From NCBI GenBank assembly GCA_032433595.1, contig JASWJB010000035.1, positions 62,001 through 126,000 on the forward strand: DNA of 64,000 nt, read 5' to 3'. A program made the position numbers and the translations under genes. The notes under the pieces are model-generated. The model made no database searches. It was not told the origin of the DNA and worked only from the letters and a program-made list of their open reading frames with translations. This stretch comes from Conoideocrella luteorostrata (lineage: Eukaryota; Ascomycota; Sordariomycetes; Hypocreales; Clavicipitaceae). Of this stretch, positions 1 to 64,000 are shown piece by piece (position 1 is the first letter of the stretch; every line of letters starts with the position of its first letter).

Positions 1-2444
1 CAGCACCATACAACGCCTTGTCGCCAGAATGAATTGCGTTGCCCACTCTTGGGGCTTGGTGTTGAAAAAGTAGTGTCATGTTCCTCCGTCAAATCGTTGA
101 TTAAAGACTCGGAGTTGGCTCGCGTTTTTGACTCGTAGCTAACAGGCTTTGGATGAGTCTCTTCAAATTCTGGGGATACCGCCACTGCTGCATGTGCATG
201 AGCTTCAGCATTAGAAGAACCGTCAGCTCCTTCAGTCGGGCAACCGTCAAGCAGATAAGGTTCTGCTTCTGTTGCTGGCGTTGTTCCCGAGGCCCACCGG
301 TCACTGATGCTAGTCTCCAGGGTTCGAGTTGACTCATGCGAGTGGCTTCGTACAGTGGTCGTTCTGCTGTGAACTGACTTGAAACCCGACGAGAAGGAAT
401 TCACCGTCCTGACCCTGCTGGAAGAGCCCTGGTGGCACGAGGGCTCTTGCGTTGGCATATCCCAGTATGGCTGCCCTGTGAGCCGGCTGATGACGGCCTC
501 CACGATCTGTTCGGCCACCTCTTCAAACGGCGGAGGAGGATAATCCGAATAAGGGTACCGCTCTCCCGCCATGCTATTCCTGTCATACGACCGATAACTT
601 CTTCTGTCCCCTGTCGGCTTACCTGAAGTGTGACTTCCGCCGCTGCCACCACTCCTTGTGGTTTCCGCCTCGCTTTCGCAATACGCCCGTGGAACATCTG
701 GTGCAGGCGGAGGCACCGGTTGCCAAGGCGTTTCGCCGTCCGATCCAGCAGCGGAGGAGGTTGTATAAGAATCTGTGAAAACACCGTCAGGACGCTGCGA
801 TGGCGACTTGTTTTTCATCTTCCCCCCAGGCAGTTGTACTTGTGCTTTTGCAGCTCCGTCTCGGGCCATCGTCCGCTGCCTGGAGACACTGGAGACATCT
901 TCTGGCTGTGTCCCCGTCGTGGAATGCGTCCACTCTGATTCAGGCTCGGCTTCAGACGACTCTCGCCAGGCTGCTTGTCCTTGAAAAACCACGTCGGGGG
1001 TTTGCCCTGTGTTCGTCCTCGTGTCCTGAAGAATCGTATTTTCCAATGTTTTGTGAATGGTTTCTTGTTCCACTCTCATATTACGCATCGCCTTCTCTTG
1101 CGCAATATTCATGAGCTGCTCGATGCTTTGCAGCAATTTTTCTGTCACCAGCCCCTCAAGCTTTTCATTCTGTCTCGCTCTAGCCTCCGCTGCCTCTTCC
1201 TCGGCTCGCCTTTCCATTTGTATTCTCGCCCTTATATCTTCTTCGAGACGTTTCGCCTTCTCCACAGCAATTCTCTCTCGCTCTGCCTGCGAGCGTCGCT
1301 CGGCTTGTAACTTCTCCCTCGCAGCTTTTTCTGCCTCAACTTTAAATTTTTCCATCTCCAATTTGGCTTCTTCTTGTTCTAGCTTCAACGCCTCAGCTCT
1401 TTGCTGAAGCTCTTCTTCAATTTCCTTCCGGAATTGCGCTTCCGCTTTTTTCTGCTCTTGCTCGGCCCCTATTCGTTCTTCATAGTTTTTGAATGCCCTG
1501 AACTCAGCTTCGAGCCGAATTTTTTCAAGATCTGGAGCAGTTGATCTTGGAGACGATGGAGCCTCAGTACTGGGAACGTTGGGGGGAGCGTGGAAAAACG
1601 ATTGACTCAACGGCTGTTGGAACGGCTGATAGAACGGCTGCTGATACGGCTGCCCATACGGCCGCTGATACATGCCAGGGGGTGCCGGATAGCTGTTAAA
1701 AGTGTAACCGGGCTGCTGTTGCTGATCCATACCCGAATATCCATAAGAGTTATAATCATCAAAAGGATCCGTGTAATGAGCAAACAGACTTGGATTATCA
1801 GAGGACTGGTTCTGGATAGGATAAGTTGCCGACGGCTGTTGCTGTTGCGGCGGTGGGTTTGCAGTATCCGGAGAGTTGGGTACGTACCCCCTCCGGTAGG
1901 GTGGTATTGAATTTGGCCGCGTGGCATGCGGCGGCAGGTCTGCAGTGTTCGGATAGTTGGCTGTTTGCGTCGGATAGGATGGCAATGGTCTCGGCATGCT
2001 AGCATATGCGCTGGCAGGCCGCTGTTGGGGCTGTTGGTCTGTGGGCAATGGGATATATCGGCCGTTAACTTTCACCAAGGGCTGACTATTGAGTGCACTA
2101 GGTACCGACGACGTGTCTTCCTGGTGACGTCTTCTGCCTGGCCGTTGGGGATTTGCTGCTTCTTTCCCCTTAAGCCGCTCGTCATTTGTCGGCCGCCGTC
2201 CAGGAATACCATGGGACGTTTCCATGATATGGTGTTGTCGAGGGGCTTCGGCGCCCCCGTCGTGCCACCCTGGGCCGACTCGGCCAGAGATGAAAGCATC
2301 GCCGTTATCTACTGTAGGCACGACATAAGATGTGCCTTCTCGATTCCTTGCGCCGGTTATTCCGGCTTGAGAGCTCGACGTTGACATGGACCGTGATTCT
2401 GTGGACGCACTGGAGCCGGTTCTCTGAAAGCGAACATCAGGCAT
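1..2444 (-). CDS. Disordered/coiled-coil protein, C terminus cut by window edge
   Basis: An open frame runs from the ATG at 2444 to base 1 with no stop, 814 full codons, so the 3' end lies outside the window. Residues 1-300 are low complexity, rich in S, P, Q and Y, with a Q/P/Y-rich repeat stretch near residues 254-285 (pieces such as PYGQPYQQPFYQ). About residues 303-475 are dense in E, K, R, Q and A with heptad-like spacing and should form a long coiled coil. The rest is again S/T/G-rich. No enzymatic motif, signal peptide or membrane segment is seen. A GTAAGC at 623-628 could be read as a splice donor, but the frame stays open through it, so I kept a single exon. The gene is divergent from the NLR gene that starts 441 bp away. 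I do not recognise the family. Coding is supported mainly by the length of the stop-free frame and its biased composition. Confidence 0.75.
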   Translation of the reverse strand, partial: MPDVRFQRTGSSASTESRSMSTSSSQAGITGARNREGTSYVVPTVDNGDAFISGRVGPGWHDGGAEAPRQHHIMETSHGIPGRRPTNDERLKGKEAANPQRPGRRRHQEDTSSVPSALNSQPLVKVNGRYIPLPTDQQPQQRPASAYASMPRPLPSYPTQTANYPNTADLPPHATRPNSIPPYRRGYVPNSPDTANPPPQQQQPSATYPIQNQSSDNPSLFAHYTDPFDDYNSYGYSGMDQQQQPGYTFNSYPAPPGMYQRPYGQPYQQPFYQPFQQPLSQSFFHAPPNVPSTEAPSSPRSTAPDLEKIRLEAEFRAFKNYEERIGAEQEQKKAEAQFRKEIEEELQQRAEALKLEQEEAKLEMEKFKVEAEKAAREKLQAERRSQAERERIAVEKAKRLEEDIRARIQMERRAEEEAAEARARQNEKLEGLVTEKLLQSIEQLMNIAQEKAMRNMRVEQETIHKTLENTILQDTRTNTGQTPDVVFQGQAAWRESSEAEPESEWTHSTTGTQPEDVSSVSRQRTMARDGAAKAQVQLPGGKMKNKSPSQRPDGVFTDSYTTSSAAGSDGETPWQPVPPPAPDVPRAYCESEAETTRSGGSGGSHTSGKPTGDRRSYRSYDRNSMAGERYPYSDYPPPPFEEVAEQIVEAVISRLTGQPYWDMPTQEPSCHQGSSSRVRTVNSFSSGFKSVHSRTTTVRSHSHESTRTLETSISDRWASGTTPATEAEPYLLDGCPTEGADGSSNAEAHAHAAVAVSPEFEETHPKPVSYESKTRANSESLINDLTEEHDTTFSTPSPKSGQRNSFWRQGVVWC

Positions 2445-2885
2445 CACAAAGAAGTGTTTGGAGATAGTTGAGATAATTAGATGCTGTTGTTGAGCCGAAC
2501 GAAAAAGCTGGACAAGCCAATAGCCACAATTGATGGACAACCGCAACCCCGCTTGAGCCTCATTCAAAAAGTGTGGTCATGTCCAAGGTTCGGAGGTGCC
2601 GCTTCAGCTTCACTTGCGTCGAGCCAATGATTGGTCTGGTTCGATGTGATGAATGCAACCTTGTTGCAGAGCGTAAGCGCCAGTGGCCGAATATGACACG
2701 TCACTCCGCTGAGTGTTGTGTCGCTCGTGGGCCATTTCACATTCGAACATGTATAATATATTGTATCAACCAGCCTGGCCGTTGCAGCCGACTGCTTCCC
2801 CAAGAGAAGCACAATATCTTGAAACCACATCCTGTTCCACACGGCAAGACTTTCAGGCAAGAGGGCTGCCGCTGATATAAACGCC
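2445..2885. promoter_or_regulatory. Divergent spacer between coiled-coil gene and NLR gene
   Basis: 441 bp between two divergent start codons, so it should hold both promoters. No defined operator or TATA element could be assigned. Short ORFs here on either strand have no family features. Confidence 0.4.
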
Positions 2886-5800
2886 ATGGGGCCACATATC
2901 GCGGCAAAAAACACAGCGTCAGGTAGCCAATTCTTCGCAGATGGCCCCGGGGACCAGAACGTGGCCTCTGGTAATGGGTTCCAGTACAATGACCGCAGTG
3001 AGCATCGCAGCATTACGAGTGAGGCCGCCCCCCCCACCCATATATTTTGCAGTCCGAACCCGCTCAATGTCGCCGTCGCTGACTACCACATTAAGTCAAC
3101 TTCTCTGGCATGACATCAATACGGCACCTGAATCAAGCAATCAATGAATTAGATAGCAATTTCGATGAACCTACGCGTAGGATATCCAATTCTTTGGGTT
3201 TCAAAACCCTTGTCCAACACCTATCCTACTAACTCGTATGTAAGGGAGTACCATCATGGACTGGCTCATGCGTCAACCAAACTGGTCTCCCCAAGACAGT
3301 CACCAGCAGCACGTCGAGCTGCTCAGCAAAGTAGTTCCCGGCACAGGCAAATGGATTCTTTCCAATGATGATTTTCAGACTTGGAAAGATCCTTCGAGTT
3401 CATTGCGTGTTCTGCCGCTGCATGGCATATGTAGGTGTAAACAAGGATGCTTAAGTCTCTTGGACTCGCTAACCATGATACGTCTCTCAAAGTGGGATCG
3501 GGAAAGTCTATGCTTCTGTACGCTGTTTCTATTTCGGGAAAAAAAAAATGTCAGCTACTGAAAATTTTCATCTTAATGCTAACATTTTCCTTAGCTCCAT
3601 CATCATACAGTCAATAAAGAACGAAATCGAAGGACAAGGCAACGCTGCGTGCATCTACTTCTACTTTCAAGATGAAGAAGATGCTTTTTGGCCCGCAAGC
3701 GTCTGGTTCGCGTTATTAAAGCAACTTCTGCAGCACGAAAGCTCCAGTTGTATCGCTCCGGAGCTGAAATCCAAGTTCAGTGATTCGTTTCAAGGCGCGT
3801 CGCAGAGGCATACGCTCGATTACTGGAATCTGCTGAAGGCTCAGGCTGAAGAATTCCAGACAGTCTATCTAATTCTTGACGATCCAGACAGTCACTTAAT
3901 TCACGATGGAAGCAAGCGGCAGATGATTTGGGACGCTCTGAGGAAGCTGCCGCTCAACATAAAACTGCTCTTCACGTCCAGGACAGACCAGCTTGCGCGC
4001 CATCTCGATGTAGACCGCGGTCTGGACATCAAACCAACAGCGACTGACATAAATGTATATGTAAATAGTCGGATTAACAGCGACGTAAACTTGAGTCGGG
4101 TGCTGGTAGAGTCCCGGGATAGAGCGTCTGTGGTTAAAGCAGTTACCTCCCTCACTACTAAGAGCGGCATGTTAGTCTCACGATTCATCCATCCTTTAGG
4201 CAATGCTTATATCATTCTTCTGACCGAGTCCAGGTTCCTTTTGGCAAGGCTGCACCTGGATGGCCTCAGCAAGCACGGCACTCTGGCTGATATTACAGAT
4301 GCCCTTAATCGTCTTCCTTCAGATGAAATCCGCGCGTTCGAGTCCGCGGTCCATCTGATTACCAAAAAGCATGACCAATTCTATAGAGAGCTGGCCAAAC
4401 ACGTCCTCACCTGGATTGTCCATGCAAACGTTGGCCTTAAGATCGAGCAGGTCCAAGATAGCTTTGCCATACAACGCAGCAAAACCGGACAGTACCGAAA
4501 GCATCGGCCTACCGAGGAGTCTTTGATATCTGCAGGCGCCGGCTTGGTCATTAAAGACCCAGACAATGGTACACTGCGCCTTGTCCACGAGTCCGCAAAG
4601 AAATACCTACAGAAACACAACGTTATGTACCAACAGGCCAACTTGATAATAGCGAAAACATGTCTATCCTATCTTATGGCCGACGAGACGAGCAATGAGA
4701 GGCAAAGCCCCCTGCTATCATACGCTGCAAGTCACTGGAACTCGCATCTAGGCAAGGACTGTCGGCTCGCCGACCCGGAGGCCAGCAGACTCATTAAAGA
4801 CTTCCTTAGTGACCGCCTTAAGCTCACGAGAGCATTCAAGGCCCTGCCTGACGCCCCAAGCTCTGGTTTGGACGGTATTACCGGGCTGCATGCCGCCGTC
4901 TACTTTGACCTTCGCTCGTCCGCCAAAGCCCTCATCAAGGCGGGCGTAGATGTCAATGCGAGATGTTCCGATGGCCAGACAGCTATGCACTGGGCCGTTA
5001 GGCTTGGCCGCCGTGAGCTGTTGAAGTATTTGATAAGCAAGTCAGCAGACACGAACATGTGCGATAAGGCCAAAAGCACGCCACTTCACATGGCCCTCAT
5101 GGTGCCAGAGACAAAGGGCATCAAAATCGTGCAGATCCTGGTCGATTGCGGCGCCAAAGTTGACATTTGTGGCTCAAACGGGCTGTCAGCTTTGTTTTCA
5201 TCTTTTAAATATGGACCAACAGCCATTGCGGAGATATTAGCGAAGAGCCAGAAGAGGCATGGCCGGTTGGATGCTGAAATCACTCCCGGGTGGACTTGTC
5301 TAAGAGAATTGTTCAGTCTTGACCCCAACATAGTAAAGCTATCTAGCAGCTCGGCCGACGAGTGGCGTAGTCTGAGAAAGACTGTCGACAATCACGTCAG
5401 ATATCTCATAGGTCTCGTGCTTGATCAAGACGTGGAGCTCAATCGGCCCACAACCGATGGCTGGCTGCCCTTGATACATGCAGTCAAGATGAGGAGTCTC
5501 TCAAGAGTGAGGCATCTTTTAGAAAGATATCCACGCCCGGCAGACGTAAATCAACGTGGTCCCAAAGATGAAAAGACACCACTCCGATGGGCCTTCACCT
5601 ATCCTTGCCCCCCCATGGTGCCGCTACTGATCGAACACGGAGCAGACGTGAATGAGAGCAACGCCGACGGGTGGACGCCACTGATCCAGGCTGTAAAGGA
5701 AAACAACGAAGAAATCGTCTGGTTGCTTCTGCAAAACGGTGCCCGGCCAGATACGAAGGATACCAAGATGTGGTCGGCGCTGCTTTATGCTATTGAAGGC

Positions 5801-6655
5801 GGCAATAAAAACATTGTGTGGCTATTGGTTTCCAAGAAGGCAGATGTTTGTCTCCTTAACAACAAGGCCCTCGACTTATCCTTGAGTATCAAAAACCATT
5901 CCATTGCTTGGCTGCTGTGTGAAAACGGAGCCGACGCCAATACAGCCGATGATAAAGGCATGACACCACTGCATCGGGCTACACGCGATGGTTATTCCAG
6001 AGACGTCGGCTTTCTACTTGACCGGGGCGTAGACGTCAGCTCCCAGGAAAATACAAATGGGTGGACTCCCCTGCATCTTGCCGTGCTGGATAAGAATGAC
6101 AGCATAGTTAAGCAGTTGGCAGAGCATGCGTCACAGAAAGGACATATCAACGTAAAAGACAACGGCGACAACACTGCCCTCATGTTTGCAACGATGCGGC
6201 GCAGCAGGTCTATTATGCAGACGCTTCTTCAGCACGATGCCTCCTGTGATATGCATGGTCCCGGCGGCTTAACAGCACTCCATCTAGCCGCGATGGGAGG
6301 GTTCAACGACGGGCTGCGCATGATGATGAACATGACCAATAATGTCAACCAGGCGGACAATAAGGGTTACTCGGCGTTGCATCATGCGGTGTACAGCCTC
6401 GAGGCCGACGTTGAGACTATACGCATCCTCGCGTGCAGAGCAAACCACAATGCCGAAGAAGGACAAAGTTCGTGGACGCCATTGATGCTCGCTGCGTATT
6501 TGGGCAAGGAGGCGTTTGTTCGTAAGCTGCTGGAAGAAGGTGCTGGTGCCGGTGCGCGGAATAGTAAAGGCCAGACTGCTACAGATGTAATGAAACAGGA
6601 GTGCGAGGGGATACGAACGCTGCTTAAGGAGGCACACCTAGCAAGAATGATATGA
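2886..6655 (+). CDS. NACHT-ankyrin NLR with N-terminal sigma-type amyloid motif
   Basis: Proposed exons are 2886-2997, 3245-3430, 3493-3517 and 3595-6655, 1127 aa. All joins keep frame. Residues 13-28 carry an amyloid-type motif (GSQFFADGPGDQNVAS) matching the C termini of the two SesA-like neighbours. NACHT follows: the PGTGKW linker typical of fungal NLRs, Walker A GILGSGKS at 98-105 (restored only by splicing), Walker B YLILDD near 199-204, and LLFTSR near 232. A winged-helix-like part (LVHESAKKYL) comes next, then about 14-15 ankyrin repeats from about 525 to 1110. The repeats are divergent from one another, not near-identical. By family knowledge it would be a cytoplasmic receptor that oligomerises on ligand binding and exposes the N-terminal motif. 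Introns 2 and 3 have CTAAC branch sites close to the acceptor. Intron 1 (247 bp) is long and could hide another exon. Least certain is exon 1. NACHT and ankyrin identity is firm. Confidence 0.88.
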
Positions 6656-6806
6656 AATACACTTCGTGATATAGTGGGTTAATATACATATATCATACCT
6701 GCCTTGATTCCAGAAAGCACCAATCTAGACGTTAACTCATGATACCCATATATTAGACCGGACACCCAATTTGACACCTTGGCTGTTAAAACGCCTTAAT
6801 TTCGAC

Positions 6807-7442
6807 TCAACCACTAGTAAAGTTGAAAGTGCCACCATCAATCGCCCCATTAATTTGGGTCGCTGCGTCGCTCGCGATGTTCTGGTTTCCAACTCCGCTA
6901 TTGACATACTGTGTACCCAACCCCTTATTCCGCAAGTATACAACCTCTCTGTGGGCATCCCGGGGTATTTTTTCCTTTCTATTATTCATGTGCGCCACCA
7001 AGGTCTCGATCTGTGTCCTAGTGGCTGACCTGAACGCGTAATTCGCGGTCAGGACTTGCAGGTCCCCCATAATCCCGCCAACGAGCTGATCTACAGTCTT
7101 CGCCTTGGACATTGCTTTCAGCATCATGAGACGCCTCGTCGTCGGCGATACCCCTGCCGCCGGGATCACGGCTTGAAAGACATCACATAGCGAGGTGGCC
7201 TTCACTGAGCAGGCTTGGAGGGTTTGTTTCAGCGCAACATGGGACTCGTCGGATGAAGCATCAGCGTCGAGGCCTTGATTCGCCATCACCAGACTGTCTT
7301 GGATTACAGGAAGGCGGGCGGCGATGTCGCGAAATGAGGGCGGTAAGCCGGATGTGTCTCCACTGGCTCTATAGATTTTTATGGAGGCATCGATGAGCGT
7401 AATGATGCCGGAAATGAGGCCAATGATCTCTGCTCCTGACAT
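6807..7442 (-). CDS. sesA-like: SesA-like protein with C-terminal sigma-type motif
   Basis: Intronless frame of 211 aa. Residues 1-165 match the SesA domain family found at the N terminus of fungal NACHT proteins: start MSGAEIIGLISGIITLID, the SGLPPSFRDIAARLP block, and the late block AKTVDQLVGGIMGDLQVL. Residues 176-191 read GTQYVNSGVGNQNIAS and align without gaps with the NLR residues 13-28 and with the second SesA-like protein. Such stand-alone proteins are the presumed partners that NLR-borne sigma motifs recruit by amyloid templating, with a role in incompatibility or regulated cell death. Function of the helical domain is inferred, not seen. The gene is tail-to-tail with the NLR (151 bp between stops) and divergent from the next gene. 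Confidence 0.85.
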   Translation of the reverse strand: MSGAEIIGLISGIITLIDASIKIYRASGDTSGLPPSFRDIAARLPVIQDSLVMANQGLDADASSDESHVALKQTLQACSVKATSLCDVFQAVIPAAGVSPTTRRLMMLKAMSKAKTVDQLVGGIMGDLQVLTANYAFRSATRTQIETLVAHMNNRKEKIPRDAHREVVYLRNKGLGTQYVNSGVGNQNIASDAATQINGAIDGGTFNFTSG

Positions 7443-7854
7443 TGTAGAGCAGCTATATTGAAAAAAGGCGATGTAGAACTGATATGCCGAGTTTTACTGT
7501 AAGCTTGAAAGTCGTTCCTCATAATGTCCGCATTCTGGATGATAATCCCGTCCTCCCGTCCTCCCGTCCTCCTCCCACTCTTTTTTTTTTTTTTTCTGCA
7601 ACGCAGTGTGGCTGTGTTGCAGCACTGCAGATATTATGCATAGTGAGTGATTGGGTACAAACCTCCCAGCCTGGCCGCCTTGCATTTGGTTCGCCTCGTC
7701 GTGTCACATTTATTGATACCCTGGCATGCCATTTCGCACGGCTCCAGGACACCTCGCACTCTGTCACAACCTCGCTTGCTATCACCAGAATCAAGCTGGT
7801 TTATTTGTGTGACTGCTCAGTACCACCCAGATTGCCATTCACACAATCATCACA
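7443..7854. promoter_or_regulatory. Shared divergent promoter region of the two SesA-like genes
   Basis: The 412-bp gap separates the start codons of two SesA-like genes transcribed away from each other, so both promoters must lie here. It contains repeated CCCGTCCTCC units at about 7548-7575 followed by a run of T residues ending near 7595. No specific factor site could be named. Confidence 0.45.
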
Positions 7855-8547
7855 ATGCCACGCGAAGTGACCAAGACCAATGTCATTAGGTGTCTCCGTG
7901 ATGCCATCGACGCCCTCGAAAAAGCTTCCAAGTCTTGTGATCCAGTCCACGAGGCTGCCAACGTGCCGTCCACGGCCTTCACCGTCGTCGCCAACCACAT
8001 TTCCACGGTGCTCAAATTATTCACCTCCATCAACACGGTCTTTAACTCTCTTGAGAATGACAAGCAGTGGGAAGAGCAAGGACAGCTCAGTGACATGTAC
8101 CCGAAACTCTGCAAGGTCACTAAGGATTGCAGCAATCATGCCCGCTGCCTTGAAGATCTCTTTGAGACTGTTACGGAGAACGGCGACGACGCCGAGACCA
8201 AGATAAAGAAGTACCGGTCAGTCGTCCAAGACAACCAGGGCAAGAAGGTGGAAGATGTCATGCTTGACTTGCTGAATGCTGCTCTCCTTGCCGCCGTGAA
8301 GCCCCTGGTTGGCGATGAACAAATCCAGGAGCTGCGAGAGGCGTTGCAGGAGGTGAATGGTCTCCCACCGTCGTTGGTTGACAGCTCTGATGCAAGTGTT
8401 ATTATGAACAACTATCAATCTGGCTCTCAGTTCTATAACGGTGGTCCTGGGGACCAGAATCATTGCAGTGGGGGGTTCATGGTTACGGGAAAACCTTCGA
8501 GCTCCACCTTTAACTACCACTCGAAGGCAGCTCCCGCCGTGGATTAG
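7855..8547 (+). CDS. sesA-like: Second SesA-like protein with sigma-type motif close to the NLR's
   Basis: Intronless frame of 230 aa. The body is helical and SesA-like: a C-x-N-H-x-R-x-L-E-D-L-F block and the GKKVEDVMLDLLNAALLA block correspond in order to those of the minus-strand neighbour, but the rest differs a lot. The tail at residues 190-205 reads GSQFYNGGPGDQNHCS. It shares 11 of 16 positions with the NLR motif, including GSQF and GPGDQN, more than the first SesA-like protein does, so this is the better candidate cognate partner of the NLR. After the motif comes a short S/T-rich tail. No membrane segment or signal peptide. The ATG has a good context (ACAATGCC). Role in amyloid-triggered cell death is inferred from family knowledge and gene neighbourhood. 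Confidence 0.82.
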   Translation: MPREVTKTNVIRCLRDAIDALEKASKSCDPVHEAANVPSTAFTVVANHISTVLKLFTSINTVFNSLENDKQWEEQGQLSDMYPKLCKVTKDCSNHARCLEDLFETVTENGDDAETKIKKYRSVVQDNQGKKVEDVMLDLLNAALLAAVKPLVGDEQIQELREALQEVNGLPPSLVDSSDASVIMNNYQSGSQFYNGGPGDQNHCSGGFMVTGKPSSSTFNYHSKAAPAVD

Positions 8548-9737
8548 GCTACTCGCAGTAGGTAATAATGCGGGGCTCTCGGTATACATGGAAGAAATTG
8601 ACATTGCTACGCCACATGTAGCAGGACGTCTGGCATTTACATATGCATAAATTACTATCCAAGATTGGACATGTCGTCGCCAGAAACTGAAATGAACAGC
8701 TAAGATACGTGCAATCCATTCCATAATCTGTAATATTAAATGGTGATCGGACATGTGTCGTAGTATTTAACAAGTCCGCGAAACATGTACTAATGACCCG
8801 TGGGTTTTCGATTACATCTGCACATGTGTTATCCCTCCTTCTCTGCAAAGAAGACAGCTACATAACCGTTGTCGCAAAAGCGATGGCCGACAATAGAATA
8901 CTAGTTGTTAATCCCAGCCGGTAATTTTGGTGCAAGACACATATTCCCCCATTAATTGCACGCCTGACCACACATACCCATGAAGAGACACTATGCAACA
9001 ATAATTTTTGAGACTCCAAGCCAACACTTTATTGTTGCAGACCGCTGGTGGGCAACTACAAAGGCATGTCCCAATGCGGAATAAATGCTATCGGCGCACC
9101 AAGGCGATGACTGATTTCTCGCTCGCATATGTCCAGTCAAGCTGTCTGTTAAAAATTATCTCCCTATTTGCTAGTAGCTGAATTCTTAACCCTTGCACTG
9201 TGTAAGGTTATCATGGAGAAGTTTGACGTCGTTCTTTACTGAAGGCTTCGTGCCAGCTCTACTGTATGCCGAAACACCCACTGCATTTCCTCCTCGTCAG
9301 GAGTCGCATATGTTATTCGTCTACATAACAAGCTCCTCAGCTTAGCTCTCTTCTACAAGTGTATTTGCCTTGAATATTATTTTCGTCTCGCTCTGTGTTC
9401 TCCCGTCGTTCCACCCAATATTTTAGTTACCGAAAACGGTCGGCATAGCTCTCGAATTTTCGAAAATCAGTGCCAAAGCCAATTGCGACCCTGTAGAGTA
9501 GCACCGAGGGTTGCTGGTGCGCGCGTCGATTGGGCCATCCTGCTTCACTGAACTCATTCTTGAAGTACGCAATCCCAAGTGCCGTCGAACCGGTAATTGG
9601 AAGAAAGATCAATGATCAAGCTCTACTTCTGGCCAAGAGCTTGCACATAAGGCTGACAGACACAGTTGAGGACCCATAACTCTGCAATCAACCTTGCCGT
9701 CCTTGTCCAGTTGAGTTACGTCCTTAGGAACGGGTCC
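8548..9737. other. Gene-free stretch
   Basis: About 1.2 kb, AT-rich, with stops in all frames. I see no gene, RNA or repeat. It separates the SesA/NLR cluster from a decayed ARG5,6 fragment. Confidence 0.55.
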
Positions 9738-10105
9738 TCATAGATGATTTTTGCGCTTGGTATAACGTTTGGGCTCCTGGTCGCAGAGTTCTCGAGAAGA
9801 TATATGTCGAAGGTCCATGTTGGGGTGCTTGTTGAGAAGATCGATCAAGGCTTGGCCAGTATAGCCGCAGGCCCCAACGTGGCCAATCCGGGATGGCGTC
9901 TTGTTGGAGGCATTATTTATGCCTAAGGGCAGGTTCGTACTTGTGTTGATAGCATAGGACAGACGTCCTGTAGAAGAGAGGCAACGGGCTTTAGGCGATG
10001 ATGGTGTTTCGACCGAGTGATATCTTTGGCATTGACTCCGCGACGAATCGTGAGAGCAACGCAGCGGGTGTCGAAGCGCACCGGCCCACAAGTAGCAGAA
10101 AGCAT
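9738..10105 (-). pseudogene. ARG5,6: Fragment of ARG5,6 (acetylglutamate kinase/acetylglutamyl-phosphate reductase)
   Basis: On the minus strand one frame encodes SRIGHVGACGYTGQALIDLL followed by NKHPNMDLRHISSREL. This is the start of the N-acetyl-gamma-glutamyl-phosphate reductase half of the mitochondrial arginine-biosynthesis polyprotein. The nucleotide-binding GARGYTGQ is altered to GACGYTGQ, and the frame stops about 15 residues after SSREL, so nearly all of the reductase is missing. Just upstream, another frame begins MLSATCGPVRFDTRCVAL, which looks like a mitochondrial leader. The kinase part expected between leader and reductase is absent. The frame change, deletion and truncation argue for a non-functional duplicate. 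The intact gene is not in this window. The leader assignment is the weaker part. Confidence 0.7.
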
Positions 10106-11428
10106 GGTTCCAGTAAGAGCGAGCCCAATTGGTCATTGGGCCAGTAGAGCCGGTTAGATGCCCACGGTACACTGCTTGTGATGTATGGTACATGAAAATA
10201 TTTAATCCAAACTTACTGGCGCCCTTCACCGTATTTACAAATACTCAATGACTTCAATCATCAAGTCATTCATTCTTCTAATTTGAGCGACTTACATTTT
10301 TCTTGCTATCCGGTTCCGCGCCAACTGGCAGCTAAGACGCTCGTAATAAAACGGGACGAAACCCTTTATCGGAGAAGACGGGACCAAATGGCAAGTAAAT
10401 GGAATCGAACCAATATGCAAGATAATTAACTGCTCTTGGGTAATTAGGATAAATAGTGGATACAATCACACTCTATACACTTGGCTTAGTAGACGTTTTG
10501 CTATCCGGGATTCTGTTCAATAGTCCCTCGCGTTCTAATAATAAAGCAGGGAATACATGGGGAGCCCTAGAGTGGTCGCTTTCTCAACTACCCAAAAGCA
10601 AGTGGCAGCATTTACCTCTAAACCGAAGGGGGCACCCATATCGGATCCCGCATGGATTTCTTCTGAGGATATTTACGGCGAAATCAGCCGATGCGTTGAT
10701 CCCCTCGCCGCCGATGTTGCTCGAACGAGAAACGAGAAAACGACCATCTGGCAGTACAAGCCAGAGCTGGCCCGGGTTGTGATGCGCATCGGCGACTTCG
10801 TCTTACGATACGAGACTGGAAAAGAACCCGACCATGTGTTGCCGAATGATCGAGGAGCCAGGAGGCAGCAGCCAGGATGGCACTCATCAAGTTCCGCCTG
10901 GTTTCTAGCACGATTCGTCCCTTCGAGCTAAATCTGGAAATTATAAGGAGCGGAAATTTTCCCGGTCATAGCTTAGAATGATTACTCCGTACAAAGTGCA
11001 GATATACAGGATTCCTGCAGGTCTGGGGGTTGATAAGGCATTAAGTTTATTAACGCTCGTGAGGAGCAGATAATTGTATGATTTTTCCAGGATATAGACG
11101 TCCTAGAGAGACGAGAGAACTCGGTCCAAACTCACGACCCTTTATTTTCATGGTGTTACCAACAAATATGGCTGGATGCCGTTTACACGGATACAGAGCC
11201 GGGTTGTGTCACCCCAATGCGGGGCCGTGCCGACTGTTGTAGCTCCTCCCCAGATATTTAGCCTCGGCACTTACAACATACAAACTGCTCAGCCGAACAC
11301 CCAACACCACTAACAAAAAGCTCCCTCTCTCTTTCTCTGTTTCTATTCACATACCATCCATTCATTCATCACCCTCTCAAGTATTTCCAAACCGTAGAAG
11401 CTGTCAAACTCCCTGCATCCAGCCCACC
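10106..11428. other. Intergenic region with one doubtful ORF
   Basis: Mostly non-coding. A plus-strand ORF at 10557-10931 (GAPISDPAWISSEDIYGEIS, then PELARVVMRIGDFVLRYETG) has a protein-like composition and weakly recalls the start of fungal phosphotransferase (APH-like) proteins, but no catalytic motif follows, so it may be a remnant. A TACTCCGTAC repeat lies at 10983-10992. The part next to 11429 is the SDR gene leader, rich in CT. Confidence 0.35.
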
Positions 11429-12408
11429 ATGACAGACCGCGTCTCCCAAATCACCAACCACCTCAACTACCCCAAGGGCCTGCTCGCCGACCAAGTGGCC
11501 ATCATCACCGGCAGCGGACAAGGCATCGGCGCCGAAACAGCCCGACTATTCGCCAAGGAGGGCGCCAAAGTAGTAGTCTCAGATATTGACAGTGGTGCGT
11601 TGTCCTCCGCCCTTCCTTCACTCACAATCAACCCAACACGCATGCACGCATGCACAAATATATATACGGAGCAGACGAGATATACTCACAGAATGCGACA
11701 GCAAAAAGCGACGCCGTTGCCCACAGCATCAACCAAGCAGGTGGCCAGGCCATCTCCATACCCGGCGACATCCTCTCGCCTGACTTCATCCAAAAGCTCA
11801 TCCAAAAATCCGCAGACTTCGGCTCCGGCAAGATCCACATCATCGTCAACAATGCCGGCTATACATGGGACGGCGTCATCCACAAAATGACCGACAAGCA
11901 ATGGGACACCATCATTGCCCTCCACTGCACCGCGCCGTTCAACCTCGTGCGCGCCGCCGCCCCGTACTTCCGTGTCAAGGACGGACAGCCACGGTGCATC
12001 GTCAACGTGTCTTCCACGTCGGGGGTGCACGGAAACGCCGGCCAGATCAACTATGCGTTGGCGAAAGCCGGCATCACGGGCTTTACCAAGACCATTGCCA
12101 AGGAGTGGGGGCCACAGTTTGGCGTGAGAGCCAATGCTGTGGCCTTTGGGCATATTCAGACGCGCTTGACTGCTGCGAAGGAAGATGGTGCGTTTGTAGA
12201 GGGCCCCGGCGGCGAGAAGATTAGTTTGGGAATCCCACAGAAGCAGAAGGACTCGAAGCGTTCATCTGCGGAGGAGTACCCCGATATTCCACTGAGGAGG
12301 CCGGGCAGTGCGACAGAGGCGGCGGGCAGTATATTGGCTGTTGCGAGTCCATTGTTTTCATACGTTTCAGGGCAGACCATCATGGTAACAGGCGGGAGGA
12401 ACATGTAA
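11429..12408 (+). CDS. Short-chain dehydrogenase/reductase, 3-oxoacyl-ACP reductase type
   Basis: Two exons, 11429-11594 and 11702-12408, give 290 aa. The 107-bp intron starts GTGCGT. The acceptor at 11701 was chosen because it makes SDIDSAKSDAVA, the usual SDR spacing; other AGs add spurious residues or break frame. Rossmann motif TGSGQGIG is at residues 27-34, followed by the acidic pair in VVSDID, NNAG at 105-108, and catalytic Ser near 160, Tyr173 and Lys177 (YALAK). The C terminus holds VSGQTIMVTGG, typical of FabG-like enzymes. It should reduce a carbonyl or oxidise an alcohol with NAD(P)H. FabG similarity is clear, but the substrate cannot be told. No organelle signal is obvious. It is tail-to-tail with Dpm1. 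Confidence 0.9.
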
Positions 12409-12606
12409 GATAAGAGAACGAATGGCTAATGAAGCGTGGAGCATTCTGCTACATTGAATTGTGAATAAGCAATGGACAAACAGGTTTGGGTCAGCTCTTG
12501 TATTAGTTAATATTACAGGTTCTTACAATCATCATTAAAAGCTTTTCCTATTTTGCATTATCCCCCATGGTACCACATGCCCCGTACTTACTTTCCTTTT
12601 ATCTAA

Positions 12607-15794
<3,188 letters not shown>

Positions 15795-17090
15795 ATGGCT
15801 GACACCAATGTATCAGCATTCAGTAGAGGTAAGAATCACAAAATACTTGTCGCCCAGCATTGTCTCTTGGCAGTATACGGTTGCTTGTCTGTAGAGATGC
15901 CCATGGATGATTGATCCTGTCTGAATTGACCCACATGCCGGTAACTGCATGCCGTAGTGCCTACTCAATGGCGCCGCAAGATCGAGGGAACCCGTAACCG
16001 ACTGTATTGATCATTAACGGCTAATGCAAAACTCACAGTCGGAATTCCTGGCCAAGATGCCTCCCGCCCCCATGTTGGAGCTCCCCCGCCTGAAGGCGCT
16101 CCATTTCTCGCCGTCTGCCCTCCGGCTCCGGCTCATATGATCGAAAGAGATGCGGGCAAGCTTTCAGATAGGCAGGCTGACAAGCCCGCCGAAAAGCCCG
16201 CCGAAAAGCCCGTCGACAAGCCGGAGCCGTCCGTAGAGGAGAAGAAGCCGAATGGCGACCTCGATGGGTTCCGCCATAGTTTCGGAGACCCAAAGCCTGT
16301 CGAGGTCATGTCTGTTCCAGAGACTCCAGTTAATGGCTCGACTCCTGCTGGGGGGACTCCGCGGCCTGAGCTCAAAATCCCTGAAGATCCGGCACCTGCA
16401 CCTGCTGAACCTACTACTGAGCCTGTTATTGAACCTGTCGTGATGACTGGAGTTCAGGAGCCGAAGCCCACCTCGGTAACTTCTGCGCCAGAGGGTACTG
16501 AGAACAAGCCTCCTGCTTCATTAGAACCACAAAAGCCCGTGGAGGAGTCAAAGCCCTCGATTTTCGGCTCTCTGCCTGCTAAGGAGTCAGTTCCAGAGCC
16601 AGTTGTGAATGGGACCATGGACATTGACAAACCTGAAGCTCCAGTAACACATACTGGTCCTGAAGCATTGTCGGTTCCCGCTCCGGCGCCAGCTCCTGTC
16701 ACTGCCCCTGTGTCTGCTCCCGCACCCATGCCAAAGTCGCCTACTCCAGCCAAGGCTCCTGAGCCCACGACTGCGGTTTCTGATGAACCTGCTGCAGGAG
16801 AGAAACGCAAGCTAGATGAAGTTGCCGTTCCTGCGACTACCAAGCCTTTGACTGAGAACCAAGCAGCTCCTGATGCGCTTCCGCTTGACAAAAAACCCAA
16901 GATCGATGATACTCTTGCTCAATCCAAGCCCGCTCCTGCCGCCGATGCAGTGCCGGTGCCAACAGCTGCGGCAGAGGCCGAGCCGCCGTCATCGTCACCC
17001 AAAGCCTCCAAATCAAAGAAGGAAAAGAAACAGCCCGTGGTCGGCAGGACCGCACGCAAGACGCGAAGCCAAGGTCCGGCCGACGTGTGA
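15795..17090 (+). CDS. Proline-rich disordered protein, probably nuclear
   Basis: Two exons, 15795-15828 and 16039-17090, 361 aa. The 210-bp intron begins GTAAGA and ends CACAG. The join gives MADTNVSAFSRVGIPG and keeps the frame open upstream of the internal ATG at 16137, which an intronless model would use. The middle is low-complexity P/A/E/V/K (repeats such as KPAEKPAEKPVDKPE and APAPAPVTAPVSAP). Two basic patches (EKRKLDE, DKKPKIDD) look like nuclear localisation signals. The last 25 residues are basic (KSKKEKKQPVVGRTARKTRS). No catalytic domain is seen, and I do not assign a function. The short first exon depends on the splice reading. Confidence 0.75.
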
Positions 17091-17940
17091 CCGGCGTAGG
17101 AAACTCGGCACTCGGACATGAAAAGAATATATGGACAGGTACAGACGTAGTGTGAGCCGCATACGATGAAATGACTATTGGTTCTGGATGTGTCCTGTGA
17201 ATTTGAAAGGTGGCTTGGGTGTTTTTGGGCTTGTGATTACGACACCCGGTGTTGACCAGCTTGGGTCTATTGTTCTTCCGGTGGTTTGTTAGTGCTAAAT
17301 TGGCGTTGCGGAAATGTGTACTCAAAGTTTTAAATTTCAATAGTCAATCATTCTGTTGTGCTGAGGTTACTATTGTGTGCCCCCTTCCTTCCCTGAGCGT
17401 ATGAAATGAGATGACAGGCAGCAACAACGCGTACGTCAGACAGCTGCTCGAGCTCGGCCTCTTTCTCTTCCTCGTTCAATTTTAAGTTGATACAAAAATA
17501 TCTTATCTGGAATTGATCAAGTAACAAAAGAGAGTTCCATGCACATATTACGTCACGACCGTACATGCCGATAAATAGAATGAGAGCAAATTGACGGCTC
17601 AGTCCAGGGTAGTTGCACTCAAACCCCAGGACCACCTGGCCCCACAATTTTCCGGACGTTGCAGCCAGGGCGAGTGGTACTCAGAGGGGGAAGGGAGAGA
17701 TTTTATGTGCTGTACCTTTCCCAATCGAATCAAGGTCTTGGACGACGATGACGAAATTGAGTAAATGCATCTTTTTAGACAACTGCAATTTTTTGGGGGG
17801 GGATTTTTCCCTAGCACCACCTGCTACCATCCAAGGTTGAATTGTTTGTTGACTTTTGTTATTATTCCATAGAAAACATGCAATTGACCAATACAATGCG
17901 ATTAGCAGCCAGTGCCGCGCCAAATAATGGCGTGGCATCG
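17091..17940. other. Gene-free stretch
   Basis: 850 bp between convergent genes, presumably 3' untranslated regions. Runs of G near 17796 and AT-rich blocks occur; no gene or RNA seen. Confidence 0.5.
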
Positions 17941-18345
17941 TCAGAGGGTCCCTTTCCATGGCAAAGGGTGATCGTGATAGTCATCTCCCGTCGATCCGTC
18001 AGTCGTAAATAGAGAGCAAGCTTTTTTCACATATTTGGGCATTTTCCTGGCTTTAGAAGCACCGCATCTCGCAATGATACAATCTTCGGCTTTCTTGGCA
18101 ATAAACACCTTGTTTTCTGGATCACAGGCACAGGGGCGGTCCTCGAAGGCGCAGCCGGCCATAGGATAGGTAGCCTCAAGACAAGGTATCTGTATATAGA
18201 GGAAAACGGGCATGGAATTAGCCATTGATTGGGGTAGAGGAAGTTTTGCGAGGGAACATACTGAGCATTTGGGAAAGTCGCTGAAGCCGGCGAAAGCCCC
18301 TGGAAGAATGGTAGCAGTAGCTAGAATAACGAGACCACACTTCAT
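17941..18345 (-). CDS. Small secreted CFEM-domain protein
   Basis: Exons 18345-18262 and 18189-17941 (minus), 110 aa. The 72-bp intron (GTATGT to ATACAG) is in frame, so an unspliced reading gives a plausible but wrong 134-aa protein. Removing it brings PKCS next to IPCLEA and restores the eight-cysteine CFEM spacing: C-x3-C, GC, RPCAC, EDC-x3-C and KKAC. A signal peptide (MKCGLVILATATILPGAFA) is followed by the CFEM domain and a short acidic/histidine tail. No C-terminal GPI signal is seen, so it is probably secreted. CFEM proteins bind haem or act at the cell surface in host interaction; which applies here is not known. Confidence 0.9.
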   Translation of the reverse strand: MKCGLVILATATILPGAFAGFSDFPKCSVCSLAKLPLPQSMANSMPVFLYIQIPCLEATYPMAGCAFEDRPCACDPENKVFIAKKAEDCIIARCGASKARKMPKYVKKACSLFTTDGSTGDDYHDHPLPWKGTL

Positions 18346-20099
18346 TTTCAGTGGAGAGGATCCCAGTTCCCCGAGGCGATGAAATAAGTGGCGAAGAGAA
18401 AGCTTTAGACGGAAAGGAGGACCTGGAGAGAACTCGAGGGGCTTTGCGATGACTAGTTTATATTTGACAAGCGACCAGACTCAACATTCACACGGAGATA
18501 TAATAGTCCTGCCTTGTCTGACGGCAATATCATTGGATGTTGCGGGCGATAAAGTAGACTAACAAACTCTGATAAAGTCGTGTAGCATAATGGAGGAGGC
18601 CAAGCGAAAGTTATGCTGCACCACCTCGCGACAATTCTCCTGGAAGTCGTACAAGGGACTAGTGCGATCGCGAGTTCAACTTCGATTGAGTTCAGCTCAT
18701 ACCAAGCCAGACACGCGGACCGAAGACTCGATAAATTTTGTTTGCAATAGTGAGCTATTTAGAACTTCCCGCGACGAACATGTTGTCGGAGGCTACGCTG
18801 CATATCTGAAGTTAATTGGCCACAAGTCCTGAGATCTACGACAGGCACCCACATAAGGTGCCAAGGTGGATGGTAAAGCCGTTTTCCATTGCTGGCAAGA
18901 TCACCATAGATAATTTGCGACTTTGAGACGCCTACCGGGCCTAATTGAACACATGCCGATATATTGAAGCTGGAATGCTGTGGCAGTGATCTATCTACCG
19001 TCTTGTTGTGCAGACTGGACATGTTTGACGACGAAGAAAGGCTTCACATCAGGACCCACTAGTCGACGGGAGCGAAGCTTCTAGGCTGGCAGCTAAAGAT
19101 CTTATCAGCCATGCAAGGAAAGATCGGCGACAGTGACACACGCGTCCCTTGCCGAAGGAGATTCTTGGGTTGACAGCAAAAGCTCAAACAAAATGTCGCG
19201 TTCTGCTGTAATTTTGTGGCTGCATTTGTTGGGAAGCTTGTGTGCTCCTGGGGAGAAATTCCGTCGCACACCCGAGCCGATTCCGCTGTTCTCCCGTTTG
19301 TGGCTTGATCGAGGTGCGTCGTGCGTCGTGCGTCGTGCATGGCGCCAGTGGCGATACGCAAGCATTGCTGCAGGCGTTCGTTACTAATACCATACTAAAC
19401 ATTGTGCTTCGCACAGTAGTGCCCAGTACTGTACGGAGTATTGGACAGAGTGTCTCAGTAGACCCGGGAATGAAATTTCATGACAGTCGCCCAGAGGGTG
19501 TATACTTAAAACCCCCGCAGCCGTGAACAACTCTTGTTGATGTACCTGGTACTATTATGGAGTAGTGTCATCAAAATCTAGAGGAGTTGACGGCACTGCC
19601 TCAATTTCAGGGGAAAGTTGAACTTTGGCCGATTTCCCTGCACCATGCATGAGATTCCGCCCTGGGTAACTTCAACAGAACGAAGTGCACGTGTAACTAC
19701 GTACTATTCAGTGCCATGTGCGTTGTGGACGACTCATTGGACCGGTCTCCCTCTTTTCCTCGTATTTTCTATTCTTCACTGGCTGGTTCCCCAGCTAGTT
19801 AGCCACCCACCCTTGGACTAACTCCGTACTCTGTCCTCCGTATCTGTGGAGCTCATGCAAAGTTTGTGGGAACTGAGCAGGCACTAAGCAAGGGCCTGGC
19901 CCATCTGAGAGGCGCAGTTTCAAGAATAGTAATAATGTCTCTTCCAGCATTTTCACTGCAACCTTTTCGGTATTTTCACTGCAATTTTCACTCCTCTGAG
20001 GGGCGCGCTGGCCGTCTTGATAATTGGTACTTCGGAGCCCGCAGCTTCGCTGTTTTCCACCCACTGAGGAGCGCGCTGGCCTCGTTGTTCTTGACAATA

Positions 20100-20222
20100 A
20101 TTATTGGCGAAATAGCTGGAGGATATGTCATAATTATTCTATGATAGACTTCACTGTATGTTTTTTTCCCCTAGGAAATACACTAGCCGCTCAATTATTA
20201 GCGAAATAGCCTGAGGACGTGT
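20100..20222. repeat. Two imperfect 31-bp direct repeats
   Basis: AATTATTGGCGAAATAGCTG and AATTATTAGCGAAATAGCCT begin two copies at about 20100 and 20192, each followed by GAGGA-A/C-TGTC. A second short pair, GAGGGGCGCGCTGGC and GAGGAGCGCGCTGGC, lies just upstream near 19997 and 20066. Origin unknown. Confidence 0.6.
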
Positions 20223-22117
20223 CGCAATCGTGCCGCGCATGTGTGTCGTTTGGGTAGCCCTTTTCTCGCAATTCTTAAAGAAGAGGGTGGAAAGGAGGAT
20301 TTCAATAAGTGTCCTCGTACCATGAAACTTTTAGGGGTACAATGCCATCATTCAACTTCTCACACGGCGAAAAAAAAAAAGAAAGAAAGAAAGAAAAATT
20401 TGGAGTTGTATCTTTTGGCATTCAATTGAGGAGACATTGTAGTGTTATGTGTCACTCTCCCTAGCATCCTCCTAATATGGAAATTCACGACAGCGCTTGC
20501 CGCAAAACAGGATATCGCTGCAATGCGTCGTTCAATGAAGGTAGGCAACGGAGATAGAACGCAGAAAATTGAATGCGGGTTTACACGTCCTAGAGGTAAT
20601 TCTGAAACCAGTATACATTGATGTATTTTGGGCCGCCACTTAACGGGCGCGAGAATATCATACCCATCACCAGACAAAAGAAAACTCGCCGAGTAAAACA
20701 TCTTCTCTGCTATGCAGACGAATTGGAATCGCTGCCCACTCTATTTCACTGGAAATATTTGTATTGTGCAACTGTTTCATCCGTGACACAGTATTGCATT
20801 GCCCACATGACAATTTTCTTCCCGGTAGCACAATCTGTGGATACTGCAACTTGCGGACGGCATGTCGCTCGTCCGATCTCCTCACGTTCCAAGGAGCTCC
20901 TCCGCCGTGTCTGCCAGGTTAATTGGCTAATATAGACTGATAGAAACATGTGAATAAAAGGCACTTAATTTTTCTGCCGGTTATATATAGCATTCAAAAG
21001 TCTGAGTAAATCCCGTTGTTTACGAGTCGCGGCAGCGCATTTGCCACGTATGGGAAGGCGACACGGGCGTACCAGCCAGCCCGTGGGAGAGTCAAACTGG
21101 AACATCTGCAAAGAGCCTCCCGAACCATCTCTCCATTCTCCCTCTACGCTCGCGCAACAGACAGAACAGAAGCAGGTCAAAGTATTTATAGGCATATACT
21201 GCACAAAGTCTACAGGAACATTCGGATGATAAATCTTCCGGCTGCATAAGCCTTGATGGTCTACCTGAAATCCTGGGAAGCAAAGCCAAAGCTCCTATGT
21301 TTCGTCGATGCGGTTTCCAAATATCTGAACTTCAGTCTACGGATTGTCCGGCCCTCCCTATTAACTCTTTTTGTTTAAGGAATGTGTGAACGTTGTGTTT
21401 TTTGGACTTTGGGACAAATCGAGGAAGAGTTTTGGCGTTAGGGATTGTGATGTGAATTAGTTTGTTGCGGTTTCCGCACACATTTGGAAACAGGGCTACG
21501 ATATAATACGCATTCGATCTCAGCTGTTTGTGCGAATGAGGGGGAGCGTGCCTCGTAGGATAATTGGACATGATCAACGATTTATGCACCCACCCCATTT
21601 GACTCTTCAAGTCAGTACTGGTCAACTGACCCTTGGTGATTGTCTCACGGTTTACAAGTGCCTGTTCCCTATATTAGAATGAGAAGCTACTTGACCATTT
21701 AAACTTCCATATTTAAACCGCTTGCCATAACTACTGCGCTGCTGGAACTTGCCATTCCACGATATGATCCGACCAACCGACCGATCGACACTAGTCCTTA
21801 TTGGAACTCTAGGTGCTGTTGGTGGGGAGTTTTTGCCCACTAAACTATTTAAAGCACTCCGTAGTTTCTTGCTGAACATGTACTCCGTAGCGTGGTTTCT
21901 AATGAGGCTTAAAACCGATGGGATTAACTTAGGGAAAGAAATTCTGATTATCAACGAAAAACGTCATTCCTGTGCGATACTCCACGAGCCGGGTGCTTTT
22001 TCAGGTTCTGGTGAGCTGTTTAAGGCCCACAAGTCGTGTTTTGTCGTGGGGCAGGAGCCAGCTAGTCAACCAGTCCCGTGGCCGTCCACCGGAAGAACAG
22101 AAGACATGCTTCTGCAA

Positions 22118-22140
22118 CTACGGAGTACTCCGTACGGAGT
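22118..22140. repeat. Palindromic TACGGAGTA cluster
   Basis: Three overlapping copies, CTACGGAGTACTCCGTACGG, of the word that recurs across the window. It lies inside a doubtful ORF (21749-22324), which weakens that ORF. Confidence 0.8.
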
Positions 22141-23622
22141 GTGGAAATGTTTGCTGTATAGTCCTAAGAGCTATTTTGAGGAAGGAATGCTGGGATACCC
22201 AAGTGGCACTTTTAGCCCGCATGAGCAAAGCTCGTTCCGCAACGCCCCGCCCGTGGCGCTCAAGAGCAAAGCTTGGCTTTTCAGGCACGCGGGCGTGGCG
22301 GCACTGTCTGGTCTGGGCGATTAAAACCATTGACTGGCCGTCCTATTTATCCAATCGCAGTATGGTATAATCTTTTCTTGTCCTGGAGACCGGAGAACCG
22401 GCATCTCTAGAGCTAATGGAGCCGATGAAGCTGATAACAGTGCGATGGAGGTATGCCCCTGAACGATGCTAGATGGCTGATAATCTCTGCTGAATCTACG
22501 GCCACTTTTGGGTCTTCAGGCATGTATGTGCCTGATAAGATACTTTGACGGATGCCTCCCATTTGAACATTGACCTGTCACAGCGAACCTGCCTGCGCCA
22601 CCACGGACGGTCACCGTAGCAGACCGCGGTTCAATACGGGGTTTGTAGGGGCATTTGATGCTGGGGCGTCGATAGATTATTGTCGATGGCCATCGGAACT
22701 TGGCACTCGATCTAGAAGTCCTCGTTGGTGGGTGGGCGAGCATTGGCGGACGGTGGATTCAATGCTGGACAGACACTGGGCGTGGTCATGCAGACGTTGC
22801 GTTTGCTGCGGGTCAAGGTCTGCGGGTCAAAAGTCTCTCTCACCAATCCACGCTCCGCCAAACCACACCAAAAAGCCAAACCAGTATCGAAACCCCTGTC
22901 GTGCATGACCATGCTGATGGCCTACGTCCAGTGTTTTGGTGTCCATGCCTGCATCGAGACAACTTCTTCACTTGCTTGCTGTATTTCTCCTTTCCCTGCT
23001 GGCATTTTCTCCATCAGTTTCTTCCTCGTTTCTTCCTTCCCTTCCACTAACCTTACTGTTCAACTTTTTTCGTCGCCTTATTCCTCCCAACTTCTTCCTT
23101 CACTGTGACAGAAGTAGTCTCTCGTTTCAATCAACTTCCAACAGTCGCCTCCTGTTCGCCATTGCCACTCACCAGTGCATATCTGCTGTCCTTCGGCTCG
23201 CAACCCCGGCCTCGAAGCTCGTACATTTTTTAGCCGTGCACCGTTGTGCAAAGCGTTGTTTCTCGACACCCATATATCTGAGCGAAGCCTTTGTCTCCTT
23301 TCCCTCGAGATCTCCTGATCCCTTTTCTGGCATTGTAACAAACGGCCGCATACTGTGTGGAAGACTGTCGATCCACCAGCTGGCTATTCTGAGACACGAG
23401 CCGTCTCAACATTCGCGACCATCACCCACGAGATCGATTATCCGGTCCAACCGCAGCCGAACACAAACAAATTGCAGGAGTTGAGGAAACACACCTCGAA
23501 AACTCCCATCTGCACCCGCTTCCGGTTTTGCTTATCATACCAGTAGGGGACTGCAAACTCTAAGGTCTCTCCAAATTGTTCAACTCGCCCGCTTGGCGAC
23601 GGGTGCAACGCCTTTACCCGCC

Positions 23623-26600
23623 ATGGCAACATTTGACACAGTCCCTGAGCATTTATTCCGCAGGGACGATGACGATGCCGGCAAGGAGATTCTAAAGCTT
23701 CTCCAAAATCCATTTGTGTCTGGGAAGGTACCATTGCTCCTGCCTCCTAAACAGCATTCAAGAAATTACCGGCATCAAATAGCTAACTCTTCCTAATTTA
23801 CTAGCTTGCATCGACTTCTGTGTACTCAGCCTTGGCTACGTCACTCGGATTCACAGCATTTATTGCCATTTGTTTCTCCTTCCTGCGACCATATCACCAG
23901 GCAATCTACGCCCCGAAATCGAAACACGCAGACGAGAAGCATGCTCCGCCACCAATTGGAAAGGCGCCATGGGCTTGGATCACGCCTCTTGTTAACACTA
24001 AAGAGGCCATTCTGATGCAACAGATTGGCATGGATGCTACCGTGTTTTTGCGCTTTATTCGCATGTTGAGGAACATGTTCCTCGTCCTGGCTCTTATTGG
24101 GGTTGGGATTCTGGTCCCAGTCAATCTTACTAACTTCATAGATTACGGCGGAAAAGATAATCCTGTCAAAACCGAGTGGATGCTTAAGATTACTCCGCAG
24201 AATGTGAGGGGGGCGCCGATCTGGAGTGTGGTCGTCGTTGGCTATCTCTTCAACATTGTTGTAATGGGCTTTCTCTGGTGGAACTACCGCAAAGTCTTGC
24301 ATTTGCGCAGGCTTTATTTCGAGTCTGATGATTACCAACACAGCCTGCACGCGCGTACTCTCATGCTTTATGATATTCCCCGCCAGGGATGCTCTGATGA
24401 AGGTATTGCGAGAATTATCGACTCAGTCGTCCCTAATTCATCATTCGCAAGAACCGTTGTGGCGCGAAACGTCAAAGATCTTCCTGATCTCATTGAGGAG
24501 CACGAAGAAACCGTCCGGAAACTAGAACAAGTTTTGGCCAAGTATTTGAAGGATCCACAGAATTTACCTGCATCGAGACCAACTTGCAAACCTTCGAAGA
24601 AGGACCGGTCTTTTGACACATATCCACGCGGCCAGAGATTGGACGCCATTGATTATCACACGCAACGTATTCGAGACCTCGAAGTGGAGATAAAGGAAGT
24701 CCGAGCAAGCGTGGACCGGCGGAGTACAATGCCGTATGGATTTGCCAGTTATGCTGAAATTGCCGAGGCACACAGTATTGCGCATGCCTGCCAAAAGAAG
24801 AAGCCTCATGGAGCAACAGTTACCTTGGCCCCAAGACCAACGGATGTCATCTGGCGCAATATGCCCCTGTCCAGCGGTACGCGCAGTCGTAGGAGATGGA
24901 TCAACACTTTTTGGATAGCAGTCCTGACGCTTTTATGGGTTGCCCCTAATGCTATGATTGCCATCTTTTTGGTCAATTTGAGTAATTTGGGCTTGGTTTG
25001 GAAGGGATTCCGGACAGAGCTGCAAAGAAATGAAGTATTTTGGGGTATCGTCCAAGGTATTGCCTCTCCTGCCATAACTTCGCTTGTCTACCTGGTCTTG
25101 CCTATGATTTTCCGCCGATTGTCTATCAAAGCTGGCGATCAAACCAAGACCGGGAGAGAACGACACGTCTTGAGCAAACTATATGCGTTCTTTATATTCA
25201 ACAACTTGATCGTCTTTTCCTTTTTCAACGTCTTATGGGCCTTCATTACCGCAGTGGTTGATTCAACAACAAAGCCGGGAAAGAACGGTAAAACGAAAGA
25301 TGCGTGGGATGCCATAGTCGACGCTAATCTTGCGGCCTCAATTGTCAGTTCGTTCTGCAACAACAGCTTATATTGGATTACGTACTTGCTTCAGCGTCAA
25401 CTGGGTGCTGCCGTTGATCTCGCGCAAATATGGCCCCTCATCGTTGCCTTCTTCCAGAAGAAGTTTTCCAGCCCAACACCCAGAGAGTTGATTGAGCTCA
25501 CGGCTCCTCCTCCGTTTGAATACGCAAATTATTACACGTACTTCCTTTTCTACTCGACGGTGACGCTGTGTTTTGCCACGATACAGCCCCTGGTGCTTCT
25601 TGCCACCGCCCTGTACTTCTGCATTGACTGCTATCTCAAGAAGTACTTGATTCTTTATCGATTTGTTACCAAGACAGAATCTGGTGGGCTGTTTTGGCGT
25701 GTGGTCTTCAACCGCATGGTTTTAGGCGCAACCCTTGCTGACGGAGTGGTTCTTCTCATAACCTGGGCTCAAGGTGACGGCGGCAATCACATCCAATTCT
25801 TCGCTGTTTGCCCGTTGCCTATCTTCATGATTATTTTCAAGATCTATTGCCGAAGAACTTTTGACGATAAGATCAGGTACTACACCACTTCATATGTGGC
25901 CAGGCACCCCGAAAGCGGAATGCCTGGTGATGCACAGGGCCGTAATGACAAATTGGCCAGTCGATTTGGTCACCCCGCCTTGTACAAGCCGCTTATCACA
26001 CCCATGGTGCACCAAAAGGCCCAGAATCTTCTTCCGTCCGTATATCGTGGTCGGTTGACTGATGGCCGCGAGAATGACGGTGCCGATTTGACGACTGTCA
26101 GTGGATACTCCGACATGTATGCATTGGACTCTATGAAGGGCGGCAAGGTGGGCAAATCAGCTACAGCTGTGCCTGGTTTTGAGTACGTCTCGGAGTCACA
26201 GATGGACTTTGAGTATTATAAGAACAGAGCCGAATTTACTGAGGAGCACGGTGGTGGTGAGATGTACGGGAGAGGATCAGATATCTACAGAAGCGGAACT
26301 CCCGGCACGTTTGATGACCGGTCTAGCATCCATTCATCCAGGCCTGGGTCTCCCATGATAAGCGGTCGGGCCAGCCCAGGACAACAGCCCAGACGTGTGA
26401 TGACCAACATGTCAATGGCCATGTCTGACACGGGTTATTCCAGTTATCGACCTGCCAATGCGGTTGATCATGCGGGGCCGCCGGAGCAGCCGCCTCGCGG
26501 CCGAACTCCCTTGTATTCTCATGACAATGGAAGCTCTTCTGGACTCGTTCAGAACGCTGCTGGCGTGCCCATGGCCCCTTTACCGGCATACAGCTCCCGG

Positions 26601-26858
26601 GAAGGATCAGCTGATCGCGGCCGAATGACGCCCACGCGCATCCACTCCCCGGTACCCTACAGAGCTGGGTCGCCTCATGTCTCTCACGGTCCTGCGCCAG
26701 GACCTTCCATTGGAGCCCTGGGCGGTGGACCTCAGGGCTACAGCGGCTTGGCACAGACTGAAGAGACTGATGCGTATGGTGGTGATCCCTCGCAGGAAAA
26801 TTATTTTAGAGGAGGAAGCAGTAGCCGACCCCCCAGACAGCCCGGACAAGGCTGGTAA
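23623..26858 (+). CDS. CSC1-like: Calcium-permeable stress-gated cation channel (OSCA/TMEM63/CSC1 family)
   Basis: Exons 23623-23727 and 23805-26858, 1052 aa. The 77-bp phase-0 intron has a GCTAAC branch site. The ATG sits in a good context (GCCATGG). Features in order: a luminal/extracellular N terminus with four Asp; a first helix (ATSLGFTAFIAICFSF) joining an FLRPYHQAIYAPK block; two more N-terminal helices; a long cytosolic loop with the TLMLYDIPRQGCSDEGI and PTDVIWRNM motifs; and a C-terminal multi-helix RSN1_7TM core (DUF221) from about residue 365 to 700. About 350 C-terminal residues are disordered, rich in S, G, P and R. By family it is an osmotically or mechanically gated cation channel of the plasma membrane or endosomes. 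The tail is longer than in yeast relatives and may be regulatory. Confidence 0.95.
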
Positions 26859-27351
26859 AGACTGTTATGTTATGATACAAAATGTGCAATTTCATGCACA
26901 GGGTGGAGCATGGCAAGAGCCGTGCTCCTAAGGAAGCGTATTTCTCCCGGTGAATATATCACACGGCGTTTTTGGAATAGACATCTATAATGTAGTGTAG
27001 ATTGGTTTTGCGATAAACCAACTATCATGGGATTAGAATAGATCTACAGGCTTACTGGACTAGGATCCTCATACATTAATGCATTTTATATTGTATATCT
27101 GACGTGGCGCACCTTGAGTTCACGATAACGTCGAAAATGCTAGCTCTATTGTCAAATCTTAAGTGTGACGGGTCAATGTACAGGGTTGTGAGGCTTGAAC
27201 CATTTACATGTAGATTGCAACTATAGATACATATGTTCGTTGTAGCTTCGTACGGACGTGCGCCTGACGCATTATGTATTGAAAACGCCACTGTAATATC
27301 CAACCCTCTTTTGCCCTTCTGTTTCTGACCTCCCTGCCTCCCCTTGACAAT
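26859..27351. other. Gene-free stretch
   Basis: 493 bp between convergent genes, AT-rich; presumably two 3' untranslated regions. Nothing else seen. Confidence 0.5.
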
Positions 27352-29000
27352 TCACAATTTCATGCAAGAGGAAGGCTGCGAGGCATGTGAATTGCCCCCG
27401 AATGTTCCAATCTTGTCAAAACACCTCACGTAGGCGAGCAGATCCTCTGCCAAACCATTCATCAATTCGTCCGCGACGACAGCCTTCTGCCATGAAATCG
27501 CAATGGTCAATGCGCCGCTGGGGACGCTGCCGACGCCGATTCCCACAGCAGCTGCTGTCACCATGGAACCATTAGAAAAGTACATACGGGAGACTCTGTA
27601 CCGGGGGCTGACGACCCCTTGGAGAGTTTGCTGTGTACGGTCCTTGAAGACGCCAATGTTGCTTATTTCCCAGGTCTCGGCGCGCGGCTTCCCGTCCTTC
27701 TTCTTGAAGAACTCGAACCAGTCTGAAACGTACTTGAAGAGGCCACTGACGTCGTCTTTGGGCAGGGTGCTTGTTCGTATATTGAGCTCGTTCTTAACGC
27801 GCTGCGCTACACGCCAAATGGTGTCGTCGAGGGTCTGATCTTGCGTGGGCCTGCGGAGTTTGTCGACGACATCAGGGGGGAATTCTTGGATGCAGCCTGT
27901 AACGACGTTGCAGAGGTGCTCTTTTAATTTAGGATCCATCTCCGGATTGAGAAACGGTCGTAGACTGATTGGCGTGGCGGCTGCAAAAGAAGACGCTTCC
28001 GTGGGCGAGAGACGAGTAGCCAGTGAAGTTAGTATCAGAGCATGCAGAAGACCCGTGATGGTGGTTTGGTGCTGTCTGCAGGTTATGATGAGTTTGGTCA
28101 AAATTCTATCTGGAATGTCAACCGGTTTGGTGATTGTTATATAAGGGAGGGCAAAGTCGATGGCCTTCCCATGCCAAGGCACGATCTTCTTGGCACAGAG
28201 CATTGCCGGCGCGAATTCCTTCCATAGAGTTTTGACGAAGTATGCGGGAGAATTTGTAAAGCGGATTGTTGCGTGGATTACGGGGAGCTGACGAGCTTCT
28301 GGGAAGTACAGAACACTTGACAAAGGTGTAATCTTACCCTCCTTGGTAGCTTTCTGCTGTGGTTGCTGGAGCTGATTATTGAGTTCTGCAAGCAGCAGCT
28401 CATGGAAGAGCCTGCCGCTGGTGCCGTCCATAAGCGCATGATGGAAAGAAAAGGTGATATCCTGTACGCCAGATAGCTCTCCAAGAACGGCAGCACTGGG
28501 CTCGACCACAGCGACCCGCCAAGGGGGATGGGTCACAATGTTCTGCCAACGTTGGTCGTGATGCCAGTTGTGCCGGATAGCTATTTGGTCGTTGTACTGG
28601 ACCAGAGTCTCGCAATCGAGTGTGGAGAAGGTAACGTGGTTGGCCAAGTTGACTTCTCCTATGTGACAGAAACTTGCATTGGTGGTATGTTCATTTAGAA
28701 TACCGACGTGTAGCATGGGCTGAGCAGAAACGACTCTTCCAAGGGCAGGATACAAGAACGCCGAATCAATTTTCTGACCAGGCCGAGGTGAGTGATAGCG
28801 GCAAGTAATGGTAACGCTCAGATAGCCGCCCATATTGTGAAGAGTAGAATTAATCTGCTCGCTGGATCGAGTTATCATGTTAGCCAGAGTATCCAAGTCG
28901 CCAATTTAGAATGATTGAGATCACTGCGAAACAACTCTGGGGGTGCTCACCAAGGCAGGAGTTTCCGCAAGGGCGTAGGCTCGCCGGATTTGCTATCCAT
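27352..29000 (-). CDS. Alcohol acetyltransferase-like (BAHD/condensation-fold) protein
   Basis: Exons 29000-28951 and 28861-27352 (minus), 519 aa. The 89-bp intron starts GTGAGC, has a GCTAAC branch site and ends ATCCAG. Using the in-frame ATG at 28896 instead would translate the intron and lose the conserved N terminus. The spliced protein begins MDSKSGEPTPLRKLLPCEQI and runs into NMGGYLSVTITCRY, the usual start of fungal alcohol acetyltransferase (AATase) proteins. The active-site HHxxxDG is present as HHALMDG. The C-terminal half has EISNIGVF and the MVTAAAVGIG block. By family it moves an acetyl group from acetyl-CoA to an alcohol or related acceptor; the substrate is unknown. No signal peptide. 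It could belong to secondary metabolism, but no cluster surrounds it. Confidence 0.9.
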
Positions 29001-30166
29001 CGTAAGAACGGTAGAGAAACAGGATCTTGCAACGAAGAGTAGTGAAAAATGTAGAGAAAAAAAGAGAGAAAGGGAGAAATAATGAATAAGAAGAAAGGCG
29101 AGAACGCCCCGGAAGTGCGTAATAACGACATTGTTATAGACTACACAGACCAAGCGGTTTACGAAAGAGGATATCAGCAAACACAATGTCCCGTCTAAAT
29201 GCTGGGCGGAAATGGAGCCACACACCCACACCAACACACAAAGGCCACAAGACTCCTTCCAAAGTAAGTGTAGGCTTCTCTATACCTATATTTGCTGGAG
29301 TACTTAGACAAGAGACAAGCGGCAGGTACAAGTCGGCGCATGTAGCAGCTGTTAGTTGTGTACCCACACGTAACTATAGGAGATGCCCCAGTGCTCCTTC
29401 CCAGTAGGTGGTGTTGACGAGCCGCCTGGCGCCCAACTGAGCATTAACCTGTAGCCCCGGACTAACCAGTCTGCTCCGGCTCTTCGGAGCACTTGGTCGG
29501 TACGGAGTAATAGAGTAACTACGGAGTACTTGAGTAACTACTCCGTAGTTAAGTCTTGAATAGTTAGTTGCGGAGTGATCTGCACCTGGTATGATATTGT
29601 GCAGACCTGCACAATAGGCTGGGCGTCTCCGGCCCCACTTTCATCACTTCTCCATGAATGCTTAGAACAGCCACGCGCCTGCCGCCAGCCGGCAGACGGT
29701 TGGGTCGGTCGACCAGTCAGGATGAGCCAAGCCTGGACTTCCAAACAAACGGAAACAAAACAACCACAAAGTTACACGACAATACATTCACATTCAAAGC
29801 TGCCATTCGGAATTTGCCATTGTGCCAAAGCGCCCTACGCCACGACACGCCAATCGTAGCCGTTACATTTTTCTAGGCCTCACGCTGCGAGTCGCGCATT
29901 GTGTACCTGCAAAGAAAGCTCCGCCACTGCTTGAGCTTACAGTTCCATCGCGTCGCGAGGCGAGCGTCACCGATTCTGAGCTCCAGCTTCCACATCACAT
30001 GCCGCCTCAACGACTACAACCCCGACGAGCATCGAAAACTCATAGCGAGGCACCCCTAGCAGGCCGCGACAATCATGACATTGTGGCCGGCTGCTTGAGG
30101 CGCGCGTCACTGAAGTAATCGCACTTGTGGGCCACAGCCGGCAGCGCCCACGCCGTGAACTTGCCC
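29001..30166. promoter_or_regulatory. Divergent promoter region
   Basis: 1.17 kb between divergent start codons. It carries a dense TACGGAGTA/TACTCCGTA group at 29501-29550. No gene seen; the ORFs are short and low in complexity. Confidence 0.45.
29501..29550. repeat. TACGGAGTA/TACTCCGTA group
   Basis: Three copies in 50 bp in alternating orientation, separated by GAGTAACT spacers. Confidence 0.8.
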
Positions 30167-33100
30167 ATGCAACGCCCCAAAGATGCTGCTGCGGTGGCGT
30201 CCCGGCCGAACGGACGAGGGCCTCACAATGAACTTCTCGTAAGCCATGAGAGCAGGAGACCATTGTTTACAAGCCATGCATCGCGAGCATTGGGTGGTCG
30301 GGGGGCTGAGTTTGATGTCCGATCCGCAACAGCTTCACTAGGGCTTGGTACCAGGTCTGGTGGCCTTGGCGCAGAAGCTCCAGGGCTTGCAAGAAGAGCA
30401 AAGTCTGATCCGCAGGGTGCAGCTTCCGACGTGCGGCTTGGCTACGACCCCAATGCGAGCAGCGCAAGTTTACTCTCTCCTGGTGGAAGTCGCATCCCAA
30501 GACCCCATGGACCAGGTTTGCAGGGTCGCCGCCCCATATCACTAGCAGAAGCCTTCCAGCTGGCCCAGGAGGAGGAGGAGGAAGCTGAACGACAAAGACA
30601 GTTAGGCGGTTCCCCAAGCCCTGCGCCTCGACCATGGCGAGCTCGACCTGGACAAGCTGAAGACGAGATGCAAGCAAGGCAATTGCTGGCGGAAGATCAT
30701 TTAGACAACAAAGCACGAGCGCGGCAATCGACCGATGTGAACCGACAAAGTGAGCAATCCCCGAATACAAAATCAAGACCCGTTGAAACAGGCTCAGAAG
30801 CGAACCAATCTGGAAGACCGCGTAATGGTCTCAGTCTGCAGGAGCGCATAAATGAATGGAGGACAAAATCGCGACCGGCTTCGAATCTCCCCAGGGCTCA
30901 ACAATCTCCGGAGTTTATGGGTGATTCCAGCGGAGACGGGCGACTTCCTGACCTGGTTCCCGGCATTGAAGACGTGCCTTTACCCTCTGTCGAATCTTCA
31001 GAGCGGAATTTTGGAATTGCGCCCCCAGGCGACGATTTTACGTGGCAGGTGGACCAGGATTTTACTGCCGGAGACTTACAAGTATCGGATAGCCCACGGA
31101 TTAAGGTTGGAATAGAGCCGTTTGCAAACCGACCGTCGATTTTCGATAAAATCGAAATCAGGTCACCAGCAGGGACTAATAGCCCCCGGACGAGGAACAC
31201 GAAGTTGGAGGAGATTAGGGCGCGAGAAGCCAAACTTGGAGCCACAGCTCATGCTGCATTCACCGGGCTAACGGAACGCCAGCAACCGCGTCGATACGCG
31301 CAGCTGGAAGAAATTCGTGCAAGGGAAGCCGCCGCGGAGAAGCAATTTCCAATCCCAGACCGAAACCAGCCAAGAAAGAAGAACATGAAACTTGATGACA
31401 TTCGCAAACGAGAAGCAGAAGGACTATCCAAGCGGGCCGTCGCTGCTGCACGTCTTGCCGAAATCAAAGAAAAGAATGCCATGACAAGATCTCTGTCCCC
31501 GGATAGTATCAAGCTGCCGACAGGTCGTGAGAACCGCGAGCTTGGGGTGCCTGCTCGTCCGAAATCAGCCTTTGAAAGCGGAGGAGAGCGGATTCCAGAT
31601 ACACCTGTCACCATCTTCAAGAGCTATCGCAGCAAACAAGAAAATTTGAACCCTAATCAAACATGGGTGTCTGGTGACACGAACACGGTTGTGAATCCAG
31701 ACACGGTTAACGAACGTGATCTGCTCCGACGGCTGGCAAGGGCTGCCAGTGCCAGCCCGGCAACTGAACCGGCGACTGAACCGGCAAACAAACAACCCAT
31801 CCATTCAGAGACACAAAAACATAGTGAGAGTGACAAACCTGTGACAAAACCAAGTTTGACGGGACGATTCACAAACCATGGACGGAAATCAGCATTTATT
31901 CCCAGCTCCAAGTCTGGCTCGGCTAACATTAATTCTAACAACTCCAATAACACAAAGGCCAACGAAAGCCAAACCTTGAAACCAAGAGTCGGATTTTCTG
32001 GTTTACAACGCGCCAACTCAACAGAGTCAGTTAAGAGCAAGCGTTCAGGCATGATTTCAGATTCGGATCCAACCGCTCGGATAGAGGCCGAGGCGGAACT
32101 GTTTGCGCCGGGCGATTACTATTCAGAGCCGGGATCTGTGCGTGCGCCATCGCCTGAGCCGGATTCTGAAGAGGAGGCCGAAGATGAGAAGGAAGAGGAA
32201 TTGGAAAAGAAATTGAACAAGAAATTGGAACAGGACGACGCCGCCGAAGCTACCCCTAAACCTCAAAGGTATGATTTTCAGAGCATGCCGACGCCTCAAG
32301 TTACTGGAGCGTACGTTGAGACCCCGGTGACCGCGGTCAAAGGACCAAAGGTAACGGAGGATGAGCAAGAAGAACAGAGAGATATCAAACCGTTCAATGA
32401 AAAATTGAAGGAGCAAAAGGAGCGGGAACGCAAGCAGCAGGAAGAGCACAAGGGAAAACAGGACACCCACAAGTCTGATGCCCCGTCATTATTCCGCGAT
32501 AAGAAGGCGAGCGTGGCGCGGAAGAGCAGAGACGAGGAGGATGCGGCCTCCGACCCTGGGTCGAGAAGCGGCAGATTGAGCGATGAAATGTCCAGCTCAG
32601 TTGCCGCTGGAAAAAAGCGGCGATCACGATCATTGCCCCGGAAAAGGCCTCCGCTGAAGAACTCTGCCAAACTGCCGACCGTCAAGGATGATTTACGCGA
32701 ACTTCAGCGCCAGCACAACATTGACGACTCGACTGTGGATGATCTCGAGGACATATTGACTGGCCGAAAACACGCGGCGCCACAGCTGAAACAACTTTTA
32801 GAGGAGCTTCCGGTGAAATCGGAAGATGCAATTGACCGGTACCTCAAAGCCATGGATGACGAGGTCAAGCAAGAGCCAGTTTCGGACGACCAGGAGTCGT
32901 CGGAGGGTCAATCAACCCTGGTTGAGAAGATGCGCAAAACTGTCCGGTCAGGGCTGTCAAATATTCGGGAAGCCAAGTTGGGAATTGAGAGGCTCGAAGA
33001 CCAGTTTACGCAAGCGAGAGAGAGACCGTCAACGAAAACTAAGGCAACGACAACCTCATCAAAGCCTCACATACACACAAAGCAGCTTCTCGAGCAGAAA

Positions 33101-33724
33101 GTATCACACAAAGAGCAGTGTCCTGAATGTATCACGGATTCACAGCCGATGACAGCGACGTACCTCCACCTTCGAATGCCCCCCCTCTACCAGACAACGC
33201 CTCGCTTTCGGCTCACTTTACTGGGGCTTCTGATTACAATTATATTGTCTTGGTATGTTGGCGAGCGGGCCATGTGTGCAAAGTACTGCCGGCCAACAAC
33301 CTGCGGCTCGGCACCTTGTGTATACTCATACGACGACCCCACATTTGGAAATGCGTTGCCAGTGAAGCTAGACCAATGGGTTATGAGTGGCCATGGCCGC
33401 ATAGTAGCCAATTGGGTGGCTGAAGAGGTTCAAGACTGGATGGCGGACGTCAAAGACGTTGCACTGGGGAGATCACTACAAGATGTAGCCGTGGATCGAC
33501 TCAATGCCGAGGAGAGACGCCAACATCGACGTCGGTTACGGAAACGGGGGCTGCTCAAACCGTCTCCGCAAACAGCTGCCTCAGACCAAAAGGCCAAATG
33601 GGACGCATGGAAACGGTCGAGGCTTGCAAAAGAACGAGCACAAGAGGCTCGAGACGCGGGCTATGATACAAGAAATCGCTGGGCGGAGGATGATAGCATC
33701 GGTGGAGACGAACGCTTGTGGTGA
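30167..33724 (+). CDS. Large disordered single-pass membrane protein with repeated LEEIRAREA motif
   Basis: Single exon, 1185 aa, starting at the ATG 30167; the frame is also open upstream to 30125 but without an ATG. Most of it is polar and disordered. An acidic coiled stretch (AFQLAQEEEEEAERQRQ) lies near residues 140-156. Three copies of a KLEEIRAREA-type motif occur at about residues 346, 379 and 408, the last followed by a basic helix. A strongly acidic block lies around 665-690. One hydrophobic helix (LTLLGLLITIILSWYVG) at about 1015-1032 is followed by a Cys-rich CAKYCRPTTC segment and then a basic C terminus. The topology suggests a tail-proximal anchored protein of the nuclear envelope or ER, but this is inference. 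I do not recognise a named family. Confidence 0.82.
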   Translation: MQRPKDAAAVASRPNGRGPHNELLVSHESRRPLFTSHASRALGGRGAEFDVRSATASLGLGTRSGGLGAEAPGLARRAKSDPQGAASDVRLGYDPNASSASLLSPGGSRIPRPHGPGLQGRRPISLAEAFQLAQEEEEEAERQRQLGGSPSPAPRPWRARPGQAEDEMQARQLLAEDHLDNKARARQSTDVNRQSEQSPNTKSRPVETGSEANQSGRPRNGLSLQERINEWRTKSRPASNLPRAQQSPEFMGDSSGDGRLPDLVPGIEDVPLPSVESSERNFGIAPPGDDFTWQVDQDFTAGDLQVSDSPRIKVGIEPFANRPSIFDKIEIRSPAGTNSPRTRNTKLEEIRAREAKLGATAHAAFTGLTERQQPRRYAQLEEIRAREAAAEKQFPIPDRNQPRKKNMKLDDIRKREAEGLSKRAVAAARLAEIKEKNAMTRSLSPDSIKLPTGRENRELGVPARPKSAFESGGERIPDTPVTIFKSYRSKQENLNPNQTWVSGDTNTVVNPDTVNERDLLRRLARAASASPATEPATEPANKQPIHSETQKHSESDKPVTKPSLTGRFTNHGRKSAFIPSSKSGSANINSNNSNNTKANESQTLKPRVGFSGLQRANSTESVKSKRSGMISDSDPTARIEAEAELFAPGDYYSEPGSVRAPSPEPDSEEEAEDEKEEELEKKLNKKLEQDDAAEATPKPQRYDFQSMPTPQVTGAYVETPVTAVKGPKVTEDEQEEQRDIKPFNEKLKEQKERERKQQEEHKGKQDTHKSDAPSLFRDKKASVARKSRDEEDAASDPGSRSGRLSDEMSSSVAAGKKRRSRSLPRKRPPLKNSAKLPTVKDDLRELQRQHNIDDSTVDDLEDILTGRKHAAPQLKQLLEELPVKSEDAIDRYLKAMDDEVKQEPVSDDQESSEGQSTLVEKMRKTVRSGLSNIREAKLGIERLEDQFTQARERPSTKTKATTTSSKPHIHTKQLLEQKVSHKEQCPECITDSQPMTATYLHLRMPPLYQTTPRFRLTLLGLLITIILSWYVGERAMCAKYCRPTTCGSAPCVYSYDDPTFGNALPVKLDQWVMSGHGRIVANWVAEEVQDWMADVKDVALGRSLQDVAVDRLNAEERRQHRRRLRKRGLLKPSPQTAASDQKAKWDAWKRSRLAKERAQEARDAGYDTRNRWAEDDSIGGDERLW

Positions 33725-34132
33725 TGATGATGTGCTCTGATGGAAGTTCGGGGCTTCAATTTTCTAGTTTCATTGAGCCGTTGCTTCATATGGCGTTATA
33801 AAAGGTGATTGCTGTGACGTGGTTGGCCAGTGTTGACTAAAAGGAGGAACAATGAACCATTGAGGCGTTTTGGTTACATCTTTATTTTGTTTTTCCCGCC
33901 CCTTTTGATGCACAGTCAAACAATGGAGTCGTGGCTAGCTGAGCTTAGGCGTTTTGGGGGGTGGAATAACCACATAAATGTCTGTATATCTATCTACCCA
34001 TGACGACAATGAAACAACCCGGCATGGAGGTTCCCATGCTTTGCCCATTCTCAATGCTGTCTACCAGTCCTTTTAAACGCCAAACACCAATGCACGTCTA
34101 CCGTAGAGTATCTTCTTGCCCGACCTTGAGGC
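33725..34132. other. Short intergenic stretch
   Basis: 408 bp between convergent genes, 3' regions only; nothing else seen. Confidence 0.5.
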
Positions 34133-35079
34133 TCAATCCTCGATGCCGCCCCAGCCATCGTCGTCGTCGTCGTCGTCTTTGTCATTGTCTCCATCTTGAC
34201 CGGGATTTACAGGTTCATCCTCATCATCTTCATCCTTGGTACCCCACGGCAGCCTCTCATCCGCGTAGCTCTCCTGAGCCCTCCCTCTCACACTCTTGAC
34301 CGGACTTCTCCTCAACTGCTCGACCAACTCGCCCATCGCCGTGACAAACTGGCCCCTCGAGACATCAGCGGCCCCATCCACGACGCTGTCCCCCACCGCC
34401 TTCTCTCTCTCCATCTCATCCACCCACAGATCCAACACATGCAGTCTCAGCCCCAGCGCCACGCCCTGCTCGTCCTGCACATCGAAGCACTCCCTCCCCA
34501 GGATGTCCAGTATGCTCCGCACCTCCTTCCCGGTCCACCTCCTCTCGCGGGCGTACCTAACATGCGCGGCGAACACGCGCCGCACCAGCAGCAGAAACTT
34601 GTCCATCCGGAGCGCATCAATGCCCGGCCACTGCTTCGACAGCACCTGCCAGAAGGCCTGGAGGAATGCAGCAACAGACGACTTGGGGAGCTCGAACAGC
34701 AGCGCGGCGAGCTCCGACGCGAGCGCCTGCTGGGGACGGGGCCGGTCCGTCATCCAGAGCGCGTAGTAGAGGCCTGTCCAGAGCTTTAGGGCGTCCTGGA
34801 GCGGCAGATTGGGCCGGGTGGAGAGGTATGATTGCAGCGTGGCGAGGGACTGGGTTCGTAGTTTGCGGTCTGTGTGTGCTGGTGTTAGTGCGCTGGCTTA
34901 TGATTATGACTTGTGCTACGTTTTGTTTTGGTTTGATGTGGTTTGGGTAAAGGGAGGGAAGGAGGGGGTTGGCGAGACGAACCGCTCGAGGCGAGGTTTC
35001 TGATGAATGGCATTTGGGCTGTTTGTGCGCCTGCGCCTGCGCCTGCGCCTGTGCTTGTGCCTGTGCCGGTGCCGGCCAT
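34133..35079 (-). CDS. rrp1: Ribosomal RNA-processing protein 1 (Rrp1/Nop52)
   Basis: Exons 35079-34983 and 34869-34133 (minus), 277 aa. The 113-bp intron (GTTCGT to ACACAG) joins MPFIRNLASS to DRKLRTQSLATLQSYLS, restoring the conserved Nop52 start. The open frame beginning at 34753 alone would miss about 70 residues. Next comes LPLQDALKLWTGLYYALWMT, DRPRPQQ, then KFLLLVRRVF, all typical of Nop52. The C terminus is a run of Asp (KDDDDDDDGWGGIED), encoded by a GTC/GAC triplet repeat. The N terminus has a G/T/A dipeptide repeat made by a GCCTGC hexamer repeat at about 35027-35066. The family acts in the nucleolus in 27S pre-rRNA processing and 60S subunit assembly. This version is short, since the variable C-terminal tail is reduced. 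Confidence 0.93.
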
Positions 35080-35347
35080 GTCGACGGGCTGTTTGGAGAG
35101 CTTGTGTAAAGGAGTGTCTGGGGTGCAGTGCGGGTGCAGAGGCACGGGGGTATGCTGAATTTGCTGGATGTGTCGGTGTTCCGTGGGATCGTGAATCCGG
35201 CGACTTGACATCGAAAAATTTAGGGTCGGCGATGGCATGGGCAAAAAATCGAGGTGAGTCTCGGTGAGAGACCCACTATGGTGGCTGCTTGCCGCTCACC
35301 GTGCGGGTCGGTGCAGACCGACCCGCTGTCTATCTGCTGTCTACCAA

Positions 35348-35480
35348 GTACGGAGTACTGTATGGTTCAGTTTTGAAGGCTGCAGAACAGACTGACTGCA
35401 CAAGACTCTCCACGCTAAGGTGGGCATAATCAGTACGGAGTAGTGAGTTCATATTAAGGATATGAACCCTACTCCGTAGT
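35348..35480. repeat. Three spaced TACGGAGTA/TACTCCGTA words
   Basis: Copies at about 35349, 35434 and 35470, two in one orientation and one in the other. Confidence 0.75.
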
Positions 35481-36272
35481 AGGATACTTGCTCATGCACA
35501 TAAGTAATCACCTCTCCGCTCGAGAAAATTGAAAAGAAGCAGTTGATATAGTATACGAGGTCTATCCCCGCGAGCAGAATAAGTAACTAATCGGATCGTC
35601 ACGAGATGGGAAAAGCGATGTACAATGCCATTGAAGGACTGAACATTGAACCGGTGATTGGGGGATCTCGAACGCAGTCGCTCAGAACCGCATCAACAGA
35701 AGATATTGAACTGCTTAAAAAGGTAACAAGTTTCAGTAGTTAGTCGGTAGCTTGCTACAAATAATACCGGTATGACCGCTTGACTGATGTGGAGTGCAAC
35801 ATAGCTTGGAGTATGCCATAGTAGAACTGTTGGAATACGAACATAGCCAAGGTGCTGGAGGTACAGTGGAGGAATTAAACACCCCCCCCGAAATACATGC
35901 AGAGATGCAATGCACTCTAGTTATGCTGATCTGCAACAAGACCAGCAGACCATTAGCACGTACGTACATGCATACTCACAGCGACAGCGATGTGCAAGCA
36001 GATGCGAAAGGGCGGCACATTTACAAGCGAGGGCTCTGGAAGTCGGCGGTGCGGTTCTTTGCCACACATCACACATCACACATCTCACAGAGTGAATACG
36101 ACTTTATTCAGGGCAGTCTGTATGATACCAGCGTTTCTCCAGATTCAGCAGGAGTGGTACCTAGATCCTGGGACGTAAGTGGTGCGCATTTCGGACGGGA
36201 GAGAAAGTCCTGTGGAGATGCCATGTGGTCTGGCGGATGGAAGCGCTGGGTGAGACGAATATGAAGTGGTCA

Positions 36273-36299
36273 TTAGTTAGTTGGTTAGTTGGTTAGTTA
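36273..36299. repeat. TTAGTTGG short tandem repeat
   Basis: Three consecutive units of TTAGTTGG run into ACTCCGT. Superficially telomere-like, but it is not the TTAGGG repeat of filamentous fungi. Confidence 0.7.
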
Positions 36300-37119
36300 C
36301 TCCGTGCACGGCGACACATCGAATGAGAACATGGCTGCCGCGATGTTGATGAAGAATCCGGGGCGGAATTCTGCAGGTTTTGTTTATTACAAGGGCGGGT
36401 GTGCGATGATGCAGCCTGCCGATTACACGCTTCTGACGGCTGAAGACGCTTACTAGTAGGTCAACTGTGACTGTGTAACTAACTAACTAGTTGGATGGAT
36501 GCTACGTGTGGTGGCTTCGTGTGGGTGGTGGCTTCATCGCATGCGTGTTGTAAATGGACATATTGATTGCTGGGTGCGGAGCACAAACACTGGCCGCTGG
36601 CAACGCTCATGTCACTACGGAGTAAAGAACGGGCACAAGTTCCAAGCTCTATCTGAAACACCAGCCCAGTTATTGTCCTTCTACTGCAGCCCTTGCCGCG
36701 GTCCAAGTATCATATCACTTACTAGTACTTAGGCCCGTTGCCCTAACTCCATCGCACGCACATCGCCTTTGCCCCACATATACAGCCAACTCCAGCCCAC
36801 TCTACGGAGTAGCCACCTGTAGAGCCCCTCCCCTCCCCCATTTACGACCCGACGCTGCCCCGCGCTGCTTTTCTTCCCACGTCCAGAGAGCTGGTTAACT
36901 AGCTAGCTGCCAGTACTGCCTGCCAGCTCCACCATCGTCACCACTAACATATTCATGGCCTACATCGGACCATCGGACCATCGCAGATTCACACATCCAA
37001 TCCTTTGACTCCTCAGCTCACATCTATCCAGGTACATCCTGCCTATCCCCCAAGAGCCTCCTTCTCGTCACTCATCATTCACCACTCGTCTTACCACCAC
37101 TGCCACCTCATCCGCAAGC

Positions 37120-37690
37120 ATGTCCAGCAAACGCATCACAAAGGTTCAGCCCATCTCCATGGCTCCCCCCCCCCCCCCCCCCTCCTTCCCCCTTCTCACA
37201 ACCACAATCTAACTAACAGCCCTCCCAGGAATTCGCCGAAGTCTCCCAATCCCCTCCCGAAGGCTACACCGTCGCCCTCCCCCCCAACGATTCCATCCAC
37301 ACATGGCACATCACGCTCACTCCTCCCCCGGAGTCGCCCTACCACCCCGGCAAATACGGCATCCTCCTCACCCTCCCCGTCGACTACCCGTTCAAGCCCC
37401 CCACCATACGCTTCATCACGCGCGTCTACCACCCCAACATCACAAACGACTCTCTCGGGAACATCTGCCTCGGCATCCTCAAGTCCGAGAACTGGAAGCC
37501 CTCTACGAAAATCGCCGGCGTGCTAGACGCCATCCGCAGCCTGCTGGTCGAGCCGCTGCCTGATGACCCCCTCGAAGATAGAATTGCAGAGGAGTACAGG
37601 AACAACAGGGCCAGCTGGGAGAAGACGGTGAAGACTCAGGTCGCTAAGTATGCTATGAAGGAGCCTGAATTCCCGCCGGTGACCAAGTAG
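37120..37690 (+). CDS. Ubiquitin-conjugating enzyme E2, UbcH7/UBE2L3-like
   Basis: Exons 37120-37143 and 37229-37690, 161 aa. The 85-bp phase-0 intron holds an 18-base C run and ends CTCCCAG. The protein begins MSSKRITKEFAEVSQSPPEG. The HPN motif is at residues 76-78 and the catalytic Cys at 88 (GNICLGILK). After it comes SENWKPSTKIAGVL, which closely matches the UBE2L3 (UbcH7) group (ENWKPATK) rather than Ubc4/5. That group lacks a clear S. cerevisiae counterpart. In UBE2L3 the Asp two residues after the catalytic Cys in most E2s is Pro, and the enzyme prefers HECT and RBR ligases. Here the residue is Gly90. The later PDDPL keeps the usual Asp, unlike UBE2L3. The HPN-to-Cys loop is two residues longer than usual. 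Ligase preference is inference. Confidence 0.92.
37165..37182 (+). repeat. 18-base poly-C run in E2 intron
   Basis: Uninterrupted C run 20 bases after the splice donor, followed by C/T-rich sequence up to the acceptor. Confidence 0.9.
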
Positions 37691-38852
37691 ATTGATTACA
37701 CGTGGGGGGACAGCGACAGTAAAACGCAGGTAGATATCTGTGATTGGAATGGGGAAAGGGCAGAATATGAGAATTGAAACGGACGACATTTGATGACATT
37801 ACACAAGATTACATATGTTACAGGATGAACTCACGACTTCGTACCTGCACCGAGTGTGCAAAAATTCAGGGCGTACTCTGGCTTGTTTGAGACACATCAG
37901 TCGTGCGTGACCTGACTGGTAATGGCAACGCACTGCTGGTAGTAATTTTTCCTTTTTTATTCTTTTCTCTTTTAATGTTATCGTATTCTTGGGACGGAAT
38001 ATGACAGCAATAGGCAGTCGACGCTCCATATGGCTAGAAAGCAAACACTCGGCTCACCAATATATAGATGCAAAAGGCATTCACCTCCTACATGGTTTCA
38101 CAGGCACGCACACGAGAACAAACGACTTTTTTTTTTTTTTGGAAATACTAAGATTTCGTTTGTCTCCATTCGACCAGGTTACCCTTCCCTATGTATATAT
38201 GCATATGCTGTGCCTGTCCTTGCGTCTCTAGTAAGCCTTTTGCTACCGGACAAATTCCCCCTTTCTATCCAGAATTCTTGACAAAATAAAATTTGCTACA
38301 TGATTCCAGTTCCCATCTATTCACACACGCCTTGCCCTAATGCCTCTTTTGCCATGGCTTCCTCCACAGCAGCCTCAATTGCAGCGTTACACCTTAATGC
38401 AGCCGTCATCATCATCAGTTAACACAAATAAATGCTTTTGGGTCCTCCTAGGCGGCACCCTCGAACAGGCCGTGCCAGTTATGACAAACACATAAAAGAA
38501 GAATGTCAAGACAACACAGTGAAATTTGTGTCATCCTCAGTAAAAATTGCAACGCTTCATCATATGAGAGAAAAAAAAGTTGAGTGTCCATGCACGCGGC
38601 CAAAATCAGGCATCTGCCATGTTCGCGCAGAGTCCAAGAGAAATGAATCGAAAATGAGGGTATTAAAAGTCCAAACATTGGGCACTAGACCACGTATCCA
38701 GCGCTCTCCTGCCCATTAAAAAAAAAGAGCGAAGGAGAAAAGAGAAAAGACGTTGAAAAAAATAACCTTGAGATGGCGCAGCAGTTGTTACAAGATGATC
38801 AGCATCTGTTCCATAAGCTCCAATAAGATTGGTTACTCGCGCTCTGGTGAGC
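37691..38852. other. Gene-free stretch
   Basis: 1.16 kb between convergent genes; AT-rich with T and A runs (38127-38140, 38716-38725). No gene seen; partly 3' untranslated sequence. Confidence 0.5.
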
Positions 38853-41708
38853 TCACACTTCGGCAGGCCGTATGCCAACAGATTCCTTCTTTTTCTTACC
38901 GAACAGAGTTCCCCTGCGAGATATTGTGCCGCTCTCGGCTTCGGTAAGGTTACCGCTCAGCCCCGACTTCTTTTCAAGCAAAATAGTCTGTTCTCGTTCT
39001 TTCTTGGCCTTGTCGCGCCTTTCCTGTCGCCGGTCATCAATGGCCCCCTGACTGAGGTGTCCAAAGCCGTTGCGTCGCTTGAAACAGGCTTCCATGAGGG
39101 CATTGGCGTCAATCATACGTCGCGGTATCGCCTGCACGACGCCAAACATTTCCATAGGATCTTTGACGGCCTTGATTTCGGCCTCGCCGCTCTTGAAAAT
39201 CGCTAATGCCATGCGGAAGAGGGTCTTGGATCCTTCGTAGAAGAAAACGTCCCATACTCGTAGTGTTGTCTCGATCGGCAGAGTGCCAATGTAGCAACTC
39301 ATGAACCAGGCCGTCATGCACAGTGTGATTGGAGGCAGACGATCTGTTGATAGGCTTTGCTGGTTTTCCCGTCGTCGCAGAATAGGCCTAGTCTTGCGGA
39401 CCGACTTGGCTGTACCAGGTCGGGCTGTCGGTAGATTTTCAAGTTCACCGCCAATCTTCTCCCACACCGAAGGCATGCTGTCTCGAAGCTCCGTCATCAA
39501 AACGCCAAGGTCCACTTTAGAGCCTTCGAGGCTCATATCATGTGTTCCAGGTAGATAGATAATTGTGATGACATTCAACAGCCAAAAGCATTGCTCCTCG
39601 GTTTCCACAAACAATAACAACAATCCGGCCAAGAAATTGAGACTCTGGCAGTAACCTATGCGAGGGTTATAGGTAGCAAAGGCGTGCAATACACGACGGA
39701 GCGACGTGATGATTGGCGGTTCGTTTGAGGCAGCAGGTGGCGGCCCAGGTATATGCTCGTCAGTGGACGATCTTGTCATTGTCGATTGACTATTGCGCCC
39801 GCTGCTCAGAGTTGATTCATACGCAGCAGATGGCTTAAATTGGATATTGTCGGGGAAGGTCCTGTGTAAATCTCGTTCAATTGCTTCGACATCGATTTGC
39901 TTGGCAGATTTATGAAGTAGCTTCTCATACAAGCCGGAATGCTTTGCGAGAATGGCTGGCCCACCAGCATAGTAAAACCAAGCCGCACCACGCCAATCGG
40001 GTGGTATGCCTTTACGAACAAATCTCTTGGTCTTGGCGCAGGGAGATGGAAACCTAATTGGTCGATCCGTCATCAAAGCGCAGTCTTTGAGATAGCCCAC
40101 CCATTTTCGTCGACGTCGGGCGAGATAACAAGAGTAATCTTTATTCCAAGCGTCATATTGATCCCTAGAGATTGACTGATTGGCTTTTTTGAAACCATAC
40201 CGGTCACGGGAGCCAGGGTCCTCCGGCTCGACAACGGGCATAGATGGAGGCAGCGAATGTGTTGACAGCGGGGTAGGGGAAGGAGAAGACGTAGAAGGTG
40301 ATTGGGAAGGAGAGGCGGCAGGGCCAGATATAATGGCTGTTTGTGATTCTTTAATGACAAGAGGATCTGAAGCGACAGACGGCTCCGAATCCAGTGACTT
40401 GGCTGAGTCACGTTTCTCGGCAGCGTCCATGTCGGCTTTCCCGGAGATGGCGGCAACTGAGGATGTGAAAGCTGGGCTGGTGAAAATCATCTTTGACTGA
40501 CGAATTTCGGCGTCCAAGGTTGAACGTCCTGTCGATGCTGGTGGGGCGAGGCGGTTGTCAGCATTCGGTTTGATGACCAGAGCGCTGCAAACGGCCGGCT
40601 GTGGTCGCATTTCTGGTTCCGACACGGCAGTCATTGGTCTCGAATCCAAATTGACTTCGCTCTCGTGACCATCGTATTCGCTGTCGTTTTCATCCTCGTC
40701 ATCCGCAAAGCCTTTTTCGTACATGCCCATAACATCTTCCAGACTGGGTTCGTCGGGATTCTCGAGTGAGGTGACAGAGCTGTCTTTTGTAAGAACGCTG
40801 CTGCGTTCTGTGACGGCTGTGCCAGGGGTCGTTGAAGCAGTAAGCTGGGATCTGAAACTGGACCGCAATTCATCCCCACTAACCCATGGTGCGGCCCCAC
40901 CGAGTCCAGGGCTCGCAAAAGGTGTTGAAACCGAGTTGTCAGCACGGCCGTATCCCATTTGTGTCCGAGCGGCCGAAAGCACTGGAGGACCAGTGACATT
41001 GCGAGCACGGTGAGGTCTTGGCTCGCCATATTCTCCGCCGGAATAAGGTAGTGGAGAGGCATATGTGGATGAAGATTTGACAGACGACACTGAGGGCCGT
41101 CGCGGCCGTTGCCACGGAGGTGTCTGTGGTACAGCGTTGGACATGTCAAGAATACGGTCCGCAGGGTTTGCGAGATTCACGAGGCGCGGCATGATGGCCT
41201 CTGAGCCCTGGGGCTCATCAGGAGGCCCATTTTGACGTAAGCTTTGCTTCCGGGGTCTAGAAAAATTCTCGATAGCTGGAGAGCCTTCAGGAGAGCGCAA
41301 GTCTGCAAGTGACGTTTTCGTTCTCATCCGTCGTGATGGTGATTCATTTCGCGCCTCTGAAGATCCGCTCATGATACTGCGTGGGCTTCGCATGGGTGGG
41401 GATGTCACCGGTCCGGTCAATAAGGGAAATGGTTGTGGCGGTTCAGGTGGTGCGGTTGGCGAGGTTTTTGATGCGGAAGTTGAATTGCTTTGATTTAACA
41501 AATGCGGTCCATTGGAAAGAGAATCCCACCGGGGCGAAATTGGAATCGCCGGGAGGTCTGGAACATGTGCTGCTTTTTCATGTGCATTGTTGTCGATGAC
41601 AAGAGGCTTGATGCGAGATGCGTACAACGAATACTTTCGGTTTCGGACAGTTCGTTGTGCAGCGATTGGGCCTTCTTCCCCCGGTGGAGGGACAGTCATT
41701 GTGTCCAT
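38853..41708 (-). CDS. TBC-domain Rab GTPase-activating protein
   Basis: Single exon, 951 aa. Residues 1-500 are disordered, S/P-rich and likely regulatory. The TBC domain spans about 565-830: entry motif RKGIPPDWRGAAWFYYAG, catalytic Arg616 in ERDLHRTFPDN (IxxDxxR finger) and Gln688 in RIGYCQSLNFLAG (YxQ finger), then LPPITLCMTAWFMSCYIG and RVWDVFFYEG. Both fingers are intact, so it should stimulate GTP hydrolysis by a Rab and so control vesicle traffic. An acidic patch (DDEDENDSEYDGHES) lies near 336-350. The C terminus is a charged coiled coil (RRQERRDKAKKEREQ) ending in a basic KKKKES tail. The target Rab cannot be read from the sequence. An insertion between the two halves of the domain (about 630-665) is S/T-rich. 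Confidence 0.94.
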   Translation of the reverse strand: MDTMTVPPPGEEGPIAAQRTVRNRKYSLYASRIKPLVIDNNAHEKAAHVPDLPAIPISPRWDSLSNGPHLLNQSNSTSASKTSPTAPPEPPQPFPLLTGPVTSPPMRSPRSIMSGSSEARNESPSRRMRTKTSLADLRSPEGSPAIENFSRPRKQSLRQNGPPDEPQGSEAIMPRLVNLANPADRILDMSNAVPQTPPWQRPRRPSVSSVKSSSTYASPLPYSGGEYGEPRPHRARNVTGPPVLSAARTQMGYGRADNSVSTPFASPGLGGAAPWVSGDELRSSFRSQLTASTTPGTAVTERSSVLTKDSSVTSLENPDEPSLEDVMGMYEKGFADDEDENDSEYDGHESEVNLDSRPMTAVSEPEMRPQPAVCSALVIKPNADNRLAPPASTGRSTLDAEIRQSKMIFTSPAFTSSVAAISGKADMDAAEKRDSAKSLDSEPSVASDPLVIKESQTAIISGPAASPSQSPSTSSPSPTPLSTHSLPPSMPVVEPEDPGSRDRYGFKKANQSISRDQYDAWNKDYSCYLARRRRKWVGYLKDCALMTDRPIRFPSPCAKTKRFVRKGIPPDWRGAAWFYYAGGPAILAKHSGLYEKLLHKSAKQIDVEAIERDLHRTFPDNIQFKPSAAYESTLSSGRNSQSTMTRSSTDEHIPGPPPAASNEPPIITSLRRVLHAFATYNPRIGYCQSLNFLAGLLLLFVETEEQCFWLLNVITIIYLPGTHDMSLEGSKVDLGVLMTELRDSMPSVWEKIGGELENLPTARPGTAKSVRKTRPILRRRENQQSLSTDRLPPITLCMTAWFMSCYIGTLPIETTLRVWDVFFYEGSKTLFRMALAIFKSGEAEIKAVKDPMEMFGVVQAIPRRMIDANALMEACFKRRNGFGHLSQGAIDDRRQERRDKAKKEREQTILLEKKSGLSGNLTEAESGTISRRGTLFGKKKKESVGIRPAEV

Positions 41709-44700
41709 CTGACCTGCCTGGAGCCCAGCGTCGTGATTGCGACTTCGCCGGGCTCGACAATCTCCCGATGCGCGTGAGGAAGAAAATGCCGATTGTCGTT
41801 ACCTCACTTACTTTTCGGCGCGGCGACCGTCTTGGGTTCGGTGTGTCAGAATTATCGAACGCGGTTGCATTGATGAGAAGTTGTAGGTGAGGAGCAACGT
41901 AAGGTTTATCGAATTATCGCTTCTCTGCTAGACTAGAAATCGGTGCAGGATATCACGGCCAAGGAAAGGGTCTGTTTGTAGTTGGAATTCGAAAATTTGT
42001 TTGTGCGACTTGACAGATATTGATTGAGTTGCAACATCAACGTAGACGTTCCGAATGAAGAGACATGAAGTCAGAAGATTGGTCGTCAAAGGAGCGTCTG
42101 TCAACTTTCACGATGATCGAAGCGTATAATAAGCGGCGGAATATGAAACGAAGAGAAAAAAAAAGGACAAGAATGTTCTGGGAGGCTTCGATGTCAACTG
42201 GGGCGGCCCACAATAGTCATATAATGGTTATTGGGAAGGAGAGACGGGGGAGCTGGACGATGCTGCGTAGTGTCCAAAATCTTGAAATGCAGTTGTCGCA
42301 ATACAGCACAAGTATTTTCAACAATGAATGAATATGACGCTGCCTGGGTGGCGTCAAGTGGTTTGATTGATTTGAGTTTCGGGCTAGAATATGTCGTTGG
42401 GCACGGTTCGTAGAGCGTCGCCTACTGTCTGTCGGCCGGGACAGATGCAAAACGAGAATTGGTTGGCTGGTTGAAGCCGAGATAGAGTTTGGTGCTTCGG
42501 TAGTGTCGCCCCAGAAAGTCACCAGACCAGGCTTTCCTCGAGGACGGATAAGAGGCGACAGCAAATCTTTGGCTGAGGGATTGGGCCAAAGAGGCGGATG
42601 GCGCTCGTCGTAATTATTTTGAAAGATGTTCGAACTGTTGGAGTCGTGCCAAACGACCGGCGTCATTGATTTTTCTCTCCCGCGTCACGAGCCGAACCTC
42701 TGGAATGTAATCACAGGACAATGGCCTTGAAAACAACAGCAAACCTCGACTAGCGCGTTTGTTGGTGATGGTGCCGTCCCGCTCAAATGACAGAGACTGC
42801 TAGTTAGGCCGAGGGTGTTGCGAGGCACAGCAATTAACACAGGGACAGGCTCGAAAACCGGCAAACGAGGAAGAAGTCGTGAGTCCGAGCAAGCATGCGT
42901 TGTCGGTGCGGAGGAGTTGGTCAGATTATGTCGAGACCGACCAGGATTAGCCCAGCACCAGTCAAGACTTTGCCGAAGTAACGCTGACTGAAAAGTTGAC
43001 TACTAGTACTCCGTACTTGAGCACCGGCAAGGTGAGCATACTAAATAAACGGTCACAACTGCTCGAATTGACATGTTGGGACCGGGGCTGGGACAGGGGA
43101 CGACCCAGCGCGGCTCCACGAGAACGGATGCTGTACTCAAAGTATTCAATCAAATTGTTTGCCCCAAGTGGGTGCGAGCAGGCAACGCCGAGTCTCAACA
43201 ATCCACTCAAGTCGGGAGTTAGGGAAGAAAGAAAACAAAAAGAAACGACCATTACTTCCAGCCCACAGCCATTGCAATAAGAAACTTTATTACTCCATAG
43301 AGCACCCCGAAAGCAATGGAAACTACGGGATGGTGTTGTAGGGGCTGGCATTCTTCTGCTAACAAGAAGCGACGAAAAAGAAAACCTTATGCGACGCACC
43401 CCGACGCGAGGAGGACGATTGGACGAACTTTCCTCACCCAGTTTGCATGGGCAGGGGATGGGGGCTGGTTCAATCTCCCATTTGGATTTGGTGCCCGAAT
43501 CAGATTGGGGGATGGAAGTATCTGGTACGTGACAGAATGTCGCCGTGCCGCATCTAACTTGAAAGTATGGAGTACTGCCCTGCAGGTAGGCCCTGTCGCG
43601 CTAGAGCCGCGGCCGCAGCCCGATCGCGCCGCGTCAACTGGCACAGAACAAAAGAGAAGCTGGCGATGCAGGAGTAGTTTCGCTGTGGCGTTGCGGCCGC
43701 GGACGAGCCCAGCATGTTGGCTTGAGCCTTGAAAGCTGGGACGAACAAGCACCGAGTGAGCTACGCCATAACTACGGAGTACGGAGTAGTCCAAACTGGA
43801 ATTTTGCATATTGAACCCGGCCAGGTGGTTGAGCCAGGGCCAGAAAGAAACTAGACAAGGTAATAGACCGGGTGACAGCTGACAAGGACCGACAAACACT
43901 GACACAAAGTGTTATGAAGTGACATGGAACCATGATCACTTGCATTGACTCTGCCTTCATTCATCGAGGTAATAACGCAGGCACGAGCGGACCTGGGAGG
44001 CGGAACCGGAGAATGGAGTCGGAGTCTGCCAACAGTATGGGGCAGGTAGGTTGACTGCTCCTTCCGTCTCCATACCATATTGCGACGAAATGCACTCAAC
44101 ACCACCACCAATACTCCGTACTTCCAGCTTGATCCGCGCAGCAAAAAGCAAGTATACATCACCTGGTGTCACATTTCTGGGATAATCCCATCCCAAACCT
44201 TCACTTTCACTCTGCATTCATGTTTCTTTGTCCTCATCTCGTCTACCCAAACGATTCCGCTGCATAAACTCCCTCGTCTACGCATTGATCCCAGGCGGGT
44301 CGCCGCTCCAACAAAAGATCGACAACAAACATGATCGAGTTCTGTCTCCCTGCATTTGCCAGTGATAATGCTGCCACCATTATGTCATGCACAAAGCGCA
44401 CCAGCATTTAATGCCTGTGCATCGCACGTGAGTATCTACCATGTCAACACATGTAGTACGCGACTCAGACCCAAGCTAGCGTGGATGGGTCCAACTCGCC
44501 TTCGATATTCCCACAAACATAAACAGCACCATCTCAAACATCAGGAATGACGAGTTTCTGTGCCAGGCAACTTACGGAAGAGCCAAATTGGTCATTTTTC
44601 AGTGATCTTGTAGGGAATTTTTGGTCCACGCTTCAGGCAGGGTGCCTCACAACAGACTATTTGGACGCTACTGCGCGTCTCTAGGATCCCTGCAGTCATC

Positions 44701-45984
44701 CCATGGCGTTTGGCATCGACCTGATGTCGCCCGGCTCACCGGCCTGTCATCCAATTTCCGGGAACACTTCAATTACGGGGGGTGCTACGCACCCATTCTA
44801 TACGCAGCGCTTGTTCAGCATTGGCGGTTTTGACGCTCATCAAGTCGGAGTAGTCCGTATTATTGACATGTTGAAGAATTTAGAGACAAATGGCCATCGT
44901 CCGCGACATTAGCATTAGTGTATGTATCGAATTTCGGCGAATGTTCTCTCTACTCGTTCCTCCGACTGGTACAACACCAGGCCAACCCCCCAAGAAAAAG
45001 CGATATCATTGCGTCCCCCACACAGCCCTGGACGAGACGCGAAATTACTTTTCCCGTCTGTTGGTCACCGTGTGTTGTCACTGCGGACCGCTCAGTGAAA
45101 CAAGTAAAGGGGCGGCTTAGTCGCCAAAAGGAAACACTACACGCTGCGGACGAGCCATCATAAGGGGGCATCGTATCCTATGGAAGCAACTATATCGTAG
45201 ACTCGTCCGACTCTCTGACCAGCGTCGTACAATACGTGGCGCCGACCTGCGGATTTAAGTCGAAGTCGTACGTGATCTGAAATCAGGCAAATTACGTACA
45301 ATACGGAGTATCCTGCCCAACCCTGTGGCCAAAAGATGAATTTCCTGCGACTTGACAGCTGCTCCTATTGATCGACAAGCAGTCTCAACGCATCACACAA
45401 TTCGAAGTATACGGTTTCAGCTGCACCTTACGAAGTACTACGGAGCAGTTGTCTCTTGTTTTCTACCAACATTGGCGGGGTTGTGGGTGACAGATCAGAT
45501 TAACCTACTTCACCAGATCGGCTTAGTGGAGATAAAATGAATCCTAGTTCATGCAAATGGTGTTCTAAAACAACCTTTTTGAAGTAGCCAGCCACGCCAA
45601 CTCATGCAGGATATGAAACTTGCACCAACCCAACCCAATACTACACACCTTTCTATGGCTTGGTGGCTTCGAATATGCACGGCACGGCCCATGTCTCCCT
45701 TTACGGAGCTAAATCGGTATGTAGGGTCAAATAGATGAGTTGCGTCACAAGTTTAATGCTCTCCGCAGAGAAGGGCAAGAAAACACGTGAATGTCATTGA
45801 GTTACTGAATCTAACTACGAATTCGACAGAAAAGTTTTCTGCAACTGGATGCGTAGAAATGCTGTCCAGCAGGGCGCATTTCCCGAGTTGAACCCCGCAG
45901 TTAATATTCAGGCTTCATTGGTTGAGCTGCGTTACGGACTTGGTATCACTTCTCACTTGTGCATCATTTTGGGAGCCACATAAG
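41709..45984. other. 4.3-kb gene-poor region
   Basis: No gene supported. The first part upstream of 41708 is probably promoter and leader of the RabGAP gene. TACGGAGTA-type words occur at 43007-43016, 43772-43790, 44103-44112 and 45301-45309. Short ORFs on both strands lack family features. Confidence 0.5.
43772..43790. repeat. Tandem TACGGAGTA words
   Basis: Two overlapping copies, CTACGGAGTACGGAGTAG. Confidence 0.8.
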
Positions 45985-46815
45985 ATGCCTCGTTCAACAA
46001 TCCAGCGGTCTCCAAGCGAAGAACGTTCTCTCCTCGAGATCGAAATAGACGCCATATTCGGGCTCAACTACCCCCAGTCAAACCAACCTGAGGCTAACAC
46101 AACTTTACGCTGTACTGACCTTCACGCCGTCGTGATTTGGTCACCGGCGGCACATTATACGGCCGTGAGCCCTTCCGTCGCGCCCCAACACAGAGAGCGT
46201 CTGACTATTGACGTCATGGCAGAGCAATTTCGACCAAACGACCCGCCTATGGCTTTAAAACATCTTTGTGATGAACTCAGTCAGCCTTCAGACACAAGCA
46301 TAACAGGTGGTCCAACTTATCTCATCCCGAGTGACATACAGTTACCTTACCCACCGGTCGATCTTGGTTCATTTTTGTTCATTATATCTTCGGATTCGGA
46401 TACAGGAGTTATGGTAGCGCAACAAGAACTACAGCGTCCATCTGTATGGGAGTCCAAAGAATGGAAAGATTTGATTGAGGGCCGATTTGGTCCTTGGGCC
46501 ATGGCTGCTCACCGGACGAGTGCCCCAGCTGAGAAATCCAGTCATGATATAGTCGAAGCAGTTTGTATTTGTTTCTCTGCGCGGCGGACTACTCAAGCTG
46601 CAGAAGCAGGTATTTGGACTCGAGAAGACTTTCGTGGCCGACGACTTGCGTCGACCGTATTGTTCGCATGGGCTACGGCAGAACGAATGAATAAGAATAT
46701 ACTATTTTACAGTACAAGCAGCAATAACTTAGCCTCGCAGTCTGTGGCTCGACGCTCAGGGCTCAACCCTCTAGCATGGATTTGGAAGCTTCACTGCAAA
46801 CAAGTTGGTCCATAG
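45985..46815 (+). CDS. GNAT acetyltransferase of bacterial type
   Basis: Intronless, 276 aa, from ATG 45985 after an in-frame region lacking any other ATG. The C-terminal half matches a bacterial-type GNAT group (FR47-like): a WKDLIEGRFGPWAMAAH block, then VCICFSAR, AAEAGIWTREDFRGRRLAS, and finally ILFYSTSSNNLASQSVARR with GLNPLAWIWKLH. In relatives the acetyl-CoA loop reads RGRGxA. Here it is RGRRLA, with Arg in place of the glycine, so activity is open to doubt. It should move acetyl from acetyl-CoA to an amine or similar group, probably in the cytosol. The lack of introns, similarity to bacterial proteins and position alone in a gene-poor region suggest horizontal transfer, but this is inference. 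Confidence 0.8.
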   Translation: MPRSTIQRSPSEERSLLEIEIDAIFGLNYPQSNQPEANTTLRCTDLHAVVIWSPAAHYTAVSPSVAPQHRERLTIDVMAEQFRPNDPPMALKHLCDELSQPSDTSITGGPTYLIPSDIQLPYPPVDLGSFLFIISSDSDTGVMVAQQELQRPSVWESKEWKDLIEGRFGPWAMAAHRTSAPAEKSSHDIVEAVCICFSARRTTQAAEAGIWTREDFRGRRLASTVLFAWATAERMNKNILFYSTSSNNLASQSVARRSGLNPLAWIWKLHCKQVGP

Positions 46816-48222
46816 ATCAAAATAACGCGGCGGCATGGAATCAACATGATTTATGCGGATGGAATTTATGTCAATACCTCAAAGTCCACTTGATCAAGAG
46901 CCCAGGTGGGAATACGTTTCAGCAACAGGCGGTGCTGGATATGAAGTGGCAACAGCTCTCATCAAAGGAGCATCCAAATGGTATCGACGACAGGCAAACA
47001 TAAGACCAAGCTGAGCTGTGTCAGTTCATATCGCAGGAAAGGAGAGGGAGAAATAAACCAAAAACAATGGAAGCTCCACCATGATTCTCAGCGGATTTGA
47101 AATTGTCATTCCCCCAATTGGTGCGCAACTGCGACATACATCAAACAACAACAGCCATGCGGCGACGATATAAACCTGTGCCAATTTCCTGAGGGACCTT
47201 AGCAATTGGAGCTGACTCAATGATACCCTGTGTTGAGGGCCCAAGCATCCAGCTTATCAGAATCAATGACACCAGCCAGATACTTACACTACGGCACGGC
47301 ACAAATTTTATTAGCTTCAACGAGACGGTTCAGCAAGGCAAGCGTTGTCGTAGGTCGCCGCTCTAGCGCTTCGATGTGGAAATCACGCCTCGTGTGATCG
47401 ACGCTGAATGCGAAGGCGCGACGGGGTCATTGATGGAAGTGAAGAATCCCGGCGGAATTAGCCTTCACAAAAAAGATGCCAAACTCGAACCGACTATGTT
47501 AAAGATGTGGGGGTAATAGCCGATGGACGCAAAGGCATCAAGATATCTTACGAACAGTGTCGGAAGCGATGAGGAAGAAGGCCGTAACACGGAGTTTGTT
47601 CCTGGTCTTGGGCATTAAGGCATATATATACACGCCGCCGCGGTGGCTGACAAGTGCATGTGGAAAAATCAATAATTCGCAACGACTCGACTTGGATCAG
47701 TCAACATTCTCACGATTTCACATGCATGGAGACACTCAGGTCTACGGGCATCCAAAATGTTGATGGCACGGTGAAGTATAGTAGAAAGTCCGGTGGCAGG
47801 CTGTGCATTATCCCAGGTCACTGAGGGCTGCCTATCCGCGTGTGCGAATGCACGACATAAATGTCGCACGCGACACGACAAGATCGGATGCACCTACGAT
47901 TAGCGGCGCTGCCCAACGTGTGAAATTCTCCGATTCGTAGAAGGAAACGATGAAGCGTCAATTCGGCCACATCCAATGATGGAGAGTCGTTTTTTTTTTT
48001 TTTTTTTTGGGTTCATTCCTACTAGGGACATCTCAAAAGCTAATCTACAATAACTGCCTGTAGCTTGCAATCCTCCTGTCTTGGCAGGCCATTTATCGCT
48101 CCTTGTCTCAACAACCGCGAGCGCATTACATGCAAGAGCATCTCGGGCTGTCGCCTCCAGGGTGAAAATATGCGGCGGAAGAAACGGTGTGCGGCTGGGA
48201 TGCAATGCCGACGAGGAACAGC
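46816..48222. other. Gene-free stretch
   Basis: 1.4 kb without a supported gene. A 19-base T run ends at 48008. Nothing else recognised. Confidence 0.5.
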
Positions 48223-49040
48223 TCAACCCTCCTCCGCGTCGCCATTTGCAGTCACAGCCTCAGGCTCTGCCTGTGCCTCAGGTGCCTCGGTCGCCTTGAC
48301 AGCTTCTTTGACAGGAGCTGGGACCTTGGCCTCGGTGCCGTCGACATCAGCATCTTTCTTCTCAGACTCGTCACCGTTAGCAGTTTCGCCATTGGTAACT
48401 TCCTCACCCGAGGCTTCTACCGTCTTGCGCTTCTTGGCGGGCGGCTGGTCATCTATTGAGCGGAAGTATCGAGTTAGTCCAAAGAAATCTACACTGTGTC
48501 TGGTTTGACATATGTTACCGACCTTTCACACCGTTCTCTTCAGCCTGTTCAGCATCATCACCTCCAGCTGCATCATCAGCTTCGGCTTCGGCTTCGGCTT
48601 CGACTTCCTCGTCTTCCTCGCCTTCGGCTTCTTCGTCTTCATCTCCCTCCTCATCCTCCTCAGCATCATCTTCTTCGTCTCCTGTGGACACATACCTAGA
48701 GTACCAGTAGTGTCAGCGAAGCCAGGTTCAGTTGGCGCTAGAAAGCAAATAGATTTGTTTGTTTGAGATGGGCCAGGCCCATGGATGCCTTGCAATACAG
48801 GTAGCTGAACGACGGAGCGCCGAAGCAAGGACTGTAATGGGAAGTGTCGCCAATGCGTTGATTTCACTAAATCGGCGACCCAGCTGATGCGAACGATGCC
48901 GTGGAAGCGGGTCCGGGGTCGGGGGCAGGTCTGGTCTGAACATGCAATACTTACTCCTCTTCCTCCTCACCATCATCCTCCTCGGGGAGAGAGACAAGCT
49001 CATCCTCTTCTTCGTCCTGCTTTCTCTTGCGGGCAGACAT
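48223..49040 (-). CDS. Highly acidic, probably nuclear protein
   Basis: Three exons on the minus strand, 49040-48955, 48695-48523 and 48452-48223, 162 aa. Introns are 259 and 70 bp; the second uses a GTCGGT donor, the only one nearby that keeps frame. The start is MSARKRKQDEEEDELVSLPE. The middle, about 25-90, is nearly all E, D and A (EEEEEYVSTGDEEDDAEEDE). A basic PPAKKRKT nuclear signal follows, and the tail is E/A/K/T-rich. The composition is that of histone-binding or chromatin-associated acidic proteins, but no named domain is visible. Plus-strand frames here full of S, P and R/L are shadows of the acidic repeat. The 5' exon and the acidic exon are well supported by reading frame and splice sites. 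Confidence 0.8.
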
Positions 49041-50517
49041 ATTGGCTGGGTTTAGAAATGTAGAATAAGAGACGAGACGGGCGTGGAGACAATGCTCTCA
49101 GCTGTGTAAGTGGGTGCCTTTCACTCGTCTGTCGAGCGAAGAGTAGGCCAATGGTAGAATTGGCCGCTTGATGGATAGGTAAAGACTAGCACAAGACAGA
49201 GAATGAAAAGAATGAAGGAGAGGGATAGCTTGAAAAGGCTGGGAGGGAGAAGGCTACTTGTACGTTTGGCCGGCTGGCACAGGCACGGAGTACGTACTCG
49301 GCTGCTGCACCGACCGCACACAGAGGGAAACGGGGACTAGAGGGAGGGACACGGAGGGAGGGCGAGCGAGAGAGCGAGGGGGAGAGGATGGACGGATGAC
49401 GGGGTGAGCGAGCTGGGACAGAGAGCAGAGAGCAGCCGGCAGAGGGGAGCAGAGGGCATGGGAGCAGAGTGCAAACCAAGCACAGCAGGACAGAGCAGGC
49501 AAAGCAAAGCAAAAGAGGTAGGGGGGTGGGAACAAGAGCTGGAAGCTCGATGTTGCCAGCAATTCTGGCTGCCGCATTACGGCCACGCCCCTGGTTGAGT
49601 TTGCTTTGGCTGGGGAACGAACGAGGAGCTCCAGATCATCGCTGGAGCTCAAGGCGCCATGGGGGAGGTGGGATGGCTGGCTGTTGGTCGTGGGCTGTGG
49701 TTTGGCTGTGGGCTGTGGACTGTGGACTTTGGACTCTGGACTGTGGACCGACGCTGTACTCGGATCAGCACTGGCAGCCCCAGCATTAACAATTGTACCA
49801 TTCAAGTACAACACCGTAGTTATCGTATGCCCTGTACTCCGTACGGAGGGATTACTCCTTACGTACCTAAGACTTTGGAGCTCTTAGATCCGGTATCGAC
49901 AACGGTCCGGCTGCCCATGTCTTCTGCTGAGTTGCTATTAACTGCTTACTCCAGTATGTACGGAGTTCTTAATAGTCAACTAACGCAACTACTTGTTTCG
50001 TCAGGTCGGCAGCAATACGGAGCCAACACCAACCCGACTCAGTCTCCAGGGGATTGAATCTAGTTAATGGCATTGCCGCATCGTACCACACAGTCCGATT
50101 GCGGGAGGTTGAGGTGAAGCACCATTATCAACTCACCCGATGGAGCACTCTTGGCTGGAGATTGCATGCTTTCTAGGGCGTGGAGGAAAGCGTTCAGTCT
50201 CTGAGGTGGAAGGATCAGCGCCAGCGCGGGCGAGGCAAGAAAGAAACAGAGGAAAAGAAGGGGTTTACGATGCTGACGACACCAGTTGACCAGCACTGAC
50301 AGCAAACAAGGGCAGACACAACAGCATGTCAGCAATATGCGCGGCGCGGGCGCGGGGCGAGGGCACGCAATCAGTTGCACAAGAGACGGGCCAGCAGGGA
50401 GGAGAACGGGAGCGGACGGGCGACCTGCCACCACTCTGTCTGGGTACGCCGCACTCTGTCTGGCAATTGGTAGGTTCAATGGTCGCTCAGCGGAGCTTTG
50501 GGACATGTTCCGGCGCT

Positions 50518-50542
50518 GTACGGAGTACTCCGCACCCCGTAC
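50518..50542. repeat. TACGGAGTACTCCG palindrome
   Basis: Overlapping inverted copies, GTACGGAGTACTCCGCACCC, followed by CCCGTAC. Confidence 0.75.
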
Positions 50543-52302
50543 GCCATCGTCTAGAGCCGGGTACTTGTTTGTGCGGCTTGTTGCTTGTTTGACAACAGTC
50601 TGCAAGTCAGAGCTTGCCTGCCCGCTGCCTTGCCCCTTCCCTACTTTGGCTTGGCTTGGTTCCCAGCATGCAGACTGGCAGAGCAGCAGAGAGCGCTCCA
50701 TCAATCACACTCCTCGTCACCTCAGGCCGTGGGCCTACACACATACATACATACTAACTACGGAGCAGAAACCACTGTCTCTGTCCTTTCATATCTGGGG
50801 CGTGGGATCGGATCAGTAGCTCTGGAGGAGGTCTGTGCGCGGGCGTGTACGCAGCAGCTTCACGATCAACGCTCTTTTGCAGCTCTGCCCGGTTGTAGCC
50901 AGTTCAGTCGCATAGCTAGTGTCTGGTGTCTCCAACTGAGCCCCCCCCCTCCTCCTCCCTCGTCCTTCCCCCAATGATGCCTTTGAGGCTCATGGACCTA
51001 AACTGCCAGCTGGGGCTATTGAGAGTCTGCCACTCACTGTCAGTCGAGGCTATCCCACTTCCCACGCACCTTGTGCCGGTTCAGCCAAGGTGAGTTCCGG
51101 CCATGAGCACCGGCCAGACGGACGGACAGAGCAGCAAGCCACGCCACTCAACCCTCCATCACTCAGTCGCTATACAGTAAATTCTCTCACTCACATCCGG
51201 GTTGCATTGTAACTGCTCCGTACCCAGTACTGCCCATCCACATTCTAGATAGCCCTGCAAGGCAACCAGGAGCAAGGTAACTAAATGCCCGTCTCCATTC
51301 TCGACCGGCGGCTGCAGACAGCCGAATAGATAGACATCTCGATCTACTGACTGACTGCGTGCTTCGTGCTCGGAGCAATAAGAGCCCACCAATGTCAGTT
51401 GCATTGGCGTTGGGACCGCGTCCGCCTTTGCCTTCACCTGGGGTATAACGAATGAGGCGACTGTTTTACTACCTAGGTACTCCGTATCTATCGGTTATAT
51501 CCCATCTTGTCCATCCCAATTTTGTCCCATCTAGCTTTGCTCTGCTTTGCTTCGCTTTGCCAGGCCAGCGAGGCGCCATTTCTGCAGCCGCAAACGGAGG
51601 CGCTCCTGGCCGCGACGCCACCCTTTTGCAGGGCCGGACCTGAAATGAACGGACTCTAAGCTGAAATCAGGCTCAAGCTCACGTGACCGGCATGAATGCC
51701 CGTTCTCACCATTCCGAAATACGGAGTGCAATGGGAGGCATGAATGTTTTGCGCGCCTTCAGGTATCTTCTACGCTAGCAGGTGTATGAAAACTTTATGC
51801 CACGCATAGTACGCAGTAACTAGTTAGGGGTGCTCCGCAGATGGTATGTATTTTAGCCGTAGAACTGCTTTGCTGTGGCAGCTGGATGGGGAAAGTGGGG
51901 CTATGTTTCAATTATCCGTAGCTTCGTGGTTGAAACGCTGCAACTTGTTGAGTAAACCACTATCACAGAACGAGACGGCGAATCAGAAATGTGGTCAAAC
52001 GTCGTGTCATTGCACCAACTACTAGCCCTGTCAAGATCAGAATGGTTGGTTTGTCTGAGGCGTGCCCGAAGAGTCTGCCCCCGTTGAGAGTCTTTCTCGG
52101 TCCCAAGTGCCATGGCGCGGGACTAGAAAGAGAGCTCTATTCCTGTAATTTTTATTTGTTTATTTATTTATTTATGGTTGCTTTCACCACTGTAGACTCG
52201 TTCCAATGCGTAATTTGCATTATTCAGAAGCCGGCTATGGCTGGCTGGAGAACATGAACCGAATAATTGTATTTATTGTATTGTATTTTATAGCATTGTG
52301 TT

Positions 52303-52400
52303 TTCTTGTCCTGTCTTGGCTTGGCTTAGCTTGGCTTGGCTTGGCTTGTCTCGTCTTGGCTCGTCTCGTCTTGGCTTGTGTTGTCTTGTGTTGTCTTGTA
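52303..52400. repeat. Degenerate TTGGC/TTGTC pentamer repeat
   Basis: About 20 pentamer-like units (CTTGG, CTTGT, TCGTC) in tandem. They generate long LVL-type ORFs in one strand and KTRQAK-type ORFs in the other. Confidence 0.8.
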
Positions 52401-52885
52401 TTGTATTTTATAAATGCCAGCCAGCTGGATGGATCTCTCATAGGTTTTCCAGGACGTACCCCGCATGTCCTCCTGAAGTTTCGAGATGGATTGACGTCGG
52501 GCGATTTTACCCACAGTTGCAGCGGCGTTTGGCGTTGGGTCCCTGGTTATTTGAAGCTAGCTGGGCCTTGTTATTTTGTGTTATTTTATTTTATTCTATT
52601 CTATTGTTGGATTTTATTGTTATTGTTATCGTTGGTTCGAATAACCAAACACTCGAGTTTCTCGGTATTCCAGCACTGCACTCTAAGCAGTCTCCCAAGT
52701 CCGCATGTGTGGACAATCTCTGGGTTAAACCTACGTCCGTTATGATACGCATCGCCACATGCCGGAGGCAGGCGCAGCTGACACGAGCAAAGCGAATCTA
52801 TTTACTGCATATGTCCCGCATCTAGCAGGTCAGCCAACCGCTCTGTGCATGCGCAAAACTGAGCGGGAGCAGTAGCCTGCAGATG

Positions 52886-55732
52886 CTAGATGAGATGAAT
52901 CGTCTCGTTCCACAAGTTGGGCACACCAACCATTCCCTGCATGAAGCCTCGTAGATACACCGGCCCAACCAGCTCCCAGGGGGGGTCGCGTCCTCCGCTG
53001 TTCGAGCCTCTGCCTCTAACAGGCCGTATACCAAAGGGGAGTCTCGCGCCCGAGAACAAGCACACCCAGTCGCCAGCCTCGGTCGACGGGAGGAACAGCC
53101 CAAAATGACCCTTGCTGGTGACCCCGAGCCGACGGCCGCCGCAGGTCCGCTGGAACCGCTCTGCAAGCGCTCGATAGACTTCCTGTACGTGGGCCGGCAC
53201 CGCAAGCGCAGGTTTGTTGAAGAGCCCGTGCCGGACAAACTCCCACATGGCGAGGGGAGCCCCGGCGGGATAGGCTTCGTGGAGCCCCTTTGGCATCTGG
53301 CTGAACGTGTAGTCGAGACGGGAGTCGTATCGATCTTGATGGAGGATCGTAAAGAACAGCTTCGCCAGGTCTCCGGGGCTGGCGGCGGCGGCTTGCTGGG
53401 CTGGGCTGCTGCGGTGGTAGTGCTGTATGATCAGGTCTGTCCACTCCGCCAGGACCGTCATGCGCTCCGAGGTGTTGCCTCCGAGGGGGAACTCTTTGCT
53501 GAGACTGATGACATGGTCCAGCCGGCGTCCCTTGAGCTCCAGTGTGTCGTCTGGACGTAGGACTGCACACGCGTCTGTCGAGGGTGTGGCGTCGTACAAC
53601 AGCCTCCTCATCTGCTCGCCTACCAGGCCGACACGACTTCGAGCTGCTTGGATGCGCTGCCCCCTATGTTCCGCATCGTCCTCTTGACCGAATGTGGCCA
53701 GCGCGATAGCATCGTCCATGACTGGTTTGAGCGCGCTGGATACGAGGAGCTCCGACCCTCCTTCGGTCCCTATAAAGGGCTCGCTTCTTGCCCGGACGGT
53801 CCAGTCCGGCGCCCACGACGGAAGACCCGCCACTCTTGGCTTGTATCCTGTGCCTGCGTGAGTCAGAAACGCCAGCTGGTGCCGAGGTGCTGTCGTCGCC
53901 AGTGCGTTCTTCACCACGTTGATAAACAGCTGGCGCAGCGGTATGGTATAGTCCGGCATGAGGTTGATGCTGGACCGGCCCGACAGACCGCCGAGTGAGT
54001 AGATCCGGTCGTGGGGGTTCGTCGCGTCGAACATAGTCAGGGAGCGGTAAATAGAAGCGAGATAGAACATGAGCGAGAGCTGCTCGTCCTTGACCAGCCC
54101 GAAACGCCGTATCATGCTGACGTTTTGCAAGGCGACGACGTTGTTCAGGCCGGAATAGCCAATTCGGCCGGACAGCATGGCCAGCTGGGCAGCATCGAAC
54201 TGGAGCGACTGCGTGAACCAGCTGAATCTCTCCCAGCTCAGCCGGGCATCGCCATATCTGATGACCACGTTGCGCCGCGCGCGAACCACCTCCTGCACAA
54301 CCCACACCCGCGTGAACCAGCTGGTCTTGAGCATTCTCTTCAGGGCACGAGCCCCCCCAACTGGTATCTGATACTCTGGCAGCTTGATATGGCCGCCTGC
54401 GCGGCGAAGTCGGCCGACGAGAAACATGCGGTCGACGAGTGCGGTGGCCAGGCGCGCCGTCTTGGAGCGCCCCAGCCAAACAACCACTTCACTGGCGTTT
54501 TCATAGATGCGCGGCATGAGTGGGAGTTGGTTCGTCTTGTCCCCCTCGATGGCTTGGTTGATACAGATGTAGTCTATCCAGACGGTCCTGGTCCTGTAGC
54601 ACGACCGAAGAGCGTGCAGCACTTCGAAGGCGGATCGAGTCACTGGCAAACGCTGGCCGTTCACCGTGATTTCGTGATCCGCGCCGGTTCGTCCCCAGCA
54701 GTACGAGACTGCAGTATACGGCAGCTCGTCGGCGATAAAGTGGCATCTTAGAGAGCACCGAATCGGTCTGTCACCTGTGCCCGGTAATATAGTGAGGAGG
54801 CGAAAATGGCGCGCTCCGGACTGGACCTCATCTATGTACAGGTCATGTTTTCCGCTTGGAAGAGCCCTACGGGCCGCGATGAAATCCAGAATTCCTCCGT
54901 AGTAGACTATCCCGACGCGTGTTATCCCCGACAAAGCCACTGAAGCAGCAAGTTCAAACGCTTCCATGCAGACTCTAAGCCCGTAGAAGATAGGCGAGGC
55001 ATCCAGCTTGGTCCAAAGCGAGGCCTGGTTGGCGGGCTCGCCGCTAGATGTAGTGTGAGATAATGGTCGATATGCCTCACTTTGAGCAACAAGAGCGAGG
55101 GATATCACAACGGACGGGCCAGTCTTGACCAGCACGTTGAGTAAAGCTATTCCTGTGGAGTACCAGACGATCGACCAAAAGCTGTTGTGCTTGTTCTTCC
55201 CAACCGCCTCCAGGTGGACTTCGCCGAACTCGAGCGACGGCGCAATCAGGACCCAAAAGTACCGAGGCGTTAGAATTCGTATCCGCGGCCGTCCCGTGCC
55301 GTAAGACCAGAGGAGGAGAGCACAGTGGCACACCAATGCCGGGTTCATCCAAAAGAAGCGTACGGCGATCCGTCGCAACAGCGCTGGTGCCCGCCGTGTA
55401 TATCCTGCAGACAAGATCGGCCAGCCAAGCGATCGTCTAGTTCGATATGCGAAGCTCAACAAGAAGAACCCCGCGAGCAAGACATCTCTGTAGCGGTCGG
55501 GGAGAGTGTCGCGCCGGTCCTTTCCTACAAACCAGCCGAGCAGCCATGTAAGTGTGCCGAGGACGTCCGTGAGGATCGACACGACAACATACTCGACGCC
55601 ACCTGCAAGCGCCAGCAGGAACAGCTTGGGGAGGAGAGGGGCATGTTCTTCCAGAGGCGACGGGTATGAAAATAGACAGAGCTCGGTGAAATGAAGAAAA
55701 TACTCGCCGCTGCGAAAATAGTAGGGACGCAT
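52886..55732 (-). CDS. HET-domain protein with multi-helix membrane N terminus
   Basis: Single exon, 948 aa, ATG at 55732. Residues 35-290 contain several hydrophobic helices (LPKLFLLALAGGVEYVVVSI, LLAGFFLLSFAY, NPALVCHCALLLW, SFWSIVWYSTGIALLNVLV), so the N-terminal third is probably membrane-embedded. The HET (heterokaryon incompatibility) domain follows: PYTAVSYCWG at 338-347, TVWIDYICINQ at 383-393, and RIYENASEVVVWLG at 408-421. After it comes the usual long C-terminal part of HET proteins (DPHDRIYSLGGL), with a GHFGLFLPS segment near the end. HET domains trigger cell death after non-self fusion; the domain is normally soluble, so the membrane part is odd. An acceptor-like TTTTAG just upstream of the ATG leaves open an additional 5' exon. 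Confidence 0.88.
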   Translation of the reverse strand: MRPYYFRSGEYFLHFTELCLFSYPSPLEEHAPLLPKLFLLALAGGVEYVVVSILTDVLGTLTWLLGWFVGKDRRDTLPDRYRDVLLAGFFLLSFAYRTRRSLGWPILSAGYTRRAPALLRRIAVRFFWMNPALVCHCALLLWSYGTGRPRIRILTPRYFWVLIAPSLEFGEVHLEAVGKNKHNSFWSIVWYSTGIALLNVLVKTGPSVVISLALVAQSEAYRPLSHTTSSGEPANQASLWTKLDASPIFYGLRVCMEAFELAASVALSGITRVGIVYYGGILDFIAARRALPSGKHDLYIDEVQSGARHFRLLTILPGTGDRPIRCSLRCHFIADELPYTAVSYCWGRTGADHEITVNGQRLPVTRSAFEVLHALRSCYRTRTVWIDYICINQAIEGDKTNQLPLMPRIYENASEVVVWLGRSKTARLATALVDRMFLVGRLRRAGGHIKLPEYQIPVGGARALKRMLKTSWFTRVWVVQEVVRARRNVVIRYGDARLSWERFSWFTQSLQFDAAQLAMLSGRIGYSGLNNVVALQNVSMIRRFGLVKDEQLSLMFYLASIYRSLTMFDATNPHDRIYSLGGLSGRSSINLMPDYTIPLRQLFINVVKNALATTAPRHQLAFLTHAGTGYKPRVAGLPSWAPDWTVRARSEPFIGTEGGSELLVSSALKPVMDDAIALATFGQEDDAEHRGQRIQAARSRVGLVGEQMRRLLYDATPSTDACAVLRPDDTLELKGRRLDHVISLSKEFPLGGNTSERMTVLAEWTDLIIQHYHRSSPAQQAAAASPGDLAKLFFTILHQDRYDSRLDYTFSQMPKGLHEAYPAGAPLAMWEFVRHGLFNKPALAVPAHVQEVYRALAERFQRTCGGRRLGVTSKGHFGLFLPSTEAGDWVCLFSGARLPFGIRPVRGRGSNSGGRDPPWELVGPVYLRGFMQGMVGVPNLWNETIHLI

Positions 55733-56453
55733 GCCACTAAAATGAGAAAAGTGTGTGTGAACAGTGAAAAATGACGGCTGTGGTTAGAAATTGCGTGTAA
55801 GTGACGAGATGCCAAGGCGGCGGCAATGGTGACATTTTAAAGGGTTCCCCGTCCGGATGTTGTGCATTTGCCTTGTCATCGGCATTGATGCCGGGGCCTC
55901 GTGTTGTTGTATGTATGCACCGCCCCCCATTGTAGCGGCTGCAAAGGCCTGGATCATCAAGGGGCTGAATGAAGCTGAACGAAGCTGAATATGGGTTTAT
56001 CTATTTTGCCAACCTTGCCGGGGGGGGGCTGAGCAGGCGCATCTCGGAACCAGATTGCCGGGCGTCTGGAACTATCGACTGCTGCCACGGCCAAACTACC
56101 GACAGAATGGTTAGTCTGCGCTGTTCATTTCGGCCAAATCAAGCGATTGATGTAAAGGTGTCTGAAATGCCATCGACTGTTAATGGTGCCGTACAGTCGG
56201 CGACGCAGCCGATTATCACAGACATGCGCAGGATAGTATGCATTTGTCGCTACGGGGAGGAATTGGGTGGTTTGCCGTGGTCGCAGGGAGACAATGACGA
56301 AACTACTCCGTAGTTTACTTAGTTACTACTCCGTACTTAGTGCGTATCTTTGTATGGCCTGTCACTTCGCGACAACGAACCGTCAGCCGGCAAACTCAAA
56401 ACTGTCAAGCCGCACAATTATATCATTCACAACCACACGCGCGTTCCTCAAGC
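55733..56453. promoter_or_regulatory. Divergent promoter region
   Basis: 721 bp between the divergent HET and VOC genes. It carries TACTCCGTA words at 56303-56338. No gene seen. Confidence 0.4.
56303..56338. repeat. Two TACTCCGTA words
   Basis: CTACTCCGTAG and CTACTCCGTACTT separated by a TTTACTTAGTTA spacer, about 120 bp upstream of the VOC gene start. Confidence 0.8.
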
Positions 56454-56933
56454 ATGCCGCCATTCGCCCCCGTCAAGGACATTGACCACCTCGTCCTCAC
56501 CTGCGCAGACGTACCAGCCACCATAGACTGGTACACCCGGCACCTAGGCATGACCCTCGAGACCTTCACCTCGGAGGCCGACCCGTCCATCACGCGCAAC
56601 GCCCTCAAGTTCGGCACGCACAAGATCAATCTGCACCAGCGGGGGAGGGAGTTCGAGCCAAAGGCCCAGACGGCGCTGCCGGGAACCGCCGATTTGTGCT
56701 TCTTGCTGGATGACCACGTGGACATGGATGACGTGGTGAGGCGGTTCGGGGACCTGGGGGTGCAGGTTCTTGAGGGAGGGGGCATCGTGGGCAGGACGGG
56801 GGCGAGGGGGAAGCTGAGGAGTCTGTATGTTCGGGACCCGGACGGGAATCTGATAGAGTAGGTTTTGGACGTGGTTGTACGTTTGTATGTGCTGCTAATT
56901 TGTGTGTTTGGTAGGCTGTCGCAGTATGCGTGA
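56454..56933 (+). CDS. VOC-superfamily (glyoxalase/bleomycin-resistance-like) protein
   Basis: Exons 56454-56857 and 56915-56933, 140 aa. Without splicing the frame stops at TAG just after NLIE. The 57-bp intron (GTAGGT, GCTAAT branch, GGTAG) adds LSQYA, which is the usual end of this family. Residues 10-20 read IDHLVLTCADV, then WYTRHLGMTLE, FGTHKINLH, and at the end YVRDPDGNLIEL. These are the paired beta-alpha-beta-beta-beta modules of VOC proteins, with metal-ligand positions at His12, His62 or 64 and the final Glu. It resembles the GLOD5 group; substrate unknown. No targeting signal. Confidence 0.93.
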
Positions 56934-58165
56934 ACAAGTTGGGGGGCTGGACCGGACTGGACTGGGGGGTGGGAAACGGTAGATTGGGTGCAGATAGAGT
57001 TGTCGATTCATATTTCCACGGGAATTCAAATATGGTCTATTTTGTCATGGGGCTATTGGAATGGGCAGGTTCACGGGGTGGTCGAGGGCGAGCCTATGGG
57101 GAGACGAGCCAAGTTTGCAGAGTTGATGCGTTCGCCAGATCCAACGATACTAGAATACTGTCGCTCCCTTTCACGGACCTTTTTCGAGCTTGCAACACTC
57201 TAGCTGGCGATGCAGAGTTTCGCGCTTACTTTACATCACTCTGCTCTTCGTCGACAGGCTGCTGGCTCGGTCACGAAACTAGCGCGCACGCTGCATGATC
57301 TTCTTGCTGGATGCACGGGGGACGTTTTGGCTCATCGAGGAATGTCTCGCCTGGCCAGCATCGGGAACTTAACTATTCGGCTTCTCGGGGAATGCCTCAC
57401 TGATATGGTAGAGCCAGGGATGCAAATCCACCTACAGGGCCTCTCGTCTGATGATGCCCGCGTAGACTGTTATGCCAAGCACACGTTGCCTGGCGACCCG
57501 GCAAATCGACTTGGTCTTAAAGTAACTTATAATGAATGTGGACGGCAACTCTCACAGCTCGTTTATTCGTGCTGGAGGCATTGCAACTGTCAAAGATGTG
57601 AACACTCTGGTTGACCTGCTCGATGGTATGGAGGACATTGACATTGGTCAGCGACCGCGATGTCAGATACCCCTAACAGTATGTGGTAGCCACAAAGAAT
57701 GTTCCACGTAGCAGGTAGTCCATCCGTCTACACGCATATAAAAAAGACTAGTTAGAATCGAAGGTGGGAGCTGGTCGTCATGCCCCAGGAGGTGTAGTGG
57801 TTCTTTCGGGTCACATCGTCAAGCATTGGCTCGCAATTTGAGGACATTTGAAGGATAGTGAAATTGACCAAAACGGACCTAGAGTACCTACGCAGTGTTT
57901 ATAGGTAGATACTCTTATTTTACCATTGTGTTTTCTTCCTTAGACTGTCCCGAAGTAAAAACCGATTGGTTTGCTGCTTCCGCAGACAAAGCACACATTT
58001 TGAACAAAAAGAGCTACCCGAGTAATGTAATTGCTCCTGCAACTGTCGCCGAGCCTGGCCGACCACGATGGTTCCCCGTTAGGTACACTAGAGTGAGTGC
58101 TGGATCTTTGGAGAAGAAAAAAAAAGGTTTGTGTTAGACAGATATCCAAGGCAAAAAGTAGGTAT
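56934..58165. other. Gene-poor stretch with a small ORF
   Basis: A short frame at 57531-57713 (MNVDGNSHSSFIRAGGIATV, then KDVNTLVDLLDGMEDID) looks protein-like and may be the end of a decayed gene; no upstream exon could be fitted. Otherwise nothing seen. Confidence 0.35.
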
Positions 58166-58239
58166 CTCCCCCGGAAAGGCTCGAACTTTCAACCTCCTGA
58201 TTAACAGTCAGACGCGCTAGCCAATTGCGCCACGGAGGA
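58166..58239 (-). tRNA. tRNA-Asn (anticodon GTT)
   Basis: 74 nt, intronless. The acceptor arm (TCCTCCG with CGGGGGA) pairs over 7 bp including one T-G pair, with discriminator G. The D-arm contains GGCTAGCGC, the anticodon loop reads CTGTTAA, and the T-arm GTTCGAGCC. Sequence is identical to the plus-strand copy at 59291 as far as I can read. Confidence 0.96.
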
Positions 58240-59083
58240 CCGTTACTTGTTACAAAAGTCAGCGCCAATTAGATACATAAGGTTTCCAGAAAAACCGGAG
58301 CCTCTCTTTTTCCACTGATAGCGTGCACCTGGCAATAGCCATTGGCTCAGGTATTCCACATCCCTCTATTAGTTCTGAACATTCGATTTGAACAGCATTG
58401 TCTGGTGTCCCTACTCATAAGCCTCTTCTGGTGCCACTGCTCGTTTCTTTGTTTTATAAGCGCACATGAGTGTTCAACAGTTGGTGCACACAAAAATAGT
58501 CTTACCCTAGATACAATTGTTGCGTTTCAGGAGAGTCACCCAAACCAGTGTCCTCCTACTTGATATACAGAAAATAAATTGCAGATAATTAAGCAAACCA
58601 CTTGAGGCAAATTACGGTTCATTGCATTGAGTTACTGAGACATTGCATCGTCCGGTGGCATATGCGGTGTCGCAACCCTAACGTTGAAGACCGTGCGGTC
58701 AATAGCATGAGCTCATCGGAGATAGACGTGTGTTCCATTGAGGTACATGTGGTCAAGAACCTCATAGTGATTGATGCTCGTGCAGGATGTACTTGTCAAC
58801 GGAAGTCCGTTTTGGTCCTGTAATTGCGCGAACCTGAGGTGTGCAACAGTACGGTTGCATGTATCCCTTGGGTGAGCTTAGCTGCGTGATGATAGAGCGC
58901 CTGTGAGAATGCGGTACAACAGTTCACAAGAGCTTTTTGAACCAAGAGCGGATTAGTGGAACAAGCACTGGAATGGTTACGCATAGGCATAGAATACTCC
59001 AGAGTAGAAACACTCGAGTCCATCCCCATGCCTCATGTATGTGCTGCTCCTGGGGTATAATAACAAGCCGGCCCAGTAACAAT
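58240..59083. other. Spacer between inverted tRNA copies
   Basis: 844 bp with no gene seen. The 20 bases next to each tRNA are similar, as expected if the tRNA locus was duplicated and inverted. Confidence 0.5.
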
Positions 59084-59220
59084 TCCTCCGTTGCACAATT
59101 GGCTAGCGCATCTGACTGTTAATCAGGAGGCAAGGAATATATTGCTGCTCCAAATACATTATAAGTAAAAACGTTACTGACATATCACAAAGGTTGAAAG
59201 TTCAAGCTTTTCCGGGGGAG
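59084..59220 (+). pseudogene. tRNA-Asn pseudogene interrupted by 63-nt insertion
   Basis: The copy matches the intact tRNA-Asn at both ends but has an extra AT-rich 63 nt (59131-59193) in the variable-loop region, after the anticodon stem. It also has several substitutions, mostly C-to-T/G-to-A type (GCGCAATT to GCACAATT, AGCGCG to AGCGCA, GTTCGAGCC to GTTCAAGCT), plus a G-to-T in the acceptor-D junction. A eukaryotic tRNA intron would lie one base 3' of the anticodon, so this is not an intron. Confidence 0.85.
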
Positions 59221-59290
59221 ATTTAATTTGTGGGATCGTTCTGGCTGCATTGGCTCTTAGTACATAATAAAATCCCCGATAAGCAACAGT

Positions 59291-59364
59291 TCCTCCGTGG
59301 CGCAATTGGCTAGCGCGTCTGACTGTTAATCAGGAGGTTGAAAGTTCGAGCCTTTCCGGGGGAG
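59291..59364 (+). tRNA. tRNA-Asn (anticodon GTT)
   Basis: 74 nt with intact arms; same sequence as the minus-strand copy at 58166-58239. A T run (59370-59378) just after the gene is a typical RNA polymerase III terminator. Confidence 0.96.
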
Positions 59365-59369
59365 ATTTG

Positions 59370-59378
59370 TTTTTTTTT
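59370..59378 (+). terminator. Pol III T-run terminator
   Basis: A run of T residues starting six bases after the tRNA-Asn. Confidence 0.75.
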
Positions 59379-60386
59379 GGCTCTATTTCTGCTTGCTCTC
59401 TTTGTGCCAAGGTAAATTCCATTTGCTGACTTCCATGGTCCTGGTTCTTTTTTACATTTCTACTTTGAATAACACAATTCATGGTATTTCGCATTTGTGC
59501 GCTGGTGGACTCATCCCACGTGCATTATCAACGGAGCACTTCGTGTTGACGAACAGGATGTGGCTATTGATGTGGCATCTTTCATGACTCACGAGCAAAG
59601 AGGAATATAATGTTCATTCCTCTCACGCTACGAGGCACTTTGGGTGTGCGTATAAGTAGTGAGTTATCATACAACGTGACACATCTAAACTAATCTTAGA
59701 CCGAACCGCCGGTCTGGCGTATATATGTTGCGAACACCAACCTTCTTTTCTGCCCGGTTCTGGGGCAGCGATCAGCACATTCGTGCATTTTTACGTCTGT
59801 GCTGAGAACCGGAAGAATCACATCGAATCCTTCTCAATCCAGAAAGAATCCGTTTTCGCTCCCCGTGTTCCCCGTACAGCCACGCCCCCAATCAAGCAAG
59901 TCATTACTGATCTAGTGAACTCTCACTTCACACCGAGTCATCCCACAAGTGGAGAGTTGACGCCACGAGAAAAGCATCTAAATACCCGCACCAATGCAAG
60001 CAGCCCCCTCGATTCTTCCGCCGCCAGTGGGCAGAGGGGCAGCGGGGGCCTGGCAGAGTGTGGGGGTGTCTGGGCCTGGGAAATCAATTGCAGCAGAACC
60101 ACTGCGTCATTGTTTCGCGAAGTTCGAACGTGGGAGGAGGGGCAGGCAAAAAGTGTGAAGTGTGTGTGTAACGAAAGTGCAGCACGATGCATGGAGTTGT
60201 GGGCAACGATGTAACTGACTGCAGTTAGGCACTTAATCAGTAGATAAGTACGGAGTACATAAAGACACTCGCGACCTCTTCTGGAAGCTCTCTGCGAACT
60301 ACCAAAAAACTTCAAATCCAAAATCCCTTCATTGCTGTCTGCTGCACAGAAATCGCCTCTCTTCACTTCCTAACTGAACCTTCATC
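59379..60386. other. Gene-free stretch, leader of AKR gene
   Basis: About 1 kb with no gene seen. A TACGGAGTA word lies at 60249-60257, some 130 bp before the aldo/keto reductase start. Confidence 0.5.
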
Positions 60387-61469
60387 ATGGCTGCCGCCAA
60401 GCACACCACGTGAGCTTTCTGACCTCGCCCTACCAAGAAGCTTGTCCCCAAATGAACGAAACGTTGCTAATTCCTTCTCTTCGTCCAGCCGCACAGTTGC
60501 TCTCAACACGGGCGACAAAATCCCCGTTGTCGGCCTTGGAACATGGCAATCTAAGCCCAACGAGGTCCAAACGGCTGTTGAAGCTGCCCTCAAAGCTGGT
60601 TACCGCCACATCGACACCGCCGCGGCGTACGGCAATGAGAAGGAAGTCGGCGCCGGCATCAAGGCGTCCGGCGTGCCCCGCGGAGACATCTGGCTGACCA
60701 CCAAGCTGAACAACCCTGACCAGACCCGTGCCGCCGAGGCGCTTGACGAGAGCTTGAAGAAGCTGGGCACTGACTACTTGGACCTGTATCTCATGCATTG
60801 GCCTGCGGCGACGGATCCCAAGGATGATAAGAAGTCGGTACCGGACTGGACCTTTGTTGATACCTGGAGAGAGATGCAGAAGCTGGTGGGGACGGGCAAG
60901 GTGCGCAACATTGGCGTGTCGAACTTTGGCATTAAGAATCTAGAGATTCTGTTGGGCGATGCCAGCTGCAAGGTATTTTTCTTCTTCTTCTTCATTCCCC
61001 TCCTCTTGCATCCTGTGCTCCATTGGCCGCTCAGTGACATGTCGGTCTTATTTTCATAATTGCTGAGCCTACTGAATAGATTGTCCCCGCTGTCAACCAA
61101 ATCGAGCTGCACCCCTGCAATCCCTCCCCAAAGCTCGTCGCCTACAACACCTCCAAGGGCATCCACAGCACGGGCTATTCTTGCCTCGGGTCTACCAACT
61201 CGCCTCTCTACACGAACGAAACCCTGCTGGGCATTGCAAAGGCCAAGGGCAAGTCTCCCCAGCAGGTTCTCCTCCTGTGGGGCCTGCAGAAGGGCTGGAG
61301 CGTGATCCCCAAGAGCGTCACGCCATCGAGAGTCCAGGCCAACTTTGAAGTTGACGGATCGGGTCTGACAGCTGAGGAGGTCAAGAGCATTGATGGCATC
61401 AAGGAGCGGTTCAAAGTCTGCGACGATGGGTGGCTGCCCGTCAAGGTATTTTTCGGAGACGACGAGTAG
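60387..61469 (+). CDS. Aldo/keto reductase
   Basis: Exons 60387-60409, 60489-60972 and 61080-61469, 298 aa. The introns of 79 bp (GTGAGC to GTCCAG) and 107 bp (GTATTT to AATAG) both keep frame. The start reads MAAAKHTTRTVALNTGDKIP, then VVGLGTW. The catalytic tetrad is Asp50, Tyr55, Lys80 (WLTTKL) and His111 (YLMHWP). Later come GKVRNIGVSNFGIKNLE, NQIELHPCNP, and the cofactor-binding VIPKSVTPSRVQAN. It is similar to fungal GCY1/GLD1-type enzymes that reduce aldehydes or ketones with NADPH, including glycerol metabolism; the exact substrate is unknown. A cytosolic enzyme. The tiny first exon is typical of these fungal genes. Confidence 0.95.
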
Positions 61470-61660
61470 TTCCTGGGTAATGCAATGCAATGTAGCAGAG
61501 CCAAGATTCAACCACCACTGAGTTAATCCTATATATATATGCCATTGAAACCAAACACCTAAAAGCAACAGCACAATTTAAACAGTGTCTATGGGATAAT
61601 GTACATTTAATCTACCCGGGTATCGTGACACATTTTCCGCCCCCTCTACCCCCCTCCCCC

Positions 61661-61688
61661 CAACCAACCAACCAACCAACCAACCAAT
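61661..61688 (+). repeat. CCAA microsatellite
   Basis: Seven CAAC/CCAA units in tandem in the short spacer between the convergent AKR and HIT genes. Confidence 0.9.
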
Positions 61689-61759
61689 CAATTCTCTGGC
61701 TTGATCTTCCCTTTGTCCTACATTAGACCAGATCTCTTTATCTCCTCCCCCGCCCAATC

Positions 61760-62329
61760 CTATAACTTCGCTTTAATATCATTTTCCCTCTCGCCATCCT
61801 CTCTCAACACATTAGCCACCTCTGTTCGTATCCTCTCTGCCAACTTCCCGGCCTCCTCCTCGTCCAGTTCCTCCCTCTGCCCTTTCCCAAACATCGTAAA
61901 GCTCTCCCTCAGCTTCCCGCTTGCGCGGATCTCTGGCCTCGGAATAATATGATAATGCATATGGGGGACGACCTGTGCGGCGGCCGCCCCATTGTTTTGC
62001 ACGACGTTCCAGTCCTCCACGCCAGTTGCTCTAGCCAGCGCGGCGGACAGGATGCGCACGTAGTGGCCTAGCTGGAGGGATTCTTGGCGCGTCGCATCCG
62101 TGAGCTTCTGCCGGTGGGCACGCGGGCAGAGCAGCAGGTGGCCGTGGGAGAGGGGCATGATGTCGAGGAAGGCGATGAGGAGGGGCGTGGAGAGGACCAC
62201 GAAGGATGCTGGCGTGGTGACATCGGGATCGATCGAGGCGGGGGGGTCAATGGGATCGTATGGCGCGTGGATGGATGGGATTGCGCAGAAAGGGCAGTTC
62301 TCGAGGGGCGGAGGCGATGGGTCGAACAT
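61760..62329 (-). CDS. HIT-family nucleotide hydrolase/transferase
   Basis: Single exon, 189 aa. The histidine triad is VPHMHYHIIPRP at residues 121-132 (His123, His125, His127). CPFC at 12-15 is the zinc-binding pair seen in HIT proteins of the HINT type. SHGHLLLCPRAHRQ at 61-74 is the conserved first half of the fold, and NNGAAAAQVV precedes the triad. The C terminus is a charged helix of about 40 residues. Such proteins hydrolyse nucleoside phosphoramidates or dinucleoside polyphosphates; which one is not clear. An unusual 25-residue P/D-rich insertion follows the CPFC. No targeting signal. Confidence 0.93.
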   Translation of the reverse strand: MFDPSPPPLENCPFCAIPSIHAPYDPIDPPASIDPDVTTPASFVVLSTPLLIAFLDIMPLSHGHLLLCPRAHRQKLTDATRQESLQLGHYVRILSAALARATGVEDWNVVQNNGAAAAQVVPHMHYHIIPRPEIRASGKLRESFTMFGKGQREELDEEEAGKLAERIRTEVANVLREDGERENDIKAKL

Positions 62330-63632
62330 TGTGAGGGTGTTGGTGATGCTGTTGTTGGCGTCTTCGTGTTATATAGTTATGATTGACAAATGAGGGTGTG
62401 AGGATGAGGAGCAGGAGCTTGGTGCTCCGGGCGGGAGAAGACCAATCGCTTGTGGTGGTTGCAACGATATATATTAATGATGCATAGATTCTTGCTGGAT
62501 CTTTTGCTGGGGTTTTTTGTATTAGGAGGAGATGCGTATAGGCTGGAGAGCGCAAACACGGCAAGGCAAGGCACGCGATGGAGTCGTAAATTTGTATGCC
62601 GAGGTTGGATGCTGGTGTCTGCCGGCGTAGTGTTGAGTGGAGGTGTGGGTGTGTCTCCCGGCTCCGGTCCAGCGAGCCGGAGTTGCATCGGTCTGAATCA
62701 ACGGTACTCCGTACGGAAAACACAGTGAGTTAGTTACCGTCGAGCCGAATTCGGAATACAGGCACATATTTTGCTGAAAGATCAGAGCAGTGTGTATGTA
62801 TAGGTGTCGGCGCATAATATATACCATAGCTGAGCCTCCAAAATTAGACTTCACGGCCAATACTACTGTTTTTTGCGTCGGCTTTTACTGAACCTTTACT
62901 CGGGACTTTGCTGAGGATCATGGGGGTAATCCGCCCGTGATTTCTGTATCTGTTTTTCTGTATTGTCTCGAGTACAAGTTGCAGTCATCATGCGAGAAAA
63001 TCCAGCTGGCCTTTTGAACTGAACAAACTACGCGGCTTGTGTCCCAAGATTGCAAGGCTTCATCGCCATCTCTCTGGACACTTCGAAGTACGAATCACCT
63101 TTGGAATCCGGCAATTGCAATCGTGTCGCGATTGACCAACTGCCCAGTAAGAGCTGCTTGAGTACCTTTTTGTTGGCTGAGCAGCCAGAGAGCACGGCAG
63201 AGGATCTGGGGGCAAACCAAACGAGTCTACGTGGTACCGTGAAGGTGAATTAAGAGCCCAACAGCTTGAAATCGGTGTCCGGCTCAGTGGAGAGCATGAA
63301 AATGAAAAGGTTAGTACTAGAGTCGTAACACGAAGACGCTGGCTCGCCTGGCCCGAAGAACAAGTGTTTCCAGCTAATTTATTTTATGCTGGACATGGGT
63401 GTGAGTTGAGAAGATATTTATTACTCCGTACAGAACATGGCATGAGCCTACCAGGGGTTCCTTTTCAAACATTCTATACCCGCTCTATCCTGCGCAACAA
63501 ATTTTCTATGTTTATGACACGCCATCCTCCCGCCGGTTGCTCCCTCCGGCCCACTCTTCTGACAGTCATGACGACGAGGAGGAAAAACAAAAAACATTGA
63601 TGATATGGCGATTAGGTGCGCTGTTGATCTTT
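62330..63632. other. Gene-free stretch
   Basis: 1.3 kb with no supported gene. TACTCCGTAC palindromes are at 62704-62714 and 63422-63431. Confidence 0.5.
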
Positions 63633-64000
63633 TCAGGTTCTGCGCCCGGACCATTCAGAAACCAAGCGCCGAAGTCCGCTTCTCTCTGGCTGAAGTGGCC
63701 CAACCTCGTCACCGAAAAGTAGCGCGTACAACATCCTTGGTCCTATATTAATATTATAGGTTGACAGCGATCTCCCTGTATTGCAGCTCGCAGCCTCTTT
63801 CTTGATGTCGTCCCATCTTGGTTTCTCTGTTATATCCCTGATCATAATGGCTGTGCCTGGCGATTCTGCGATTTGGCGGTTCTCGGGCATTACGATTTTC
63901 TTCATCGGACAGCCTTCGATGTGATAGATTAAATTTCCAGTCCTTGCCCCTGGCGGTACGAGTGCAAGTTTATACGGTGTGAAGTTCGAAACGAAAGCAT
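63633..64000 (-). CDS. Unrecognised partial open frame at right edge
   Basis: The minus-strand frame ending at the TGA 63633-63635 stays open upstream of its first internal ATG (63905) to the window edge, 122 codons. The readable part contains YKLALVPPGARTGNLIYHIE, then GCPMKKIVMPENRQIAESPG and KPRWDDIKKEAASC, which looks like real protein. The last 45 residues could be read through an intron, since the family end is unknown. I recognise no domain; it may be the 3' end of a gene lying beyond the window. Confidence 0.4.
   Translation of the reverse strand, partial: AFVSNFTPYKLALVPPGARTGNLIYHIEGCPMKKIVMPENRQIAESPGTAIMIRDITEKPRWDDIKKEAASCNTGRSLSTYNINIGPRMLYALLFGDEVGPLQPERSGLRRLVSEWSGRRT

Follow-up and report, generated by a model that had tools for sequence, protein, structure and literature searches.

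A NACHT-ankyrin NLR and two unlike SesA proteins of Conoideocrella luteorostrata carry a common GDQN-group tag and probably form one receptor-effector unit

In the genome of Conoideocrella luteorostrata (Clavicipitaceae, Hypocreales), a NACHT-ankyrin NLR gene adjoins two genes for SesA-like proteins, here SesA1 and SesA2, and the locus raises the question of whether one receptor could address two effectors through a single amyloid-type tag, and to which family such a tag belongs. The three genes lie in a 64-kb stretch of DNA (the window; positions are counted from its first letter), with the NLR on the plus strand at 2886-6655, SesA1 on the minus strand at 7442-6807, and SesA2 on the plus strand at 7855-8547. 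The NLR (stop codon at 6653-6655) and SesA1 stand tail to tail, their stops 151 bases apart, and SesA1 and SesA2 stand head to head, their starts 412 bases apart. A SesB-type hydrolase was not found beside the NLR among the four flanking open reading frames scanned. Pfam models detected NPHP3_N (1.2e-22) and ankyrin repeats (2.1e-82) in the NLR, the NACHT model itself scoring under its own cut-off, and the protein combines a NACHT-type NTPase with superstructure repeats, as fungal STAND/NLR proteins do. Both neighbours passed the cut-off of 26.3 bits for the SesA domain PF17107, SesA1 with 101.3 bits (5e-29) and the more divergent SesA2 with 52.7 bits (6e-14), which confirmed the SesA-like partners proposed in a first-pass annotation of this DNA.

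One 16-residue motif is shared by the N terminus of the NLR and the C-terminal ends of SesA1 and SesA2. When it was written as a regular expression and run on the six frames of the window, exactly three matches were obtained, at 2922-2969 (plus), 6870-6917 (minus) and 8422-8469 (plus), just where the first-pass annotation had placed them, and 200 dinucleotide shuffles gave none. This pattern was drawn from its own three matches, and independent tests were therefore added. A profile was built from the N termini of 19 of 81 NLR relatives, all of other species and selected by eye for deposited models that retain the segment, and it was run on 4093 six-frame ORFs from the window and 14 further stretches of the same genome. 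The first four ranks were taken by the NLR exon (2.7e-16), an NLR paralogue on contig C2 (2.8e-11), SesA1 (2.2e-6) and SesA2 (5.7e-4; best single domain 0.0027), and five other tags (C384, C150, C2 SesA, C119 SesA and C458) gave E-values of 0.094 to 3.9. A second profile, made from the tails of 39 of 41 SesA1 relatives and run on the same ORFs, ranked SesA1 (1.2e-23), SesA2 (5.9e-13) and the NLR exon (5e-11) at the top; the sigma-type C119 SesA (1.5e-10) and C2 SesA (1e-7) came close behind, so this profile is not specific. Furthermore, hhalign aligned the untrimmed NLR N termini with the SesA tails at a probability of 97.8 (E 1.1e-12), compared with 0.4 for the SesA globular part and 3.8 for the highest of 20 column-shuffled controls.

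The whole 46.4-Mb genome was also searched at E ≤ 1. Besides itself, the NLR exon matched the C2 NLR (E 0.016) and, with 62% identity, SesA2 (E 0.008), whose tail was its best effector match genome-wide; the SesA2 tail matched itself and the NLR exon (0.005), and the SesA1 tail matched itself alone. Both E-values that link SesA2 and the NLR exon are modest. Taken together with the profiles, the sharing of the tag by the NLR, SesA1 and SesA2 exceeds chance, and the proposal of one amyloid-type motif common to the receptor N terminus and the effector C termini was borne out by both the regular expression and the independent profiles.

Does the motif exon belong to the NLR gene at all? In the public model, QQS21_002828 (P0045), the protein begins with the ATG at 3256, the motif exon is missing, and the intron at 4171-4233 is read through. 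If that start were correct, the motif exon would lie outside the gene and its likeness to the SesA tails would be a relic, a reading that we consider very improbable. In a refined six-exon model, exon 1 (2886-2997) carries the ATG and the GDQN/sigma-like tag identified by the tag profiles; its motif at 2922-2969 corresponds to residues 13-28, and a third repeat then runs to about 2996. Exon 2 (3096-3176), a putative linker, is in frame and aligns with the linkers of the NLR relatives P0046, P0047 and P0048, the NLR N-terminal profile matching its frame weakly (E 1.3). Exon 3 (3245-3430) leads up to the P-loop, which exon 4 (3493-3517) encodes (GSGKS); exon 5 (3595-4170) holds NACHT/NPHP3_N, and exon 6 (4234-6655) a winged-helix-like part and the ankyrin repeats, all six exons being on the plus strand. 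The five introns, of 98, 68, 62, 77 and 63 bases (the first two at 2998-3095 and 3177-3244), are all GT-AG, and CTAAC- or CTGAC-type branch sites were seen by eye toward their ends. The refined model, a sequence-based one placed with the relatives' linkers as guide, thereby restores the linker and keeps the frame open over 1133 residues. Tag, linker and NACHT are moreover annotated as one protein in relatives from several genera, including Trichoderma, Fusarium and Xylariales members, and in a check for absence of the motif among orthologues, NLR relatives of other species were found to carry it N-terminally. There is also a precedent at the s locus of Nectria haematococca, where the tag of the receptor het-eN was at first overlooked because an intron had been missed; as at the window locus, annotation had skipped the first intron of the receptor (PMC3321046). 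Thus, exon 1 is probably joined to NACHT in frame through a linker exon, itself probably at 3096-3176. The exon at 2886-2997 of the first-pass annotation is supported, with the correction that a linker exon stands between it and the exon at 3245. The public gene model severs the signalling exon from the receptor.

The first-pass annotation had linked the motif to NLRs with sigma-type motifs (NACHT_sigma). However, the Pfam model NACHT_sigma (PF17106) scored the NLR at 13.9 bits (E 0.06), below its curated cut-off of 27.6, and did not match SesA1 or SesA2 at E ≤ 1; the GDQN motif fits instead. GDQN was reported in 2025 from Fusarium oxysporum, where an NLR carries the pattern NxxxGxQYxxxGxGDQNxVSxxxxQxN N-terminally and a SesA protein carries it C-terminally, and its authors treat it as a new family (PMC12261475). 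The same arrangement, NLR N terminus and neighbouring SesA C terminus, was found at the window locus. None of the three window tags matches the exact pattern. If Y/F, D/N, V/A and S/T exchanges are allowed, the NLR and SesA1 tags fit it; that of SesA2 fits in the core alone and is the farthest from the consensus. The exact pattern occurred in 5 of the 81 NLR relatives, all from Fusarium and two of them from F. oxysporum, one carrier being P0048, which is 46% identical to the window NLR over the scored part; it occurred in none of the 41 SesA1-relative tails. Given the five exact matches and the conservative fit of the NLR and SesA1, the tag is best named GDQN.

How GDQN relates to sigma was examined by comparing profiles, that of sigma being made from the seven sigma tags of this genome. 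Probabilities of 85.3 and 85.1 were obtained, and 100 column shuffles of each comparison reached maxima of 65.6 and 28.9, none of the 100 being as good. Precomputed Pfam matches listed the sigma model for 3 of the 41 SesA1 relatives (P0023, P0036 and P0039) and for none of the 82 NLR matches. The sigma motif, as defined by Daskalov in 2012, consists of three repeats, which are of type A (GxGxQFNxx) or type B (GGTQNINT) (PMC3321046); on inspection, the window tag shows three repeats about nine residues apart, but its letters differ from those of the A and B repeats. These profile likenesses make GDQN a probable offshoot of sigma that has since diverged.

C. luteorostrata itself carries both kinds of tag, with Pfam sigma tags at eight places. 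At C2, the NLR paralogue with a GDQN-like tag, which scores 25.5 bits against Pfam sigma, slightly under the cut-off, lies near SesA-sigma and NACHT_N-sigma proteins; C119 holds a SesA-sigma protein and one with a HET domain that bears its sigma tag at the C terminus, and NLRs with sigma tags were found at C23, C141 and C458. Alignment z-scores among 12 tags of this genome set the window trio apart from the seven sigma tags, with the C2 NLR tag grouped with the trio but aligning with both sides, and the tag of a decayed SesA at C150 being intermediate. This separation suggests that GDQN and sigma tags may serve separate channels.

The tag could instead be a conserved binding motif, either short and linear or pairing through beta-strands, by which receptor and effectors meet without amyloid templating. 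In section 3.3 of PMC12261475, GDQN was indeed named from prediction and pattern without experiment, and the amyloid nature of the window tag is predicted. Nevertheless, we regard simple pairing as unlikely, since the tag consists of Gly/Asn/Gln-rich repeats about nine residues apart, is placed at the N terminus of the receptor and the C termini of the effectors, and has a profile resembling that of the sigma tags, and since an N-terminal sigma peptide of het-eN is said to form fibrils (unpublished results cited in PMC3321046).

The two SesA proteins sharing the tag are otherwise unlike. Their bodies are 13% identical, and direct comparison shows no clear kinship between them. SesA1 has a hydrophobic first helix, which is absent from SesA2 and from its relative in Trichoderma ghanense. 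This helix is likewise absent from the C2 sigma-type SesA proteins and less marked in the C119 SesA. The predicted structure of SesA1 is a bundle of long helices with a tail of low confidence, and it matches MLKL and plant CC domains in a way that would suit, but does not decide for, a HeLo/MLKL-like four-helix bundle with a membrane-active N-terminal helix.

Relatives of the two proteins differ in number as well. The 41 relatives of SesA1 come from Trichoderma, Fusarium, Penicillium, Clonostachys and Xylariales, among others. Of these, 23 have the core G.Q[YF]xxxG.G[DN]QN within their last 70 residues. The core also lies within the first 100 residues of 11 of the 81 NLR relatives, among which N-terminally shortened gene models are common, and it was found nowhere else in these SesA1 and NLR relatives. 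Eight of the 41 SesA1 relatives apparently share a contig with an NLR relative, a ninth (ACHAPA_008107/008106) being added by its consecutive locus tags, and four such pairs in all have consecutive tags. For SesA2, one relative was found, the T. ghanense protein (51% identity, tag recognisable), whose contig seems to hold the T. ghanense NLR relative as well; the protein search depends on shared short words, so this count is a lower bound. The first-pass proposal of two alternative partners was therefore not upheld in that form, with apparent co-location with an NLR for 9 of 41 SesA1-type proteins and for the single SesA2 relative found.

The working unit might be an old NLR/SesA1 pair only, with SesA2 as a late arrival that has a function of its own or has lost it, and that keeps the tag through recent copying. 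The disparity between 41 SesA1 relatives and at least one for SesA2 would agree with this, as would the SesA2 tag straying most from the consensus. Yet the T. ghanense relative retains the tag, seemingly on the contig of an NLR relative, the SesA2 frame is open over 230 residues, and the SesA2 tail heads the effector matches of the NLR exon genome-wide, and we find a late and separate SesA2 rather improbable.

Several known systems are close to the locus. The GDQN pair of F. oxysporum Fo5176, KAI8417719 (NLR) and KAI8417720 (SesA), has the same motif type at the same termini and consecutive protein accessions, where the window has adjoining genes; that pair is reported with one SesA (PMC12261475), whereas the window has two dissimilar ones, and GDQN stands there as a new family, whereas the profiles from the window genome tie it to sigma. 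The s locus of N. haematococca comprises sesA, sesB and het-eN with the sigma motif (PMC3321046). It shares with the window a NACHT-ankyrin receptor with an N-terminal tag of three repeats of about nine residues and two neighbouring effectors with C-terminal tags, but its second effector is SesB rather than a second SesA, and the window tag is under the Pfam sigma cut-off. Templating of an effector C-terminal tag by a receptor N-terminal tag, proposed for the window, operates in NWD2/HET-S of Podospora anserina and PNT1/HELLP/SBP of Chaetomium globosum, the latter also with one NLR and two effectors; these systems use other motif families (HET-s repeats and PP) and are experimentally supported. 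Searches of open-licence papers did not turn up a GDQN locus in which SesA genes are doubled. An NLR/SesA GDQN pair (PMC12261475) and sesA as two adjacent copies at STAND-gene loci, noted in 2012 (PMC3321046), are however in print; the locus therefore belongs to a known type, and "undescribed variant", for which the first-pass annotation made it the strongest candidate, is too strong a term. The less ordinary aspect is that two unlike SesA bodies stand on one tag.

We thus favour as likely the reading that the NLR, SesA1 and SesA2 work as a single receptor-effector unit in fungal amyloid signalling, with a GDQN-group tag. The gene layout, the common tag and its conservation, and the SesA, NACHT and ankyrin domains are observed; oligomerisation, amyloid folding, templating and cell death are inferred from HET-S/NWD2 and the sesA/sesB/het-eN systems. 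By that analogy, a cue would be bound by the ankyrin part of the NLR, and the NACHT domain would then oligomerise; the clustered N-terminal GDQN tags would fold into a cross-beta seed, on which the C-terminal tags of both SesA proteins would be templated. This assembly would turn on their helical domains, and SesA1 would most likely target membranes and kill the cell or wall it off. In a speculative and doubtful extension, the receptor would use a tag of its own to drive both dissimilar effectors, with a division of labour between them: SesA1 would be a membrane-active executioner, and SesA2, which has no hydrophobic first helix, would co-polymerise and so tune, spread or damp the signal. The GDQN channel, once split from sigma, would then operate alongside it in one cell without cross-talk.

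Because GDQN and sigma tags occur in one genome, insulation between amyloid channels becomes testable in C. luteorostrata. The locus supplies sequence evidence for GDQN as a probable diverged branch of sigma, and it extends the motif from one Fusarium pair (PMC12261475) to a locus whose two SesA effectors are unlike each other.

Elsewhere in the C. luteorostrata genome, the SesA domain and the sigma tag were found in several other arrangements. On contig C119 (stretch L018, G000:C119:54000-63999), a SesA-sigma gene (7299-7919, plus strand) and a gene for a HET-domain protein with a terminal sigma tag (8255-9244, minus strand; PF06985 4e-13, sigma 5e-12) stand tail to tail, and no NPHP3_N match was listed on this contig, a result that concerns only NLRs of the NPHP3_N type. 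No HET/STAND pairs were found in a 2012 study (PMC3321046), while effectors of the HET and HeLo-like types bearing HRAM, sigma and PP motifs are mentioned in one from 2025 (PMC12261475).

An N-terminal sigma tag was carried by three NLRs, on C23 (L022), C458 (L023) and C141 (L024), and the 10-kb stretch scanned at each of these loci showed no effector with such a tag. On C150, a SesA-sigma gene (L028, G000:C150:46000-55999, about 4530-5122) has an in-frame TAA within its SesA part and is apparently decayed. Within the window, the two opening exons of the NLR, which fall in the region 2886-3255, are missing from the public model QQS21_002828, and this model also reads through a likely 63-base intron (4171-4233). 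In a minus-strand frame at 9738-10244, perhaps a gene relic, 45 residues match a short part of the NAD-binding domain of semialdehyde dehydrogenase (E 3.1e-6).

On C2 (L020 and L021, G000:C2:260000-279999), an NLR paralogue has one SesA-sigma and one NACHT_N-sigma protein nearby. The tag of the paralogue is GDQN-like, whereas those of its neighbours are of the other, sigma type, and the paralogue and its neighbours thus seem mismatched in tag. Furthermore, a NACHT-ankyrin frame lies directly downstream of a SesA frame on C384 (L025), C139 (L027) and C278 (L029), with a weak sigma-like stretch at the SesA ends of C384 and C278. These frames are perhaps all-in-one SesA-NLR genes.
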